A DNA stretch of 64,000 nt from a virus. Shown one piece after another: positions 1-64,000 of the stretch (the first letter of the stretch is position 1; each line of letters opens with the position of its first letter). The position numbers and the translations under genes were made by a program. The notes beneath the pieces are model-generated. The model was not told where the DNA came from, did not search any database, and was given only the letters and a program-made list of their open reading frames with translations. The stretch spans positions 55,500 through 119,499 of the IMG/VR virus record IMGVR_UViG_3300024346_000016, one strand, 5' to 3'.

Positions 1-1
1 A

Positions 2-1123
2 AGTTCTGCATCAACTTATAATAACTCAACCCTATTTTTAAATAACTTTGATTTAGACAAATACCAAGCTAACTTTGTTGCAAACGGAAGTGTTGATGCA
101 CTAATTACTGATGTTAGTAAAGCAATTACAACAATATATTCAAATTTTGTAACCACATCAGATGAATCAGCTAGTAGATATCACATTCAATTAGGTTCTT
201 TGTATAAATTGCCAAACGGTCAACATCAGATGAGTTTTTCTGAGAATAACCTTAGAATAAAGCACGCGCTAATAAACAATACGTCTGCTAGTCCAGCTGT
301 TTCTTACTTTCTGTCAGAATTTAATGTAGGTGGAGATTCATCGTATACCAATTCAGTTAATGGTGCAACATCAGCCTTTAAGTTTAGAGCATCTCAAATG
401 GATGGATCTGCCCACAATGGAGTTACACTATACACTGGAGGATCTTCTGCAATTAAAAGTTTTGCTGAAAATGACGCGGTATTTGATATAAATGGACTTT
501 TGCTTGAACGCGCAACTGCTTCTGGTAAAACTCGGCTTGCGTTTGGAATAGACTCGTTAAACACAGCTCATATTATTACAAAAACTTCGTTTGACATTTG
601 CGCAACTGGTGATATTTCGATTGGAGTATTTGGAACCGCATTGGGTGATACTAAACAAATTATCGCTAAGCGATTTGGCGCAACTGAAAAAACAACTGCT
701 CTTGGTGTTGGAGGTACCCCCAATTCATCATTAACTGTATATGGAACTAAGAGTATAGCATCGGCAGTTTCCGATACCCGATATTTGGCAGACCAAGTTA
801 ACCTTGGAACAATGACCAAAAATAGTTTACCTTTGTCTGGTAGCGGACTAACCGAATTATTTGTACCAAGGCAGCCAAATTTAAGTGTTAACGGTAGTGC
901 TGCAACAGCGGCTGGCCTCGCAAGTTATTTAGGATTTAATTCATATTTTGATGATAATGGAAATATGAACTTTACATATAGAGATGATAGTCCGGCAGGT
1001 ACGTCTGGAACAGGTTCAGCTTTTATTACAACCCGAGATGGTAGCATGCACTTTGTTGCATATTCAAATGATCCAGCTCTAGTTGATACTAACTCCGGAT
1101 CAAATTCAAACGAATCAGTATAA
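2..1123 (+). CDS. Structural protein, 5'-truncated
   Basis: The frame is open from the first full codon at position 2 and has no stop until 1121-1123, so the gene begins before the window and its N-terminus is missing. The visible 373 residues are rich in Ser, Thr, Asn and Gly, with short beta-type segments, low charge and no catalytic motif. This composition is usual for phage fiber or tail-surface proteins. It sits 14 bases before another structural gene in the same direction, so the two are probably cotranscribed. The family was not recognised. The virion role is inferred from composition and neighbours. Confidence 0.6.
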   Translation, partial: SSASTYNNSTLFLNNFDLDKYQANFVANGSVDALITDVSKAITTIYSNFVTTSDESASRYHIQLGSLYKLPNGQHQMSFSENNLRIKHALINNTSASPAVSYFLSEFNVGGDSSYTNSVNGATSAFKFRASQMDGSAHNGVTLYTGGSSAIKSFAENDAVFDINGLLLERATASGKTRLAFGIDSLNTAHIITKTSFDICATGDISIGVFGTALGDTKQIIAKRFGATEKTTALGVGGTPNSSLTVYGTKSIASAVSDTRYLADQVNLGTMTKNSLPLSGSGLTELFVPRQPNLSVNGSAATAAGLASYLGFNSYFDDNGNMNFTYRDDSPAGTSGTGSAFITTRDGSMHFVAYSNDPALVDTNSGSNSNESV

Positions 1124-1137
1124 AATATACATAACAC

Positions 1138-2166
1138 ATGAAAACATTAAGTTTATCAAATATACTTAAAGCAGTTAAGTTTACCGTTACCAGAGATGGA
1201 AGAATGGCGGCTGGAAAATTTAACTATTATGAAGATGCAACAATGGATGCAGTTCTTTCTAATCCAACTTCGCACTTCATGCTTAATGGATCGCTGAGCT
1301 TACCAAATGTTGCATACTTCGGCAGTGAAAAATCAGGCCTATTGGAACTAACTAACGGTCATTATGGAGTATATGTTGGATCAACTAGTGCAATTACCGG
1401 TATTACTTTACCAGAACCTACGGCAAGTGTTTTACACAGAACCTATGTTTTAACTAACCAAAAAAGTTCTACCCTTGCTGTTAAATTTACAAGTGGAGGA
1501 ACCGAAACAACTGTAGTTACACTATCGGCCCTGCCTTCAACTAGCGCGGCAATTACAACAGTTGCAAATTTACCAATTAATTCAGTTGTAGTTCAGTGTC
1601 AACGTACATCACGTGCCTTAGCTACTCCTCAGACCTATACTTGGAGAATTATTTCTGCAAACTATGCGCCAGCGGTTGGAGCATCTGCATCAGCTGCTAC
1701 ATATAATGGCGGTATTTTTAAAGTAAATCTTCTTAAAACAAACCTGTCGTCGATTTCATCGAGCACACTATCTCAATATATTACAATTACACTAAACGGA
1801 GCTTCGGGTATTCCGCAATCGGGTAACTCTAATCAAATTATTAGAAAATTTACAAGTGGTCAAAATGTAAGTGTATCAGTATCTTCATCTCTTCCTTCTG
1901 GATATTCGTTTTCGTATTGGCAAAAGAAGTCGCCATTACCGGTTGGTACAATTTCAGCAAGTCAGCCATTTACTCAAGAATTAGCAAATGCGATTACAGT
2001 AGACAACCTAACTATTACTGAGATTGACCTAGTGTTTAGCTATACGGCGCCGGTTACAAGTCAAACTTATACATATAGTGGCGGAGGTGGATCTTACAGT
2101 TACAGCAGTGGAGGTTCTGGTCAATACTCTGGCGGCGGCTATAATAATGAGTACATGTATTCATAG
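1138..2166 (+). CDS. Structural protein with Gly/Ser/Tyr-rich C-terminus
   Basis: A 342-residue protein. The N-terminal half is a beta-rich domain of unknown family with many Thr and Ser residues. The last 35 or so residues are a low-complexity tail of Gly, Ser and Tyr (for example SGGGGSYSYSSGG), which may be flexible or adhesive. No signal peptide or membrane segment is visible. It follows the truncated structural gene closely and ends 3 bases from a convergent minus-strand gene, with no obvious terminator between them. The function is unknown. A virion surface role is inferred. Confidence 0.6.
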   Translation: MKTLSLSNILKAVKFTVTRDGRMAAGKFNYYEDATMDAVLSNPTSHFMLNGSLSLPNVAYFGSEKSGLLELTNGHYGVYVGSTSAITGITLPEPTASVLHRTYVLTNQKSSTLAVKFTSGGTETTVVTLSALPSTSAAITTVANLPINSVVVQCQRTSRALATPQTYTWRIISANYAPAVGASASAATYNGGIFKVNLLKTNLSSISSSTLSQYITITLNGASGIPQSGNSNQIIRKFTSGQNVSVSVSSSLPSGYSFSYWQKKSPLPVGTISASQPFTQELANAITVDNLTITEIDLVFSYTAPVTSQTYTYSGGGGSYSYSSGGSGQYSGGGYNNEYMYS

Positions 2167-2169
2167 CAG

Positions 2170-2970
2170 TTAAGTTAAGGATCTAAGCTTATACGGGATC
2201 ACCTGGCCTCTTTCTAACATGGACTTAATATCCAATAAGATGTTTGAATTGAAGCCACTAGAGTGATTCAGAAGTTTATTAGCAACAATCGTAGCTAACG
2301 CTAGTTCAAATAGAGTTTCGTCTTTAATTTTCTTTACTGAAGATAATACCATGACATTTTTCTTAGCTGAAAAATCTGTAATTTCTGGCTTAACTTGGCC
2401 TAATAGTTCGCTAAATTCGCCGTCTTCACATGAAAATTCGTTTATTTCAATTAGGTGATTTGCTTTAATCAAAAAGGGTACGCCTTTATCTTTAGTAATT
2501 TTCCAAATATGATTAAGTTTAGCTTTATTTTGTGTAGTTGCGACATAAATCGAATCTAACTTGTGAAATTTTGCTGAATTAAAGTAGAGTCTAGTGTAAG
2601 CCAGTCTATCTAACATAATATCTAAATATTCAGTAAGAACTTCTGCTAAAATGGTTGACGACATTCTTAAGATTTCCCCGCCATACTCTTCCCTGTTTCG
2701 GGTTAAAGATGCAATAATTTCCATTACGTGACGATCGTCCTTTTTAAAATTATAGGCAGAGTCGAAAACTCCCTTATCAACAATAACTGTATTTAAATTT
2801 AGGTAGTGAAATAGGATTTCGTGGAATCTAGTAAAAGATCCAGCTTTAAGATCCGCAAGATACTTTTGTTTAGCACCAAGCATAACGTAATTATAATATT
2901 CAAGGTCAACATATTTAGAATTTGCCAGCCATAGTGGATCCAGGCCTGGCACATTTAGGTTAGTCTTCAT
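2170..2970 (-). CDS. Hypothetical protein on the minus strand
   Basis: A 266-residue, mostly alpha-helical and charged protein with no recognised motif, signal peptide or membrane segment. It is an isolated minus-strand gene among plus-strand structural genes. It runs tail-to-tail with the gene on its left and head-to-head with the gene at 3051. A late-type box on the minus strand (2990-2997) lies 19 bases before its ATG, so it is probably expressed late. The function is unknown. Confidence 0.6.
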   Translation of the reverse strand: MKTNLNVPGLDPLWLANSKYVDLEYYNYVMLGAKQKYLADLKAGSFTRFHEILFHYLNLNTVIVDKGVFDSAYNFKKDDRHVMEIIASLTRNREEYGGEILRMSSTILAEVLTEYLDIMLDRLAYTRLYFNSAKFHKLDSIYVATTQNKAKLNHIWKITKDKGVPFLIKANHLIEINEFSCEDGEFSELLGQVKPEITDFSAKKNVMVLSSVKKIKDETLFELALATIVANKLLNHSSGFNSNILLDIKSMLERGQVIPYKLRSLT

Positions 2971-2989
2971 GGTGCCGAATCTTTATTGA

Positions 2990-2997
2990 TATTTATT
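2990..2997 (-). promoter_or_regulatory. T4-late-like promoter box
   Basis: On the minus strand this reads AATAAATA. It is 19 bases from the ATG of the minus-strand gene, the same arrangement seen at many plus-strand genes here. It is back to back with the box at 3023-3030, forming a divergent late promoter pair. Confidence 0.6.
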
Positions 2998-3022
2998 TAA
3001 GTTAGCGACCAGGCTAAACTTG

Positions 3023-3030
3023 GATAAATA
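3023..3030 (+). promoter_or_regulatory. T4-late-like promoter box
   Basis: Reads GATAAATA, with 20 bases between the box and the ATG at 3051. If transcription starts about 6 bases after the box, as in T4 late promoters, the leader is about 15 bases and has no Shine-Dalgarno sequence. Confidence 0.65.
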
Positions 3031-3050
3031 AAAAGAAAGCGCCATCTGTA

Positions 3051-5114
3051 ATGCAGACAGTTACCCTAAAGCTTATTCCGGAGACTTCCAAATCAAGTCT
3101 GACATTCAGCAGTAACTATAGACTATTTTCAACAAAGGACCCTTTACCTGGAGCCTATTCGATTACAAGTTTTACTGACGATGTTGACTTAAATGGCAAT
3201 AACCAAACCTATCTAAGTAAAAAATTTAGATATTCAACAGATCGTGGAAACTGGTCTCTGTGGTACGATATTGCAGACATTGCCGCACTTGCTTTTAATA
3301 ATGCTGATCTATTTGTTGAATTAAAATATGAATATAATAATACAACTAGGAATCAGCTTACTAATCCAATTGTTGTAAATGAAATTAAATTTAAAATTGT
3401 TGCAGCAGATTCTGTTCCAAGCCTATTTACACCAAGCATAGTTTGTAGCGATGAGGTTTGTCCAGCTCTTATTTCAACTGGCACCATGTCGTTTAATCCA
3501 TATGCGGCAGACCAGGCCGTAAATATTTTTAAACAATTAAGCTTTAATACTAACAAATTATTTGGACATGAGGTTGTTTACTTTAAAACCGAACCAGATA
3601 GAGACTCTGCGGACTACGTGTTCAAGGAGTGGACTCTATTCAAAACAATTAGCAGAAAATGCATTAAGGTGCTTGTACCCGGAAATAAATTTCCAGATAA
3701 TAAGCCTACATACGCAGAGTTTGGTGTGGATTTTGAAATGCCATTCGAAATCCATATTGATAACCAATATTTCCAAACGATCTTTGGAGCAGCGTCGAAT
3801 CCTCGCAAAAAGGATTTCCTCTATTTTCCATTAACTAACAGAATGTATGAGATTCAGGGTACATACCTATATCGCGGAATTATGCAGGAGCCAGTTTATT
3901 GGAAAATTCAATTGGTTAAGTTTCAGCCAAATATTGATATGATGATGAAAGCAGAAGACCGAACTTTCTTAGATAATATTATTACAAGTACAGATGAATT
4001 ATTTGCAGATCAAATGATTGACGAAGTTAAGGATGCAACAATGCCCCAGCAATTTAAAACAATTTCAACCCGTTTTGATGAAACTCGTAAGGCACTACAC
4101 CCAGATCTCAAAATCAAGCAATTGACCCTAACCTACAACTATTCTCCACTAATTCAATATTATTATGAAAGTAAGAGTGTACCGAGCTTACCTATTACAG
4201 TTATACCCAAAACCTCAAATTTTACAAAAGATTCGGTTAAATATGAAGATGCTGCAACCAAATATACTTTAATTGCATATGAAGAATCTGAACTATTTTC
4301 ACTATGGGCTGGCTATAAATTAACAACATATGACTTAAGTAATGGAGCGCCAATTAAAATTAGAGGTCCATATAATTCAAACGATCCACTGCTTGGCCGA
4401 TATATTAAAATTGACAGATATGCTGACTCTAATTTCTTTACGCCAAACCAATTAGCGTTTGAACCAGATACAAATAGCCGTGTACATATTTTAACCAGAG
4501 ACTATAGCGTTGTCTATAATGAAATTGGAAAATTAGGAGAAGACAAATCTAATATGACTTACTTTGCGCTATTTAAAATTAATGCCCTAACCGATTCAAT
4601 TAGTTTTATTGATGCATACGATAATAATTTATCACAAGGATTAAAGTTAGATGGTACTTCAATTGCAATTAATAATTCAACTGATAAAAACGTTTCAATT
4701 AGGCTTGAAATAAATTCGACCTTAACTCAATTTAATACAGTTAGATTAGAAATCGATAAGTGGTATGCCATATTTGTGCCAGTATCTAGTCAATTTAAGC
4801 AAACTGCCCTAACTATATATGGATTTAATCAGGATCCAGCGAATTTAAATAATTTTAATGATATTTCTCAAATCCATAATTCAGCAAAAACCTTGACTGG
4901 TGCAAGTTCATTTAGTTTTTCAATTAACGAAAACTTTAGACTAGTATCATCACCAATTGATATTGCAAATATACGACTCTTTAATACAATGGTTCAAGAG
5001 GAGGACCATGATTTTGTAATTAGTCAGTTATTCATTAAAGATGAATCAATTTTACGTATAATTGATAACTGCCGTCCAAGATTAAATATTCCTTATATTG
5101 GTATAAACAGATAA
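3051..5114 (+). CDS. Virion protein with a LamG-like C-terminal region
   Basis: A 687-residue protein. The first 450 or so residues form beta-rich domains of unknown family. From about residue 480 to 660 the pattern resembles concanavalin/LamG folds: paired strands, a DKWYAIFVPV strand and a closing segment (IANIRLFNTMV). That closing segment parallels the VKIYNR ending of the LamG array genes at 24.7-31.5 kb. It has its own late-type box and is 8 bases from the next gene. A carbohydrate-binding or structural tail role is inferred. The exact family was not recognised. Confidence 0.6.
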   Translation: MQTVTLKLIPETSKSSLTFSSNYRLFSTKDPLPGAYSITSFTDDVDLNGNNQTYLSKKFRYSTDRGNWSLWYDIADIAALAFNNADLFVELKYEYNNTTRNQLTNPIVVNEIKFKIVAADSVPSLFTPSIVCSDEVCPALISTGTMSFNPYAADQAVNIFKQLSFNTNKLFGHEVVYFKTEPDRDSADYVFKEWTLFKTISRKCIKVLVPGNKFPDNKPTYAEFGVDFEMPFEIHIDNQYFQTIFGAASNPRKKDFLYFPLTNRMYEIQGTYLYRGIMQEPVYWKIQLVKFQPNIDMMMKAEDRTFLDNIITSTDELFADQMIDEVKDATMPQQFKTISTRFDETRKALHPDLKIKQLTLTYNYSPLIQYYYESKSVPSLPITVIPKTSNFTKDSVKYEDAATKYTLIAYEESELFSLWAGYKLTTYDLSNGAPIKIRGPYNSNDPLLGRYIKIDRYADSNFFTPNQLAFEPDTNSRVHILTRDYSVVYNEIGKLGEDKSNMTYFALFKINALTDSISFIDAYDNNLSQGLKLDGTSIAINNSTDKNVSIRLEINSTLTQFNTVRLEIDKWYAIFVPVSSQFKQTALTIYGFNQDPANLNNFNDISQIHNSAKTLTGASSFSFSINENFRLVSSPIDIANIRLFNTMVQEEDHDFVISQLFIKDESILRIIDNCRPRLNIPYIGINR

Positions 5115-5122
5115 CATAAACT

Positions 5123-6433
5123 ATGATACTAGACATTAAAAACAGGGAACAGGTAGAATCAGCACAGTTTGTGCTTACAGTTGATTTCTTTTCAAATAAA
5201 TCAATTCAGCAACTTGCAGAAAAAGCCAAATCTGCTCTACACAGAGACATTGAGGTTGGCGCAACTCGAGATGCTTGGAAACCTTTACAGGAAAATGGAG
5301 CACGGCTAACCAATCTCTATAATAACGGATTTAAAATGAAGCGAATGACAATCGGTCCAGTCTACTATTACGAAGGGGTCAATGCTCTTCTTAAATCATT
5401 TAAGTTTATTGAAGATAACGGGTACACTAACGAATTGTGTAAGGTTAAAATTGATTTAGGTTTCTCTAAAATGAATGAAGGAGCAAGAATTCCTCAGCTA
5501 AATAAATTTAAATTTTTACTTAATTTTAATGAAGCTAAAGCCTTTGAATTATGGCCACAGGAGATTCGCTCAAGTAAAATCTATAAACACTCTATAAATT
5601 TAATATACCCAAAAAATAAATTTATAGCCGAAGCCGCTGTGCCGTCTGGCAGCTATTCTTCACAACTGGAATTTAGCTTTCCCAGATCAAAACAGTTTGG
5701 AATCAATTTTGACAGAATTAGTGAAGGTTTTGTAACTATAAAGTATATCGGCGGAAAGGATTACGAAAAGAGAAATACCCAAGCCGTTGAATTATTAAAC
5801 CTGGTAATAGAGTCTCTTTTTTCAACCTTAAAATCAAATTCAATCTATTCAGATAGAGATCGTGAAAAAATTAAAGAGATCTTAACCGAACAAAAGTCAC
5901 ACTTAACTGCCTTAAAATCTTACGCAACATTTGAAACTAAATTTCCACTTATTAAATTATCAATGGATCTAGATTCAAGGCCAGAAATACTTGGTGCTAA
6001 GTTTAATCTGGTTAGGGAAAAACTTTTTGATCTGGTAACATATGGCGGACTGGTTAGAGGCCGTGTAAATTATAATTCAGAAACAAATCAAGTTGAAGTT
6101 TTAGAAGGTCGAATAAAAAATGGTTTTAATCTATCAAATATTATTTTTATGGAGTCTTCAATTCAGGCTGAACTTTCTGACTGTACACTAGTCAACTGTA
6201 AAGTTAGAAGTTCTAGACTTTTAGAGTGTACAATTTTTGATAAAAATGATATTAGATACTCAACTCTATCTAATTGCAACTTTAACCAATCTGGCGTTAA
6301 TACAATTCAGCAATCAACAATTAAAGGTCAACCAAACATGCAAGTTTCAGCGGATTTAACTGAGTGTCTTGTTGTAGGATCACCACTTTCATACCACGCA
6401 ACTAAAGATTCTAAGACTGAGATTGCTCTTTAA
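5123..6433 (+). CDS. Putative amidoligase-like virion protein with beta-helix tail
   Basis: A 436-residue protein. The region around residues 70-190 resembles the phage amidoligase (ATP-grasp-related/COOH-NH2 ligase) family in order and spacing: a helix ending in a NGYTN motif, then a Cys-containing strand where the family usually has GLHI, then LNKFKFLL and later IYKHSI. The usual catalytic His of the strand is not visible (the residues are KVKIDL), so activity is doubtful. Residues 340-420 show repeating short strands of pentapeptide/beta-helix type. It follows the 3051 gene by 8 bases. The family assignment is tentative. Confidence 0.45.
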   Translation: MILDIKNREQVESAQFVLTVDFFSNKSIQQLAEKAKSALHRDIEVGATRDAWKPLQENGARLTNLYNNGFKMKRMTIGPVYYYEGVNALLKSFKFIEDNGYTNELCKVKIDLGFSKMNEGARIPQLNKFKFLLNFNEAKAFELWPQEIRSSKIYKHSINLIYPKNKFIAEAAVPSGSYSSQLEFSFPRSKQFGINFDRISEGFVTIKYIGGKDYEKRNTQAVELLNLVIESLFSTLKSNSIYSDRDREKIKEILTEQKSHLTALKSYATFETKFPLIKLSMDLDSRPEILGAKFNLVREKLFDLVTYGGLVRGRVNYNSETNQVEVLEGRIKNGFNLSNIIFMESSIQAELSDCTLVNCKVRSSRLLECTIFDKNDIRYSTLSNCNFNQSGVNTIQQSTIKGQPNMQVSADLTECLVVGSPLSYHATKDSKTEIAL

Positions 6434-6451
6434 GCAAATCCAGTTTGGGAT

Positions 6452-6459
6452 AATAAATA
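6452..6459 (+). promoter_or_regulatory. T4-late-like promoter box
   Basis: Reads AATAAATA and lies 20 bases before the ATG at 6480, the same spacing as the 3023 box. It sits in the 46-base gap after the preceding gene. Confidence 0.65.
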
Positions 6460-6479
6460 ACTAAAACAACTGGGCCTAG

Positions 6480-8711
6480 ATGGGAGTCTATTCTAACTTA
6501 ACAAACATTACCGATTTATCTGATTCAAGCTTAAGCTCGAGTATATCGACGTCTAACCAGAATTTTGATAACTTACAGGCGGCTATCCAAGCGTTTTTAA
6601 CTGCAATCTCATTTGATGAGACCAATAACAATATTTCGGTTAACCAGATTGCAGCAGTTGGTATTACAGCAAGTTCTACTATCAGAGTCGTACAAAACGG
6701 CTCTATTAAAATGCAGGTCGATGCAGATGGAGTATTAACAACCCAATCTGCCCTTGCTAACCTATTTCAAACACCTTTACTTAGATTACAGGATAATACT
6801 GGTAAGCTCGGCGCAGCTGGCCTTATTGGAGATGTTATCTATGCAAATAATACCGCTCCAGCTGGAGAGGGATTTTATGGATATACTCAAAATAACGGTT
6901 GGGTAAAACTATCTAGCGGTCAAGCCGCAAGCGGCCCAGTCGGAACAGCTTTTACTGGAATTGCAAATTCTCAAGGAACTGTAATATTTGGTGCAAGTAG
7001 TGCAACTGATACCCTTGGTTTTGAGGGTCAGGGTGGAACCACCGTGAGTCTAGATGCCGTAACCAAGAGGGTTATAATTAGCTCAGCAAATGTTTCAACT
7101 AATTCGTTTAGTCAAATTGCAAATGCACTTGGTAATATTCAATTAAGTGCAAGCGGTCCACAAAGTACATTTAGAATTGAAGGTACTGGTGATACTACTG
7201 TTGCATTTAATGGTGCAACCAATAAGGTAACTATTAACTCGCCTGTTCAAACTCCAGGTTTTTCTAAAATTGCAAGCGCAAGCGGCGCAATTCAATTTGA
7301 AGCTGCTTCTATTAATGATATAATCAGAATTGCTGGAGAGGGTGGAATTAATATTAATTTTAATTCAACTACAAAACAGGTTTCAATTGGAATTGATACG
7401 GAGGCCCTTAATTCAGTTTCAGCCTTTACTATAAGTAATGATGGAACCGATATTGCATCAACCGAGCCTGCAACGATCTTAACTAAAATGGAGCAACTTG
7501 ATTTCAAGGAAGGTCCAGCTAATTTAAGTTCATCAATTTTAGCAGTAGCTGATCCATCTAGCGATAAGGTAACTGTTTTTGTAAGACCGATTTCTCCACC
7601 TACATTTTCAGCAGACGTTTTTGTAAGTTTACCATTTGGTAAAACAGTTGGACGATTTATATCTGGAGACACAATTCCCGCAGCGGGTAAAACTGCTGAA
7701 GAGGTGTTTAACCTTATTGCACAGGAACCAATTGCTCCTACCGTGTCCCTAAGTTCCTCTACAAGTATCTTATTTAATCAAACTGCAATTTCAAATGAGT
7801 TAGTCTTTACTAAAACTATTAATACACTTGGTGCAACTACAGCAACTGCTGTTTTACAGTGGAGACGTAATAATTCTGGTACATGGACTACCTTAACTTC
7901 AACTACTGGTGCAACTACATATACACACACTCTAACAGATTCGGCTTTTAATACTCAACCTTTTAATTATCAATATATTGTAACCGATAGTGCTGGAGCT
8001 ACCGCAACTGCAACTTTAACAATTACTCCACAATCTTATCAATCACCAAGTATCTCATTTAGTGCCCCAGCTTCGACTCTTTCACTATCAATTGAAAGTA
8101 ATCAAATTAGAGAACGCGGTAATACGTCATCTGTTTTACAGGGATCTACTTCCAGAAACCGACTCTATGTTCCAATTAGCGGATTCCAATATGCAGTTTC
8201 GTTTAATAGTGGAGCCTATGTAAATATTGGAACAGCTGGATCCCTAGCGGCAGCCGGCGGATCCTTTACTAATTTTACTGATACGTCAATTACATCATCC
8301 GCAACTAGCGCAATTTATCGAGTTTCTGTTACAGATTCCTATACAACTGCAACTGCTTCATATAACATAACTTACAAATACGTGGTATTCTATGGACCTA
8401 GTGCAAGCGCGCCAGCTAATTCAGCTGGAGTTAGAGCCCTATCTGGCAAAAGATTTACAGATGCCGGTAATACATTTACCCTAAATACAGGAGCAGTTCA
8501 AACAATATTTACAGTAGCTATTCCTGCAACAATGGCCCTAACTCAAGTATTAGATCTGGATGCACTAAACGCAAATATCACAGCAAATTATACACTTTCA
8601 ACATTTAATGTTAATGATGGAGGAGGAACACCAGTTGCATATAAAATATACACGCTGACCAATGCTATTCCTTATAGCGCAGATCACCGTCACCAAATAA
8701 CTATCGCATAA
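6480..8711 (+). CDS. Tail-fiber-like protein with three tandem repeats
   Basis: A 743-residue protein. Three degenerate repeats of about 51 residues start at residues 158, 210 and 261. Each opens with F-x-x-IA, is followed by an acidic strand, a G(E/T)GG(T/I) turn and a strand ending V-x-I. Such repeats are typical of trimeric fiber shafts. The second half (about 420-740) looks like Ig-like beta domains rich in Thr and Ser. No enzyme motif is seen. It starts a late operon and is followed 2 bases later by the cupredoxin-like gene, so the two products probably act together on the virion. Confidence 0.65.
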   Translation: MGVYSNLTNITDLSDSSLSSSISTSNQNFDNLQAAIQAFLTAISFDETNNNISVNQIAAVGITASSTIRVVQNGSIKMQVDADGVLTTQSALANLFQTPLLRLQDNTGKLGAAGLIGDVIYANNTAPAGEGFYGYTQNNGWVKLSSGQAASGPVGTAFTGIANSQGTVIFGASSATDTLGFEGQGGTTVSLDAVTKRVIISSANVSTNSFSQIANALGNIQLSASGPQSTFRIEGTGDTTVAFNGATNKVTINSPVQTPGFSKIASASGAIQFEAASINDIIRIAGEGGININFNSTTKQVSIGIDTEALNSVSAFTISNDGTDIASTEPATILTKMEQLDFKEGPANLSSSILAVADPSSDKVTVFVRPISPPTFSADVFVSLPFGKTVGRFISGDTIPAAGKTAEEVFNLIAQEPIAPTVSLSSSTSILFNQTAISNELVFTKTINTLGATTATAVLQWRRNNSGTWTTLTSTTGATTYTHTLTDSAFNTQPFNYQYIVTDSAGATATATLTITPQSYQSPSISFSAPASTLSLSIESNQIRERGNTSSVLQGSTSRNRLYVPISGFQYAVSFNSGAYVNIGTAGSLAAAGGSFTNFTDTSITSSATSAIYRVSVTDSYTTATASYNITYKYVVFYGPSASAPANSAGVRALSGKRFTDAGNTFTLNTGAVQTIFTVAIPATMALTQVLDLDALNANITANYTLSTFNVNDGGGTPVAYKIYTLTNAIPYSADHRHQITIA

Positions 8712-8713
8712 CC

Positions 8714-9640
8714 ATGAGTTTTACACCAGGACTTCAATTACCTTATGGTATTACACCAGTTAACCCGGTTCCAGTCGACGGGTACTCTGGGCCATATGCA
8801 ACAACAGCTGAAGCATTAGCTAATATTCCACAGGCTATTCGATTCCCAACCATGCAGGTCCGAATCGTTAATGGTGATGATAATCAGATGTACTGGTTTA
8901 AAGACGGAGTTTTAGATGTAGATCTTATTGAATTTTCACCAACCAATGCTAACTTATTAACTTTTGTTGCGCATCTTCAAAATACTTCATGGTTAGTTAA
9001 TGAAGCCGCTGATTTTAACAGTGGCAATAATGCAAATCCAACGATTTATGTTTTTAGAGGAAATATTTACAAATTTAAAGTTGCCTCAAGTATAGGTCAC
9101 ACCCTGCAAATCCGAAGCGCAAATGGCACAGCCTATTCAGTCGGCATGCCGACTAGCGGTGCCGGTACAAATACTCAAGGTAGCGGCGGCTATATCTTAT
9201 GGACAGTTCCATTTGACGCGCCAGACGATCTTTTCTATGTATGTACGGCTCACCAAAGCGTAATGCGAGGACATATTCGAGTTATTCCAAGTCTGGTTGC
9301 ACCAATTACTCCAAGTGCTGAACAAGGCAATGCTAATCAGGTAACATATACTTCAAATACTGGCAGTTATTCACTAGCATCAAACTCGGCAATTACCAAA
9401 GCAATTCATATAGATTCAACCGTGTGTATAAGTATAAATGGAGTAAGAAGACTCTTAACAGATTCAAATACGTCTCCTTTCTTTTTTAGCCGAACTGGTG
9501 GTATAAATCAATTATTATTAGCTCAAGTGCAGGCAGGGGATTCACTTTATACGAGGCCTGCATATTTAGAACATGGATTAGAAACCTCTGATCTTATTCT
9601 ACTTGAATATTTTAGCGGGGGCACAGTTACACTTGCATAA
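8714..9640 (+). CDS. Virion protein with cupredoxin-like domain
   Basis: A 308-residue protein. Residues about 108-190 resemble the cupredoxin-like domain found in fibers of marine T4-like phages: strand NPTIYVFRG, then SIGHTLQIRS, then a closing strand with CTAHQSVM. The expected type-1 copper ligands are all present in order: His129, Cys177, His180 and Met184. Whether metal is bound is unknown. The N-terminal 70 residues include a fiber-like segment (TTAEALANIP). The gene sits 2 bases after the repeat-containing fiber gene. A tail appendage role is inferred. Confidence 0.6.
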   Translation: MSFTPGLQLPYGITPVNPVPVDGYSGPYATTAEALANIPQAIRFPTMQVRIVNGDDNQMYWFKDGVLDVDLIEFSPTNANLLTFVAHLQNTSWLVNEAADFNSGNNANPTIYVFRGNIYKFKVASSIGHTLQIRSANGTAYSVGMPTSGAGTNTQGSGGYILWTVPFDAPDDLFYVCTAHQSVMRGHIRVIPSLVAPITPSAEQGNANQVTYTSNTGSYSLASNSAITKAIHIDSTVCISINGVRRLLTDSNTSPFFFSRTGGINQLLLAQVQAGDSLYTRPAYLEHGLETSDLILLEYFSGGTVTLA

Positions 9641-9658
9641 ATTACTGAACAACCAACA

Positions 9659-9666
9659 AATAAATA
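9659..9666 (+). promoter_or_regulatory. T4-late-like promoter box
   Basis: Reads AATAAATA, with 26 bases between it and the ATG at 9693. A weaker second A/T run follows at 9671-9676. Confidence 0.55.
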
Positions 9667-9692
9667 ACTTAAATAAAAAGACTTTATAAACA

Positions 9693-11159
9693 ATGGCACT
9701 AATTAAAGGTAAACAACTACAAGATACGTCAGTTTCACTAACTAAGCTGAGCGGCGCAACTGGTTCAGTTACGTTAACTACTGGTACAATTACCACACCT
9801 GCTGCAAACTTAGTAATAAGTAGCTTACCAATATCTGGAAGTCAAGCAGCAAACAAAGAATATGTCGATTCGGTTGCAACTGGATTAGATATAAAAAAAT
9901 CAGTAGTGGCAGTTTATCGCACATCAGTTGCAGCAGCAGGCGGTACTCCAGCTATATCTACTAACAGCCAGCTAGACGGAGTCGACGCAGATGATGGTAA
10001 CGTGTATACAGCTATTATCACACAGGCGGATATCAGTTTCCTTGTACTTGACGGTATTACCATTACCGACGGTGATCGTGTCCTAATTGCAATTTCACCA
10101 GGCGGTGTTCGCCAAAAGGTAAATGGTATTTACGTATATCAAGGCAGTAAATTAATTAGAGCCCAAGATGCTGATAACGTAACTGCAAATATTGGAGAAG
10201 TTTCTGGCGGATTATTTACCTTTGTTGAGCAAGGAACAGTATATGGCGACACTGGTTGGGTATTAAGTTCACCAAACGGAGCAATTAGCGGCCAGACTGG
10301 CGCTGCTGGTTTATATGACTTTACCAATAACCCAGCTGGACTGGTTCAACTTGAATTTACTCAATTCTCTGCAGCCGGTGTTGCTGAAGCTGGTGTTGGT
10401 TTAACAAGAACTGGTACCAAATTTAATGTAAACTACGACGACTCTTCAATTGGTATTGATGGTGCAGATGCTTTATACATTAAAGCCGACGGTGTAACCA
10501 ATGCAATGTTGCTGAATGATTACATAAATATTATAGGAGACGGCGGCGGAAATGGTAATATTGCGCTAGGCGGATCATTAACAATCGCAGGTAATACTGG
10601 TATTGATACTTCAATGACTGCAGGTCTATTATCAATTGACTTAGACCTTTCTGAATTAACTACCGTTACTACAATTGCAGATGCTGACTTTATTGTTACT
10701 TCTAGAGCAACCACTCCAGCAAACCAAAAAATTACATTTGCTAATCTTAAAACCTTAATTGGAGCTGCTAGTCAGTTAAGTATCAGCGCCGAAGGTGCTA
10801 CTGCGTCTAGTTTAGATTTAGATACAGATACTTTAGATTTTGCAACTGGTCAAGGTTTAACCTTTGCTGCAACAGGCGGTGCTGCTCCTGGTACAACAAA
10901 TACACTTACCTTAACCGTTAGTAATAATGCACTAAACGTTCAACAATCAACTTCATATACAACCGCTGCCTTGGGCAATACTGATATTACGATAACAGCT
11001 GCTGCCGAGGTATTTTCAGTTACTATAAACGGAGTAATGTTAAAGAAAACTACAAACTGGGTATGGCCGCAGGGTGCAAACACAGTAGTTCGAGTAACAG
11101 GATTACCATATGCTCTAGAAGCATCTGATGAAATCGAAATTACTTATAGAGTAGCTTAA
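9693..11159 (+). CDS. Tail fiber-type structural protein
   Basis: A 488-residue protein. Residues about 45-62 carry the AANKEYVDS motif typical of T4-like phage fibers. The remainder is Gly/Ala/Thr-rich and beta-structured, with segments such as GDRVLIAI and DTDTLDFATGQG that recur in structural proteins of marine myoviruses. The C-terminus (about 420-488) is a compact beta domain ending in EIEITYRVA. A strong terminator follows 28 bases after the stop, so it forms a single-gene late unit. The exact place in the particle is unknown. Confidence 0.7.
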   Translation: MALIKGKQLQDTSVSLTKLSGATGSVTLTTGTITTPAANLVISSLPISGSQAANKEYVDSVATGLDIKKSVVAVYRTSVAAAGGTPAISTNSQLDGVDADDGNVYTAIITQADISFLVLDGITITDGDRVLIAISPGGVRQKVNGIYVYQGSKLIRAQDADNVTANIGEVSGGLFTFVEQGTVYGDTGWVLSSPNGAISGQTGAAGLYDFTNNPAGLVQLEFTQFSAAGVAEAGVGLTRTGTKFNVNYDDSSIGIDGADALYIKADGVTNAMLLNDYINIIGDGGGNGNIALGGSLTIAGNTGIDTSMTAGLLSIDLDLSELTTVTTIADADFIVTSRATTPANQKITFANLKTLIGAASQLSISAEGATASSLDLDTDTLDFATGQGLTFAATGGAAPGTTNTLTLTVSNNALNVQQSTSYTTAALGNTDITITAAAEVFSVTINGVMLKKTTNWVWPQGANTVVRVTGLPYALEASDEIEITYRVA

Positions 11160-11187
11160 TTTAACTATTAAATATTTTTTAAATAAG

Positions 11188-11211
11188 AGCCTCCTTTATG
11201 GAGGCTTTTTT
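11188..11211 (+). terminator. Intrinsic terminator
   Basis: A 7-bp stem AGCCTCC/GGAGGCT with a 5-base loop (TTTAT) is followed by six T residues. It closes the 9693 gene. Confidence 0.85.
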
Positions 11212-11235
11212 ATTATTCAAAGTCAAAACTTGGAG

Positions 11236-11243
11236 TATAAATA
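11236..11243 (+). promoter_or_regulatory. T4-late-like promoter box
   Basis: Reads TATAAATA, identical to the T4 late consensus, with 26 bases to the ATG at 11270. It lies between a terminator and the gene, which makes it the only visible signal for this unit. Confidence 0.7.
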
Positions 11244-11269
11244 TCTATAGAAAAGATACAAACTCATAA

Positions 11270-11698
11270 ATGGCTCAAGTTAAACTAAAACAAGTTAATA
11301 TCAGTACTCACATGACGTATAACGAAACGTCTGGAGATATTAGTCATAATGGTAATTTTTCAGCTGTTACCAAGCAGTTCTTAATTGACCATCCAACCAA
11401 GCCAGGTTTTAAACTTGCGCACGGTAACTTAGAAGGCCCCGAACATGGCATCTACCTTAGAGGAAAGAGTGAAGCTAAACGTATCTTTTTTCCAGAATAT
11501 TGGGCAAGCTTAGCAAACGCGGACTCAATCACAGTTACAATTACACCATTCGGTAAATCTCAATCGTTGTGGATTAAACATATTACTGATACTTATTTTG
11601 AAGTAGCAGGCTCGCACAAGCCAACTTTTTTTTATTTAGTGCAGGCTGAACGTAAAGATGTTAAACCATTACAAATTGAGATAGACATGAATAAATAA
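11270..11698 (+). CDS. Small tail-associated structural protein
   Basis: A 142-residue protein. It resembles a domain often attached to phage tail fibers: a FLIDHPTKPG motif near residue 40, then LEGPEHGIYLRGK, then a FPEYW segment and a short beta core. Here the domain stands alone as a gene. It has its own late promoter, and the next late box overlaps its stop codon. It may cap or pair with the giant fiber that follows, but this is inference from position. Confidence 0.6.
   Translation: MAQVKLKQVNISTHMTYNETSGDISHNGNFSAVTKQFLIDHPTKPGFKLAHGNLEGPEHGIYLRGKSEAKRIFFPEYWASLANADSITVTITPFGKSQSLWIKHITDTYFEVAGSHKPTFFYLVQAERKDVKPLQIEIDMNK
11690..11697 (+). promoter_or_regulatory. T4-late-like promoter box overlapping a stop codon
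   Basis: Reads AATAAATA. The stop codon TAA of the upstream gene (11696-11698) overlaps the end of the box. The GTG start of the giant fiber is 22 bases downstream. Confidence 0.6.
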
Positions 11699-11719
11699 TT
11701 CAAATAGTCTATTACATAC

Positions 11720-14700
11720 GTGGCGCAAACGGTCAAGATAACTCCCGCATCCGGTTTATTAGAATTCATAGGTAATACTACGTCGAACAAACCGTATCTA
11801 CAGCATGATGATAATGGCAATCTTACATTAACTCTACAGGCGACTAAAAAATTCACAGTTGCCGGCAATCTTAAGGTTAATGGTAAGGTTACAATGGCTC
11901 AGCAAACCCTGACTGATGGCGCAGCTATTACTTGGGACTTTAACTCTGGAGCAAATGCAAAGGTAACCATTGCTGGAGCTAGAACGTTAGTACTTTCCAA
12001 TATGGAAACTGGCGATACTGGTTTAATCTTAGTTAAACAAGATGCAGCCGGTAGCCGAACCCTAACCCTGCCAGGCTCAAGTTCAATTGTTGGCGGCGGT
12101 ACCTATACAGCTTCGCCTGCAGCCGGTGCAACCGATGTCTTAGGCGTTTACTATGATGGTACAACTTATTGGTGGACGATTGGTTATAATACAGTATCGC
12201 CGCCCATAACTTCAATTGGAATTACTGGTGCAGATTTTACAATTGCAAACTCACCATTAACAGCAAACGGCAATATAGGATTAGCCTTAGCAACAGTTAA
12301 CTCAACAGTTGGAACATTTGGTTCAGCGACAGCAGTGCCCGTAATTACAGTTAATGCCAAAGGTTTAGTTACTGCAGTATCTGCAACTAATATTTCAATT
12401 CCAACAAACTTAGACAGCTTAACTGATGTTACAATAACATCGGCTGCTACTGGTCAATTATTACAATTTAATGGATCACAATGGGTTAATTGGACTCCAA
12501 ATTATATTACTTTAACTTCTTTAAGTGGAAGCACAGGTATTAGTTATAACAATACAACTGGTGCTATTAGTTCTACAATAACACAATATACAGATGCTTT
12601 GGCTAGAGCTGCTCATAGCTTTACGGCAGGCAGTGGCGCGTATAACGCTACAACTGGAGTTATAACAATACCTACGAATACTAATCAGTTAACAAATGGT
12701 GCAGGTTACATCACGTCTTATGCAGAAACAGATACCCTTGCAAGCGTAACTGGTCGAGGCGCAACCACAAATACGGCTTCTGTATTTGCAGGCGGATTAT
12801 ACGCGCGAAAAGCTCAAGGTGACGGCGATTATACAACAGCAGCTCTTTGGACTGAATCATATAACAACACAACGACCGGTATAGCATTTCATATTAGTGG
12901 CGTGGTTGGTAAGTTCTTGGAAATGAGGCTAGACCAAAGACTATATTGGGATAACTCACAAGTATGGACCGCAGGCAACTTAACTAACCTAAACCAATTA
13001 TCAAATGGTCCGGCTTATATTACAACGGCTGCTCTTTCTGGATATGCAACTCAAACCTACGTAAACACAGCTGTTTCTAACTTGGTTGCATCGGCACCTA
13101 GTACACTAGACACACTTAACGAATTAGCTACCGCATTAGGTAATGATGCTAATTTTGCTACCACAATTACCACATCAATAGGAAACAAAGTTTCTAAGAG
13201 TGGTGATACAATGACTGGTAATCTTGCCTTTGGCGCAACCTCTGGATTAGGCCTTACTTGGGGATTAAACACAGATGCCGCATTTATTAAATTTATATCA
13301 ACCGGCAACCAGGCTGGAGGATCTTACCTTGAAATTGGTACACAGGATGACTCAAACGAAGAAATTAAGTTTACTCAATCTGGAGTTCTTAAATTTTATT
13401 TAGCAACTGACGGTAATTTAAAAACTGGCTCAGGTTACAATTACGTTTGGGAAAACGGCACTTGGGCAATTGGTATTTCTGGAAACGCTGCTACAGCAAC
13501 CAATGTAGCATGGACTGGAGTAACAGGCAGACCTACTGCTCTTTCTCAATTCTCTAATGACTTAGGAAACTATGGAGGCTGGCTAACTCAAGCAGCAGCT
13601 AATCCACTATATGTTAATGTGGGTGGAGACACAATGACTGGACCTTTAGTAATTACTGGTTCAACTAGCGGCCAGGAATTATTTGCAGTAAACGGAGTTA
13701 ACGGCAGACTGTTCACAGTAAGTGATGATCTTTCAAATTCTTTATTTTCAGTAAATACTGTAGCCGGTCTTCCTGTAATCGAAGCCTTTGCCAATAATAC
13801 TGTTAATATTGGACCTTTTTCTGCGCCTATTGTAATTAATGCAAGTGGAATCTCTACGCCAAGTCATGGTACTTCCGCGAATTGGAATTCTGCATATAAT
13901 GATACAATAACTTCAGCTGCAGTTAGTGGAACAACCTCAAAAACCCTAACTCTTACTCAAAGAGATGGAGGCACAGTAACTGCAACGTGGACAGATATCG
14001 ATACCGATACAAATACTGATGCTCAGACATTAAGTGTTAGTGGATCAACTCTTACCATTAGCGGAGGTAACTCAATTACTTTGCCAACCGGCGGTATTTC
14101 ACAAGCAACAGCAGACGGGCTATACGTTAATATAAGTGGAGATGAAATGACAGGAAATCTGTATATTTCTCCAATTAGTGCTAACCCAGCACAAATTCAA
14201 TTAGCTGGATCTAATCCAGAATTATATGTTAGTGCTAAAACTGGAACTGCCAGGGTATTCATTAGCCGACAAGGAACAGGGCATCAAGCAACGCTGATGT
14301 TTATGACTGGCATGGGCACATATCAAGGAACTGCTTGGGATTACACAGGAGCACCAATGTGGTCGATGGGAATGACCAATAATGCTAATACTAATAGTTT
14401 TAAACTTGGATATGGCGATATTTATGATCCAACTGTAGTTGCACTTGAAATAACTACTGCAAATACTGCGTATTTTAAATATGTACCATATGCAGCCGGA
14501 AACCTATTAGCAACTCAATCATGGGTAACTTCTCAGGGTTACATAACTGGTTACACTGAGACTGATACTCTAGCGAGTGTAACAGGTAGAGGCGCAACCA
14601 CGTCAACTGCTTTATCTTTAAATGGAAAAGTTACTTTTTCAAGTACAGTTGCAAATAGGCCACAATTCCCTGGTGGTATTTTAGGATTAGATACAAGCGA

Positions 14701-16861
14701 TGGCAACTTTGATATATGGGGTATTTCTAGAGACTATTATCCATCTCATCCAACTCCACAAAATGCATGGGGTTTAAGATGGAATGGTGACAATAATGAT
14801 TTTGAATTCGTAGGCGCTGGAACTAGCCGAGTTATTTTAGATATGGACGGTGGTAATATTACAACTACTGGGAAAATAAGTGTAGGCACAACATACGCAG
14901 GATTTGCTGCTAACATAGCAGGAACGGTGTACATAATAGGTGGAGATTTATTTTTATCTGATGGATATTTAGTTAGAAATGCTTCAAATAATTCAAGTAT
15001 AGCATTTAATAATTCTGCATTATCGTTTACAGGAGCTGCTACGTTTAGTTCAACTATTTCTGCTTCTAACTTTAGTGGTACACATAGTGGAGCATCTTCA
15101 GGAACCAATACTGGAGATCAAACAAATATTTCGGGTAATGCAGCGACTGCGACCTATGCAACATCAGCTGGTAATGCTGCTACGGCTGGATATTCAGATG
15201 AAGCAAAATGGATTTCTTTTCCAGACGGACCGAGAGATTTAAGTGACAGATTACCAAACTGGAATAATAGGTCGGTAGCTTGGGATTTTGTTGGTGCCGG
15301 TACAGCAAATGGTTCTGGAAACTACGGTGGTGTAATGACATTTTCACCATGGGATGGTACAAGTGGAAGTACTGGAGACTCATCTTATCAACTTGCCTTT
15401 GCTAATACTACAGGTGTAAATGCTAGTGGACAACCTAAACTTAGTATTAGAAACGGAATTAATTCTACTTGGAATGCTTGGTATACACTTATCCATTCTG
15501 GTAATATTGGTTCGCAATCTGTAAGCTATGCTACTACAGCAGGTGCTCTAACATCAATGAATATCTCGCAGTTTACTAATAACTCTGGATATTTAACTTC
15601 AGTATCAGACATTTGGGTTGACCTTGCAGGTGATACTATGACCGGTATTTTAAGATCTAGTTATAATACAGCAACCGGTATCGCAAACAATGGATTTAAT
15701 GTTGCCAAAACAATTATTGGTAATTTTCATATTCGAAATGGTAACGGCACAAGCGGCAATAATGCTCAGGCTGCTATTACTTTCCAAGGAGGAGCTGCCG
15801 GAGAAGCCCAAGCAGGTATTTATGTTTCAAATAATGATAGTACTGGAACAGCAATGGGATTTGCAACTACAGATTCTTATTCAACCGGTCCACAATTATT
15901 TATGGCTGCTACGTGTTTTGGTGTTGTCAATTTTCCAAGAGCTACTCCTACTGTTCAAGGTAATACTGTATGGCATGCAGGAAATGATGGAGCTGGTTCT
16001 GGATTAGATGCAGATTTACTAGATGGATATACTTCAGATACTGCAGCAAACGTAAATACAATTGTACGAAGAGACTCTAGTGGAAATATCTATTCAAACT
16101 ACGTCTTAGGGTCTTATTTTAATGCTTCTGCTGGTAACTCAGAAAACCCAACAATTGGTCAAATTTGGACACAAAATACAAGCGATAACTACTTAAGAAA
16201 ATCTACGCCCGGTCACTTTAGAAGTCAGGTTACAGATAGCTACTACTTATCACTAAGTGGCGGTACCCTTAGCGGAAACTTAAATATTATCGGCGAACTT
16301 GCATTTAGAGACGGAGCTGGAGGCTATTCTAATATAATTCGAGCAGCAGCTTATCCAAGCGAAGGTTATCCAAATGGTACTAATTATTGGATGGAATACC
16401 GTGCATACGGTGGACATCATTTTGTCCTAAATACAGACGGCGGAGTAGGCGGCGGTGCAAATACAATGGATGATTTCGTTATATGGCAAGGTGCAATTGA
16501 TGGAGACCGTTTACTTGAAGTAAGTAATACTGGAACCCTAACAATCGCAGATCGATTAATAGAATTATCTTCTATCAGATATAAAACTCAAGTTGAGTCC
16601 TTAACTCCAGCTCTAGATAAAGTCTTACAACTAAGACCAGTTCACTATGTTAAAATTGGTGGAACTGGCGAAACTGAAATTGGTTTAATTGCGGAAGAGG
16701 TTGCTGAAATCTATCCTGAATTAGTTAAATATAATAGTGAAGGTCAAGTTGATGGTATTAACTATACCCGTATTGCGCCAATCTTAATTAAGACAATTCA
16801 AGAACAGCATGAAATAATTAAAAAATTAACCGAGAGAATTGAAAATCTTGAAAATAGATAA
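11720..16861 (+). CDS. Giant tail fiber with S74 chaperone domain
   Basis: A 1713-residue protein starting with GTG; the MAQ start fits the late-box spacing and matches the MAQ start of the next gene. The shaft is a long series of Gly/Thr/Ser-rich fiber modules, including recurring segments such as [26 protein letters not shown] and [11 protein letters not shown]. The last 100 or so residues form a peptidase S74 intramolecular chaperone: SSIRYKTQVE, then a central IGLIAEEV, then a terminal helical coiled coil. In that family the domain trimerises the fiber and cuts itself off. It lies 5 bases before a second S74 fiber, and the two share modules. A host-recognition fiber is inferred. Confidence 0.85.
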   Translation: MAQTVKITPASGLLEFIGNTTSNKPYLQHDDNGNLTLTLQATKKFTVAGNLKVNGKVTMAQQTLTDGAAITWDFNSGANAKVTIAGARTLVLSNMETGDTGLILVKQDAAGSRTLTLPGSSSIVGGGTYTASPAAGATDVLGVYYDGTTYWWTIGYNTVSPPITSIGITGADFTIANSPLTANGNIGLALATVNSTVGTFGSATAVPVITVNAKGLVTAVSATNISIPTNLDSLTDVTITSAATGQLLQFNGSQWVNWTPNYITLTSLSGSTGISYNNTTGAISSTITQYTDALARAAHSFTAGSGAYNATTGVITIPTNTNQLTNGAGYITSYAETDTLASVTGRGATTNTASVFAGGLYARKAQGDGDYTTAALWTESYNNTTTGIAFHISGVVGKFLEMRLDQRLYWDNSQVWTAGNLTNLNQLSNGPAYITTAALSGYATQTYVNTAVSNLVASAPSTLDTLNELATALGNDANFATTITTSIGNKVSKSGDTMTGNLAFGATSGLGLTWGLNTDAAFIKFISTGNQAGGSYLEIGTQDDSNEEIKFTQSGVLKFYLATDGNLKTGSGYNYVWENGTWAIGISGNAATATNVAWTGVTGRPTALSQFSNDLGNYGGWLTQAAANPLYVNVGGDTMTGPLVITGSTSGQELFAVNGVNGRLFTVSDDLSNSLFSVNTVAGLPVIEAFANNTVNIGPFSAPIVINASGISTPSHGTSANWNSAYNDTITSAAVSGTTSKTLTLTQRDGGTVTATWTDIDTDTNTDAQTLSVSGSTLTISGGNSITLPTGGISQATADGLYVNISGDEMTGNLYISPISANPAQIQLAGSNPELYVSAKTGTARVFISRQGTGHQATLMFMTGMGTYQGTAWDYTGAPMWSMGMTNNANTNSFKLGYGDIYDPTVVALEITTANTAYFKYVPYAAGNLLATQSWVTSQGYITGYTETDTLASVTGRGATTSTALSLNGKVTFSSTVANRPQFPGGILGLDTSDGNFDIWGISRDYYPSHPTPQNAWGLRWNGDNNDFEFVGAGTSRVILDMDGGNITTTGKISVGTTYAGFAANIAGTVYIIGGDLFLSDGYLVRNASNNSSIAFNNSALSFTGAATFSSTISASNFSGTHSGASSGTNTGDQTNISGNAATATYATSAGNAATAGYSDEAKWISFPDGPRDLSDRLPNWNNRSVAWDFVGAGTANGSGNYGGVMTFSPWDGTSGSTGDSSYQLAFANTTGVNASGQPKLSIRNGINSTWNAWYTLIHSGNIGSQSVSYATTAGALTSMNISQFTNNSGYLTSVSDIWVDLAGDTMTGILRSSYNTATGIANNGFNVAKTIIGNFHIRNGNGTSGNNAQAAITFQGGAAGEAQAGIYVSNNDSTGTAMGFATTDSYSTGPQLFMAATCFGVVNFPRATPTVQGNTVWHAGNDGAGSGLDADLLDGYTSDTAANVNTIVRRDSSGNIYSNYVLGSYFNASAGNSENPTIGQIWTQNTSDNYLRKSTPGHFRSQVTDSYYLSLSGGTLSGNLNIIGELAFRDGAGGYSNIIRAAAYPSEGYPNGTNYWMEYRAYGGHHFVLNTDGGVGGGANTMDDFVIWQGAIDGDRLLEVSNTGTLTIADRLIELSSIRYKTQVESLTPALDKVLQLRPVHYVKIGGTGETEIGLIAEEVAEIYPELVKYNSEGQVDGINYTRIAPILIKTIQEQHEIIKKLTERIENLENR

Positions 16862-19800
16862 CTAATATGGCACAATTAATATCAGGAACTACAATTGCTG
16901 GACACAGCGCGATCCATGCTGGAAACCTATCGGCTCACAGCATTGCGACAACGTCTTATGTTACAACGCAAATTAATAACTTAATTAATGGTGCCCCTGG
17001 AGCGCTAGATACTCTTAACGAGTTGGCCGCTGCATTAGGTAATGATGCTGGTTTTTCAACAACAATTACAAATTCAATTGCTAGCAAATTATCACTAAGC
17101 GGTGGTACCATGACGGGTAATATTAATTGGGGACAAACCGATCGCGGTCTTGTTTGGAGTATGAATACAGATGGTGCCTATATTAAATTTTTTAATACTG
17201 GAGATGGAGATACTAATTCAAGACTAGAATATGCAACATCTGATAATGGCGATGAATATCATAGATTTTTAGTAGCTGGAATTGAAAGAATGACAATTAC
17301 CGCAAATGGTATTTCTGCAACAGGTTATAATAAATCAAATTGGGACACTGCATATGGATGGGGTAACCATGCTGGATTATACTCAGCAGCTTCGCATAAT
17401 CACGATGGAAGATACTTATTACTTTCAGGAGGAACCTTAACCGGCGACCTGCTTTCAACTCATCCATACTACCCAGGTTATAATAATGCAGCCGTTGGTT
17501 CACAAGGTTCTTATTACCTATATGGTGCCACTGGAAATTCTGGTATTAGAACTAATGGTAATTTCTTAGCCAATGGAGATATTTACTTAGGAACTAGAGG
17601 ACAATGGCTTTCTACTTATCTAAATCAAAATGTTAGAACAGATAGCTCACCATCATTTAGTAGCGTATACGTAGGCGGCTCTCAATTAACTGGAACTCAA
17701 GTTAATGGCTTATCTAATATGCTTGGTGTTACAACTCTACCCTATTCATGTGATATTACAGTCGGCGGCGACCCAGACAAATTTTATGCTGTTCAGTTTT
17801 GGGGAGGAGATCAAGATGTTTGGAGAAGAATTATTATTAAAAGAGGATATGGCGAAACCGCGCCTTGGGATCCAATTGGAACAGGTGCACACCATGGCGG
17901 TCTTCTATTAGATTGGGAAGGTAATTTTGGCGGATGGGGCGGTGCCGAATATGCAGATCGATTAAGAGTATTTAATGAATCATATACAAATGTCTGTGCA
18001 GATATGTTTATCTACAGTCATTCAATGAGTTATGTGTTTATGCTTAGGGGTGGTGGAGCAGTTTATCACCTATTTTCTGATCAACCAATTAATGGTTATT
18101 ACCAAGCAGGTTCGCCTGATATTTTATATAGTTCAAGTACATTATCGTATGACGATGCATGGTCTGGTACAAATCAATATGATGTTTATGCTCCTACACC
18201 TTTAGCGCTTAATCAGGTTAACTCAACAAGAATTGACGGTCTTAGAACTAAAAAGCAATCTCTTTTAGATGGTAGATATGCAGCAATCTCGCATTCGCAT
18301 ACATTTGCTTCATTAACAAGTAAACCAACTACAATTAGTGGTTATGGAATTACAGATGCGATTACTACAGCAAACATTGGGTCTCAATCTGTAAGTTACG
18401 CTACTACATCGGGTGCGTTAACTTCCATGAATATTTCTCAATTTACAAATAACTCTGGTTATATTACAGGATATACAGAAACAGACACTTTAGCTAGTGT
18501 AACAGGTCGTGGGAATACTACAACTAGCTCAATGGCTATTGGTTCTGTGTCTATTCCTAATGGTAAATTATATGTCAATAGTGGATCTGGGTCAGATGTT
18601 GTTGCATTACAAAATACTCTCAATACAGGGGCGTATTTAGTATTTGCTGATAATGTTACTCCAACTTGGGCTAACGCTCCAAGACTAGGTGCTATTAGCA
18701 ATGACATGGTGTTTAAAACACTTGATACTGAGCGTTTTAGAATAGCATCTACAGGTGCATCTACATTTACTGGACCTTCTTTAACAATAAACACTACAAG
18801 TGATATAGTTGCTAATGGTGACACCTTCCGTATGAAAGGTGGTGGAGGCTCTGCTGAATTTATATGGTATAGAAATTACTCAGGTAGTCCTTCTGAACCT
18901 GGTTTTGTAATTAATAATAGAGCAGGTACTACTACATTTAGCCATAATGTAAATGGAGGTGGTACAAGTGTAAGTGGTAATTTTTCTGCTGCTAACTTTA
19001 GTGGAGCATCCTCTGGAACCAATACTGGAGATCAGACAAATATTTCTGGTAATGCAGCAACAGCTACTAATGTAGCTTGGACAGGAGTAACTAGTAGACC
19101 TACGACATTGTCTCAGTTTACAAATGATTTAGGTAACTATGGCGGTTGGATTACAGGTTATACTGAAACTATTGGTACCAATAATACCTCTGGTGTTGCT
19201 GGCGCAAAATATCAAATTAATGACACTTGGTTACGGGTTAACAGTGATAACCGTCAATTTCAAATATATGGAAATGCTAGATCCATTATCTATCGAACCG
19301 ATGGTGTAACCAATGACCATGGAGGAGGAGATTATCCTCACATATTCTACTACGGTGGTTCGACTGATGCTTCGCGCCTTGTTATATTTGGAACTAATGG
19401 CGATATTTGGATGCGATACGCTGGAGACTGGATTTCCAACCTATTGGCTGCTAAATCGAATACAGGTCACACTCATGATGACAGATACTATACAGAAACT
19501 GAGGTTAATAATTTCTTTAGTGCTGCAACTGCAATTACAGGTTATAACAAATCAAATTGGGATATTGCCTATAATAAGAGACCTACTGCAATTTCATTTA
19601 GTGGTACTGGTACAAAAACCTTAACCTTAACTCAAGGAGATGGTTCAACCTTAACGGCTGCGTTTAATGATATTGATACAGATACAAATACTGACGGCCA
19701 AACCCTAAGTCTTAGTGGAAATACCCTAAGTATTTCAGGCGGAAACTCAGTTACTCTTACTTCGGGTGGAATATCACAAGGCACAGCAGACTCACTTTAC

Positions 19801-20910
19801 GTTAATGTAAGTGGAGATACAATGACTGGTCCATTAAATATAGTAGGATCAACCGACGGTCAAGATCTGCTTGCAGTTAATGGTTTTAATGGTAGACTTT
19901 TTACCGTAACGGATTCAGTTCTTGATACAATTTATAGCGTTAACACAATTGCAGGTTTACCTATTTTAGAGGTACTTGCAAATAATACAGTTAGAATAGG
20001 TAAATATGGTGCAAATTCTATTACCATTGCAAATAGTAATATTGCAATCAATAGTGATTCAGTTGATGCTAAATTTCCATTTTACGTAAGCGATAGAAGT
20101 ACTGCTACGGCTAGATATAATTTAACTAATCCTGGTATGGGATTCAACCTAGCTGACTCCTATGCTCAGCTACAACTATACGGAACAGCCGGTGCATATA
20201 TTGACTTTACAACAGGTGCAAATGATTATCAAGGTCGAATTATGTGGACAGGTTCAGCATTTTCGATTACTGGAAATATATCAGCAACAAACTTTAGCGG
20301 TTCCTCTTCTGGTACCAATACCGGAGACCAAACTAATATTTCAGGTACAGCTAGTAATATTACAGCATATACAATTAATCAAAGTGTTGGAACAGGTAAC
20401 GCCCCTACATTTACAAATATTTACAATAATGGGTGGTTCCGAAATAATAATAACCTAGAAGGTCTCTATAATCAGGCAAATGGCAACCACTTTTATTCAA
20501 GAGGTGCTGCTAAATGGGGTATAACTGGAGCAGGCGGAAATATCCATCTAGAATTCAGAAGTAATCATGAATCAACCCTTAGAGGAGTAGTCTATGCCGA
20601 TACAAGTAATCAAATTGGATTCCTTAATAATGGAGAAGGCTGGTCACTAAGAGCTAATAGTAGTAATAATGTATTTGTTCATGGAACAGATCTTACAATA
20701 AATGCAGATGGTGCCGGCTCATCAAATATCAATATGAATGATGGTGATGAAGGTAATCGTATTATTCACTGTAACTCAAACCGTATTGGATTCTTAACTC
20801 AAGCTGGAAGCTGGGGAGCATATTGTGATGATAGTGGTAACTGGGCAGCAGCTAACTTTAGTGGAAGTTCTTCTGGTACAAATACTGGAGACCAAACAAA
20901 TATTTCTGGA
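15068..20910 (+). repeat. Dispersed fiber-module repeats
   Basis: Four copies of a block encoding roughly [14 protein letters not shown] lie near 15091-15140, 19008-19050, 20305-20345 and 20865-20910. A second block ([26 protein letters not shown]) recurs near 13516-13580, 19085-19150 and 21210-21275. The copies are similar at DNA level as well as protein level, within and between the two giant fiber genes. They could serve as sites of homologous recombination that swap fiber segments. Confidence 0.7.
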
Positions 20911-23106
20911 TATTCTCAATTATTATATTTTAGTGGAAGTAGTGGAAAGGCTATTATGGATGGACTTTGGGCAGGTGGAGGCGCCTATCCTGGTTATCAG
21001 TTTACTGGAGGAAACTCTAGATTCGGATTTAGTTCAACGAGTGGTGTAGTTGATGTATATGCAGATGGTAATTTTTATGCAACTGATAGTTCACATCTAG
21101 TATTACATGCTGGAAATTATAATTCATATTCACCAACCTTAACTGGAGGTAATGCCTCAGGTACTTGGGGAATCAATGTAACTGGCTCAGCTGGATCAGT
21201 AGCATGGACCAATGTAAGTTCTCGTCCTACTGCTCTTTCTCAATTCTCTAATGACTTAGGAAATTACGGAGGGTGGGCTCTCACTTCTCATTTGCACGAT
21301 GATAGATACTTTTTTAATCGTGGTTTTACTTCACCATATCCAGGTGAAGATGCTAATGCTATGACTGAAAACCGAGCAGCCTTTACCTACTCTAATAACG
21401 CACCTCTTACTGGATGTATAGCATACTTTCCAGCATCAGGATATGGAATTCAATTAAACGGAGACTACCAAGGAGATTCCTTTTCTATGAGAAGTAGAAA
21501 TGGTGACGCTGGTACATGGAGACCTTGGAAGAGATTACTAACGGATTACAACTACAATAGCTATAGCCCAACTCTTACAGGCACAGGAGCATCAGGGACT
21601 TGGGTGATCAACGTAACAGGAAACGCTACTACTGCAACTACTGCCGCAAGAGCAACACGAGCAAATGGAAATTTCTATATAGATGATAACTACGGTAATG
21701 GTATAGTTGGAGTTTATACATCAACTCGTCTACAGGGAGTATTTGCAATGGGAGACTCTTACAAATTACCAGCAGACGGAACTTCTGCCAGCAACCTATA
21801 CGGTATGGCATGGTCTCACCCCAATGCAGGTGGCGTTGCTGCAAACCTAAATACACATGGTCTTCTTGTAATGGAGAATGGTACATTTTTGGCAGCAATC
21901 TCTGGTTCAATCCGAGCAAGAGACGATATGCGTGCCCCAGCTATTTATGACTCAGGTTCACGTGTAGCTATTTCAAGAGGAGAGGGCCGAGACTATGTTA
22001 ACTATTCGCGATATGTTTATAATAACGGAGCCTATTCAGGAACCGGCTGGATTGAACCTTCTGATCTTGGTGTAAGATATGCTAATACTGCAGGTTCTGC
22101 CCCAGCAAATGGAGGTACAGCGACTGCACTAAATAGTAGTAACTATATTTCTCAGAGAGGATCCAATGGTTCTTGGAATGCCGATTTTCAAGCAACCCCA
22201 GCTGGAACTATGAGTTATGGCGGAGATCTTGGAGCCAACGGAACAAACGGTCCAGGCGGAAGTTGGTGGATTCAAGAAAACTTTAGACATACAAACTCTA
22301 GTAATTACTGGGGTACTCAAGTAGCATGGGGATGGGAAGATAATGCTAATAGATTAGCAACAAGAAATGTAACAGGCGGCAATTACGGTTCATGGGTTTA
22401 TTATCTAAATTCTGGTAATGTTACTTCATATATGGATGCACCAAATAAAGCGGGAACATCTTACTATCAAGTAAACACTTGGTTACAAATGAATGGTACG
22501 CATGGTATCTATTATCCTTCGTACAACGGTGCTCATTTTTATGTAAATACAACCACGTCATACACACAATTTAGACTCGATGGTAGTCGCGGAGGTTACG
22601 GAGGTATTTGGGATAGCTATAGTTCTGTTCATGGTATTATGTATGATAGTGCAGGTAATGGCGGTGTATATAGAGAAGCCAATGGTAGATGGTATTGGTA
22701 TCACCATTTAGGAAATAACTGTACAGCTTTAGCAACTTCAACTACTTCTTCTTCATATAGAGCCTACGTTGGTGGTGCTTTATATGCTGAAGGTGATATA
22801 GTAGCATATTCAGATGTTAGAAAGAAAACAGATATTGTTACTATAGATAATGCTTTACATAAAGTTATTAATTTACGTGGTGTTTATTATACTAGAATTG
22901 ACGATCCACTAAGAGGTAGACAAACAGGTGTTATTGCACAAGAAATAAATGAAGTGTTACCTGAAGTTGTTACATATGCTGCTGATGTAGATCACTATGG
23001 TGTTTCTTATGGTAATATTGTAGGTGTACTTATTGAAGCTATTAAAGAACAACAGACCCAAATAGAAGACCTTAAATTAGAAATTAAAAAATTAAGAGGC
23101 GAATAA
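16867..23106 (+). CDS. Giant tail fiber with S74 chaperone domain (second copy)
   Basis: A 2079-residue protein, the largest in the window. The N-terminus (first 70 residues, with [11 protein letters not shown] and [15 protein letters not shown]) matches a segment inside the preceding fiber, so the two share ancestry. The shaft contains many His/Gly/Asn-rich fiber modules and repeated [11 protein letters not shown] blocks. The last 105 or so residues are a peptidase S74 domain: [10 protein letters not shown] with the Ser and Lys expected for self-cleavage, then [14 protein letters not shown], then a coiled coil. It is cotranscribed with the first fiber (5-base gap). A receptor-binding role is inferred. 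Confidence 0.85.
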
Positions 23107-23107
23107 T

Positions 23108-24421
23108 ATGGCTTTACCAAGCACCGGTACAATTGCAATGAGTCAAATTAATTCTGAGTTAGGCCGAAGCGCCTCTTCTACAATTAGTTTAGGCTCAGCT
23201 GAAGATGGCGGATATGCTGCAATTAACTCGTGTTCACCAAGTAGACCCAGCTCAAGTGATCCCGCGGCAATGTCTGAGTGGAGAGGTTATAATCACACCT
23301 TTGCTTGCTGTAATGCTCCAAGTATCTCAGTTACATCTTCTACGTCAAGTTCAGTTACAATTAGTATAAGCTATTCTAATTGTACTACTATGCATTTCGA
23401 GTCTAGTTCAAATGATGGATCAACTTGGAATACTAATTCAACTGGATGCGCTTCAAGTTATACTTATTCAGGGCTAGCCTCATCCACAACATATTATTTT
23501 AGAGTAAGAATAACTTGTACCTCAACTGGAGGATATTCTGGGTATTCTAGTCCGGTAATTCAAACAACTAGTGCAGGCTGCCCTGCGAATGGAACCTACT
23601 TAAGTCAATTTTGTTCAGGTTGTACTCTTTATTATCGATATGCAAACGGTAGCTGCGGAACCTATGATACAAGTCAGGGTTGTACGACTGCATGTGGCGG
23701 CTGTTGCTGTTCGCCCGGAGAGGGCACCTTCTTATATGCTCAGTGTAATGGCTGTTCCTATGATTTTTATTATTCAAATGGGTGTAATGGTTCATATAGT
23801 GTTGTGCAGGACCAATACTCAACTAATTGTGGCTGCGGCGAAGGCCCTACCTGTTATGAATTCTATGGTGATGGTAGCGGAGAGTGGGCGGGTCACCAGT
23901 GCGGCGAGCCTGCGGGCGTCAATGCCACAGGATATGCTGCGTTTTATGGAGAACCAATTGGCTGTTTTGATAATATGCAGTTTGGTGCATATCATGATGG
24001 CCAACCGTGCTTTGCGATGTGTCCTACTCCAGATATGCCAATCCTAATTGCCCCTAATACTTGGGTGACCGCAGGGGAGCTTAAGGTTGGCGATTATGTT
24101 TATACTAAACACGAAACAACAGGTGACTGGGGATCATACCAGGTATCTCATATTAATCCAGGTGCTAATACAGTAAGTCGTACTGTAATTGGAGGCCAAG
24201 TGATCAAAGTTTCGCATAACCATAGATTCTTAACAGAAAGTATGGGATTCGTTGCCTTATCAGAACTATGGATTGGTGCTAAAGTACAAACAATAGATGG
24301 AGTTGCTGAAATTGAGTCAATTGAAGATCTTGGTACCTTACCAGTTATTCAAATAGAAATTGCAGATGCACATACATATGTTATTTGTGATGTAATATCT
24401 CACAATGTAAAGCAACCCTAA
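23108..24421 (+). CDS. Cys-rich Fn3 virion protein with C-terminal Hint domain
   Basis: A 437-residue protein. The first 45 residues match a short phage fiber-type N-terminus ([11 protein letters not shown]). Residues 68-155 look like a fibronectin type III domain. Residues 156-300 are very rich in Cys and Gly. Residues 305-433 form a Hint (hedgehog/intein) domain: Cys305 at the start, a VSHNHRF block B-type motif, and a DAHTYV...ISHN ending. Only VKQP follows the terminal Asn433, so there is no C-extein nucleophile and ordinary splicing is not expected. Cleavage or ligation at Cys305 is possible. It follows the giant fibers by 1 base. A paralogous Hint domain is in the protein at 46865. Confidence 0.75.
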
Positions 24422-24442
24422 TAACTAAAATATTTAAACTGG

Positions 24443-24694
24443 ATGCAAAATTTACAGTCATATCAAGTCGAAGAATCTACGTATGAATTAGATACGTACT
24501 ATAATATTGGATATAAATCTAGATTTAGACTAGTTGGTATTATTGAAGTTAATGAGTCAATGTTCTTTATTTGCGAAAGGGAAGCCGGTGCATTTACTAT
24601 GCATATTTCAGCTCAACAAAGTTTGCAAACCAAGAATTTTATTTTTCATGCTCTGCAATTTCACCACCTAGCCCAAAATAATTTAGCAGTATAA
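24443..24694 (+). CDS. Small hypothetical protein
   Basis: An 83-residue soluble protein with no recognised motif; there is a short beta-rich core around residues 28-55. It sits between the Hint protein and the first LamG gene and reads in the same direction with short gaps. It may be a small accessory of the fiber operon, but there is no direct evidence. Confidence 0.5.
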   Translation: MQNLQSYQVEESTYELDTYYNIGYKSRFRLVGIIEVNESMFFICEREAGAFTMHISAQQSLQTKNFIFHALQFHHLAQNNLAV

Positions 24695-24703
24695 CCCTAA
24701 TCT

Positions 24704-25399
24704 ATGGCACTACACTATAATCCAAGAATAGAATTAAGTGGCCTTCAGCTCTATGTTGAAGCAGCCGATCCAGTATGCTATCCGGGATCTGGCCAAACAG
24801 TTTATGATCTTTCTCTAAATAATAGAGTCCTGTCTTCTAATATGAGTGAATCCTATTTAAATGGAAAAGTTTTTAACTTTGCGCCAGACTATGGCTCCTA
24901 TATTAATATTGATCGCAATTTTACTGATCTAGATGATCTTACAATGGAAGTTCTATTTACAGTTGATGGTACCCATGATAATTATCATGGCACGTTAATT
25001 TCTTCTGGAAACTGGAATGTTCCACATTGGGCATTTGCCATAAATCAATCAAATGATGCAATTATTACAAGAGTTCCATATATTACTGTTCCATACCAAT
25101 TTGAAGTTGGAAAATGGTATTATGCTACTTGGAGGCGTTCGAGAGGAACCAATAATTTCTTTGTAAATGGAATTCAAGTGGGCGGAGACTATACTGGAAG
25201 TGATAATCGTCGCCCACTTATAAGTGATGCTAGTAATACAATGATCGGTCGTGAAACTTATGCAGGCGGATATTTTAACTTAAATGGTAAAATTAAAAAC
25301 GTCAAAGTTTATAATAGACCACTATCTAATTCCGAAATTCTTAAAAATTATCAAGCGCTTTCGAGTCGAACTGGATTACAAAATGATGGCTTAACATAA
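24704..25399 (+). CDS. LamG-like adhesin, short form
   Basis: A 231-residue, single-domain protein of the concanavalin/LamG fold. The N-terminus MALHYNPRI is shared with the short paralog at 28343. The core has the strand order of LamG domains, including GKWYYATWRRS and FFVNGIQVGG, and it closes with KVYNRPLSNSEI. It is the first of six paralogs. LamG domains bind glycans or proteins, so a receptor-binding role on the virion is inferred. Confidence 0.75.
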   Translation: MALHYNPRIELSGLQLYVEAADPVCYPGSGQTVYDLSLNNRVLSSNMSESYLNGKVFNFAPDYGSYINIDRNFTDLDDLTMEVLFTVDGTHDNYHGTLISSGNWNVPHWAFAINQSNDAIITRVPYITVPYQFEVGKWYYATWRRSRGTNNFFVNGIQVGGDYTGSDNRRPLISDASNTMIGRETYAGGYFNLNGKIKNVKVYNRPLSNSEILKNYQALSSRTGLQNDGLT

Positions 25400-25400
25400 T

Positions 25401-25538
25401 ATGGTAATTAAAGAAATTAAATATAAAGATTTGCCAAGTCAGTTTTGTGTATTTGTTACTGAAACTGATTTAACGCCTCTTGCGTGTTTTTTATCAATAG
25501 AAGATTGCGAAAAATGGATTAGTGAAAATGGCGAATAA
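25401..25538 (+). CDS. Tiny hypothetical protein
   Basis: A 45-residue reading frame starting with ATG one base after the previous stop. It ends in an 11-base overlap with the next gene. It has two Cys residues in the C-terminal half and a charged C-terminus (CEKWISENGE). Its tight fit between two coding regions supports a real gene. The function is unknown. Confidence 0.45.
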   Translation: MVIKEIKYKDLPSQFCVFVTETDLTPLACFLSIEDCEKWISENGE

Positions 25539-26718
25539 TACAGGATTTAATAGTTCAGACTCTGGTCTTATTTTTGGATATGATACCGGCGATTTGCTAA
25601 ATTCTTATTTAGGAGAACCTACTACCAATTTAGAAACATCAAATCCAATTACGTTTGATGGATATGGCTGGAGTTGGACAACAACGTCAGTTGTTCAATT
25701 TCAAGGAAGGACCTGTTTACGGTGTCATGTATACAGTCCTGGAAATAATCCAAACTGGACTGGCGCATATTCCGGAATTTCTGCAGTCGGGGCGGTCGGA
25801 GACGTTTTTACCCGATCTTGCGAAGTATATGTTGAACCAAATGGTAAATTTGCATGGACACCAAATGTAAATGCAACTCACGGCGGTTCCGGTGGAGAAA
25901 ACACATATTATGATCTTAGTAAAGCTGGTACATGGCAAAAGCTTGAAGCCAGTGTAACCAATACTTCAAGTTCAGTACCTTTTTATTTCTATTGGTTTGC
26001 TAGAGGCGGAGGGGATCCACAGGATGTAGACTTTGTTCTCTATATGTACAATCCACAATTAGAAAAGAAAGATCATGGTACAAGATTTACCCCAAGCACA
26101 AGGTCTACCTCCCAGGGTTTAATCGATTTAACAGGATCAAATACAATTAACTTATCTAATGTTACATTTAGCCCAACTCAAGAGATTCTGCTTGATGGCA
26201 CAGACGACTTCTTGACACTAGGCTCAGATGTAACCTTTAAAACAACCGGTGGTTGGACTGTAGAATCCGTTGTTTATTATAATAGTGTAGCTGGCGGTTA
26301 CAACAATACGACTTCTCCAGCAAACTTTATTGGAGCTGAGGGGATTGACTATAATAGCTGGTATTGGTCTGTTTTGGATAATAGACTAGCCCTATGGAAT
26401 GTTTCTCCAGGATATTGGCGATATGGTTCAACAACATTACAACCAAACCGATTTTACCATGTAACCTTAGTGAGTTCGGCAAATGGATATTATTATAGAT
26501 TTTATCTTAATGGTGTAGCAGAAGGTGGAGATCACGTTTCTCAAGTATGGAATCCAGATTACTCTGGCCTTAAGGTTCGTTATATCGGAAAGGGTAATAA
26601 TGGAAACCCAAGATTAGTTAATGGCAAAATTCCAATAACTAAAATTTATAATAGACCTTTACTAGATTCAGAAATTTATAATAATTTCTTAGGATATAAA
26701 ACAAGATTTAATTTATAA
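25528..26718 (+). CDS. LamG-like adhesin, long form
   Basis: A 396-residue protein. ATG at 25528 was chosen over an upstream GTG because it gives the MANNTGFN start, in line with the other long paralogs. The N-terminal signature (GYDTGDLLNSYLGEPTTNL) is shared with the genes at 26720, 29014 and 30186. It is followed by a beta-sandwich of carbohydrate-binding type. A linker (STSQGLIDLTGSNTINLSN) then leads into a LamG domain starting LLDGTDDFL and ending KIYNRPLLDSEIYNNF. It is cotranscribed with its neighbours. Receptor binding is inferred. Confidence 0.75.
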   Translation: MANNTGFNSSDSGLIFGYDTGDLLNSYLGEPTTNLETSNPITFDGYGWSWTTTSVVQFQGRTCLRCHVYSPGNNPNWTGAYSGISAVGAVGDVFTRSCEVYVEPNGKFAWTPNVNATHGGSGGENTYYDLSKAGTWQKLEASVTNTSSSVPFYFYWFARGGGDPQDVDFVLYMYNPQLEKKDHGTRFTPSTRSTSQGLIDLTGSNTINLSNVTFSPTQEILLDGTDDFLTLGSDVTFKTTGGWTVESVVYYNSVAGGYNNTTSPANFIGAEGIDYNSWYWSVLDNRLALWNVSPGYWRYGSTTLQPNRFYHVTLVSSANGYYYRFYLNGVAEGGDHVSQVWNPDYSGLKVRYIGKGNNGNPRLVNGKIPITKIYNRPLLDSEIYNNFLGYKTRFNL

Positions 26719-26719
26719 T

Positions 26720-27949
26720 ATGGCAATTGCACAAGGATTTGGAAAGTCAGCAAGCACAGGATTAGTATTTGCATATGATACAGGTGACATGGATAATTCC
26801 TATCGTGGAGCCCCAGGTCAAAATTATGCATTTGGCCCAAACCGATCATATGGTGGACCAAGTACCCAAAATTTTGAGAATGGTAAAATTTTTAGGTCAA
26901 ACGGCTATACTGAAACTGTTTTTATTCCAACACTAGGTGTAAGATCAGTAGAAAGTATTGAGATCTATAATGAATATGATGGATATGGTACAAATGGAAA
27001 CTATAACTGTTGCCCAAACATATTTAATTATGTTCCAAGCGGCTGGGGTAGCTTTACGTGGCTACCTAATACAACCTATACTTATCAAATAATTTATAAG
27101 AGCGAAACTGGATATACTCATCCAAATTATATGTACCACTATGAATATCGAGCCAATGGTAGCTATATTACTGAATATGGAGTTCATACTGAAGGACTAA
27201 GGACTCATTTGGGAGATGGGTGGTACCATGCTTGGAATACATTTACTTCTCATCCAGAAGCTGCAACTGGATTTTGTGGATGTTGGCACTATGAATATTA
27301 TGGCAGAAATAAAGTATCAGTCGCCGCAGTTAGCATTGTCCCTGGAACAACTATTCGTCCGCCTAGACAATTTATCGATGAGGGCACAACCCGAACTAGT
27401 ACACAAGGCCTTTTAGATTTAACTGGAAATTCAACCATAAATTTATCAAACGTTTCATATAACAGTACTGGAGGCATCTTGTTTGATGGAACTGATGACT
27501 ATATTGATATTACTAAAAATTTAGGAACGTTATCTCAATATACAATAGAACACGTTTCATATAAAGGATCTGAAAATAAGATGCCAATAAATGCTAGAAC
27601 TAATACAAGTTTTTATCAATATGGAGATAATAGTTGGGCGTATACTCACGGAGGAGTTTGGGGAGAATACTATTATCCTAAATCATTTACTATAAATGGA
27701 TGGGGTCATTGGGTTATAACTTATACTGGTTCGCATGTAAAAATATACAGAAATGGAGTTTTTGAAGGTCAGCAAGCTACTACTGGAACAGCTGACTGGA
27801 CTAATGGAATGCGAATAGGTCAACACGGACCCTATGGTGGGTATAATTGGAATGGTCAGATTGCCGTAGTAAAAATGTATAATCGCGCGCTAAGCGCAGC
27901 TGAAGTTTCTCAAAATTATCGTCACTATAAAACCCGATTTAATCTGTAA
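26720..27949 (+). CDS. LamG-like adhesin, long form
   Basis: A 409-residue paralog with the long-form layout: an N-terminal signature (FAYDTGDMDNSYRGAP), a divergent central sandwich rich in Tyr, Trp and Cys (for example NYNCCPN), a linker (TSTQGLLDLTGNSTIN), and a C-terminal LamG domain ending KMYNRALSAAEVSQNY. The central domain differs strongly from the other copies while both ends are kept, which suggests domain exchange or fast divergence. It starts 1 base after the preceding stop. Confidence 0.75.
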   Translation: MAIAQGFGKSASTGLVFAYDTGDMDNSYRGAPGQNYAFGPNRSYGGPSTQNFENGKIFRSNGYTETVFIPTLGVRSVESIEIYNEYDGYGTNGNYNCCPNIFNYVPSGWGSFTWLPNTTYTYQIIYKSETGYTHPNYMYHYEYRANGSYITEYGVHTEGLRTHLGDGWYHAWNTFTSHPEAATGFCGCWHYEYYGRNKVSVAAVSIVPGTTIRPPRQFIDEGTTRTSTQGLLDLTGNSTINLSNVSYNSTGGILFDGTDDYIDITKNLGTLSQYTIEHVSYKGSENKMPINARTNTSFYQYGDNSWAYTHGGVWGEYYYPKSFTINGWGHWVITYTGSHVKIYRNGVFEGQQATTGTADWTNGMRIGQHGPYGGYNWNGQIAVVKMYNRALSAAEVSQNYRHYKTRFNL

Positions 27950-27954
27950 AAATT

Positions 27955-27962
27955 AATAAATA
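27955..27962 (+). promoter_or_regulatory. T4-late-like box giving a leaderless start
   Basis: Reads AATAAATA, only 6 bases before the ATG at 27969. With the T4-late start distance the transcript would begin at or one base before the ATG. Confidence 0.6.
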
Positions 27963-27968
27963 ACTTAT

Positions 27969-28316
27969 ATGAGCACACAATTTCCAAACCGCAGATGGTT
28001 AATTATTCCATCAACTGATATAGAATCTATTGATTTTAGTCAAGTACATCAAAATTCAGCTGAGACCTTAAGATATTCAATAGATGGTACCAAAACATTT
28101 ATTAAATACGATATTACAATTGTAGAAGAGGCTATTATTTCAACCTTTATTCATGCAGAAACCGGCGAAGAGTCAACTCATACAACTCCAGTTGGAGTGT
28201 ATGGTCGTCCTGCAATTTGGCAAGAGGGCATGGCTGAATATACGCATGAAGAAATATTAGAACTTCTTGCAACGGCGGAGTGGACATCTCCCATTGATGC
28301 TAATCAGCTTCAATAA
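27969..28316 (+). CDS. Conserved phage structural-type protein
   Basis: A 115-residue protein resembling a small protein common in T4-like marine phages: an N-terminal RRWLIIPSTDI, then SAETLRYSIDGTKTFIKYD, and near the C-terminus EYTHEEILELLAT. The role is not known; its place beside fiber genes suggests a tail-fiber accessory. It is flanked by two leaderless-type late boxes, which would set its level apart from the LamG genes on either side. Confidence 0.6.
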   Translation: MSTQFPNRRWLIIPSTDIESIDFSQVHQNSAETLRYSIDGTKTFIKYDITIVEEAIISTFIHAETGEESTHTTPVGVYGRPAIWQEGMAEYTHEEILELLATAEWTSPIDANQLQ

Positions 28317-28328
28317 TTTTTTAAGCCA

Positions 28329-28336
28329 AATAAATA
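28329..28336 (+). promoter_or_regulatory. T4-late-like box giving a leaderless start
   Basis: Reads AATAAATA with 6 bases before the ATG at 28343. The sequence between box and ATG (TCTTAT) is nearly the same as at 27963-27968 (ACTTAT). Confidence 0.6.
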
Positions 28337-28342
28337 TCTTAT

Positions 28343-29011
28343 ATGGCTTTACATCATAATCCTAGAATAGTAACATCTGGCCTAATATTGGCGCTAGACG
28401 CAGCAGATATAAACTCGTACACTGGCGCAGGCGCGACCTGGACTGATTTACTACAAAGCGGAGTTAACGGAAATCTAACTAACGGGCCCACCTTTACATC
28501 GGCGAATGGTGGGGTTATCGTATTTGATGGAGCAGATGACTATGTTAGACTGAGCCCACCTACCACCTATTCTGAATATACTGTGCAGTTTTTTTGTAAA
28601 TGGATTTCTTCGGTTGGGGTATCTGAAAGATTATTTGGATGCGATGCATTTGGAACATATACTATTTTTAATCCATATAATATTGGGTTTCACTACAATC
28701 CACTAGGCGGGGTGCCTTCATCGGTAACACTAGCGTCTGGGGTTAATATTGGATTTGGAGCTTGGTGTCAAGTTACAGTTACTGTAAGTACTATTTCATC
28801 AAATGTTGTTATTTATGTAAATGGAATAGCTAGAAATAGTTGGAGTACACTTCCTGCAGCAAACCTTTCATCAAACATATTCATAGGCAAGCAAAATACG
28901 CTGTATGGTGCAAACTGTCAATTTGCAAATTTTCAATTGTATAACCGAGCTATTACTGCAGATGAAGTTACACAAAATTTTAATGCGCATAAAAATAGAT
29001 TTGGATTATAA
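28343..29011 (+). CDS. LamG-like adhesin, short form
   Basis: A 222-residue, single LamG domain. The N-terminus MALHHNPRIVTSGLILALDAAD matches the first short form. FDGADDYVRL begins the core, VIYVNGIARNSW is in the middle and QLYNRAITADEV closes it. It has its own leaderless-type late promoter. It is probably a second, separately controlled receptor-binding subunit. Confidence 0.75.
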   Translation: MALHHNPRIVTSGLILALDAADINSYTGAGATWTDLLQSGVNGNLTNGPTFTSANGGVIVFDGADDYVRLSPPTTYSEYTVQFFCKWISSVGVSERLFGCDAFGTYTIFNPYNIGFHYNPLGGVPSSVTLASGVNIGFGAWCQVTVTVSTISSNVVIYVNGIARNSWSTLPAANLSSNIFIGKQNTLYGANCQFANFQLYNRAITADEVTQNFNAHKNRFGL

Positions 29012-29013
29012 TT

Positions 29014-30180
29014 ATGCCAACTCACGCAGGACCAAACATATTTGGAGAAGAAACTTTAGTCTTTGGCTATGATTTAGCAGATACAGTAAATTCCTATGTA
29101 GGAGAGCCAACCACTAATTTAGCCGTTCCTACTTGGAGTAATTGGGGAGTAGATGCCTCAGGGTATAGTACAGCCGGAACCCGGACAATACTATCCCCAT
29201 ATCATGTAAGAATTGATGACATCTCTTCTAATACCAGGCAATCCTTTGCCTTTTATAGTGGATTTAACGCTTCAACTACTTATACATTTTCAGTTAAGTT
29301 TAAAAAAATAGCTGGAACCCCTACATTAAGATTTCAAATATATTCTTACGTAAGTGGCAATTGGACAAATCAAACATTCCCTACAACATCTCAAATTGGA
29401 TTAACTAATAAAGAAGGCTGGCAGACAGCGTCGTATTCGTATACAACTGCCGCTGGCGCAACCGGCCTGTATTGGTACATACAAGATGGAGATGATTATA
29501 CAGCCTACACTCATTCATTTGAACTAAAGGAGATACAGCTAGAAGCCAAATCTCACGCTACACCTTTCACAGCAGGTACTCGTTCAGCAACACAAGGACT
29601 TTTACCATTAATAGGAAACAGTACGATAGATTTAACAAATGTATCTTTTGATTCAAATGCACAAACGGTGTTTGATGGTACAGATGATAGCATGGTAGTA
29701 AGTAATAACAGTGCTTTAAAGAACAACAATACTTCTATTGAGTTTGTTATTAAATACTTAGATACTCCTAATGGAGATATTATTCAATTCGGTGTTGGAA
29801 GTGGAGCATACGCTCAATATTATTACAGAGCTTATTCAGGAAATTCATATTGGAACTGGTACCCTGTAGGAACAGGATATGGAGACATTACAATTCCAAA
29901 TGCAGCTCTACCTTTAAACCAGTACCATCACATTGTAATGACAGGGAATGATCAAGGATACGTACAGTTCTACATCAACGGAGTTGTTCAAACAGGAGCT
30001 ACGAGAACTAGAAATACACAACCTTCAAACTGGACACCAGCTGATTTAACTATTGGCGGGTTTAGTTGGGATGGGTACTCATCTTCAATTATACCTTCAG
30101 TAAAAATTTACAACCGGGTACTTACCGCGTCAGAAATATCAAGAAATTTTAACGCAATAAAAAGCAGATTTAATATTTAA
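29014..30180 (+). CDS. LamG-like adhesin, long form
   Basis: A 388-residue protein with the long-form layout: N-terminal signature DLADTVNSYVGEPTTNL, a central carbohydrate-binding-type sandwich (residues about 45-180), linker RSATQGLLPLIGNSTIDL, and a LamG domain from FDGTDDSMV to KIYNRVLTASEI. It starts 2 bases after the preceding stop and is cotranscribed with the gene at 30186. The linker is very close to that of the 30186 protein, pointing to a recent duplication. Confidence 0.75.
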   Translation: MPTHAGPNIFGEETLVFGYDLADTVNSYVGEPTTNLAVPTWSNWGVDASGYSTAGTRTILSPYHVRIDDISSNTRQSFAFYSGFNASTTYTFSVKFKKIAGTPTLRFQIYSYVSGNWTNQTFPTTSQIGLTNKEGWQTASYSYTTAAGATGLYWYIQDGDDYTAYTHSFELKEIQLEAKSHATPFTAGTRSATQGLLPLIGNSTIDLTNVSFDSNAQTVFDGTDDSMVVSNNSALKNNNTSIEFVIKYLDTPNGDIIQFGVGSGAYAQYYYRAYSGNSYWNWYPVGTGYGDITIPNAALPLNQYHHIVMTGNDQGYVQFYINGVVQTGATRTRNTQPSNWTPADLTIGGFSWDGYSSSIIPSVKIYNRVLTASEISRNFNAIKSRFNI

Positions 30181-30185
30181 TAATT

Positions 30186-31460
30186 ATGGCAACACAACAC
30201 GGATTCGGCTCATCAGTTTCAAGCGGGTTAACCTTTGCATACGACACAATCGATACGGTTAACTCATACTTAGGGGAACCTACTACAAATTTAATTAACC
30301 CAAATACCGTAAACATCTATTCTTGGTGGGGTCGAACTGTACAAACCATAACTCAATTATCAGAAACATATAATGGTCAGCCTATTTACCGAGTTAGTCT
30401 AAGTATAGATGATGGTGATATGCTATATCACATTAGAGAGAGATGGGGAGCTGGCTCCGGCTGGTATATGCCATACGTAATATTTAATGCGAGTACACCA
30501 TATATTGCTAGCGTAATTTACCGACCAGTATCACACGCTGATACTCGAGTATATGGACATCCAAGTAATATTGGCGGCTGGGGTAGAAATGTTGATGATA
30601 GTATAGATCTAGATGGTGGATGGAAAAAACATAGAATTGATAGAAATCATAATGTTACGGTTGGCGATAACAGGTTTTACCATATGCATACGCCTTCTGC
30701 CGAAATTGGTCAAACTGTAACTGTTGATATAACGCATAGTCAAATTGAACAAAAGGATCATGTAACTCAATTTACGCCAACCGCCAGAAGTGCAACCCAG
30801 GGGCTTTTGCCACTAGCTGGCATTTCTACACTTAATTTATCAAATGTTTCTTTTGATGCCAATGCACAAATGGTATTTGATGGAACTGACGATACTCTTG
30901 ATACTGGAATTCCGCTAACAGATTTACCGGCGCTTTCAAATTTTACCATAGAGTGTATAGTTAAGATTGATGCATACCCAACAGCAGCCTCACCAAATGG
31001 ATATGGTAGTACTACTAAAGCTGGAGTATTAGTAGGCGCTACCTATTATAGTGGAACAGCTTTATATTGGTACGGCAATAGTAGCGGAACTAATTGTACA
31101 GTATACGCTTACATAAGAGGTAATGATGGGTATAGAACAGCTGGGGCATATAACCTAACACCAGGACAATATCATCACTTAGTATTAGTAAATGATTATA
31201 CAAATAGTTCTATTAACCTATATGCTAATGGGGTACTCAACGGCACATATGCCGGTCCAACTCAAGATTATAATCCAGGATTAACTCCATCTGCTGGTAA
31301 TATTGGAATTAATAAAGCCCAAGTAGATGGAGGCGGCACCCAAGTTTACTCGAATTTACCCTGTTTAGTACCGATTACTAAAATTTATAACAGATCTCTC
31401 TCATCCGCGGAAGTTACGCAAAACTTTAAGAAGTACCAAACCCGATTTGGACTAGCTTAG
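30186..31460 (+). CDS. LamG-like adhesin, long form
   Basis: A 424-residue protein, the last of the six paralogs. It has the long-form signature (FAYDTIDTVNSYLGEPTTNL), a central domain rich in Trp, His and Tyr, a linker RSATQGLLPLAG, and a LamG domain from FDGTDDTLDTG to KIYNRSLSSAEV. The N-terminal signature is nearly the same as in the 25528 product, while the middle is different. Confidence 0.75.
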   Translation: MATQHGFGSSVSSGLTFAYDTIDTVNSYLGEPTTNLINPNTVNIYSWWGRTVQTITQLSETYNGQPIYRVSLSIDDGDMLYHIRERWGAGSGWYMPYVIFNASTPYIASVIYRPVSHADTRVYGHPSNIGGWGRNVDDSIDLDGGWKKHRIDRNHNVTVGDNRFYHMHTPSAEIGQTVTVDITHSQIEQKDHVTQFTPTARSATQGLLPLAGISTLNLSNVSFDANAQMVFDGTDDTLDTGIPLTDLPALSNFTIECIVKIDAYPTAASPNGYGSTTKAGVLVGATYYSGTALYWYGNSSGTNCTVYAYIRGNDGYRTAGAYNLTPGQYHHLVLVNDYTNSSINLYANGVLNGTYAGPTQDYNPGLTPSAGNIGINKAQVDGGGTQVYSNLPCLVPITKIYNRSLSSAEVTQNFKKYQTRFGLA

Positions 31461-31465
31461 TACTA

Positions 31466-31473
31466 GATAAATA
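31466..31473 (+). promoter_or_regulatory. T4-late-like promoter box
   Basis: Reads GATAAATA with 19 bases before the ATG at 31493. It supports that ATG as the start rather than an upstream TTG at 31484. Confidence 0.6.
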
Positions 31474-31492
31474 ATAAAAAATATTGTATACA

Positions 31493-31843
31493 ATGTTAAA
31501 AGTAAAAATCGAATCGATTACCGGATTTGGCAAAACTGCAGAATTTGCTACTATTCACTTAATGCACTATGACTTAGCATCAGGCGGAGCTTCTGCTACT
31601 GTTAATTTATATGAAAACGATCCTATGCCAGGATCACCAGCTACTCCAGCTGTTCAAATTATGACTAAGCACATTACCTGCACATCAGAAGATACCTCTA
31701 CTTGGGGTACTGAAGATATGGTATTTGTTGATATGGTATTGACTAAAGCAGGTCTAGTTAGAGATACTGAATGGGTTCAACCCGCACCTACTCCAGTAAC
31801 TCCTGCACCAGCTACTCCGCCAGCTGAACCAGAATTACCGTAA
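31493..31843 (+). CDS. Small structural-type protein with Pro-rich tail
   Basis: A 116-residue protein. Residues 1-95 form a small beta domain of unknown family (MLKVKIESITGFG). The last 22 or so residues are Pro, Ala and Thr repeats (VTPAPATPPAEPE). The ATG at 31493 was preferred because of the late-box distance. It is followed by a terminator, so it forms a single-gene unit. The function is unknown. Confidence 0.55.
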   Translation: MLKVKIESITGFGKTAEFATIHLMHYDLASGGASATVNLYENDPMPGSPATPAVQIMTKHITCTSEDTSTWGTEDMVFVDMVLTKAGLVRDTEWVQPAPTPVTPAPATPPAEPELP

Positions 31844-31861
31844 TCTGATTTTTTAATCTTT

Positions 31862-31893
31862 AAAAGGGGAAAATTTTTTATTCCCCTTTTTTT
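31862..31893 (+). terminator. Intrinsic terminator
   Basis: A 10-bp stem AAAAGGGGAA/TTCCCCTTTT with a 9-base A/T loop and a following T run closes the 31493 gene. The A run on the other side means it could also act on the minus strand. Confidence 0.85.
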
Positions 31894-31923
31894 ATGAAAT
31901 AAAACCTGATACTAAAACTATAG

Positions 31924-31929
31924 TATAAG
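31924..31929 (+). promoter_or_regulatory. Second-class -10 element
   Basis: Reads TATAAG within TAGTATAAG, close to the GTATAAT elements found before 51107 and 61251. It lies after a terminator and 21 bases before the ATG at 31951. No good -35 is seen. Confidence 0.4.
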
Positions 31930-31950
31930 AAACAAAAAAGTAACAACTTC

Positions 31951-32400
31951 ATGAAGAACTTAACAGTAAAACTTTTTGAAATCTACTCTCTACAAAGCGA
32001 ACTTAGCGGCTTGATCAACCAGCAAACTGGGGAGAAGATAAAAACCGGTATTCTAGACGAAGAAATTGGTCTTGTGGCTAAATACTGGATTAATCAATTA
32101 AATGACATTGTGTTAGCCGAGGTAAAAACCTTAGATACACAACGTGAGGAACTGATCAAAAAATACGGTACAGCTGACGACCAAGGTGGAGTTTCTCTAC
32201 AAATGGTTATCAAGGAAATGGACAAAGACGGCAAAGAGGTTTCTAAAATGAATCCTAAATTTGCTGAATTTAACACCGAGTTCAATGGCTTATTAAGTCA
32301 AGAAAAGGAATTGTCGTATCATCCAATTAAATTGGAAACACTTAATGATGTAAAAAGTAGTAATAACTACCCTACATTCTTTAAGTTTGTAGAAGCATAA
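31951..32400 (+). CDS. Hypothetical helical protein
   Basis: A 149-residue, mostly helical and charged protein without a recognised motif. It is bracketed by terminators on both sides and has a non-late promoter element, so it is probably expressed independently of the surrounding virion genes. The function is unknown. Confidence 0.55.
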   Translation: MKNLTVKLFEIYSLQSELSGLINQQTGEKIKTGILDEEIGLVAKYWINQLNDIVLAEVKTLDTQREELIKKYGTADDQGGVSLQMVIKEMDKDGKEVSKMNPKFAEFNTEFNGLLSQEKELSYHPIKLETLNDVKSSNNYPTFFKFVEA

Positions 32401-32423
32401 TCGCCAACCCTACTACTACCGCG

Positions 32424-32453
32424 AAAAGGCTGTACGCAAGTGCAGCCTTTTTT
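32424..32453 (+). terminator. Intrinsic terminator
   Basis: A 9-bp stem AAAAGGCTG/CAGCCTTTT with a 10-base loop and six T residues closes the 31951 gene. Confidence 0.85.
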
Positions 32454-32463
32454 GGTTAGCCTA

Positions 32464-32471
32464 AATAAATA
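32464..32471 (+). promoter_or_regulatory. T4-late-like box giving a leaderless start
   Basis: Reads AATAAATA, 6 bases before the ATG at 32478. The arrangement is the same as at 27955 and 28329. Confidence 0.6.
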
Positions 32472-32477
32472 ATCTAT

Positions 32478-33110
32478 ATGATACTAAGCGCAAGACAAAA
32501 CGGATTCCTAATAAGTTTCCCAGATACTTTCTTCTCTAAGCAGATAAGTAAGAAATACGAGAAATATTATAATAGCCTTATTATGCCGTATGAGACTATT
32601 GAAGATTTCATGGCATCGACTATTCAGTCAGTTACATTTAATGGCTTTACTGTGCCAATGGTAAGTCAAGTAAGACCTCTTGGTAAAATACAAGAGTTTC
32701 ATAGTGCAAAGCCAATTGCTGAAATGTTTGAACGTAAATTTACAATCAAATTTAAGTTAAGTGATGCCTACCTAAATTATTTTATCTTTTTAGATAATGC
32801 GCTTAACTATTTAGATCAAGGTAACCTAGAACCAACTAACTTACGTCGATCTCTAAATGGTGTTGGTAAACCATTTGTGCAAGATCCTCAGGGTATTACA
32901 ATGGATCCAATCAGATTAACTCTCTTAAATAATGAAGGTTATGCAGTTTCGTCGATTGTATTTAATCACCCAATTCTATCGGGCATGACTAATATTTCAC
33001 TGTCATATAATGAAAATGCTCCAAAATTTAATACATTTGAAGTATCATTCCAATTCTATAACTTTGATATTGCCCTAGATTTTGGTGAGGGTCTTAACTA
33101 TATTGGTTAA
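32478..33110 (+). CDS. Putative tail tube or baseplate-tube protein
   Basis: A 210-residue protein. The C-terminus (NTFEVSFQFYNFDIAL) resembles the closing strands of tail-tube/tube-initiator folds, and the beginning is a compact alpha/beta domain with a charged helix (SKQISKKYEKYY). The family was not recognised with certainty. It is a single-gene leaderless late unit. It ends tail-to-tail with the nucleotidyltransferase, whose stop codon overlaps its own at a TTAA. Confidence 0.45.
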   Translation: MILSARQNGFLISFPDTFFSKQISKKYEKYYNSLIMPYETIEDFMASTIQSVTFNGFTVPMVSQVRPLGKIQEFHSAKPIAEMFERKFTIKFKLSDAYLNYFIFLDNALNYLDQGNLEPTNLRRSLNGVGKPFVQDPQGITMDPIRLTLLNNEGYAVSSIVFNHPILSGMTNISLSYNENAPKFNTFEVSFQFYNFDIALDFGEGLNYIG

Positions 33111-33910
33111 ATATAGGAATCTAGTGTAACACTAGTTGGCAAAGGTAATCCTTCTTCTTTTAATTTCTCAGTGTAGGCCACGATAATCTCCTGTTTATTT
33201 GGATAGAGCGGAGATTTTATAAAAAGATCAAAAGTTTTCTTAAAGGTATTCCATTCGCTAAATGGTAGGGGCTGACCAAAAATTGCTTTAGCCATATCTT
33301 CTGCTGACTCAGCTATTAATTGACGATCCATAATTTTATAGTTAACCTTTTTCATCTCTTTAACAATCTTATAGAGACCGTCTGGTCTTAACATATAGCC
33401 TGTAAATTTAGAAGGGCTAGCTGGGTCGCCTTCAATATCTTCCTTTCGCGAATCTAATACAGTAAATAGGAAATAGACACGGTGTTTAGTTGTATCTGGA
33501 TCCTCTTCAATATTTTTATAGAAAATATCAGTTGCCTCTTTATTTGCAGTTTGAGGTCTTACGAAAATATCAATTTGTACTGGCTCGTGACCAGTTGGTG
33601 TAAAATTAGTTGATACAATATTAAAACCATAGAATGCTTTTGCATCAATTCCTTGAGCTTTACATAGCTCTACAATTTTAGGAAGTTCCAAATCTGTGTA
33701 TACCAGGCAATCAATATCGCCTGAAATAGGTTTCTGTTTCCAGCTGCCAATCGGTTCACCAGGCTGGCTTCCGAGTATTCCCTGGACTACCTTATCGTTA
33801 AACTCTGCAACGATTCTTTGGATATCTTCGCGCTTAACTGAAACTGTTTCAGGAAAGGCATTACCTCCTTCATTAAGGACAAATTTTCGGTATTCTAATA
33901 GGTATTTCAT
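33107..33910 (-). CDS. Nucleotidyltransferase-fold protein with capsid-targeting-like start
   Basis: The start at 33910 (MKYLLEYRKFVLNE) gives 267 residues; it overlaps the upstream stop as TAATG, so an upstream TTG is less likely. The core matches the pol-beta nucleotidyltransferase fold: a Gly-Ser pair about residue 40 (GSWKQ), SGDIDCLVY with two Asp residues, and a third acidic strand PVQIDIFV. The substrate is unknown. The first 14 residues end in L-N-E and resemble T4 internal-protein capsid-targeting sequences, as in the proteins at 53114, 55647, 57067 and 57942. It is cotranscribed with the gene on its right. Confidence 0.65.
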   Translation of the reverse strand: MKYLLEYRKFVLNEGGNAFPETVSVKREDIQRIVAEFNDKVVQGILGSQPGEPIGSWKQKPISGDIDCLVYTDLELPKIVELCKAQGIDAKAFYGFNIVSTNFTPTGHEPVQIDIFVRPQTANKEATDIFYKNIEEDPDTTKHRVYFLFTVLDSRKEDIEGDPASPSKFTGYMLRPDGLYKIVKEMKKVNYKIMDRQLIAESAEDMAKAIFGQPLPFSEWNTFKKTFDLFIKSPLYPNKQEIIVAYTEKLKEEGLPLPTSVTLDSYI

Positions 33911-34659
33911 TATTCTGTGCCGTCTATCCAAGTTTTACCATCTAATTGACCAGAATCATTATCAACTGTCTTCATTAAGATTTGGTCGATAACATTTCCT
34001 CTAAACATTTCCGTAGTTTTATCAAAGCTTGGAAAGTAGGTCTCAATTTCAATTTGAAATGTGATAGTTATTTTATTATTGTCAGTGTACGAAAATTTGT
34101 AGGCTTTATCATTTGTTGCCTGATCTGGAAAAACAAATAGAGCAGGAATCCTGATTCCTCTATATTGAAAATACATTACTCGATTACTATAGAAAAGATC
34201 AAATAGTTTTTCAGTTGCCTTAAATGTTTTATTAAGATTATCTACAATAATCTTTGCATCAAAGTTTACTTTAAGTGGCAGGGAATAGAGTCTTGCTGAA
34301 TAGGCTTTACTTTTCTTTGCATCATTTTCATCAAATTCATCGCGCTGAAAGGTTCCTCTAACATACTTATTAACAAGATCCGACGATTTTACATTAAATG
34401 AACTTAAGGTAATAATTCCTCTTGGAATAGGATCATAGTTACCTTCTGCCATTTGTGAAATTTTACAGGTAGAAGGAATTCCTATAAAGAAATCTTGCAT
34501 AAAGCCTTCGTCGGTTCCTTGATTAAAGTAAAAAGGAATTGTATGAATTTCTGGGCGGTCGTCACGCCATAATTCAATCTCCAACTGTCTATTTAATAGA
34601 TCCAGTAGGGAGATTGTAAGATTACGTAGGAATATATCCTGAGTATTTGTATTCTTCAT
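33910..34659 (-). CDS. Putative tail/neck structural protein
   Basis: A 249-residue beta-rich protein. A central PRGIITLSSFNV segment and a later VMYFQYRGIRIPALFVFP strand resemble proteins of the T4-like neck/tail-completion class, but the match is weak. It has a minus-strand late box 5 bases from its ATG, so it is probably nearly leaderless. Its stop overlaps the start of the nucleotidyltransferase. The function is not established. Confidence 0.5.
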   Translation of the reverse strand: MKNTNTQDIFLRNLTISLLDLLNRQLEIELWRDDRPEIHTIPFYFNQGTDEGFMQDFFIGIPSTCKISQMAEGNYDPIPRGIITLSSFNVKSSDLVNKYVRGTFQRDEFDENDAKKSKAYSARLYSLPLKVNFDAKIIVDNLNKTFKATEKLFDLFYSNRVMYFQYRGIRIPALFVFPDQATNDKAYKFSYTDNNKITITFQIEIETYFPSFDKTTEMFRGNVIDQILMKTVDNDSGQLDGKTWIDGTE

Positions 34660-34664
34660 ATGGT

Positions 34665-34672
34665 TATTTATT
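34665..34672 (-). promoter_or_regulatory. T4-late-like box on the minus strand
   Basis: On the minus strand this reads AATAAATA, with 5 bases to the ATG ending at 34659. It drives the structural/nucleotidyltransferase pair and sits just downstream of the tmRNA 3' end. Confidence 0.6.
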
Positions 34673-34692
34673 CGCCAAGAAAAATACTGGAG

Positions 34693-35155
34693 TGGAGCTG
34701 ACGGGAGTCGAACCCGTGTCCAATGCGGTTACTTCAATGAATTCGTTTACAGGCTTAGTCCATTTTTCTAAAAAGACAAAATATAAAGTTTGATGTATGT
34801 AGGAACCAAACTTTCAAACAACCCGGTCTCGAAGTTATTTAGTAGAGCTCCGACCTGTTACTCCAACTCTTTCGCCCCCTGTATAGATCGTCCACGATCA
34901 GATGCTCAAGGTCAGCCTTGACTGTTAAGGGAGCCACCTGGATTTGCTTTCACTTCTTCTTAAAGTCCCATGAGTGATACGGGAGCGATTAGGCAGCTAC
35001 TGCTAAATCTGCACCTACGAAAGACATTGCGTCTTCGAAAGTCCAAGTTGACTTATTGTCAGTTATTGTTTGTATAGGTTATTAAAGAGTTTCCAATACT
35101 AACTCCGCCTGCATTCAAAGAACTACGACCGCTTGTCAAATGCCAAAACAGCCCC
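34693..35155 (-). ncRNA. ssrA: Transfer-messenger RNA (tmRNA)
   Basis: On the minus strand the RNA begins GGGGCTG (35155-35149), which pairs with CAGCTCC (34700-34694) as a 7-bp acceptor stem. The third pair is G-U, the alanine identity element. The T arm ACGGGTTCGACTCCCGT precedes the 3' end. The discriminator A is at 34693 and no CCA is encoded. An open tag frame runs from about 35060 to the TAA at 34991-34989. It would encode about 23 residues starting DNKSTWTF and ending GADLAVAA, the ending type recognised by ClpXP-like proteases. tmRNA rescues stalled ribosomes; phage-encoded copies are rare but known. The 463-base length is above average. The resume codon is inferred from the frame. 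Confidence 0.9.
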
Positions 35156-35159
35156 ATAT

Positions 35160-35173
35160 TTTATAGTATAATA
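35160..35173. promoter_or_regulatory. Near-palindromic divergent -10 region
   Basis: The near-palindrome AGTATAATACT offers TATAAT on the plus strand (35167-35172) and TATTAT/TATAAA on the minus strand. The minus strand has a start just ahead of the tmRNA 5' end. It could serve the tmRNA and add an early-type start for the wedge operon at 35264. Confidence 0.4.
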
Positions 35174-35235
35174 CTAAAGAATTATCTATTTAGTCTTGAG
35201 CGACGTAAAATCTTTTCCAAAGTTCAATTATCCCT

Positions 35236-35243
35236 AATAAATA
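35236..35243 (+). promoter_or_regulatory. T4-late-like promoter box
   Basis: Reads AATAAATA, with 20 bases before the ATG at 35264, the commonest spacing in the window. Confidence 0.65.
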
Positions 35244-35263
35244 ATAAAAAAGAATTCGCCAAG

Positions 35264-36931
35264 ATGGCTGAAACACTTTCACCAACATACAAGCTTTTTA
35301 AAGGGCTAAGCACAAATGCTACCGAACTATACAGGGAGTCTGTGCAGTTTCTACAACAGAAATTTAAAACAAGCGGCGACATTTTTACGTTAGCTTCCCC
35401 GTTTGGTCAGCTTTTGATAGTTTTACATAACTTAACTGAGCTGATTTTATTCTATATAGAAGACTCGATTACTGAACTTAATATTTATGAGGCAAATCGC
35501 CCATCTTCAGTCTATTCACTAGCTTCACTATCTGGACACAATCCCAGCCGAGCTCTATCAGCAGTCGGCACGATTCAGGTTAAGCCAAGTTTAAAAGTAG
35601 ACTTTACTAAAATTCCAGGCAATAGATTAATTTTTACAAAATACATGAATCTTAATTGTGAAAACAATGGATTAAATTATGTAGTGGAAATGCCAGGAGA
35701 CGAAGCTCGATTAGATATGAAAGGTACGACTGGATTAAACTTTACAATTAGACAGGGTAGACTTCAGCAGCAAACCTTTGGTAGTACTGGAGAAGCCTTT
35801 CAAAGTTTACAATTAGGATATCCAAACAACTTTTTAATTGACCAGTTCCTAGTTAACGTCTATGTTAATGGAGAGCGCTGGGAAAATTACCAATCAATGC
35901 TAGATATTCCAAGAAATGGTAACTGCTATGTTTGTAAAACTGGTATTACTAATGGTCTTGATATCTATTTTGGAAATGGTTCATTTGGAAAAATTCCACC
36001 AACTGGAGCTGAAATTATTGTTGAATATTTAATAACAGAAGGTGCAGTTGGTAATATTGTTACAGATGCCTTATCTGAATTAATTTTTACATTTACTGAT
36101 ACTGCACTAAACACAATAGGTGAAGAGGTAACTCTTACTGATATGGTAACAGTAAGCTGTGTAAATTCGCCAAATTTTGGAACAGATCCAGAGTCACTAG
36201 CTTTAACTAGACTGCTTGCGCCAAAGGCAAGTAAAAACTTTGCACTGGTTAATGTTGATAATTATGAAGTCTTAATGAGAAAACTACAAATGTTTTCTTC
36301 TGTTAGGGTTACGCTAGATCCTGATGACAATCGGGTAATTAATATATTCTTAGTACCAGATATTACTAAAATATTTGCACGTGGAGTTGACTACTTCAAC
36401 CTAATCGAGGATCGATTTAAGTTAACTGCATTCCAAAAAACAGAATTATTAAAATATATTAAAAAATCTGGAACCGAACTTATATCAACCACAGTTAGAC
36501 TACTAGATCCAACTCCAAAGAAATATGCTTTAAATATTAGTTTGGTTACATTTGCAGATTACGATAAAGATTCAATTAAGGGTCAAATCGTTGAACAAAT
36601 AGGATCATATTTTGTTAATAACACACGTAAAGATCGTATTCCAAAGAGTGATTTAATTAAATTGGTCGAGGGAATCAGCGGAGTCGATTCAGTTAGTATT
36701 CAAATTATCGGTGAAGCAAATGAGGCATCTGCTATTAAAAATGCAAATATGGCAAATCCACCACTAGACGGACTAGATTCATTTAATGATATTATTATTA
36801 AGTCAAACGAGTTTGCAATTATTAGAGGCGGGTTTAGGGATAAAATTGGCAACGTTTATGAATCAGGCATGTCTGACGATAAGCTTTGTGCAATTAACAT
36901 CTTCTTTAGAGATGAAACAAGATTAAACTAA
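35264..36931 (+). CDS. Baseplate wedge protein, gp6/baseplate J-like
   Basis: A 555-residue protein. The middle (about residues 205-270) shows the baseplate J signature: IYFGNGSFGKIPPTGAEI followed by VEYLITEGAVGNI. The N-terminal 110 residues are helical with VYSLASLSGHNPSRA, as in gp6-like wedges. In T4 family members this protein links wedge units of the baseplate ring. It begins a long late operon that continues into the terminase genes. The assignment to the gp6 class is well supported, but the exact T4 equivalent is inferred. Confidence 0.75.
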   Translation: MAETLSPTYKLFKGLSTNATELYRESVQFLQQKFKTSGDIFTLASPFGQLLIVLHNLTELILFYIEDSITELNIYEANRPSSVYSLASLSGHNPSRALSAVGTIQVKPSLKVDFTKIPGNRLIFTKYMNLNCENNGLNYVVEMPGDEARLDMKGTTGLNFTIRQGRLQQQTFGSTGEAFQSLQLGYPNNFLIDQFLVNVYVNGERWENYQSMLDIPRNGNCYVCKTGITNGLDIYFGNGSFGKIPPTGAEIIVEYLITEGAVGNIVTDALSELIFTFTDTALNTIGEEVTLTDMVTVSCVNSPNFGTDPESLALTRLLAPKASKNFALVNVDNYEVLMRKLQMFSSVRVTLDPDDNRVINIFLVPDITKIFARGVDYFNLIEDRFKLTAFQKTELLKYIKKSGTELISTTVRLLDPTPKKYALNISLVTFADYDKDSIKGQIVEQIGSYFVNNTRKDRIPKSDLIKLVEGISGVDSVSIQIIGEANEASAIKNANMANPPLDGLDSFNDIIIKSNEFAIIRGGFRDKIGNVYESGMSDDKLCAINIFFRDETRLN

Positions 36932-36933
36932 CT

Positions 36934-37179
36934 ATGCATAGAGATTCAATTTTTAGAAAATCCATTGAGAGAAAAGAAAATCGCCTATATTTAGGGTTTT
37001 CATATAAAGATAAGATTATTGAAAAAACAGTATCTCCATATATGCTTGGAGTGTCTGCCTTTATGGATAGATTTTTATTAAAACTAGATGCAATAGTTTT
37101 TAACAATATTGAAGCGGTCAAAAAAATAAAAATATTTGCTAACCCAGCCCTGGATAAGAACACGACAAAACTAAACTAA
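36934..37179 (+). CDS. Small hypothetical protein
   Basis: An 81-residue basic protein with no recognised motif. It lies 2 bases after the wedge gene and 7 before the putative small terminase. The GYK/FSYKDK and hydrophobic MLGVSAFMDRFLL segments suggest a small structural or assembly factor. The function is unknown. Confidence 0.5.
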   Translation: MHRDSIFRKSIERKENRLYLGFSYKDKIIEKTVSPYMLGVSAFMDRFLLKLDAIVFNNIEAVKKIKIFANPALDKNTTKLN

Positions 37180-37186
37180 AAGTCCA

Positions 37187-37912
37187 GTGATCAGCAAAGA
37201 GAAGAAAACACAAATAAAAAACGAACTCGAAAGCTTTTTGAGCTCATATTCTGGAGATACTTCAGAATATGATATAGTCGACGATCGTTTTAACGAACTT
37301 GAACAAAATCCACCAATTGATTTTGAAGAAATGAGTTCAGGCTTCAAGACTAAAGCTCTTGAGATCACAGATTCCCTATTTAAATTTTATGTAGACTTAG
37401 GTTTAATTACTCAACATGATTACCTAAAACAAAAGAAAGACCTCGATAATATGAATATCGAGACTATGTTCTTTCAGCATAAAACTATTAAGATGGCGAT
37501 TGAAAGAATTATGGAAGAAATAAACCAGGGTGCAGCGCATCCGCGGTTATTTGAAGTAATGTCTCAATTACAGGATCGTCTTACTATGGTTACTAAAACT
37601 CAAGCCAACTATATGCTTTTCCTAGAGGATACGTACAGGAAAATGCGTAGCGAAGTTGATTCAAGAGGAGACCAAGCCGGTCTACCAGCCTCTTCAGTAA
37701 ATGCAATTAAAGCTGGCGAATATTATGTCACAGCTGGAACCAAGAATATTATGAAAGAAATTCAAGGAGAAAAGAGTGATCAAGAGTTTGATAATAGATT
37801 AACTAATCCAAACGAAAAAAATTCGCTAATGACTGAGCGCGGATTGGAACACTTAATTCAACGTGATGAAGGTGATGAAGATCTAAACTCAACCATTTTT
37901 GAAATTATTTAA
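37187..37912 (+). CDS. Putative small terminase subunit
   Basis: A 241-residue helical protein starting with GTG. It lies 2 bases before the large terminase. Residues about 115-150 (HPRLFEVMSQLQDRL, then a helix ending in DTYRKM) resemble the conserved helical pair of T4-like gp16 proteins. The acidic C-terminus (EGDEDLNSTIFEII) fits an interaction tail. The role of gp16 is to bind DNA and stimulate the large subunit. The assignment rests on position and helix pattern. Confidence 0.5.
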   Translation: MISKEKKTQIKNELESFLSSYSGDTSEYDIVDDRFNELEQNPPIDFEEMSSGFKTKALEITDSLFKFYVDLGLITQHDYLKQKKDLDNMNIETMFFQHKTIKMAIERIMEEINQGAAHPRLFEVMSQLQDRLTMVTKTQANYMLFLEDTYRKMRSEVDSRGDQAGLPASSVNAIKAGEYYVTAGTKNIMKEIQGEKSDQEFDNRLTNPNEKNSLMTERGLEHLIQRDEGDEDLNSTIFEII

Positions 37913-37914
37913 GT

Positions 37915-39873
37915 ATGAAAGACTTTATATCATCGGGCGGTCGGACTAGCGTACAGCTATCTAAACTAGATGACACTGAAAATAGTTCAGTGTGGACTAC
38001 TAAAAAGATTGATCAGCTACTAGCTGATTTTGAAAATGGTTTAATTGATATTAAAACTATCAAAAACTCTCCATTTAAAGACAATGACCCTGCTTGGAAA
38101 AAACCAAATTTAGTATTTGAATATTCTCCAGAAGAACTTGAAGAGATAAAAAAGTGTAAATCTGATGTGGTTTACTTTGCAAATAAGTATGCTCAGGTTT
38201 TAACTGAATACGGCGTTGAACAAATTATCTTACGTGATTACCAAGAGGAAATTATTAGAGGATTTGGCGCGAGCCGATTTAATATCCTAATGGCAAGTCG
38301 ACAAATTGGTAAAACCGTAATGTCTGGTGTGTTTGTTGCATGGTATCTTATTTTTCATACTGATAAAAATGTCCTAGCAGTTGCCAATATTGCGTCAACT
38401 ACCAAAGAGGTTGTTGATAAAATCAAATCTATTTTTGAAAATCTGCCATTTTTCCTAAAACCTGGCTGTATTTCAAATAACGTTATGTCGATGAAGTTCG
38501 ATAATGGCTGTAGATTAATTGGACGTACCACCACTAAAAATACAGGTATTGGTTTTACTATTCACCTACTATACATTGATGAGTTTGCGCATATTTCGCC
38601 AGCTTACCTAGATTTCTTTTATCGAGCAATTTACCCTACTATTTCTGCATCAACTACATCCAAGATTATTATTACATCAACGCCAAATGGAATGAACAGA
38701 TTCTATGAAATCTATATGGATGCACTAAATGGACTAAATACCTATGCTCCGCTTAGAGTTGACTGGTGGCAAGTTCCAGGCAGAGATGATAAATGGAAAG
38801 CTGAAACTATTGCAAACATGGGATCAGAAGAAGATTTTAACCAGGAATATGGATTGCAATTCTTTTCTTCAGATAGATTACTATTATCGTCAAAGGATCT
38901 TAAGAAAATATTTAGTATTGCAACCAAATACGAGGAACCTCTTAAAATCAATTGGGATCCAGAAGTACTTGCCTTAATGGAAGGTAATTTTACAGTCCAC
39001 CCTAATCTAAAGGATTGGGACGAACAGGACTTTAGAAATTCTCCAGATCAATATGTATTTTCAGTCGATACAGCAGATGGAACAGGCAAAGACTTTTCAG
39101 TTATTAATATCTTTAAAGCAGTAGCCCTTCCAATAAAAACGCTAGAGCCAATTAAAAATCTAATTAAATCTGAATTAGACTGTATTTCTCTTGTACAGGT
39201 TGCAACTTGGCGAAGTAATCGACAAACCATTAATGAATATGCTCAAGTATTAGAATATTTAGTTTACAGACTATTTAATTTTGAAAATCTTAAAGTCCTA
39301 ATAGAATTAAACCACAAAGGGGACTTTATTTTGGATAAGATCTCAAGTAATGAACAATATTGGCCTGGCCAGTTAATCCACTCTAAACATACTGAAGCAA
39401 CTAAACTACTTAAACCAGGTCTTAAATTAAGTGTTACTAATAAAATTAAATTCTGCGAAAGATTTAAGTATCACGTTAACGTAAATAAGATTTTGCCAAA
39501 CGAAAGTAAAACCGTAATGGAACTCGGTTCATTTGGTAGATCAACCAATGGTACATACCGAAGCCAAAGCGGAAATGACGACTTAGCAATGACTTGCGTC
39601 AACTCAGCGGCATTCTTTGACTCTCCAAGCTTTTTAGAGTTAGGTACAGAGGTTTGGGATAGAACTAGTGAAGAATATAAAAAGGCCGTAACTGAAACAA
39701 TTTTAAATTCAATTCAGGGAGACGGCTCATCCAAGATTACATCAGATTTAGTAGGTTATCTAAACGATACACCACAAATGAAAAAACCAGGACAAAGACA
39801 AGTGTTCGATGCAAATTACCTAGATTCATATAAGCAGACTTTGTCTGGATTTTATGGAGATCAAAAAAACTAG
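37915..39873 (+). CDS. terL: Terminase large subunit
   Basis: A 652-residue protein of the gp17 class, which packages DNA into the prohead using ATP and then cuts it. The ATPase has Walker A at residues 128-134 (SRQIGKT), Walker B near 219-223 (YIDE) and the coupling motif STPNG. The nuclease half has VDTADGTGKDFSV and a later LIELNHKG. Length and order are as expected for gp17. It starts 2 bases after the putative small subunit. Confidence 0.95.
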   Translation: MKDFISSGGRTSVQLSKLDDTENSSVWTTKKIDQLLADFENGLIDIKTIKNSPFKDNDPAWKKPNLVFEYSPEELEEIKKCKSDVVYFANKYAQVLTEYGVEQIILRDYQEEIIRGFGASRFNILMASRQIGKTVMSGVFVAWYLIFHTDKNVLAVANIASTTKEVVDKIKSIFENLPFFLKPGCISNNVMSMKFDNGCRLIGRTTTKNTGIGFTIHLLYIDEFAHISPAYLDFFYRAIYPTISASTTSKIIITSTPNGMNRFYEIYMDALNGLNTYAPLRVDWWQVPGRDDKWKAETIANMGSEEDFNQEYGLQFFSSDRLLLSSKDLKKIFSIATKYEEPLKINWDPEVLALMEGNFTVHPNLKDWDEQDFRNSPDQYVFSVDTADGTGKDFSVINIFKAVALPIKTLEPIKNLIKSELDCISLVQVATWRSNRQTINEYAQVLEYLVYRLFNFENLKVLIELNHKGDFILDKISSNEQYWPGQLIHSKHTEATKLLKPGLKLSVTNKIKFCERFKYHVNVNKILPNESKTVMELGSFGRSTNGTYRSQSGNDDLAMTCVNSAAFFDSPSFLELGTEVWDRTSEEYKKAVTETILNSIQGDGSSKITSDLVGYLNDTPQMKKPGQRQVFDANYLDSYKQTLSGFYGDQKN

Positions 39874-39879
39874 TGAAGA

Positions 39880-40146
39880 ATGATTAATTTTGACTTAACT
39901 CGAGATAGAGATGTTATTTTTAGAAGAACTATCTCGGCAATTCAACTAGCAATAGAGAAGAATACTGATGTTGCTGAATTGCCAAATGTTAAAGTTGCCG
40001 AATCCGAAATTGATGCATTTGTGTTAAGAGATGGATGGGAAGATGCAATTGAAAAAGCAAAAAAACACTTCGAAGAACTCGAAGATTATGAAATGTGTCA
40101 TACATGTATGTCACTAATTGAGCAAATTAAAAATAACATTAACTAA
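39880..40146 (+). CDS. Small acidic protein with C-terminal Cys pair
   Basis: An 88-residue helical protein. The C-terminus carries HFEELEDYEMCHTCMSLIEQI, which resembles the end of the small protein at 61861 (YFEEKEEFEKCEELTKM), so the two may belong to one small family. Its stop overlaps the phoH start as TAATG, indicating translational coupling. The function is unknown. Confidence 0.55.
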   Translation: MINFDLTRDRDVIFRRTISAIQLAIEKNTDVAELPNVKVAESEIDAFVLRDGWEDAIEKAKKHFEELEDYEMCHTCMSLIEQIKNNIN

Positions 40147-40847
40147 TGCAAAGATCCACAAAAAGAAGAGGTACTTCTGCACAGTCGATTCCAGACTTGC
40201 TAAAACAGGTTTCACTAAAGCCTTCACAAAAAGACTATCTTGATACTATTCTAAATAATGATATAACTTTATGTTATGGACCAGCTGGAACAAGTAAAAC
40301 GTTTGTAGCATGTTATGCTTCTATGAAATTACACACAGAAGACAAAATACAGAGAATAATTTTATCCAAACCAATTCAGGAATCTGGAGAAAAGCTTGGA
40401 TTTTTGCCAGGAGATATTAAAGAGAAAATCGATCCATTTATGGAAAGTTATCGAACTAACTTTGAAAAAATTGTTGGCTGGGATAACTTAGTTAAATTAG
40501 AAGGTGACGGTCTTATTGAATTTAGACCACTGGCATATATGCGAGGAGCAACATTTGACAATTGTCTAATGGTATTAGATGAAGCACAAAATGCAGATTT
40601 TAGACAGTTAATGCTGTTTATTACCAGAATGGGAAAAAATTCAAAGGTATTAATTTGCGGAGATGTAAGTCAATATGACATATCAAGAGACAAAGTGGCA
40701 CTTCCTAAATTTATTGAAATGATGAAGGGTATTAAAGGAATGGGAATTCACACATTTGGAGACTCAGATATCGTTCGTAATAAAATTTTAATAGAAATTA
40801 CAGAAAGATATGAGAAATGGAAGACCACAAATAAAATTAATTGGTAA
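40146..40847 (+). CDS. phoH: PhoH-like ATPase
   Basis: A 233-residue P-loop protein. Walker A is residues 45-52 (GPAGTSKT), Walker B is 143-147 (VLDEA), and the KPIQESGEKLGFLPGD segment is characteristic of PhoH proteins. PhoH is common in phages of marine and freshwater hosts; the role is uncertain (RNA-related ATPase in bacteria). It is translationally coupled to the small gene before it. The assignment is strong, the biology less so. Confidence 0.9.
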   Translation: MQRSTKRRGTSAQSIPDLLKQVSLKPSQKDYLDTILNNDITLCYGPAGTSKTFVACYASMKLHTEDKIQRIILSKPIQESGEKLGFLPGDIKEKIDPFMESYRTNFEKIVGWDNLVKLEGDGLIEFRPLAYMRGATFDNCLMVLDEAQNADFRQLMLFITRMGKNSKVLICGDVSQYDISRDKVALPKFIEMMKGIKGMGIHTFGDSDIVRNKILIEITERYEKWKTTNKINW

Positions 40848-40889
40848 ATTAACCTAGTACACAATAACACTATCTAGAAAAACACTTTT

Positions 40890-41534
40890 ATGGCAATAAA
40901 CAAAAATCTAACGGGTTACGAAGATTTAAACCGTCGACTTAACGATGAAATGCAACAGTTAGCTGAGGCAATTTTAGCAAAAACTTTCTCCGAAAGAGAC
41001 AGAAACCGATTGGTTCGTATTATGGAACCAAAACTTAAATACTTTATTTGGAAGTTCTTTAAAGATAAGGACGAAACTGAAGAGGCTCTACACAATACGT
41101 TCTTTAAGATTTTTAAGTCGCTTGATAGTTATAATCCAAAATACAGATTTACTACTTGGATCTATACTATTGCTCGAAATGAATCACTATTACATTTGCA
41201 TAAACTTAAACAGCACATGACTACTGATATTGATTTAATTGGAAATTCTCTGTTTTTAGTTGATGATAGTCGAGATAATTTAGAAAAGGAGTATTCTTTG
41301 GAAAACTTATACACTGCAACCATGCTTGCAATTGAAGAAATGCCAGAGTCTTTGGAAAAATCTATCCTAATCGATAAGGAACTAAATAAAATGAAAGGCG
41401 CTGATATCGCAAACAAATACGATATGAACCTTAATACAGTTAAAACTAAAATACGAAAAGCTCGTAAAATACTAAAAGACTCGGTTTTGGAAACTAATCC
41501 AGAACTAGTCGAAAAAATAAAGGATCTTTTTTAA
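40890..41534 (+). CDS. ECF-type sigma factor, candidate late sigma
   Basis: A 214-residue protein. Region 2 (about 43-100) carries the sigma-70 core-binding/-10 motif: an EEALHNTFFKIFKSL helix followed by FTTWIYTIARNE. Region 4 (about 160-195) is a helix-turn-helix (ADIANKYDMNLNTVKTKI). In T4 the comparable protein gp55 directs late transcription from TATAAATA. Here boxes of that type stand before many structural genes, so this is the natural candidate reader. It lies after phoH and its stop overlaps the next start as TAATG. Confidence 0.85.
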   Translation: MAINKNLTGYEDLNRRLNDEMQQLAEAILAKTFSERDRNRLVRIMEPKLKYFIWKFFKDKDETEEALHNTFFKIFKSLDSYNPKYRFTTWIYTIARNESLLHLHKLKQHMTTDIDLIGNSLFLVDDSRDNLEKEYSLENLYTATMLAIEEMPESLEKSILIDKELNKMKGADIANKYDMNLNTVKTKIRKARKILKDSVLETNPELVEKIKDLF

Positions 41535-42031
41535 TGAAATACGTAAATCCAATAGTCTTTATTAAGAAACTAGTTGCGCTAATCAAAGAATTAGCCCTAT
41601 TTAGAAAATATCTTGGGATAATTACCGAATTAGAAGCAGCAGGCGACCTTCAAAAGCTTAACTTAAGACGAACTAGCTTTGGTCGACTATATTATGTTAA
41701 AAATCTTCAACCAGAGGTCTTATTAAATACTGATGATCTGCTTGGATTTGAAATAAACCAGGTTAAAGAATCGCTTGCCGATTATAATGACCCAATTACA
41801 AAATTGGGAATTATCGATTTTGTTAAAACTGGCTTCAGGAGAATTAAAACACCAGAAGTCTATGCATATTTAGTATGGATGGATTTTGAGTTTAAGGAAA
41901 TTAATCTTGAAAGATTTTTTTATGTAATCGCATATCCGCTAATTGCAGCATTTATAATTATGCAGTTTATACTACCAGCCGGTAGTCTAGTGGATTGGAC
42001 ATATGTTTGGAACATGTTAAATGCCAAATAA
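41534..42031 (+). CDS. Hypothetical protein with C-terminal membrane segment
   Basis: A 165-residue protein coupled to the sigma gene by a TAATG overlap. Most of it is soluble; residues about 128-150 (FFYVIAYPLIAAFIIMQFIL) form a single membrane helix near the C-terminus. It has no known motif. A box for the next unit overlaps its end. The function is unknown. Confidence 0.55.
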   Translation: MKYVNPIVFIKKLVALIKELALFRKYLGIITELEAAGDLQKLNLRRTSFGRLYYVKNLQPEVLLNTDDLLGFEINQVKESLADYNDPITKLGIIDFVKTGFRRIKTPEVYAYLVWMDFEFKEINLERFFYVIAYPLIAAFIIMQFILPAGSLVDWTYVWNMLNAK

Positions 42032-42034
42032 ATA
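42027..42034 (+). promoter_or_regulatory. T4-late-like promoter box overlapping a stop codon
   Basis: Reads AATAAATA. The stop TAA at 42029-42031 is inside the box. The ATG at 42058 is 23 bases downstream. Confidence 0.55.
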
Positions 42035-42057
42035 ACAGTATCAAATAATATTAAATT

Positions 42058-42333
42058 ATGAACAAAGTAGAACAATTTTTACAGAAACACGGATTAAAAG
42101 TAGTAATATTCTTATTGATTTTAACCTATATGAAATCTTGCGGTGTAGATCGCGAGGTTGTTAAAATAAAGAAACAATTAACAACTCTAGATTCGATAGC
42201 AACAAAAAAGGACCTTGAAATAGAGGGTCTTAAAGCAGAAAAACGAATGATTCAAGCAACCGATCGTAAAATGTTAGATGTTCAGCGTCAATCTGAAATT
42301 GATGTTGAATTAAAAAAACTTGGAGCACAATAA
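42058..42333 (+). CDS. Small membrane-anchored coiled-coil protein
   Basis: A 91-residue protein with one N-terminal membrane segment (about residues 13-27, VVIFLLILTYM), then a long charged coiled coil. The SCG right after the segment could be a lipid site, but the spacing does not fit a clear lipobox. The shape resembles an inner spanin or a lysis accessory, but this is a guess from shape. It is coupled to the next gene by a TAATG overlap. Confidence 0.5.
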   Translation: MNKVEQFLQKHGLKVVIFLLILTYMKSCGVDREVVKIKKQLTTLDSIATKKDLEIEGLKAEKRMIQATDRKMLDVQRQSEIDVELKKLGAQ

Positions 42334-43088
42334 TGAAATCTAGAGCAGCCCATTACTTTATAATTGGTTCCTTTGTTACTCTATACCTCCTAGTATCAAT
42401 TATTTCAACAATCCACGTAGTAGACTTTTTTAAATTGTCTAATCCAACGTGGCTAGCCATTTCTCTAGCAATTGGATTTGAAGTCGGAGCCGCAGCGTCC
42501 CTAGCATCTATTATCGTTTTAGATAAAATGAATAGGGGTATTGTTTGGGGACTTTTTATACTTTTAACTGCTATGCAGGCAATGGGAAATACCTATTATG
42601 CATTTTCACACCTAGAAAATTTTACAGGTTGGGTTGAACTGTTTGGCCTTCAAGAAGAGGACCTAATTTATCAAAAGCGCATGCTTGCAATTATTTCAGG
42701 TGCAGTTTTACCAATTGTCGCATTAGGTTTTATTAAATCGCTAGTTGACTATATTAAACCAGAAGAGCCTAAGGCTGAACCAGAAATTTTGGCAGAAGAA
42801 CCTAAAATATCAGATTTACCTGAGTCAACCATTCCTCAAGTTAGTGATGATTTCCAAATTGGAAACAGCGGTGCATACGAACATACAGATGAGCCTAAAA
42901 TAGAGTCACCAAAACCAATTAAAACCCCTAAGGTTAAAAAAGAGACTCAGCCAGAATCAGTGAAATCTACTGGACCAATTGAAGTTGACTTAACTAAACC
43001 TAGGCATATTGATTTACTAGAAATTCCAGATAGAGATACCCGAAGACTCTCCGCGGATGAAAGACTCTCTAGAGGAATTACCCAATAA
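42333..43088 (+). CDS. Multi-pass membrane protein
   Basis: A 251-residue protein with about four membrane helices in the first 145 residues (around 8-28, 38-60, 68-88 and 118-140). A long Pro/Glu/Lys-rich cytoplasmic-type tail follows, with KPEEPKAEPEILAEEP. Holins or membrane-remodelling proteins can look like this, but the family was not recognised. It is coupled to the coiled-coil gene before it and is in a late operon. Confidence 0.55.
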   Translation: MKSRAAHYFIIGSFVTLYLLVSIISTIHVVDFFKLSNPTWLAISLAIGFEVGAAASLASIIVLDKMNRGIVWGLFILLTAMQAMGNTYYAFSHLENFTGWVELFGLQEEDLIYQKRMLAIISGAVLPIVALGFIKSLVDYIKPEEPKAEPEILAEEPKISDLPESTIPQVSDDFQIGNSGAYEHTDEPKIESPKPIKTPKVKKETQPESVKSTGPIEVDLTKPRHIDLLEIPDRDTRRLSADERLSRGITQ

Positions 43089-43095
43089 TTTGGAG

Positions 43096-43103
43096 GTAAA
43101 TAA
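43096..43103 (+). promoter_or_regulatory. Variant late-like box
   Basis: Reads GTAAATAA, weaker than the consensus, with 18 bases between it and the ATG at 43122. A GGAGG just upstream lies outside the predicted transcript and is therefore not a ribosome site. Confidence 0.4.
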
Positions 43104-43121
43104 TAAAAAGAACGTCTGCTA

Positions 43122-43910
43122 ATGTCTTACATTAAATTTAAAGGTGATCCAAGCTATAAGCGAGTTAACGCTGGCATGGCTAGGTTATGCGATTCAGTAC
43201 CTGTCAAAAAGTCGCTTAGGCTTATTGATAACTGCTTTTCAATAGTAGACAAAAATGTTAGCCAAGTTGATCTATGTGATTTCGGCAAATTAGCTTATCC
43301 AACCGATTCATATGCTAAACAAGAGTTGGAAATTTGCCAAGGCGAAACAGCAACGATATTTACAAATAGTTTATTTGGAGGAACAACCTCAACCGCTGCT
43401 ACTACACTTAATAGTGCAGCAGTAACCCTAGCAACAGCCAATCCACTAATTAAAGTTGGTACTAAAGTTTCAGGAAGCGGTATTTTAGCAGGAACAACTG
43501 TTTTAGCAATTGCCGGAACAGCCTTAACTCTATCTGCACAGGCGACTGCAACCGCAGCTGCTTCTGTATTAACTTTTACAGAAGTATTAAATCTAAATAA
43601 AGCTTACGTAAAGGGTATTATTGTATATGTAAACTATCCTACCCTTGATGAAGATGGCGCAGAAATTTCTCCAGATCAATACCACTTAACCTGTGGAATA
43701 TCTTCAGTTCTTGCAAATGGCGGAACAAGCTCATCTAACTTTAGCGTTGGACCTGCTTATATGTACTTTGCACCAGAAGATACAGCTGATCCTACTAAAA
43801 TTTTAAATAGCTTAACGCTGGCTAACCCAAGCTCAGCATTTAGTGTTAATGTTAGTGTTTTATTAATTAAAACAAAAACTGACGCTGACCCAAATAATTG
43901 TGATTGTTAA
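43122..43910 (+). CDS. Putative structural protein
   Basis: A 262-residue protein. The N-terminus is a charged domain with several Cys residues; residues about 95-155 are a Thr/Ala/Ser-rich insertion (TLATANPLIKVG), often seen in phage surface proteins. The last residues (DPNNCDC) also hold Cys. The family was not recognised. Its stop overlaps the next ATG as TAATG, so the two are translationally coupled. Confidence 0.5.
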   Translation: MSYIKFKGDPSYKRVNAGMARLCDSVPVKKSLRLIDNCFSIVDKNVSQVDLCDFGKLAYPTDSYAKQELEICQGETATIFTNSLFGGTTSTAATTLNSAAVTLATANPLIKVGTKVSGSGILAGTTVLAIAGTALTLSAQATATAAASVLTFTEVLNLNKAYVKGIIVYVNYPTLDEDGAEISPDQYHLTCGISSVLANGGTSSSNFSVGPAYMYFAPEDTADPTKILNSLTLANPSSAFSVNVSVLLIKTKTDADPNNCDC

Positions 43911-44362
43911 TGAGACCAGTAATGTCATTTGGACAAAAGAATAGCTTTATAAGCAGTATTCCATTTCAAGGCCGTGGCGACTATGGCTTTTCTGCATCAG
44001 CCTCGTCATTTAGTCCTGGAATTACAATTAAGCTTTTACCACTAGCGGACTTATCGATTCCACAGGAAGTTGAAACTTCTGAATTTGATGCACTTGTACA
44101 GGAACTTAATGATCAATTTAGACCAGGTAAAAGACTAAGTGGAGTTGAAGTAAATTCTCAACACCAAAAAGGTGGTTCAGCTAAAGTATTTGGTCGTTTC
44201 ATGGGATTTGAACTAGATAGAAAACACCAGGTAATTAGAGCTTTTATTAGAGACTCTCAATCTAATAAAAAGGTTGAAGTATACGCATCTTCCCTTATGA
44301 CAGTTAACGAAGGTTCATCTAGTCATACAAAAACCTTTATTCAGTTTTTAATACAAGACTAG
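43910..44362 (+). CDS. Hypothetical structural-type protein
   Basis: A 150-residue protein. ATG at 43910 is preferred over an upstream TTG because it gives a TAATG overlap with the previous stop. The first 35 residues are rich in Ser and Phe, and the C-terminal half is a beta-rich domain (KVFGRFMGFELDRKH). The family was not recognised. It sits next to the baseplate-hub candidates. Confidence 0.5.
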   Translation: MRPVMSFGQKNSFISSIPFQGRGDYGFSASASSFSPGITIKLLPLADLSIPQEVETSEFDALVQELNDQFRPGKRLSGVEVNSQHQKGGSAKVFGRFMGFELDRKHQVIRAFIRDSQSNKKVEVYASSLMTVNEGSSSHTKTFIQFLIQD

Positions 44363-44382
44363 AAAAGGTCTGTATTAATACA

Positions 44383-45336
44383 ATGCAAGAAATCGATCCA
44401 AATGCGGCTCAAGAATATCTAGACCAACTAGATAAAAAGTCAGGCGTAAATACTGGCAAAGCGGCAACTAAAGAAAAATCTAAAACAAAGGCGAAACTTT
44501 CTCAACCTAACGAACTTGGGTTAAAGAATATTCCACTTGAAAATCTTCCAAGTAAAGGCAAATTTTACGTAGACGGTTTTAGTCTAGCTATTAAATCAGC
44601 AACTGTTGCTGAAATTAGACACTGGTCAACCATCGATGAAACTGATATGTTATCAATCGATGATCAATTAAACTATATCTTAGAACGCTGTTCTGAGGTT
44701 AGAATAGATGATGAAATTGTTTCATGGAAAGAAATCTTAGAAATTGACAGATTCTTTATTATCTTTAAAATACAAGAATTAACTTTTCCAAATGGTGAAA
44801 ACCACCTGCCACACCGATTTGAGTGTAACTGTAGCGAGACTAAATATTCTGAAAGGCTTCCAATTGAAAGTTCAATGCTTAGAATATTTGATTTTCCAGA
44901 TGAATTAACGCAGTTTTATTCAAGCGAAGATAGAGCATATTCAGTTAAATCTGAAAAAATGAATGCGGAATTTAATATCTATATGCCAACTCTAGGTACT
45001 ATGAATAGACTTAGAGAAATCATAATTGAATTAACTGCGACTGGCCAAGAAATAGACAGAGCCTTTATAAAGATCGTACCGTACCTAGTTGGAAATTGGG
45101 AATCTTTAGATATTTCAGCATATTCTGCTCTAAATCATGAAAGTTTAACCTGGAATATTCCGAAATTTACCTTTATTTCAAAATTTGCGGATGAAATACA
45201 AAAGGCCAAAAGACAGTTGCTTAAAGCAGACTGCCCTTTGTGTGGATCTAAAATAGACTCACGAATTTTTTTGGACTCCAGCTTCACTGTTAAAGATCTT
45301 TTCCTTATTTCAACTGGATTTAGTGAACTTGTTTGA
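44383..45336 (+). CDS. Baseplate hub protein, gp26-like
   Basis: A 317-residue protein. A disordered Lys-rich start (KSKTKAK) is followed by LPSKGKFYVDGF, then AEIRHWSTIDETDML and a LEIDRFFIIFKIQ segment. These match the T4 baseplate (gp26) family order of motifs. A Cys pair (CPLCGSKI) near residue 288 may bind zinc. gp26 helps assemble the central hub. The next small gene overlaps its end by 14 bases, and the pair may be coupled. Confidence 0.55.
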   Translation: MQEIDPNAAQEYLDQLDKKSGVNTGKAATKEKSKTKAKLSQPNELGLKNIPLENLPSKGKFYVDGFSLAIKSATVAEIRHWSTIDETDMLSIDDQLNYILERCSEVRIDDEIVSWKEILEIDRFFIIFKIQELTFPNGENHLPHRFECNCSETKYSERLPIESSMLRIFDFPDELTQFYSSEDRAYSVKSEKMNAEFNIYMPTLGTMNRLREIIIELTATGQEIDRAFIKIVPYLVGNWESLDISAYSALNHESLTWNIPKFTFISKFADEIQKAKRQLLKADCPLCGSKIDSRIFLDSSFTVKDLFLISTGFSELV

Positions 45337-45514
45337 AACTAACAAGTTCTTAGCCGTGAAGCTGAATCAATCGCTAGATGTATTGTACAGCCTACCATTT
45401 TATGAATATTCAATCTACTTAACTATCACAAATAAACAGATTTCTGATAACAATGCTCGAATTGAATCTGAGCTAGACGCCGGTCTTCCAAATTTACCAG
45501 GAAAGTTGGCGTAA
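45323..45514 (+). CDS. Small protein, possible hub assembly factor
   Basis: A 63-residue protein starting with GTG inside the end of the gp26-like gene, in another frame. It is helical with SLDVLYSLPFYEYSIY, a pattern common in short tail-assembly proteins. Position suggests a gp51-like assembly role, but similarity alone does not prove it. The overlap suggests translational coupling. Confidence 0.45.
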   Translation: MNLFETNKFLAVKLNQSLDVLYSLPFYEYSIYLTITNKQISDNNARIESELDAGLPNLPGKLA

Positions 45515-45534
45515 TCAATTTTCGAAAAAATTTC

Positions 45535-45542
45535 AATAAATA
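45535..45542 (+). promoter_or_regulatory. T4-late-like promoter box
   Basis: Reads AATAAATA, with 16 bases before the ATG at 45559. Confidence 0.6.
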
Positions 45543-45558
45543 ACAAAAAGAAGTATAG

Positions 45559-46608
45559 ATGGAACTTTTTATTGATCTTGCTAAGATTGCCGACGGTCAG
45601 CCAGAGCCTATTCTACCTGGGATAAATTTAAATCTATCTGGGCTCGTTGATTTTAACAAGCCAGAAGAGTCTCCTAATGTTGCACAAGGTCAGTTAAAAA
45701 CTGAAACCGAGCTAACTATACCTAATTTTAATCCGCTAGAGTATTTTGCTCAAATCCAAGCTGAATTTGCTAAAATTAAATTGGCACAGGAGTCAGTTTC
45801 TATTAAAGATGATGTTAAAACCTTTCAGGCAGTTCAGCAAAATTCAAATGCTGCTCTTGATCCACTTGCATCCTATTTTGAGCAAAGATTTAATAAAATC
45901 GAAACTATTACTAGCGATAAAGAAGAGATTCGACAATTAATTCAGGGTCAATCTGATAACAGATTGTCTGATATTCAATCTATTGTAAATACTCAACTTA
46001 CCCAAACGGCTGAACTTGAAAAAGAAAGTTCAATAAGTTCAATCTCAAATACAATAGGCGCTCTGGTTACAGAGTTAACTGAAAAACCTAAACTGACTCA
46101 GCCTGAAAATATTGCTGCAGTTGCATCGACTAACTTAATAAATTCACAGGAAACCAGATTTGACCAAACTTCACAAAATGTTTCAAATCTATCTGAAACT
46201 ATTTCTAACTTTGCAACAAATATACTTAACGGCGGAGTAGGCGGAGCCACCTCAGCCCCAGGTGAAGTTAGTAAAAATATGACATTTAGCGAACCAAATA
46301 AAAGTACGCTTCAAATTACAAAGGATATAGTTAAACCCGATTTTGGAGCTGCCTCATTATCTGCACTTAAACAAATGGCAGAAAATACCCAAACTTTAAC
46401 TAATTCATCAAATTTTGTAACAAGCGAAAATTCTCAGTATAATACTAATACAGTTAATCAAGGCCAAGCTCAACCTAATATGGAAATGCCAGCAGCCGGC
46501 GGTGGAAATACTGTGGTTATGCCAGGCGGACAGTCAGATAATTCAGCAGTATATCTTATGCAAATGCTAAACTTAATGAAGTCAGGACAACTTAGAGTTA
46601 AATTATAA
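45559..46608 (+). CDS. Coiled-coil structural protein
   Basis: A 349-residue, Gln/Asn/Ser-rich protein with helical, coiled-coil-like stretches (about residues 60-200) and a low-complexity C-terminal third. The terminal region is Gly and Met rich (AAGGGNTVVMPGGQ). It sits beside the hub candidates and could be a tail-length or hub-linker protein, but it is short for a tape measure. The family was not recognised. Confidence 0.5.
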   Translation: MELFIDLAKIADGQPEPILPGINLNLSGLVDFNKPEESPNVAQGQLKTETELTIPNFNPLEYFAQIQAEFAKIKLAQESVSIKDDVKTFQAVQQNSNAALDPLASYFEQRFNKIETITSDKEEIRQLIQGQSDNRLSDIQSIVNTQLTQTAELEKESSISSISNTIGALVTELTEKPKLTQPENIAAVASTNLINSQETRFDQTSQNVSNLSETISNFATNILNGGVGGATSAPGEVSKNMTFSEPNKSTLQITKDIVKPDFGAASLSALKQMAENTQTLTNSSNFVTSENSQYNTNTVNQGQAQPNMEMPAAGGGNTVVMPGGQSDNSAVYLMQMLNLMKSGQLRVKL

Positions 46609-46612
46609 TAAT

Positions 46613-46837
46613 ATGAAAATACCAACAAATATCAAAATTGAAGCAAAGGGTATCGTCCTTGAATATTCTCAAATATTTGAAGAATTAGAAAGGCTTGAAA
46701 TGATGGCTTCTAACCTAGAATTACAAAAAGATTTACTATTGAGCAGACTAGAGTCGCTGAGAGATCGCGAACACATGCTAATAGATAATATAGGAGAAGT
46801 CGATAAAAAAATTACGTTAAACGAACTTTTATCGTAA
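46613..46837 (+). CDS. Small coiled-coil protein
   Basis: A 74-residue, charged helical protein (ELERLEMMASNLELQKDLLL) lying 4 bases after the preceding gene. It is probably a coiled-coil partner of the neighbouring structural proteins. The function is unknown. Confidence 0.5.
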   Translation: MKIPTNIKIEAKGIVLEYSQIFEELERLEMMASNLELQKDLLLSRLESLRDREHMLIDNIGEVDKKITLNELLS

Positions 46838-46852
46838 GTCCATAAAAATTAG

Positions 46853-46858
46853 TATAGA
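46853..46858 (+). promoter_or_regulatory. Weak -10 element giving a leaderless start
   Basis: Reads TATAGA within TTAGTATAGA. If transcription starts 7 bases after its end, it starts exactly at the ATG at 46865, as at 52008, 59043 and 62092. The sequence is a weaker match. Confidence 0.3.
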
Positions 46859-46864
46859 GCAAAA

Positions 46865-49285
46865 ATGCAATCTAGATTTATTAAGTTAACGGAATATTGT
46901 TTGCTAGAGTATCAATACGAGTCTCTATCACCATCTAATCCAATCATAATCACTTCACCATTTTATACATTAAAGAATGGTGATAACGAAATATTCATGT
47001 ATAATCCAGATTCTGCACTATATGAAACTGGAAACATTAAAGACTTAACGGTCATTCCTCAGGCAACTAATGGAGGCCGTTTTGTATATCTTGATTCAGA
47101 AAACAGTCCAAACTATACTGAATACGATACAACGTTAACCGAAACTGTTGTTCCAGGCGGATCAATTATAGCAGATAGAGTTAGATTTTATATTGCAACC
47201 GGCTTTCAATTCACAGAGTTTACCAATATGGTCCTATCAATTAGACAGGACATGAACAATGGTAATTCACTTATTTTAGCAAATATTTTATTAAATGCAA
47301 CAACCCTCGGCGATGTTCTTCTCTATACGACAAGGCCGCTTATTATTGGAAATACCCTATACGATCGATATATTGATATAATTGTCCCATCTATAAAAAA
47401 TATGGATGAGGCCTTCTATACTTCGCCGAACCAGGCAAATACCTTTGCTTACCAAATTACAAATGGTGTAGGTTTAGTTAAAGATAATCCAATTACTGTA
47501 AATTTATTTGAGTGTGCATTCGGTCCAGACCTAAAGACTGAGGATGAGATTTATACTACAATTGATATTACACAAGCATACAATGCACAAATTTCACAAG
47601 GAAACGACTTTGATCTAGTTGGAGCAAAAGTTAGAGAAGCTATAGATGGCGACTATTTAGAATTTTTTGCAACTTGGGATCAGGGTTTTCCAGAAGAGTT
47701 TATTGGGATTCTTGAAAAAAGAACTGGTCAAGACTGGATAATTTTTCACCAATTAACCATCTTTGAACAAATTGGATCCGCCTTTGTTAAAAGCGGCGAT
47801 GCCACGTTTTTTCAAGAAACTAACTTTGATGAGCCTTTAATATTTAGGCCAATTCTTAAGAATGCAAATGAAGCTGTGACAATGGTCGTAGACTATTCAG
47901 TTAGACTTGTAAATAGAGTAACTAACGAACAAATTATCAGAACCGCATCCCTAACTGTAGTTAATCCAAACAAATATGGAAAATCTCTACTTAAATTGGA
48001 TCTTGCAGATAAACCAAATTCATATAAAATATCAAATGTGATTGTTAAAAAATTAACAGATTCTGTTCAAGTCTTTAATGATCCGTCGATGGTTAGGCCA
48101 GCTGCAATTCAACAACCGGCTGTCGCCGCAGTTCAACCTAAGGTAATAACAAACACAGTTACTCAATATGTGCCAGTGTTCTATGTTAGAAATTCAATTG
48201 CAATATCTCAAAAAAATCACCTAGTAAGATCTGGCAAAGTATCGAATCTTACATATGGTCAAGGTTTACTAGCAATTGCAGTAACTCCATTTGATAACAC
48301 ATTTATGTTTCAGGTAAAAACTGAATCGACTACTAATCAAGGCGAGGTTAGATTAAACAATATGGATTTAACTCAATTTAGTAGATTTGAACTAGTATTT
48401 GGATCAGCTGCATCGAAGGTAACGGTTGCCAATGTTACTGACCCTGCTCAAGCAAATATTGATCTTGGTGAAATATTATTTAAAGTAGATTCTGCAATCA
48501 CGGCTAAAATTCAAAACCTAGATGATGCTAAATTCTATATAGTTACCGTAGGTAAAGACGGCAGTCGTTCTGCTCTATATACTGGAAAGTGGTATAAATC
48601 AGATGAGGTTTCAACAGCAGACACAGAAAATGCTCAACAATTAAGTAAAGCAAAGGCTGAATCGGATTTGACAGATACAGTTGAATCGCTAAAGGTTAGA
48701 ATAACTGAGCTTGAGTCAGAAAATGCCAAGCTTAAAACCTCTTCCATTAAAGACACAGTATCGCAGCCAGCCGGTAATATTGAAGATAGTCCAAAATACA
48801 ATACTAATCCTATTAAAAGTACTCGCCCAGTATACAGCAGTGGAACTAGTTCAGGTGGCGGAGGTTGTCCAGTTCCAAGTATGTTAATTTTAACAGGAGA
48901 CGACGCTTGGATCAAGGCTGGCGAATTGGTAAAAGGTACTCAAATCTATACAATTCACGAACATACTGGAGAATGGGGTTACTATGCAATTGAATCAGCT
49001 GAACCTATTATTCAGCCAGTTGTTAGAGTTAACTTTGGAGAGTACTCGGTTGATGTATCAGAAAGTCATAAATTCTTAACAGTAGATGAGGAATACGTTA
49101 GAATTTCTGATCTTGTATTAGGAGACCTAATTAAAACTCTGGATGGCTTGGTTGAAATTTCATCAATCGAATCAATCGGAGAGGCCGAAGTAATAAAAAT
49201 TGAAGTAGAAGATGCCCATACATATGTTGTAGAACGAGCAATTTCTCACAATAAGATTAAATCAATTTCGGAGAGCGCTCAGTAA
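46865..49285 (+). CDS. Virion protein with C-terminal Hint domain
   Basis: An 806-residue protein. The first 600 or so residues are beta-rich structural domains of unknown family. A coiled-coil and Ser-rich linker follows (about 600-665). Residues 668-796 are a Hint domain: Cys668, then AGELVKGTQIYT, VSESHKF, DAHTYVVE and ISHN796. The next residue is Lys, so splicing of a C-extein is not expected. The domain is 129 residues long, the same as in the 23108 protein, and both carry the same DAHTYV and ISHN blocks. Self-cleavage or ester-mediated ligation at Cys668 is possible. Confidence 0.7.
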   Translation: MQSRFIKLTEYCLLEYQYESLSPSNPIIITSPFYTLKNGDNEIFMYNPDSALYETGNIKDLTVIPQATNGGRFVYLDSENSPNYTEYDTTLTETVVPGGSIIADRVRFYIATGFQFTEFTNMVLSIRQDMNNGNSLILANILLNATTLGDVLLYTTRPLIIGNTLYDRYIDIIVPSIKNMDEAFYTSPNQANTFAYQITNGVGLVKDNPITVNLFECAFGPDLKTEDEIYTTIDITQAYNAQISQGNDFDLVGAKVREAIDGDYLEFFATWDQGFPEEFIGILEKRTGQDWIIFHQLTIFEQIGSAFVKSGDATFFQETNFDEPLIFRPILKNANEAVTMVVDYSVRLVNRVTNEQIIRTASLTVVNPNKYGKSLLKLDLADKPNSYKISNVIVKKLTDSVQVFNDPSMVRPAAIQQPAVAAVQPKVITNTVTQYVPVFYVRNSIAISQKNHLVRSGKVSNLTYGQGLLAIAVTPFDNTFMFQVKTESTTNQGEVRLNNMDLTQFSRFELVFGSAASKVTVANVTDPAQANIDLGEILFKVDSAITAKIQNLDDAKFYIVTVGKDGSRSALYTGKWYKSDEVSTADTENAQQLSKAKAESDLTDTVESLKVRITELESENAKLKTSSIKDTVSQPAGNIEDSPKYNTNPIKSTRPVYSSGTSSGGGGCPVPSMLILTGDDAWIKAGELVKGTQIYTIHEHTGEWGYYAIESAEPIIQPVVRVNFGEYSVDVSESHKFLTVDEEYVRISDLVLGDLIKTLDGLVEISSIESIGEAEVIKIEVEDAHTYVVERAISHNKIKSISESAQ

Positions 49286-49321
49286 GAACATTAATTTGGT
49301 GTATTCGTATTAAACTACACA

Positions 49322-49329
49322 GATAAATA
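49322..49329 (+). promoter_or_regulatory. T4-late-like promoter box
   Basis: Reads GATAAATA, with 22 bases before the ATG at 49352. Confidence 0.65.
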
Positions 49330-49351
49330 ATAAAAAATAGATCGTCGAATA

Positions 49352-51016
49352 ATGAACGACTTAACAAAAAACTTAATCAAAGAATTAAAAACAGCTACCG
49401 CTGTATCTGAGAGCAGAATGCTACAGATGTTCGTCGCTGGCATTGAAGCCAACGTTACTGCTTCTGGAAACATCGAGCAGGCACTAGCCGATCTAGCTGA
49501 AGTTAGTGAAAAATTACAAAATAGTGAGCTTGATGCAATCGTTAAGAAATTTAACGAATTGTCAAACACACCGGCCAAAAAGTTAAAAATGATTGAAAAT
49601 GGTGCAGCAATTCTTCCTAAGATTGCTCAAATCAAAGAATCTGCCGCATACGCTGATCCTATCCTTAAGACCATTATTTCTGGTATTGAGAAATATGCTT
49701 CTGTAAATTCAGAGCCAATTGTAATAGAATCAGTTATTGCAAAGCTTTCTCCGTTTTCATTTGATTCAACCGTTAAAGCTGTAGTTGCAGACTTAACTAA
49801 ATATGTTGCAGAAAATAGAGCAACTCTTGCAATCTTTAATACTATTGCAGATTTAAAGAAAGCTCCAAATGCATACTATGCTAAAGTTTCTGAAAAATTA
49901 GAAACAGCTATACTTGAAGGTAGAACTTCAGTTGATGCCTTAACTATGATTCTTGCTGAGGCTACTGCACAGCCAGTTATTAAAAACCTATTAAATAGAC
50001 TTGCTCAATTTGAATCTTCTCAAAATGGAGGATTTAGTTTAGGTTCAGGTAATGGTTCTACTAAAATTAATCCAGTAATTGGAATTTATACTAAAACTGC
50101 TAAGGGAGTTAGAGTGTTAATTGAAAACCATATTATTGATATGAATGATGAAGAAGAAGCTGAAATGGTTCCATTCGCATCAATTCCTCAAGAAGATGAA
50201 TTTGCTCAAACTGCAAAAGCTTACACAGAATTAGGTTTTAAACCAACTGAACATGGAGTTGAAGCTAAAGGTAAAGCAAATACTATTGCATTTAAAGTTT
50301 CTCCAGAAGGCGAAGTTTCATTTGAAATCAATGGTAATATCGCAGAAGACTTAAATAGCTCAGAAATTTATAAAACTCTAGTTGTTGAAACAATTGCGTT
50401 TAAGCAAAATGTTGCAAAGATTTTAGAAAATGCAAATATGGTTGCTCAATTTGAATTCGTTCAAAGATTTGTTACTGAAGGTGCACAAAGCTATGCAATC
50501 AATACTGAAAAATCTGGTATCTTTGTTTTAGATAGACAAGGTCTTAAGAAATACGATACACTAGGTTTCCACAAATATGTTGCTGAAACTTTTAACTATG
50601 ACGTAAGCGATCTTTTTGCAATCCAACTTTCTGAAAGACAAGAATTTATTAAAAGTGTTAATGAAAGAAAATTAGTAATTAAATCTGATATTGCTAAATT
50701 AGAAGAGTCTATTGAGCAATTAGATTCAGTAATTGCTGAAGCTGACGAAGAAACTCAAGATCAACTTGAAACTCTTAAGCATACAATTAACTCAAGTATA
50801 GTAGGTCTTAAAGACGAATATCTTACACTAGATGATAGTTTAGAGACTGACCCAATTCTTGGTGCAAATGGATCTAAATACACAGTAGGTCAAGCAGTGA
50901 TGCACAACGGCGAACCAGTTGAAATTAGCGGAGTTTCTGCAGACGGCTTATACCAATTAAGCAATGGCGAAACAGTTAAAGAAGACGAGATTATGCCAGA
51001 AGCTGAAACTATGTAA
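49352..51016 (+). CDS. Hypothetical helical protein, own transcription unit
   Basis: A 554-residue protein. The first half is helical; the middle has a Gly/Ser linker (NGGFSLGSGNGSTK), a beta domain follows (about 230-320), and a coiled coil lies near 430-490. It is acidic and rich in Ala, Lys and Glu, with codon use unusually plain (GCT, AAA, GAA), as in abundant proteins. It is framed by a late box and a strong terminator. It may be a scaffold, core or packaged protein; this is inference only. Confidence 0.5.
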   Translation: MNDLTKNLIKELKTATAVSESRMLQMFVAGIEANVTASGNIEQALADLAEVSEKLQNSELDAIVKKFNELSNTPAKKLKMIENGAAILPKIAQIKESAAYADPILKTIISGIEKYASVNSEPIVIESVIAKLSPFSFDSTVKAVVADLTKYVAENRATLAIFNTIADLKKAPNAYYAKVSEKLETAILEGRTSVDALTMILAEATAQPVIKNLLNRLAQFESSQNGGFSLGSGNGSTKINPVIGIYTKTAKGVRVLIENHIIDMNDEEEAEMVPFASIPQEDEFAQTAKAYTELGFKPTEHGVEAKGKANTIAFKVSPEGEVSFEINGNIAEDLNSSEIYKTLVVETIAFKQNVAKILENANMVAQFEFVQRFVTEGAQSYAINTEKSGIFVLDRQGLKKYDTLGFHKYVAETFNYDVSDLFAIQLSERQEFIKSVNERKLVIKSDIAKLEESIEQLDSVIAEADEETQDQLETLKHTINSSIVGLKDEYLTLDDSLETDPILGANGSKYTVGQAVMHNGEPVEISGVSADGLYQLSNGETVKEDEIMPEAETM

Positions 51017-51042
51017 TTTTTAGAATACTTAAATATTTTTTT

Positions 51043-51069
51043 AAAGCCTGAGGTAACTCGGGCTTTTTT
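51043..51069 (+). terminator. Intrinsic terminator
   Basis: A 10-bp stem AAAGCCTGAG/CTCGGGCTTT (one T-G wobble) with a GTAA tetraloop and T residues to 51069 closes the 49352 gene. Confidence 0.9.
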
Positions 51070-51074
51070 ATTAG

Positions 51075-51080
51075 TATAAT
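51075..51080 (+). promoter_or_regulatory. GTATAAT-type -10 element
   Basis: Reads TATAAT within TTAGTATAATA, directly after the terminator and 26 bases before the ATG at 51107. A clear -35 is not seen. Confidence 0.55.
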
Positions 51081-51106
51081 ATTCTAAACATACTTAAAGT
51101 AGTAAC

Positions 51107-51925
51107 ATGGCAAAACAGAAAACAGCAGATGTATTGATTAGTTTAGAAGAAGCTAGAGAACGCGGACTCTTAATCCATACCAAAAAAGACACACCCTATT
51201 TCAATTACAGTTTATTCGTAAGATCAGAAGATGAAGTTAAATACAATATTAATCAAAACATCAGTAAAACTGCTACAGGCGGGGAATACTTTAGTCCACT
51301 ATTTAGAACCGATTGGAATACTAATGGTCATCAATTTCAACTAGAAAATTTAGATCAGGAAGACGTTTGGTTAGATGCGGGTGGTCATATCGGCATTTTT
51401 GCAACTAGACTCCTAACACAGTTTCCTCGTATCAAGAAGGTTTTGTCATATGAGCCTTTCCATAATAATATTGAGTTTGCTGAACTTAATCTTGGAGAAA
51501 ACGGCGTAGCTGATCGATGCGAAATGATTGAAGCTGCACTTGTATCAGACGATGATACAAAAAATGTAGATTTCTTTTTAGCATGGGATTCAGGTAAACA
51601 CTCGCTGCTTCCAGTTAGAGGCCGTACTCAAGTAACAGTTCCAGCTAAAAACTTTAAAGATGCTCTTAAAGAGGCAACTTGCCTAAAAATGGATGTTGAA
51701 GGCTTAGAATATGACTTGATCAAATCTGTAGAGGATTGGTCAAATATCAGAATCGCAATTATTGAATACCACTTCCACTATCGTAACTTGTCTAAAGGCC
51801 GAGTTGAAAAATTTAATGAAATCCTAGATATTTTTAAAGCCAACTTTGATGACATTTATGTATGTCCAAACGTTGAAAACACTAAAACCTGGATTACTCA
51901 CTTTGCTGCAGTAAAGAGAGGCTAA
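51107..51925 (+). CDS. FkbM-family methyltransferase
   Basis: A 272-residue SAM-dependent methyltransferase. Motif I is residues 87-99 (VWLDAGGHIGIFA); LKMDVEGLEYDLI is the hallmark of FkbM methyltransferases. These O-methylate sugars or other small molecules; the acceptor here is unknown. It has its own promoter and terminator and sits next to a glycosyltransferase-like gene, so the two may act on one glycan. It is isolated from the virion operons by terminators, as an accessory cassette. Confidence 0.8.
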   Translation: MAKQKTADVLISLEEARERGLLIHTKKDTPYFNYSLFVRSEDEVKYNINQNISKTATGGEYFSPLFRTDWNTNGHQFQLENLDQEDVWLDAGGHIGIFATRLLTQFPRIKKVLSYEPFHNNIEFAELNLGENGVADRCEMIEAALVSDDDTKNVDFFLAWDSGKHSLLPVRGRTQVTVPAKNFKDALKEATCLKMDVEGLEYDLIKSVEDWSNIRIAIIEYHFHYRNLSKGRVEKFNEILDIFKANFDDIYVCPNVENTKTWITHFAAVKRG

Positions 51926-51947
51926 TCTAAATTAACTTTATATTAAG

Positions 51948-51972
51948 GCCGAGTATTTACTCGGCTTTTTTT
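51948..51972 (+). terminator. Intrinsic terminator
   Basis: A 7-bp stem GCCGAGT/ACTCGGC with an ATTT loop and seven T residues closes the methyltransferase gene. Confidence 0.9.
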
Positions 51973-51995
51973 GTAATCCTATGATGAAACTATTG

Positions 51996-52001
51996 TATAA
52001 T
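51996..52001 (+). promoter_or_regulatory. GTATAAT-type -10 element giving a leaderless start
   Basis: Reads TATAAT, with a possible TTGTAA -35 at 51971-51976. Counting 7 bases from its end puts the transcript start on the A of the ATG at 52008. Confidence 0.55.
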
Positions 52002-52007
52002 AAAGAT

Positions 52008-53087
52008 ATGAACACGCCAGCTGCACTATATGCATATTTTGGATATCTTGGAGATTTTTCAACTGATATACCAGGACATACTTTTTACCAAATTGGTTTA
52101 ATAGATCAATTGTGTAAGCATCACCAGATTGATAAAGTAGATTTCTATTCATACTTATCACACGATCAAGTTGGCGCAACTCAAAAGTCTCCAATTTGGC
52201 CAACCAGTCCAGTTACCCCAGTATTTGAAAAGTTTACTAAAGAAAGAATCAGATCCTATAATTTAGGATTTGCTAAAGTCGCTGAAAATATTGAAAAGGG
52301 CAGATACGATAAAATTTTCCTAAAAGCCAGATTTAGAAATCTTTCAACCTTAACTAAACAGTTAACTGATGCAAGGCAGTTTGAACTTCTTATTAAAGCA
52401 GCAATTCAAACTGGTCAAGCCAATAAAGTTGTAATATTAGATACGGATCTTTCGCTTGATCCAGAATTTGTTGATTTTTGTAAATCTCAAGGAATAACAT
52501 TTGAAATTCCATCAATAGACTATCCAAATGTATCAAAGGATTTTATTAAAGCCTGTGAAAAGGTATGGTTAGACGAAACTGACAGATTTGAAAGAAATGA
52601 CAAAGTATTTTATTATGGAAATATTTCATTTGGTAATTATAAAGTAGGTCATGCTAAAAATCCAATTGTGGTTGATGCAATAAAGACGTCTGCTGATTTT
52701 AAATCATTTACTGGTAAAAAATACGATGTTGCAATTGCTGGTAAACTTGATTCGGCCCTAACTAGTGATTTTCAAGAAAAGAATATTAAATTAATAAAGA
52801 GAACTGACCGATCTGATATTTGGAATGAATATGCTAGTTCAGCAATAAGTCTAAATATCTCAAAGGATCTATATCTAGAGCGAGGATTTTATCCAGCCAG
52901 GGTATACGAAAGCCTTATTTTTGGTGCAATACCAGTATCTTATATGGACTATCGTATCCATGAAGCTCTTGGATTTACAGATTTACATAAGTTAGAAGAA
53001 ATTTTAGCATTTTTTAAAGATTCTAGCCCTTCTGACCGAGCTGCCATCTATTCTAAATGTATTTCAAACCTGTTTCCGTGTAGATAA
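52008..53087 (+). CDS. Glycosyltransferase-like protein
   Basis: A 359-residue protein. The ATG at 52008 is chosen because the -10 element overlaps the region before it; an earlier ATG at 51981 would lie upstream of the transcript. The C-terminal third has ARVYESLIFGAIPVSY, a pattern seen in nucleotide-sugar glycosyltransferases, and a RGFYPARV lead-in. The donor and acceptor are unknown. It is the second gene of the 51-53 kb accessory pair. Its stop is inside the next late box. Confidence 0.55.
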   Translation: MNTPAALYAYFGYLGDFSTDIPGHTFYQIGLIDQLCKHHQIDKVDFYSYLSHDQVGATQKSPIWPTSPVTPVFEKFTKERIRSYNLGFAKVAENIEKGRYDKIFLKARFRNLSTLTKQLTDARQFELLIKAAIQTGQANKVVILDTDLSLDPEFVDFCKSQGITFEIPSIDYPNVSKDFIKACEKVWLDETDRFERNDKVFYYGNISFGNYKVGHAKNPIVVDAIKTSADFKSFTGKKYDVAIAGKLDSALTSDFQEKNIKLIKRTDRSDIWNEYASSAISLNISKDLYLERGFYPARVYESLIFGAIPVSYMDYRIHEALGFTDLHKLEEILAFFKDSSPSDRAAIYSKCISNLFPCR

Positions 53088-53090
53088 ATA
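53083..53090 (+). promoter_or_regulatory. T4-late-like promoter box overlapping a stop codon
   Basis: Reads GATAAATA; the stop TAA at 53085-53087 is inside it. The ATG at 53114 is 23 bases downstream. Confidence 0.6.
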
Positions 53091-53113
53091 AAGAAAAATG
53101 GCCCTACTACTAA

Positions 53114-55642
53114 ATGGCATCAAAATATATTTTAAGTAGAGATCAATTTGTAATTAACGAATCTGATAACTCTAATCCACTATTTGACTTCTTAAATGAA
53201 GTTGGTCCAGACCTAATGCAAATGCTGGACACAATTAAACCAGTCTTGCCTGAATCAGTATCAGATGAATTTATTGAAAATTCGCAAAGATACGATGCTG
53301 CTCTTAGCCAGTCTGGATTTTCTGAAAATTCTAAATTAGAGCATATTTTATATGCAATGGGAACTACCGGAGTTACCCTATTTACAGAATCTAATTTTAA
53401 CCTTGATTCAGTAATTGAACATTACTATTCAGTTAACGAGGACTTTTTTGATACACTTAGATCAATTTGGAACGCCTTAACCGAAAACGGCTCGCCACTA
53501 GGAATCGTACACTTATTATTAGATATTATTGGATTTATTCCAGCTTCATATTTTGGCTTTCCTATTGATATTGTTGCAGATGGACTAAACGCCGTAATTT
53601 ACCTGCTAGAAGGTCAATATGGATCAGCATTAATTAGTGTTATTGCAGCAGCTCTACCAGGAATTGGTGATGCAGCCAAAGCATTAAAATTAGCAAAGGG
53701 CTTTAAGAAAATAAACAATTTGGCTGAAGTTGCATTTAAAACAGGTAAAGCTGACCCAGGTATTGTTAAGGCTCTTGCCAAAGAAGATCCTGCAACACTT
53801 GCTAAATTCTTAAATATATTTTCTGGAGCAAAACCAGTTATTACATTTTTTATAAACCTTGCAAAAGGAGTTGGTCGAGGAATTGAAGCACTATTAAGAT
53901 CATGGCCAGTAAGTATGCTATTCGGCGGACTTGGTAAAAAGCTTGGAAAATGGCTAGACACGGCAGTTACACCAATTACCAAAAATCTAGATTCTGCAAT
54001 TGATGATATAGCAGCTCTTACAGCTAAGGGCTCAGACGATATTACCTCTGCAATCAAAGCTGGCGATGCAACAAAGGTTGCAGATACCGGTACCGGTTTA
54101 ATTACTAAATTAGGCGATGAATTAACTGCAGCAAAAGCCGCAGGTAATATGGCAGAAGTTAAACGTATTGAAGGACTTCTTCAAACTCGTATCGGAAAAG
54201 GCTTACCTGGAGCAGGGCGCTTTGTTAAAGGCGGCAGGCTAATTGATGTTATAAATGCAAATCTTAAAATTAGTGATGATCTTCTTAAAACCGGAGGAAA
54301 GAATCTAGACGAATTCTTAGAAAAAGGTTGGGATGAATATATTTCTGTATGGAAAGAACTTAAACAGCTAGATGGAGTTCCTCTTACAGCAAGCGACCTT
54401 AGTCAACTTGAAAAGCTTAAATCTGCTTGGATGGAAGGTCGTAAAGCTGAGGCGCTATTTGCTGGAATGAAAGGTATTAGCGATTTGCCAGCGGATGATC
54501 TAATTAGATTAACTGGTAATGCTGCTGAAATATCAACTAAAAAAGGTGCAAACTTTAGTGCTAGATTAGTTGCAGAGATTTCAGATGATCCAGCCAAATT
54601 AAGTAAGTTTTTTAATGGAATTTTATCTAACCCTGCGGCACTAGCCAAATTAGAAGAAGCTGGCCCTGGTGTAGTTGGAATGTATAGACTCTTTGCAAAA
54701 AATCCAGAAGTATATGTTGATATTGCAAAAGCTGGATCTAGTGCAATTAAAAGGTTTGACGATTTAGCAAAAGTTGGAGGAACCTGGTCACAAGCTCTTA
54801 GAAAAAGTAGAGTTATGCGAAATAAACTAATTATTGCTAAAAACGTAATTGGTGCTCCACTTAGATGTCCAATTGCAGAGTTAGGACAAGGAAATATGGG
54901 AGGTATTGAGGCATTAGGTACGTTAGGTTTAAAAAAGGAATCTACTAAATTTATCCTAAGTCGATCTCAGTTTTTGTTAGAGGCAGAAGATGCTGCACCT
55001 ACTACGGCAGCAGATGAAATATCACAGGAATTAGAAAAAGCAAAAAGAGGTAATGCAATAGTAGGTCCTCTTAGCTATGTTGATATTTGTCAAAGTCACG
55101 TAAATAAAGCAATAGACGAACTTGCACTAACTGCAACCATTCCTCCAGCTGGTAGCTCACTAGTTAAAAACGGCCCAAAACAAGATTTTGTTGCAGCCGG
55201 AGTTAGTAGTGAAGCTACTATTGCTAATCAAGAAGCAGTCGATGCTACCCTAAAACAAATGGGAATAGATTCTCCAATTTCAGATGCAGGTATGATGACC
55301 GAATTACCAGCCGATGCCACTATTCAAGAAGTAATTTCAGAAAGAGTTGGAACCGACTGGCAACACGGCGGCCTATGGTATATGTTAGCTGCGGTAATGA
55401 CACAGGACATGGAATATGAATCAATTAAATCTAAACTTAAGAGTGCCCTTAAAGAGTATGAAAATAATTATAAGCGTACAGCCGGTAATAAAGCAACAAC
55501 TGGCTCAATTAGTTTTTATCCATCTCCTGGAGAAGCACAATTAATCAAATCTGAATTTGAAAAACTGGATGCCGATCCATCGTATAGACCAAATTTCTTT
55601 GGAGGTTCGGTGACTTCTAGCGACTTACTTAAAATGTTTTAA
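53114..55642 (+). CDS. Internal (capsid-targeted) protein with membrane-like segment
   Basis: An 842-residue protein. The N-terminus MASKYILSRDQFVINE ends in I-N-E at residue 16, like a T4 capsid-targeting sequence with a prohead-protease site. Residues 127-200 are hydrophobic with GFIPASYF, GSALISVIAAALPGIGD and AAKALKLAKG, a pattern seen before the toxin region of polymorphic toxins and in translocated proteins. Residues 610-625 (TKFILSRSQFLLE) repeat the N-terminal motif, so a second cleavage may release a 219-residue C-terminal piece. The rest is helical. It is the first gene of a late operon. The packaged and injected role is inferred. Confidence 0.6.
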   Translation: MASKYILSRDQFVINESDNSNPLFDFLNEVGPDLMQMLDTIKPVLPESVSDEFIENSQRYDAALSQSGFSENSKLEHILYAMGTTGVTLFTESNFNLDSVIEHYYSVNEDFFDTLRSIWNALTENGSPLGIVHLLLDIIGFIPASYFGFPIDIVADGLNAVIYLLEGQYGSALISVIAAALPGIGDAAKALKLAKGFKKINNLAEVAFKTGKADPGIVKALAKEDPATLAKFLNIFSGAKPVITFFINLAKGVGRGIEALLRSWPVSMLFGGLGKKLGKWLDTAVTPITKNLDSAIDDIAALTAKGSDDITSAIKAGDATKVADTGTGLITKLGDELTAAKAAGNMAEVKRIEGLLQTRIGKGLPGAGRFVKGGRLIDVINANLKISDDLLKTGGKNLDEFLEKGWDEYISVWKELKQLDGVPLTASDLSQLEKLKSAWMEGRKAEALFAGMKGISDLPADDLIRLTGNAAEISTKKGANFSARLVAEISDDPAKLSKFFNGILSNPAALAKLEEAGPGVVGMYRLFAKNPEVYVDIAKAGSSAIKRFDDLAKVGGTWSQALRKSRVMRNKLIIAKNVIGAPLRCPIAELGQGNMGGIEALGTLGLKKESTKFILSRSQFLLEAEDAAPTTAADEISQELEKAKRGNAIVGPLSYVDICQSHVNKAIDELALTATIPPAGSSLVKNGPKQDFVAAGVSSEATIANQEAVDATLKQMGIDSPISDAGMMTELPADATIQEVISERVGTDWQHGGLWYMLAAVMTQDMEYESIKSKLKSALKEYENNYKRTAGNKATTGSISFYPSPGEAQLIKSEFEKLDADPSYRPNFFGGSVTSSDLLKMF

Positions 55643-55646
55643 TATA

Positions 55647-57044
55647 ATGAAAACCATAAAAAACATAACTGCTCTATTTGAGCAAACTGCTACTGAAACT
55701 GAAACTAAGTTTAAGCTGCTTGCGCAGCCTATCACTTTACCAGCTGGCGAAGGTAGCATTAGAATAAAATGGCAATACCAATTTAGCTGGCCAGCTAAAA
55801 ATCCACTATTGGGAGATGTTAAGGAGTTAATTAATACAATTAATAATGCTAAGGATGGTGATGCTCAGCAGGTTCTAACTGCAATTAAAGGATCTGACAA
55901 AACGCATGAAGTAGGTATTATTAGAGCTAATGTATCAACTCAAAAAAATAGAATAATTGGAAAAGATCTAGGAGAATTTACAGGATGGATCTATCTTTTT
56001 TATCCCGATACAATTAATACTCAAGCTATTCCAGCAAATCAAAAAATAGCCTCTGGTATTGATGCCAGACTGACCTATTTAATGGGTGCAGATGGCTCAT
56101 TTCAAAAGTATTTTAAGGAGCCAGGCACAGGTAAACCAACAGTCGACGCTAAGAAAACCGATGTTGATGTAAAACCCGCTACAGTATTTACGGCAGCTTC
56201 ATTTTTAGATGGAGACGGACCGGCATACAAATGGTTTTATAATGATATTGGTCTGTATTCAACTTACATAAAGAAAGTCACTGATAAGATTGGAAGGGCA
56301 AGGGTTGCAGTTACAACAAGCGGTGATATTGTTCCAATATTTTGGAAATTTATTTCTAAACTACCAGATGGAATGGCTAAATCTGAGCCAGGCGATTCGG
56401 ATCAGCACAAAATTTATTCGGAACCGCTGCAGACTGCTTTAATAAATCTGTTTGCCAAAGCTGCTAAATTTGACCCGTCAAATTTTTCTAAAGTCAACGT
56501 TAATGAATTAACACGAGATCTTTACTCTAAAATGGCCCATGCTGTAGTGGTATTAGGATTAAACGCTGGAAAAATTAAGTTAAATTCACTAGAATTTATG
56601 AAAGATCCAGAAAGTGCGGAATATTATGCTCCATTCATAATCTCGGATTTAGCATCCGGTACACTTGTTGATCCGACTGCAGCCGCTGCGACAACCGCGT
56701 CTGGATTTGATGGAACTGCTATAACAACTGAAGATCAAGTGTTAAAGATTTTTGCAGGATTAGTCGTATCTGACAAGACACTTTGGGGAACCCCAGATGT
56801 TTCTACAATCGATAAAGTTAAAACTCACTTTAAAACCAATATGAATAAAACTAGTGCAGGATCTTATGAAAATATGTTTGCTGCTATTAAAAAATTCTCA
56901 GGATTTAAACACGGTCAAACGTATAGTGGATCAAAAGGATTTAAGGATTTTGAATCTGTGGTAAAGGGAACAGCTACTGGAAAATTTGATGATGGGTTGC
57001 TTACAATTATTAAATCTGCCATAACAGCCTCTCCAATTAAATAA
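55647..57044 (+). CDS. Hypothetical protein with capsid-targeting-like start
   Basis: A 465-residue protein starting MKTIKNITALFE; the L-F-E at residues 10-12 matches the [L/I]-x-E cleavage rule. The remainder is a beta-rich region (about 20-130), an Ala/Lys-rich middle and a helical C-terminus. The family was not recognised. It lies 4 bases after the internal-protein gene. The start sequence, shared in kind with four other proteins, suggests it is packaged inside the head. Confidence 0.55.
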   Translation: MKTIKNITALFEQTATETETKFKLLAQPITLPAGEGSIRIKWQYQFSWPAKNPLLGDVKELINTINNAKDGDAQQVLTAIKGSDKTHEVGIIRANVSTQKNRIIGKDLGEFTGWIYLFYPDTINTQAIPANQKIASGIDARLTYLMGADGSFQKYFKEPGTGKPTVDAKKTDVDVKPATVFTAASFLDGDGPAYKWFYNDIGLYSTYIKKVTDKIGRARVAVTTSGDIVPIFWKFISKLPDGMAKSEPGDSDQHKIYSEPLQTALINLFAKAAKFDPSNFSKVNVNELTRDLYSKMAHAVVVLGLNAGKIKLNSLEFMKDPESAEYYAPFIISDLASGTLVDPTAAAATTASGFDGTAITTEDQVLKIFAGLVVSDKTLWGTPDVSTIDKVKTHFKTNMNKTSAGSYENMFAAIKKFSGFKHGQTYSGSKGFKDFESVVKGTATGKFDDGLLTIIKSAITASPIK

Positions 57045-57047
57045 ATA
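57040..57047 (+). promoter_or_regulatory. T4-late-like promoter box overlapping a stop codon
   Basis: Reads AATAAATA; the stop TAA at 57042-57044 is inside it. The ATG at 57067 is 19 bases downstream. Confidence 0.6.
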
Positions 57048-57066
57048 ATTAAAATAAATTAAAAAA

Positions 57067-57747
57067 ATGAGAAATATTAAAAAATTTTCAGACTTTATAG
57101 TCGAACAAACCGGAAGATTTGGACAAGCTTCTTCCTCAAGCTCATCTGGTCAAAAAAGCAGTACATCTGCTCCAAAAAAGGAAGAACCAAAAACTCCGCC
57201 TGCTGCTACAACCATTACGCAAGCAGAGTTTGATAAAGTTGTTGCAGAATTAGATGGATTTGCACTATTTTTTGCAAATAAAGCACAAACCCTAGCTAAA
57301 TACGATGAAACCTCAATGTCAGATTGTGATGGTAATTTACTTGCATGGAGCGATGACGAAGCCTGCTATTGGAAAATTATTTGGCAAAACTGGGGAGCGG
57401 AAGGATGCCCTGCTGCATACACTAAATTTGCCACAAAGGTTACTGAATTTACTGCAAACCTTGCTAAATATCCAAATCAAGATGCTGCTAAATTGGTTCA
57501 AACTAGAGCTTCTCATAATTTGCACGAAGCAAATAGAATGAATCAAAAGGATAACAATACTATAACTGCTCCAGCTGGAAAACGTTCAGACACTTTACGT
57601 GGAATGGTTATGAAGGTAATTAATAACGATGATCATAACTTTAGATGGACTATGTATTATACTACTGCAACGGTTACTCCATTTGGAGGAGGCGCGCCAT
57701 CTACCGTTTCGCCAACTTCAACTTATAAAGTAGATTGTGATTTTTAA
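57067..57747 (+). CDS. Hypothetical protein with capsid-targeting-like start
   Basis: A 226-residue protein starting MRNIKKFSDFIVEQ; I-V-E at residues 11-13 fits the cleavage rule. A Ser-rich linker follows (SSSSSSGQKSS), then a domain with several Trp and Cys residues (about 70-130) that was not recognised. It is followed 3 bases later by bS21. A packaged role is inferred from the start sequence and its neighbours. Confidence 0.55.
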   Translation: MRNIKKFSDFIVEQTGRFGQASSSSSSGQKSSTSAPKKEEPKTPPAATTITQAEFDKVVAELDGFALFFANKAQTLAKYDETSMSDCDGNLLAWSDDEACYWKIIWQNWGAEGCPAAYTKFATKVTEFTANLAKYPNQDAAKLVQTRASHNLHEANRMNQKDNNTITAPAGKRSDTLRGMVMKVINNDDHNFRWTMYYTTATVTPFGGGAPSTVSPTSTYKVDCDF

Positions 57748-57750
57748 TTT

Positions 57751-57945
57751 ATGCTAATAATTGATATAAGAAATTCAGAGTCTCTGGAAAGAGCACTCAA
57801 ACAATTAAAAAGAAAGGTCATTGATACTAAACAGTTACAAAATTTGCGTGATCGTAAAGAATTTGTAAAACCTAGTGTTAAGCGAAGATCTGAAATTAAT
57901 AAAGCAAAGTACATTCAAAAAAAGTGGGATGCAGACAATAAATGA
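57751..57945 (+). CDS. rpsU: Ribosomal protein bS21
   Basis: A 64-residue basic protein of full bS21 length and shape: an SLERALKQLKRKV helix, an LRDRKEF turn and a KPSVKRRSEINKAKYI C-terminal helix, in the style of Bacteroidota bS21. In Bacteroidota bS21 is part of the pocket that hides the anti-Shine-Dalgarno end of 16S rRNA. A phage copy may replace the host protein on ribosomes. No Shine-Dalgarno precedes it. Its stop (TGA) overlaps the NUDIX start as ATGA, so the two are coupled. Phage bS21 genes are known from large phages. Confidence 0.9.
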   Translation: MLIIDIRNSESLERALKQLKRKVIDTKQLQNLRDRKEFVKPSVKRRSEINKAKYIQKKWDADNK

Positions 57946-58424
57946 TTTTTACATTCACAGATTATTTAGCAGAGAGCGAAAAGCAGCTTGAAATTCGAGC
58001 AGCTGGCTTGGCTATTATCTGGGAAGGCAAACTTTTATTAATTCATCCTTCTGATGCAAGTTGGAAGAACCAACCGTTTGGCATTCCTAAAGGTGGAATC
58101 GAAGATGGTGAAGATCTTTTAACTTGCGCAATTCGTGAGACAAGGGAAGAGACCGGGATTACGGTAGATCCAGAACTAATTGATAAAAATGAGAAATATT
58201 TTGTATTTTACCGTCGCGGTATTCCTCACAGTCGCTGCGCTTATTTTGACGTACGCATTGAGAGCCTTGAACAAATTGGCCTTGCTTCGCCGAAGGTACC
58301 TAAAGAACAACTACAGGCCGAGGAGGTAGATTGGGCTGGATTTGTCCCAATACAAGAGGCAATTACTAAATTATCGCGCTCTCAGCAGATAATTGCTCAA
58401 CGATTGATTGAAACTATCGAATAG
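57942..58424 (+). CDS. NUDIX hydrolase with capsid-targeting-like start
   Basis: A 160-residue NUDIX protein with an intact box at residues 51-73 (GGIEDGEDLLTCAIRETREETGI has the Gly, three Glu and RE-x-x-EE pattern). NUDIX enzymes cut nucleoside diphosphates linked to another group; the substrate is not evident. The first residues MIFTFTDYLAE end in L-A-E at 9-11, the same type of start as the packaged-protein candidates. It overlaps bS21 by ATGA. Such a short extension before the NUDIX fold is consistent with a removable targeting peptide. Confidence 0.8.
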   Translation: MIFTFTDYLAESEKQLEIRAAGLAIIWEGKLLLIHPSDASWKNQPFGIPKGGIEDGEDLLTCAIRETREETGITVDPELIDKNEKYFVFYRRGIPHSRCAYFDVRIESLEQIGLASPKVPKEQLQAEEVDWAGFVPIQEAITKLSRSQQIIAQRLIETIE

Positions 58425-58437
58425 AGTTTGGTATAAT
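58408..58437 (+). promoter_or_regulatory. Sigma-70-like promoter
   Basis: TTGAAA at 58408-58413 and TATAAT at 58432-58437 are 18 bases apart. The start of transcription would be near 58444, 18 bases before the ATG at 58462. It is the best -35/-10 pair in the window. Confidence 0.65.
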
Positions 58438-58461
58438 ATCTTAACAAAAACAAAGATATTT

Positions 58462-58977
58462 ATGTCAAACGAAACTGTAACTCAAGACGAGCAAATTTTA
58501 GAACAGGTTGATCAAATTACTGATGCAACTCCAGAGGTGGAAGAGCCTCAACAAGAATTATCCGAAATCGAAAAACTTAAAGCACAAAGACGTGGTCATT
58601 TTGATGTTCCATCAATGACACAAGACGATCTTAAGTGGTTAAGAAATTTCCTAAAAAACAGTGTTGAATTTACTGGACCTAACGAAGCTTTCGTTATTCT
58701 ACAAAATCACAACATGTTATTGGGAGAAATTGAAAACCATAAAGGCGAAGGTAAAAACTCTGAGACTAGTCCAGTTAGATTGCCAGCCGCATGTATTGAA
58801 TCTTGTCTGTATTTCCTAAACCGTGCAAAATTCACAGGGTTACACAATGCACAGGCTCTATTCAAAGTTTCTTTCCAATTAAACACTGCATACTCTAAAG
58901 TACATGAGTTAGACAAGGCCATCAAGACTTTGGAAACTCCAGTAGAGGCTCCGCAAACTGAGGAAACTCCCGCCTAA
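58462..58977 (+). CDS. Hypothetical acidic protein
   Basis: A 171-residue protein. ATG at 58462 is preferred because the promoter lies just before it; an upstream TTG at 58408 would overlap the -35. The first 50 residues are acidic and disordered, the middle has a helical domain (DDLKWLRNFLKNSVEF), and the C-terminus is Pro/Glu-rich. The family was not recognised. It has its own promoter and a terminator and is likely expressed early or in the middle of infection. Confidence 0.6.
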   Translation: MSNETVTQDEQILEQVDQITDATPEVEEPQQELSEIEKLKAQRRGHFDVPSMTQDDLKWLRNFLKNSVEFTGPNEAFVILQNHNMLLGEIENHKGEGKNSETSPVRLPAACIESCLYFLNRAKFTGLHNAQALFKVSFQLNTAYSKVHELDKAIKTLETPVEAPQTEETPA

Positions 58978-59001
58978 TTAATTGGCGTCTTTTATATAGC
59001 T

Positions 59002-59029
59002 AAAGGAGACCTATTTGGTCTCCTTTTTT
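59002..59029 (+). terminator. Intrinsic terminator
   Basis: A 10-bp stem AAAGGAGACC/GGTCTCCTTT with a TATTT loop and six T residues closes the 58462 gene. The next promoter begins 1 base after it. Confidence 0.9.
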
Positions 59030-59030
59030 G

Positions 59031-59036
59031 TATAAT
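59031..59036 (+). promoter_or_regulatory. GTATAAT-type -10 element giving a leaderless start
   Basis: Reads TATAAT. Counting 7 bases from its end places the start of the transcript on the A of the ATG at 59043. Confidence 0.55.
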
Positions 59037-59042
59037 ATGTAT

Positions 59043-60338
59043 ATGAACAATCTCAAATTAATCCAGGACTTTATTGAGGCAATGAATGTAACTTCGTCGA
59101 CCAACGATAAAAAGGCAGTCCTGCAACAATTCAATAGCCCATATCTTAGAAAGATCCTAGAGTATACATACTCTCCATTCAAGCAGTATTACGTTACGCC
59201 GGCCAACTTAAAAAAGAGACAGGAGCTTTCTTTTGATAATTATGATGATCTATTTAGTCTGTTAGACGACCTGAATGAACGTCGTGTCACTGGCAACTCT
59301 GCAATAGCTTGTGTTAATGGTTTTATAGCTAGGAATTTGGAGTTCTCAGAAGTGATCTATAGTATCTTAGATCGCAACTTAAAAACTAGAGCAACTACCA
59401 CCTTAATTAATTCAATCTTACCTGGAACAATTCCAACCTTTGACGTTGCACTAGCCATGCCATATGATGATAGGACTAAAAAGAAAGTTAGGCTAGAAGA
59501 TCACTGGTACATGAGCCGTAAATTAGATGGAGTTCGCTGTGCTGCAATAATTGATGCAGATGGAGAAGTTAAGTTCTTTTCTAGAGGCGGTAATGAGTTC
59601 TTAACTCTAGATACGTTAAAGGCAGATATTAAAAAACTAAATTTAGTAGATACTGTTCTTGACGGCGAGGTTTGTATGATGAATGAGGCAGGTCAAGAAG
59701 ATTTTCAAGGAATTATTAAAGAAATTGGCCGAAAAAACCATACCATAAAAAATCCAAAATATTTAGTATTTGACTGTTTAACCCTAGAAGAGTTTAATAG
59801 CCAAACTTCAATTGGTGACAGAAAATTTAGGGATCGTATTACAATTGCGGCTCTACTGTTTAGTGGAATTGACTTAAAAAATACTACTCTACTAAAGCAG
59901 ACACTAATAGAGTCAGAGGAGCACCTGCAAACTGAAATTACTAATTCAACTGCTCAAGGTTGGGAAGGCTTAATGTTAAGAAAAGATACCCCATATATTG
60001 GAAAACGCAGTGATGAAATTCTTAAAGTTAAAAAATTCTGGGATGCTGAATACATTGTAGAAGGAGTTGAAAATTCAACACATAGAGTTATTGAAGATGG
60101 TCGCGAAGTCGAAGAAGAAATGCTAGGTAATATTTTTATTACGCATAGAGGAAATCAAGTTAGAGTAGGTTCAGGCTTTTCAATTGAACAACGTCGACAA
60201 TTTTACAAAAACCCTAGTCAAATTATTGGTAAAATAATTACAGTTCAATATTTTGAAGAAACAACAGACCAACACGGTCAGCACTCTTTAAGATTTCCAG
60301 TTATTAAAGCAATTTACGAAAAAACAAGAACAATATAA
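59043..60338 (+). CDS. ATP-dependent DNA ligase
   Basis: A 431-residue protein. ATG at 59043 is favoured because the -10 element lies just before it. The nucleotidyltransferase core has the adenylation motif KLDGVR at residues 160-165 (Lys160 nucleophile), DGEVCM further on, and EGLMLR with LKVKKF as the later motifs. Length and order are those of T4-like phage ligases. It joins nicks during replication and repair. Its stop overlaps the next start as TAATG. Confidence 0.9.
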   Translation: MNNLKLIQDFIEAMNVTSSTNDKKAVLQQFNSPYLRKILEYTYSPFKQYYVTPANLKKRQELSFDNYDDLFSLLDDLNERRVTGNSAIACVNGFIARNLEFSEVIYSILDRNLKTRATTTLINSILPGTIPTFDVALAMPYDDRTKKKVRLEDHWYMSRKLDGVRCAAIIDADGEVKFFSRGGNEFLTLDTLKADIKKLNLVDTVLDGEVCMMNEAGQEDFQGIIKEIGRKNHTIKNPKYLVFDCLTLEEFNSQTSIGDRKFRDRITIAALLFSGIDLKNTTLLKQTLIESEEHLQTEITNSTAQGWEGLMLRKDTPYIGKRSDEILKVKKFWDAEYIVEGVENSTHRVIEDGREVEEEMLGNIFITHRGNQVRVGSGFSIEQRRQFYKNPSQIIGKIITVQYFEETTDQHGQHSLRFPVIKAIYEKTRTI

Positions 60339-60814
60339 TGCCAAGAATTATTTTAGCGGGACCTGGCGCATCAGGTAAAGATTTTATGAGAAAACGCCTT
60401 GAGGACAGAGGCATGACGTATGCGGTAAGTTATACAACACGTCCACCAAGGCCAGGTGAAGTAGACGGTCAAGATTACTTCTTTTTAAGTCAAACCGAGT
60501 GTCAACAAATGATTGACTCCGGTAAATTCTATGAAGTAATTGATTTTAATGGTTGGACGTATGGCACCACCATCGAACAGTTTTATCGTGATGATGTTTT
60601 TATTATGACGCCAAGCGGCCTATCACATCTTTCACCAGAGGATCGTGCAAAATCATTTGTAATATTTTTTGATATTGCAGAAGACCCACGTAGACAACGG
60701 CTGGCAGACCGAGTTATGCCAGGTCACACAGTCGATGCTCGACTACAAGCAGATAAAGAATTATTTGCAAACTTTAATAATTATGATTTAAAAATAACAA
60801 ACCCAAACTTTTAA
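60338..60814 (+). CDS. Guanylate kinase-like protein
   Basis: A 158-residue P-loop kinase. The P-loop is residues 8-15 (GPGASGKD); SYTTRPPRPGEVDGQDYFF is the GMP-binding segment typical of guanylate kinases, and RRQRLADR follows near residue 125. The protein is shorter than most Gmk (about 200), so the lid is small. It supplies nucleotides or acts on an unusual base. It is coupled to the ligase. Confidence 0.8.
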   Translation: MPRIILAGPGASGKDFMRKRLEDRGMTYAVSYTTRPPRPGEVDGQDYFFLSQTECQQMIDSGKFYEVIDFNGWTYGTTIEQFYRDDVFIMTPSGLSHLSPEDRAKSFVIFFDIAEDPRRQRLADRVMPGHTVDARLQADKELFANFNNYDLKITNPNF

Positions 60815-60815
60815 T

Positions 60816-61226
60816 ATGTCAACATTTAGCGGAACCTTAATTAACGTAGACGATACTCAATTTGTATCAGCCAAATTCAAAAAAAGAGAATTTGTAGTCG
60901 GGACTAACGATAAGTACCCACAGTATGTAACCTTTGTTGCAATCCAAGAAAAATGCGAAATGCTGGATCCAGCAAAACCTGGAGATCAAATTCAGGTTGG
61001 CTATAAATTAGCCGGTCGTAAATGGGAAAGCCCTAGCGGCCAAATCAAATACTTTAATACAATCGAAGCAACTCAAATTCATATTGCAAAATCTAATCAA
61101 ATTTTAGATGAACAAGACATGACTGACGATGAAATCATGAATGACTTATTTGGAGCATCTCCGAATACACCAAATAAATCTACGCCAATTGAAGACGGAG
61201 ATTTGCCATGGGATATATTAGATTAG
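60816..61226 (+). CDS. DUF3127-type OB-fold protein
   Basis: A 136-residue protein. Residues 1-95 match the DUF3127 family, found mainly in Bacteroidota: SAKFKKREFVV, then YPQYVTFVAIQEKC, then GRKWESPSGQIKYFNTIEA. The C-terminus ends DGDLPWDILD, which is similar in charge and hydrophobicity to the tail of single-stranded DNA-binding proteins. A replication-linked role is inferred. It starts 1 base after the kinase stop. Confidence 0.75.
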   Translation: MSTFSGTLINVDDTQFVSAKFKKREFVVGTNDKYPQYVTFVAIQEKCEMLDPAKPGDQIQVGYKLAGRKWESPSGQIKYFNTIEATQIHIAKSNQILDEQDMTDDEIMNDLFGASPNTPNKSTPIEDGDLPWDILD

Positions 61227-61232
61227 TATAAT
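61203..61232 (+). promoter_or_regulatory. Sigma-70-like promoter
   Basis: TTGCCA at 61203-61208 and TATAAT at 61227-61232 (within TTAGTATAATA) are 18 bases apart. The ATG of the exonuclease is at 61251. Confidence 0.6.
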
Positions 61233-61250
61233 AGTATAAAATATAAAGAA

Positions 61251-61874
61251 ATGAAATACATATCAATTGATTTAGAAACAACTGGATTAGATCCACAGAC
61301 GTGTCAGGTCTTACAGATTGGCGCAATAATTGAAGACACAAACGATGTTAAGCCAATCTCAGAGTTGCCTACCTTCAATTGTGTAATTGAACATCCACAC
61401 TATAGTGGTTCAGCATATGCTTTTAATATGAATATGAACCTCATTAAGATAATTGCTGGAATGGAAAAGATTCCAAGAGAAGAGCGCGGAGATTATCGCA
61501 AAAAACACAATATCTTAACTCCACAAATGGTTGCTACTGCGTTTGCAAATTGGGCAGCATTTAATGGTTGTGAAGTAGATGGAGATCGGGTAATTATTAA
61601 TGCAGCTGGTAAAAACTTTGCAGCATTTGATAAAGTTTGGTTAGAGACACTAATTCCAACTTGGAATACTAAGATTAAAATTAGAAATCGTATTATTGAT
61701 CCAGCTGTATTGGTTACAGATTGGAAAAACGATCAATCTTTGCCTGGTCTTGGAAAATGTAAAGAACGAATTGGTCTTGAAAATCATGTTACGCACGATG
61801 GATTAGATGACGCAATTGATGTTGTTGAGGTAATCCGTAAAGCTACAAATAATTATCAGAATGCGAACTATTGA
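61251..61874 (+). CDS. DnaQ-like 3'-5' exonuclease
   Basis: A 207-residue DEDDh exonuclease. Motif I is DLETTG at residues 7-12 and the last motif is HDGLDDAIDV near residue 184. Phage enzymes of this type trim 3' ends during repair or degrade host nucleic acid. The next small gene overlaps its end by 14 bases. Confidence 0.8.
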   Translation: MKYISIDLETTGLDPQTCQVLQIGAIIEDTNDVKPISELPTFNCVIEHPHYSGSAYAFNMNMNLIKIIAGMEKIPREERGDYRKKHNILTPQMVATAFANWAAFNGCEVDGDRVIINAAGKNFAAFDKVWLETLIPTWNTKIKIRNRIIDPAVLVTDWKNDQSLPGLGKCKERIGLENHVTHDGLDDAIDVVEVIRKATNNYQNANY

Positions 61875-62079
61875 TTATAGTGCAGCTTTAGAAAGCATGT
61901 ACCTTGACATGATGGAAGAAATGTACAAACACCTAAGTGCAAATTCTTTTACATGGCCAACCGATATTCCATTTGATGAAAAAGAAAAAGCAGACCTTTT
62001 AGTTGAAATGATTGACTATTTTGAAGAAAAGGAAGAATTTGAAAAGTGTGAAGAGCTCACAAAAATGAATAGTATTTAG
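61861..62079 (+). CDS. Small acidic protein
   Basis: A 72-residue acidic protein that overlaps the exonuclease end. Its C-terminus (YFEEKEEFEKCEELTKM) resembles that of the small protein at 39880, suggesting a shared small family. The function is unknown. The next gene's -10 element begins right after its stop. Confidence 0.5.
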   Translation: MRTIDYSAALESMYLDMMEEMYKHLSANSFTWPTDIPFDEKEKADLLVEMIDYFEEKEEFEKCEELTKMNSI

Positions 62080-62085
62080 TATATT
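62080..62085 (+). promoter_or_regulatory. TATATT -10 element giving a leaderless start
   Basis: Reads TATATT within TTAGTATATTAG. Seven bases from its end is exactly the A of the ATG at 62092. Confidence 0.5.
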
Positions 62086-62091
62086 AGTTTT

Positions 62092-63051
62092 ATGATAAAC
62101 GAAACAACTCGCCTTGGCTATTGCTGCATTAACTTGTCACTAGACAGAAAGGTTACTGCAAATCGTGGAATGATTAAAAAAACCTTTCAACAAAAGGGCG
62201 TGCAATATTGCAGCGAGTTGGCTCATCAAAATATCAAAGATATCTTAACTATTTTGGAATGGAATCTTGCAAATGGTATTTACGTTTATCGTATGTCTAG
62301 CGATGTTTTTCCATGGATGTCAGAATATGAAATTCAAGAGCTGCCTAATTTCCAAGAAATTTTACCAGATATGCAAGCCATTGGCAAATTTGTACTTGCA
62401 AATAATATCCGGTTATCAATGCACCCAGGCCAATTTGATGTTTTACCATCGCCAACGCCAAGTGTTGTTACTAAAACAATCAAGGATCTAAACCAACATG
62501 CTGAAATTATGGATCTTATGGGTTTACCAACCGATCATAGATTTCCTGTTAATATTCATGTAGGTGGAACCTACGGTGATAAAGAATCAGCTGCTGATAG
62601 ATTTTGTCAAAATTTTAGGTTACTTGGTAAAGCTGCACAAAGTCGGCTTGTCGTTGAAAATGACGATAAATCTACACAATACTCAGTACAAGACTTGTTT
62701 GACTTAATTACTGCAAGAATTGGTACGCCAATCACCTTTGACTTTCACCACCACCGATTTAATACTAGCGGCTTAACTGAAGAGGCTGCACTAAAACTTG
62801 CAGCTTCCACTTGGTCATGTACGCCGCTAACTCACTACTCAAGTTCAAGGAAAACATTTGAGGATTCGTCAGTTATTGCTAGATCCCATGCTGATTATAT
62901 CTATGAAAAAATTAATCCATATGGCCTAACTCTAGATATTGAGGTCGAGGCAAAAGCCAAAGACTTAGCTGTTCTAAAATATCGTGAGCAGTATAATACT
63001 TTATTAGAAAATTATATTCAACTTGAGCATGAGCGATTGCAAGAACTGTAA
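62092..63051 (+). CDS. UV-damage endonuclease (UVDE family)
   Basis: A 319-residue TIM-barrel protein. It has LGYCCINLS at the start, MSSDVFPW, HPGQFDVL, NIHVGG, VENDD and FDFHHHRFN in family order; these supply the metal ligands. UVDE nicks DNA next to pyrimidine dimers, allowing repair without photolyase. It has its own -10 element, and a small Cys-rich gene overlaps its end. Confidence 0.9.
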   Translation: MINETTRLGYCCINLSLDRKVTANRGMIKKTFQQKGVQYCSELAHQNIKDILTILEWNLANGIYVYRMSSDVFPWMSEYEIQELPNFQEILPDMQAIGKFVLANNIRLSMHPGQFDVLPSPTPSVVTKTIKDLNQHAEIMDLMGLPTDHRFPVNIHVGGTYGDKESAADRFCQNFRLLGKAAQSRLVVENDDKSTQYSVQDLFDLITARIGTPITFDFHHHRFNTSGLTEEAALKLAASTWSCTPLTHYSSSRKTFEDSSVIARSHADYIYEKINPYGLTLDIEVEAKAKDLAVLKYREQYNTLLENYIQLEHERLQEL

Positions 63052-63256
63052 CTCAACCGAGGTACGAACAAAAATCAAAGGAATCTTTGATGATTTATTT
63101 GTTGGCGACGATATTAGAAATGAAAGGCTCTCTATTTGTTATGAGTGCGACAAATTTCTAGGAGCAAGCGGCCAGTGTGGAGAGTGCGGCTGCTATATTT
63201 TTGCAAAGACTGCAACTAAAGGCGAGTCCTGTCCATTGGAAGAACCTAAGTGGTAA
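63029..63256 (+). CDS. Small zinc-ribbon-like protein
   Basis: A 75-residue protein with C-x2-C at residues 4-7, a second CYEC pair, and CGECGC later, giving two or more zinc-ribbon half sites. ATG at 63029 is preferred to an upstream TTG. It overlaps the UVDE end by 23 bases. Its role is unknown; a DNA- or protein-binding zinc function is inferred. Confidence 0.6.
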   Translation: MSDCKNCNSTEVRTKIKGIFDDLFVGDDIRNERLSICYECDKFLGASGQCGECGCYIFAKTATKGESCPLEEPKW

Positions 63257-63262
63257 TAAATA
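63255..63262 (+). promoter_or_regulatory. T4-late-like box
   Basis: Reads AATAAATA and overlaps the stop of the zinc-ribbon gene. It is 76 bases before the next start at 63339, longer than usual, so its use is uncertain. Confidence 0.4.
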
Positions 63263-63338
63263 ATTAAGATTTCTACAAATCCTCAGTTTATTCAATTAAT
63301 CCTTTTCTCTACTGAGAAAATATCTAATACCATGGAAA

Positions 63339-63563
63339 GTGACAGTATTCACCAAATTAAAAAACAATCAGAAGAGCCTGATAGGGACATGGATCCTGAT
63401 CCTAGCTACATTCTTCAACCCTCTTGGATTCGATGCCCTCTTTGCTCTGGTAATGAAATGGACCGGTTCATACTGGATTACGGACGCTATTTTCTATTGC
63501 CTATCGGCATTCTTTTTTGGACTTTATTTTTTATTCTTTAGGGAAAAACCAAAGAAATCTTAG
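63339..63563 (+). CDS. Small two-pass membrane protein
   Basis: A 74-residue protein starting with GTG. Two hydrophobic segments are visible, LIGTWILILATFF (about 14-32) and AIFYCLSAFFFGLYFLFF (about 50-68), with a basic C-terminus (REKPKKS). A second frame over the same bases (63332) has no such pattern and is rejected. The function is unknown. Confidence 0.55.
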   Translation: MTVFTKLKNNQKSLIGTWILILATFFNPLGFDALFALVMKWTGSYWITDAIFYCLSAFFFGLYFLFFREKPKKS

Positions 63564-63569
63564 TATATT
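63564..63569 (+). promoter_or_regulatory. TATATT -10 element
   Basis: Reads TATATT within TTAGTATATTA, 20 bases before the ATG at 63590, the same motif as at 62080. Confidence 0.45.
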
Positions 63570-63589
63570 ATCTCTATAAACTTATTAAT

Positions 63590-63805
63590 ATGAACGTAGA
63601 ATTAACCTCAGTAACATCATCAACAGTTGATGCATTTGGATATGACCAGTCCCTAAACGAACTTTATGTTCAATTTAAAAGTGGCACAACCTATACCTAT
63701 GTTGGAGTTTCCGAATCAGTCTATGCTGAGTTGTGTGAAGCTGAATCATTTGGTAAATTCCTAAACGCCAATATCAAAGGCACATACGATTACATTAAAT
63801 CATAA
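63590..63805 (+). CDS. KTSC domain protein
   Basis: A 71-residue, single-domain protein. FGYDQSLNELYVQFKSG, then YTYVGV, then FGKFLNANIKGTYDY follow the KTSC domain pattern. The domain is common in bacteria and phages and its function is not well defined; it is often next to nucleic-acid enzymes. It has its own -10 element. Confidence 0.85.
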   Translation: MNVELTSVTSSTVDAFGYDQSLNELYVQFKSGTTYTYVGVSESVYAELCEAESFGKFLNANIKGTYDYIKS

Positions 63806-63808
63806 ACC

Positions 63809-64000
63809 ATGGGATTCAACAAGTATTTTATTCCAGACCCTACTGATTTTATTGAACGACTTGAAACAGGCACAGGCCCTAGAGAGTTTGTTGCAATTAA
63901 AAAAATTGATGCAGTAATGGGCGATAGTCTATCTGTAGATATGCTCGATAAAATGTATGAAATGGTTAGAGCCGGTCGCACAAACGAGGAAGTTTTAACA
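63809..64000 (+). CDS. Hypothetical protein, 3'-truncated
   Basis: The frame opens with ATG at 63809, 3 bases after the KTSC gene, and stays open for 64 codons to the window end. It starts MGFNKYFIPDPTDFIERLE and is charged and helical. It was not recognised, and its length is unknown because the window ends. Confidence 0.5.
   Translation, partial: MGFNKYFIPDPTDFIERLETGTGPREFVAIKKIDAVMGDSLSVDMLDKMYEMVRAGRTNEEVLT

Follow-up and report, generated by a model that had tools for sequence, protein, structure and literature searches.

Why should several proteins from one block of a phage genome, at positions 53,114 to 58,424, all begin in the same way? The window analysed here is a 64,000-nucleotide stretch of DNA that corresponds to bases 55,500-119,499 of a 119,499-base IMG/VR virus record (IMGVR_UViG_3300024346_000016, hereafter G000). 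A sequence-only reading had noticed that the products at 53114, 55647, 57067 and 57942, as well as a minus-strand product at 33107-33910, open with a short basic and hydrophobic segment ending in [L/I]-x-E. It likened this segment to the start of the T4 internal proteins and inferred that all five products are packaged and perhaps injected with the DNA. Every residue number in that description was right (I14-N-E16 in 53114, L10-F-E12 in 55647, I11-V-E13 in 57067, L9-A-E11 in 57942, and L12-N-E14 in the product read from 33910 to 33107 on the minus strand), but the segment of 57942 is not basic. On the evidence set out below, these N-termini are very probably T4-type capsid-targeting propeptides, by which cargo would be docked, cut and delivered. 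Docking, cutting, packaging, ejection and any anti-host role are all inferred from T4. By this analogy, packaging and cutting appear likely and injection plausible, and none of the three has been shown.

Taken alone, the bare tripeptide is too weak to serve as evidence. Of 60 window genes, 11 have [L/I]xE within residues 7-16, compared to 4.2 expected from internal 10-mers. The N-termini of related phages are rich in one longer motif, for example MKIKRFNQFINE, MKNQVKQFSEFINE, MKLKRFTQFVNE and MKHIKLFEQFIAE. We captured this motif in a profile trained only on two more distant relatives (G005, 271 kb, and G006, 253 kb). Genomes kept out of the training served for testing, with internal windows of the proteins themselves as the null. 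The profile consensus is approximately [IL]-K-x-[FY]-x-x-[FYW]-[ILV]-x-E, and its strongest columns are an aromatic at -6, an aromatic at -3, an aliphatic at -2 and Glu at 0. In the nearest long relative (G001, IMGVR_UViG_3300044700_000691, 216,815 bases), whose terminase is 100% identical to that of the window phage, 28 N-termini exceeded the 99th percentile compared to 2.06 expected, and 24 of 206 exceeded the 99.5th percentile of the genome's own windows compared to 1.0 expected. At the latter threshold, 13 of 115 N-termini passed in a 142-kb relative (G003) and 4 of 92 in the window's own record, with 24 of 252 and 28 of 257 passing in the training genomes G005 and G006, respectively. None passed in crAss001, MaF61 or PTm1, which served as negatives. 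Against a null anchored on internal Met, 18 (G001), 25 (G005) and 31 (G006) proteins were tagged vs. about 0.5.

Across five genomes, the profile called 115 tagged proteins, which fall into 71 unrelated body clusters. The bodies are non-homologous, with a mean column identity of 5% over 70 representatives. The same start thus sits on unrelated domains in related phages, a pattern that the sequence-only reading had proposed to look for. A few of the 115 are false calls, and false calls of the profile include a PAS kinase start in L350 and a DnaQ-like exonuclease in G006. The earlier reading had missed two tagged genes elsewhere in the window's record (L001:692-1045 and L002:2528-2950), as well as the extent of tagging across whole genomes. 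The start of the protein at 46865 (TEYCLLEY) is also tag-like and was not counted; its homologues keep [TS][DE]YC[LIV]LEY with a fixed Cys.

The proposed likeness to the T4 internal-protein start was borne out when the profile, with T4 outside its training set, recovered these proteins blind. T4 ipII, ipIII and ipI took ranks 1, 2 and 3 of 190 T4 proteins, and FGSFLTE65, the known cut site of T4 gp23, ranked 3 of 44,027 internal windows. Moreover, the strongest profile columns coincide with residues 4, 7, 8 and 10 of T4 IPIII (MKTYQEFIAE). Amber-suppressor genetics of IPIII assigned residues 4 and 7 to targeting and residues 8 and 10 to processing (PMC9026906).

Judged by their sequences, two of the five window proteins (57067 and 57942) fit the motif fully, and two others (55647 and 33107) are conserved variants of it. 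The product at 57067..57747 (plus strand) is a putative 226-aa cargo protein with a low-complexity linker. Its canonical tag, MRNIKKFSDFIVE↓Q (57067..57105, plus strand; the arrow marks the predicted cut), has a profile score of 14.2 (p=0.0008) and reads MKNIKRFSDFLVEQ in the G001 copy. The product at 57942..58424 (plus strand) is a predicted Nudix hydrolase cargo (PF00293, E=4e-15, 56.5 bits vs. a curated cut-off of 21.1) with the canonical tag MIFTFTDYLAE↓S (57942..57974, plus strand; profile score 12.8, p=0.0008). Both tags score at a level that only 0.1% of internal windows reach. All 10 Nudix homologues compared keep the aromatics at T4 positions 4 and 7, and 7 of them keep the cut site. 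If the analogy holds, this retention of the aromatics without the cut site mirrors the separability of targeting and cutting in T4.

The putative cargo protein at 55647..57044 (plus strand, 465 aa) belongs to no known family in Pfam and family searches, and its AlphaFold model is unusable (pLDDT 42). Its tag variant, MKTIKNITALFE↓Q (55647..55682, plus strand), is not called by the ungapped profile and rests on conservation, with the site kept in homologues whose body identity goes down to 18-33% (MKKFHTLKGLFEQ, MKKYTNLSQLITEQ and MKNYTSLNQLILEAE). The putative 267-aa cargo protein at 33107..33910 (minus strand) carries a possible Pol-beta-type nucleotidyltransferase signature (GSWKQKPISGDIDCLVY...VQIDIF). 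It has no Pfam match, and its best match among PDB profiles, DNA polymerase beta, is weak (only E=0.18); PDB profiles yielded nothing convincing for the 33107, 53114 or 55647 families. Its tag variant, MKYLLEYRKFVLNE↓G (33869..33910, minus strand), is again not called by the ungapped profile and scores 8.4 when one residue may be inserted. Homologues carry KTFILSE↓G and KTFTITE↓G, and the site is kept as FVLNE, FILSE or FTITE.

The weakest of the five is the 842-aa product of the first gene in the block (53114..55642, plus strand), which homologue comparison shows to be conserved but fast-evolving. Profile searches against Pfam and PDB returned nothing of note, and its mostly alpha-helical model is of such low confidence (pLDDT 46) as to be unusable. 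The tag-like start, MASKYILSRDQFVINE↓S (53114..53161, plus strand), has one extra residue; it is not called by the ungapped profile and scores 15.6 when one residue is insertable. In distant homologues the start is related, M[KQ]YV.SA.E[YF]F, and the [LI]xE has been lost. The sequence-only reading had named non-conservation of the first 16 residues as a refuting condition, and of the five proteins this one alone fulfils it. The protein also contains a second, internal copy of the tag that had gone unnoticed, KFILSRSQFLLE↓A at residues 612-623 (54947..54982, plus strand), with a duplicate score of 36 vs. a maximum of 29 in 2000 shuffles. This site is kept as YEFLAEA in a homologue that is 37% identical overall. 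The retention of a second copy suggests internal processing, and a cut at this point, if made, would free a C-terminal fragment some 219 aa long.

The block lies between a glycosyltransferase-like gene and a DNA ligase, and the same flanks occur in five genomes, but the tagged proteins between them differ. The 465- and 226-aa proteins of the window have counterparts of 466 and 201 aa in G001. By contrast, G003 carries a 556-aa distant homologue of the 465-aa protein (MKNYTSLNQLILE) and a 536-aa protein (MKKIKSISILLE), and G005 and G006 carry other tagged proteins again, with additional loci lengthening the list. An untagged homologue of ribosomal protein bS21 (57751..57945, plus strand; phrog_21469, E=5e-6) is part of the same block. 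A megablast search of the island against cultured phages gave no match. The 53.1-58.4 kb block can thus be read, from comparison of these genomes, as a cargo island whose contents are swapped, set among many other tagged genes. The blind recovery of the T4 internal proteins, the tags on unrelated proteins, the S77 protease and gp23-type capsid protein described below and the persistence of tags where cargo is exchanged together make packaging likely and support the earlier claim well at the level of homology. To call the proteins injected, or effectors, would be inference by T4 analogy.

A tag of this kind calls for a protease partner. The window's own record ends within the major capsid gene (the capsid C-terminus is at L001:1-461), which explains why an S77 search found no prohead protease in it. 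The partner was instead taken from relatives, given the identical terminase of G001. In G001, G005 and G006, the capsid gene is preceded by one whose product, a single protein of 600-660 aa, joins a Peptidase_S77 domain to the scaffold. PF03420 matches the G001 protein at E=2.9e-12, with 46.9 bits there, 33.0 in G006 and 31.2 in G005 compared to a curated cut-off of 27, and the G001 capsid protein matches Gp23 (PF07068, E=9e-48). The protease and site preference that the sequence-only reading expected elsewhere in the genome were therefore found in relatives, as this gene and as a conserved [I/V]NE site in the capsid protein, but not in the phage's own record. In related freshwater bS21 phages, which were predicted to infect Bacteroidetes, the fusion already bears the annotation "prohead core scaffolding and protease"; the word "internal" is absent from the main text of that paper (PMC9723584). 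Directly after the capsid gene lies a small lysine-rich gene, tagged in 11 of 11 distinct sequences.

The centre of the scaffold consists of tandem 14-residue repeats, such as IKYTEYLAENLDKG IQYTEYVAEKSEQG, and 5-9 matching repeats were present in each of 14 distinct homologues. The repeat core, [YF]xx[YFH][LIV]xE, is the tag core, and 10 of 631 scaffold windows exceeded the 99.9th genome percentile for it compared to 0.63 expected. The conserved capsid site, [I/V]NE↓[A/S] near residue 53, lacks the aromatic pair, so cutting seems to be independent of the aromatics. We infer that docking is the more likely reason why tags and scaffold repeats have aromatics in common. Still, the likeness between tag and scaffold may partly be a common protease preference.

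The recognisable tagged bodies include peptidoglycan hydrolases (T4-lysozyme-like, CHAP, amidase and VanY) along with Nudix, HAD and M78 domains. One tagged 2H phosphoesterase resembles the anti-CBASS protein Acb1 (E=4e-6), though the match falls short of the curated cut-off. An annexin-like look of another tagged protein was rejected, as the stretch in question actually precedes a T4-lysozyme-like domain. Huge phages, LR756501 (735 kb) and LR756500 (462 kb) among them, likewise encode the fused protease and scaffold. Over the initial 400 kb, 42 of 392 N-termini in LR756501 and 21 of 427 in LR756500 exceeded the 99.5th percentile, where about 2 would be expected in each case. Without any profile, Y..F..E was found at the N-termini of LR756500 21 times compared to 0.44 expected. 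Tagged cargo in huge phages includes six leucine-rich-repeat proteins, a methyltransferase, and DeoC-like and radical-SAM proteins. A histidine kinase hit was set aside, since what resembled a tag there is the beginning of a PAS domain. Matches to PPK2 and PNK3P occurred among 48 huge-phage proteins; they are not assigned to a member, and we do not claim them as cargo.

With T4 as the guide, we propose that the aromatic pair of the tag (approximately MK-x-[IL]-K-x-[FY]-x-x-[FYW]-[ILV]-x-E↓) would dock a protein on the prohead core. Because the scaffold carries 14-residue repeats with the same core, the tag would probably do so by mimicking one of them. The scaffold-fused S77 protease would cut after the Glu in the tags, scaffold repeats and capsid propeptide, which would free the cargo within the head as the scaffold makes way for DNA, and the cargo would exit with the DNA at infection. 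We lean, though only slightly, toward a broader view in which scaffold mimicry is a general means of head loading in T4-like jumbo and huge phages, such that a copy, ~13 residues long, of one scaffold repeat can load any protein and the result is an exchangeable, pre-emptive arsenal.

The simplest objection is that L/I-x-E is a common tripeptide and its recurrence a matter of chance or composition, and the excess of the bare tripeptide in the window is indeed small (11 vs. 4.2). However, the full motif is about 20- to 60-fold over both the internal-window and the Met-anchored nulls in independent genomes and retrieves the T4 internal proteins without having been trained on them, so the motif is not chance and this reading has already been refuted. 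It is almost as hard to uphold a signal in the nucleotides. Shine-Dalgarno sites are absent from most gene starts of window-type phages, and an alternative translation-initiation signal that encodes similar residues by coincidence is conceivable. Yet where homologues share a tag residue, its codon differs in 29% of cases (41% in bodies), which points to constraint on the protein, and neither the second tag copy within the 53114 protein nor the variable spacing between tag and start codon suits such a signal, leaving it virtually no room.

Two other readings accept that the motif is a protein signal. The tagged proteins might be core or scaffold helpers for head assembly only, later degraded or gone, with no delivery to the host. 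The small lysine-rich protein after the capsid gene, tagged in all relatives, looks structural, and T4 scaffold proteins are likewise cut at L/I-x-E. We nevertheless consider this unlikely, as enzymes and binding domains are common among the bodies (Nudix, T4-lysozyme-like, CHAP, VanY and 2H phosphoesterase, and further nucleotidyltransferase-like, HAD, methyltransferase, DeoC and leucine-rich-repeat bodies) and a single locus holds different tagged proteins in different phages. Alternatively, as a short amphipathic N-terminal segment for which there are no localisation data, the tag could be an address elsewhere, to the host membrane, the tail or baseplate, or a replication compartment. Such a destination is very improbable in light of the position-by-position match to the experimentally defined T4 head signal, the resemblance to the head scaffold repeats and the lack of any excess in PTm1, MaF61 and crAss001.

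If the tags are capsid-targeting propeptides, as we favor, many uncharacterised genes of large freshwater phages and of the largest known phages probably encode particle cargo that is delivered to the bacterium. On the broader view, the arsenal carried with the DNA would amount to tens of different enzymes and binding proteins, among them lysozymes, Nudix proteins, an Acb1-like 2H phosphoesterase, leucine-rich-repeat proteins and methyltransferases. Most jumbo- and huge-phage genes are without known function, and the tag singles out tens per genome as probable head cargo and thus as candidates for action in the first minutes of infection. Copying of a scaffold repeat would give a concrete reason for the tag to work, and it predicts cut N-termini. 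No tagged isolate is known for the window's clade, whose predicted hosts are freshwater Bacteroidota. We found no virion proteomics for any window-type or related phage, and no report of this tag or its scale in window-type or huge phages in literature that mostly did not cover subscription journals.

Compared to T4, the tag is a greatly expanded variant of capsid targeting. T4 IPI, IPII and IPIII likewise carry a 10-19-residue N-terminal propeptide ending in [L/I]-x-E on non-homologous small proteins, both systems have the aromatics of IPIII positions 4 and 7, and in each the prohead protease is of the S77 type and the capsid protein of the gp23 type. However, T4 has three internal proteins, whereas each window-type genome encodes about 20-40 tagged proteins, of which many have enzyme domains. 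The window-type tag also differs in its extra upstream [IL]K and a preference for [ILV]-N-E↓[S/A/N]. T4 gp21 and gp22 resemble the window-type arrangement in having a PF03420 gene beside a gp23-type capsid gene and a scaffold rich in L/I-x-E; in window-type relatives, by contrast, protease and scaffold are one protein with a centre of tag-like 14-residue repeats. At least 10 internal proteins, recognised by their leader, occur across T-even relatives, and T4 Ip1-3 each block different type IV restriction enzymes (PMC12373910).

Other phages package many proteins as well. In SPN3US and other giant phages, many head proteins are packaged, cleaved by the prohead protease and ejected (PMC5694885, PMC10052503). 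This group is a different lineage from the window-type phages, and no comparison of tags is implied. Sphingomonas phage PAU has an S77 protease and at least 14 proteins that share one start ending in L-[YF]-E. Its tag, MKT[LI][ST]xL[YF]E[AS], differs from the window-type tag, and its protease is not fused to the scaffold; PAU apparently holds a parallel version of the window-type system.

In every relative seen, the cargo island, a block of exchanged tagged genes at 53.1-58.4 kb of the window, is adjoined by genes for an FkbM-type methyltransferase and a glycosyltransferase-like protein (51107-53087, plus strand). Residues ~131-190 of the product of its first gene (53114-55642) form a conserved hydrophobic segment (LLLDIIGFIPASYFGFPIDIVADGLNAVIYLL...LPGIGDAAK), perhaps reminiscent of the membrane-active region of polymorphic toxins. 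Between two tagged genes of the island lies a homologue of ribosomal protein bS21 (57751-57945, plus strand); related freshwater phages with bS21 have been described (PMC9723584). Elsewhere in the window, ARAGORN called a tmRNA gene (34692-35155, minus strand) encoding the tag peptide APVSLMGL*.

The capsid-targeting-like tag, a short N-terminal putative propeptide ending in [L/I]-x-E, also opens a 2H phosphoesterase (MLKSFSQFVTGLFE...) in a more distant relative, G005 (L103:14961-15512), and another in G007 (L197). This enzyme resembled the anti-CBASS protein Acb1 only below the curated cut-off (E=4e-6), and it remains a candidate packaged counter-defence protein. Tags were likewise found midway along some proteins, at residue 99 of G001 165764-166483 (SRVLTFSSFLNEAKK), in the closest long relative, and at residue 114 of G005 106055-106708 (GKIKRFEQFVNENE). 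These proteins look as if two units had been fused that cutting would release.

In the 462-kb phage LR756500, six leucine-rich-repeat proteins (loci L329, L338, L344 and L345) bear strongly capsid-targeting-like tags. In Sphingomonas phage PAU (NC_019521), at least 14 proteins (e.g., at 100,248-113,735) open with MKT[LI][ST]xL[YF]E[AS], and many of them are grouped near the protease and capsid genes. This start is apparently a parallel tag of different sequence.
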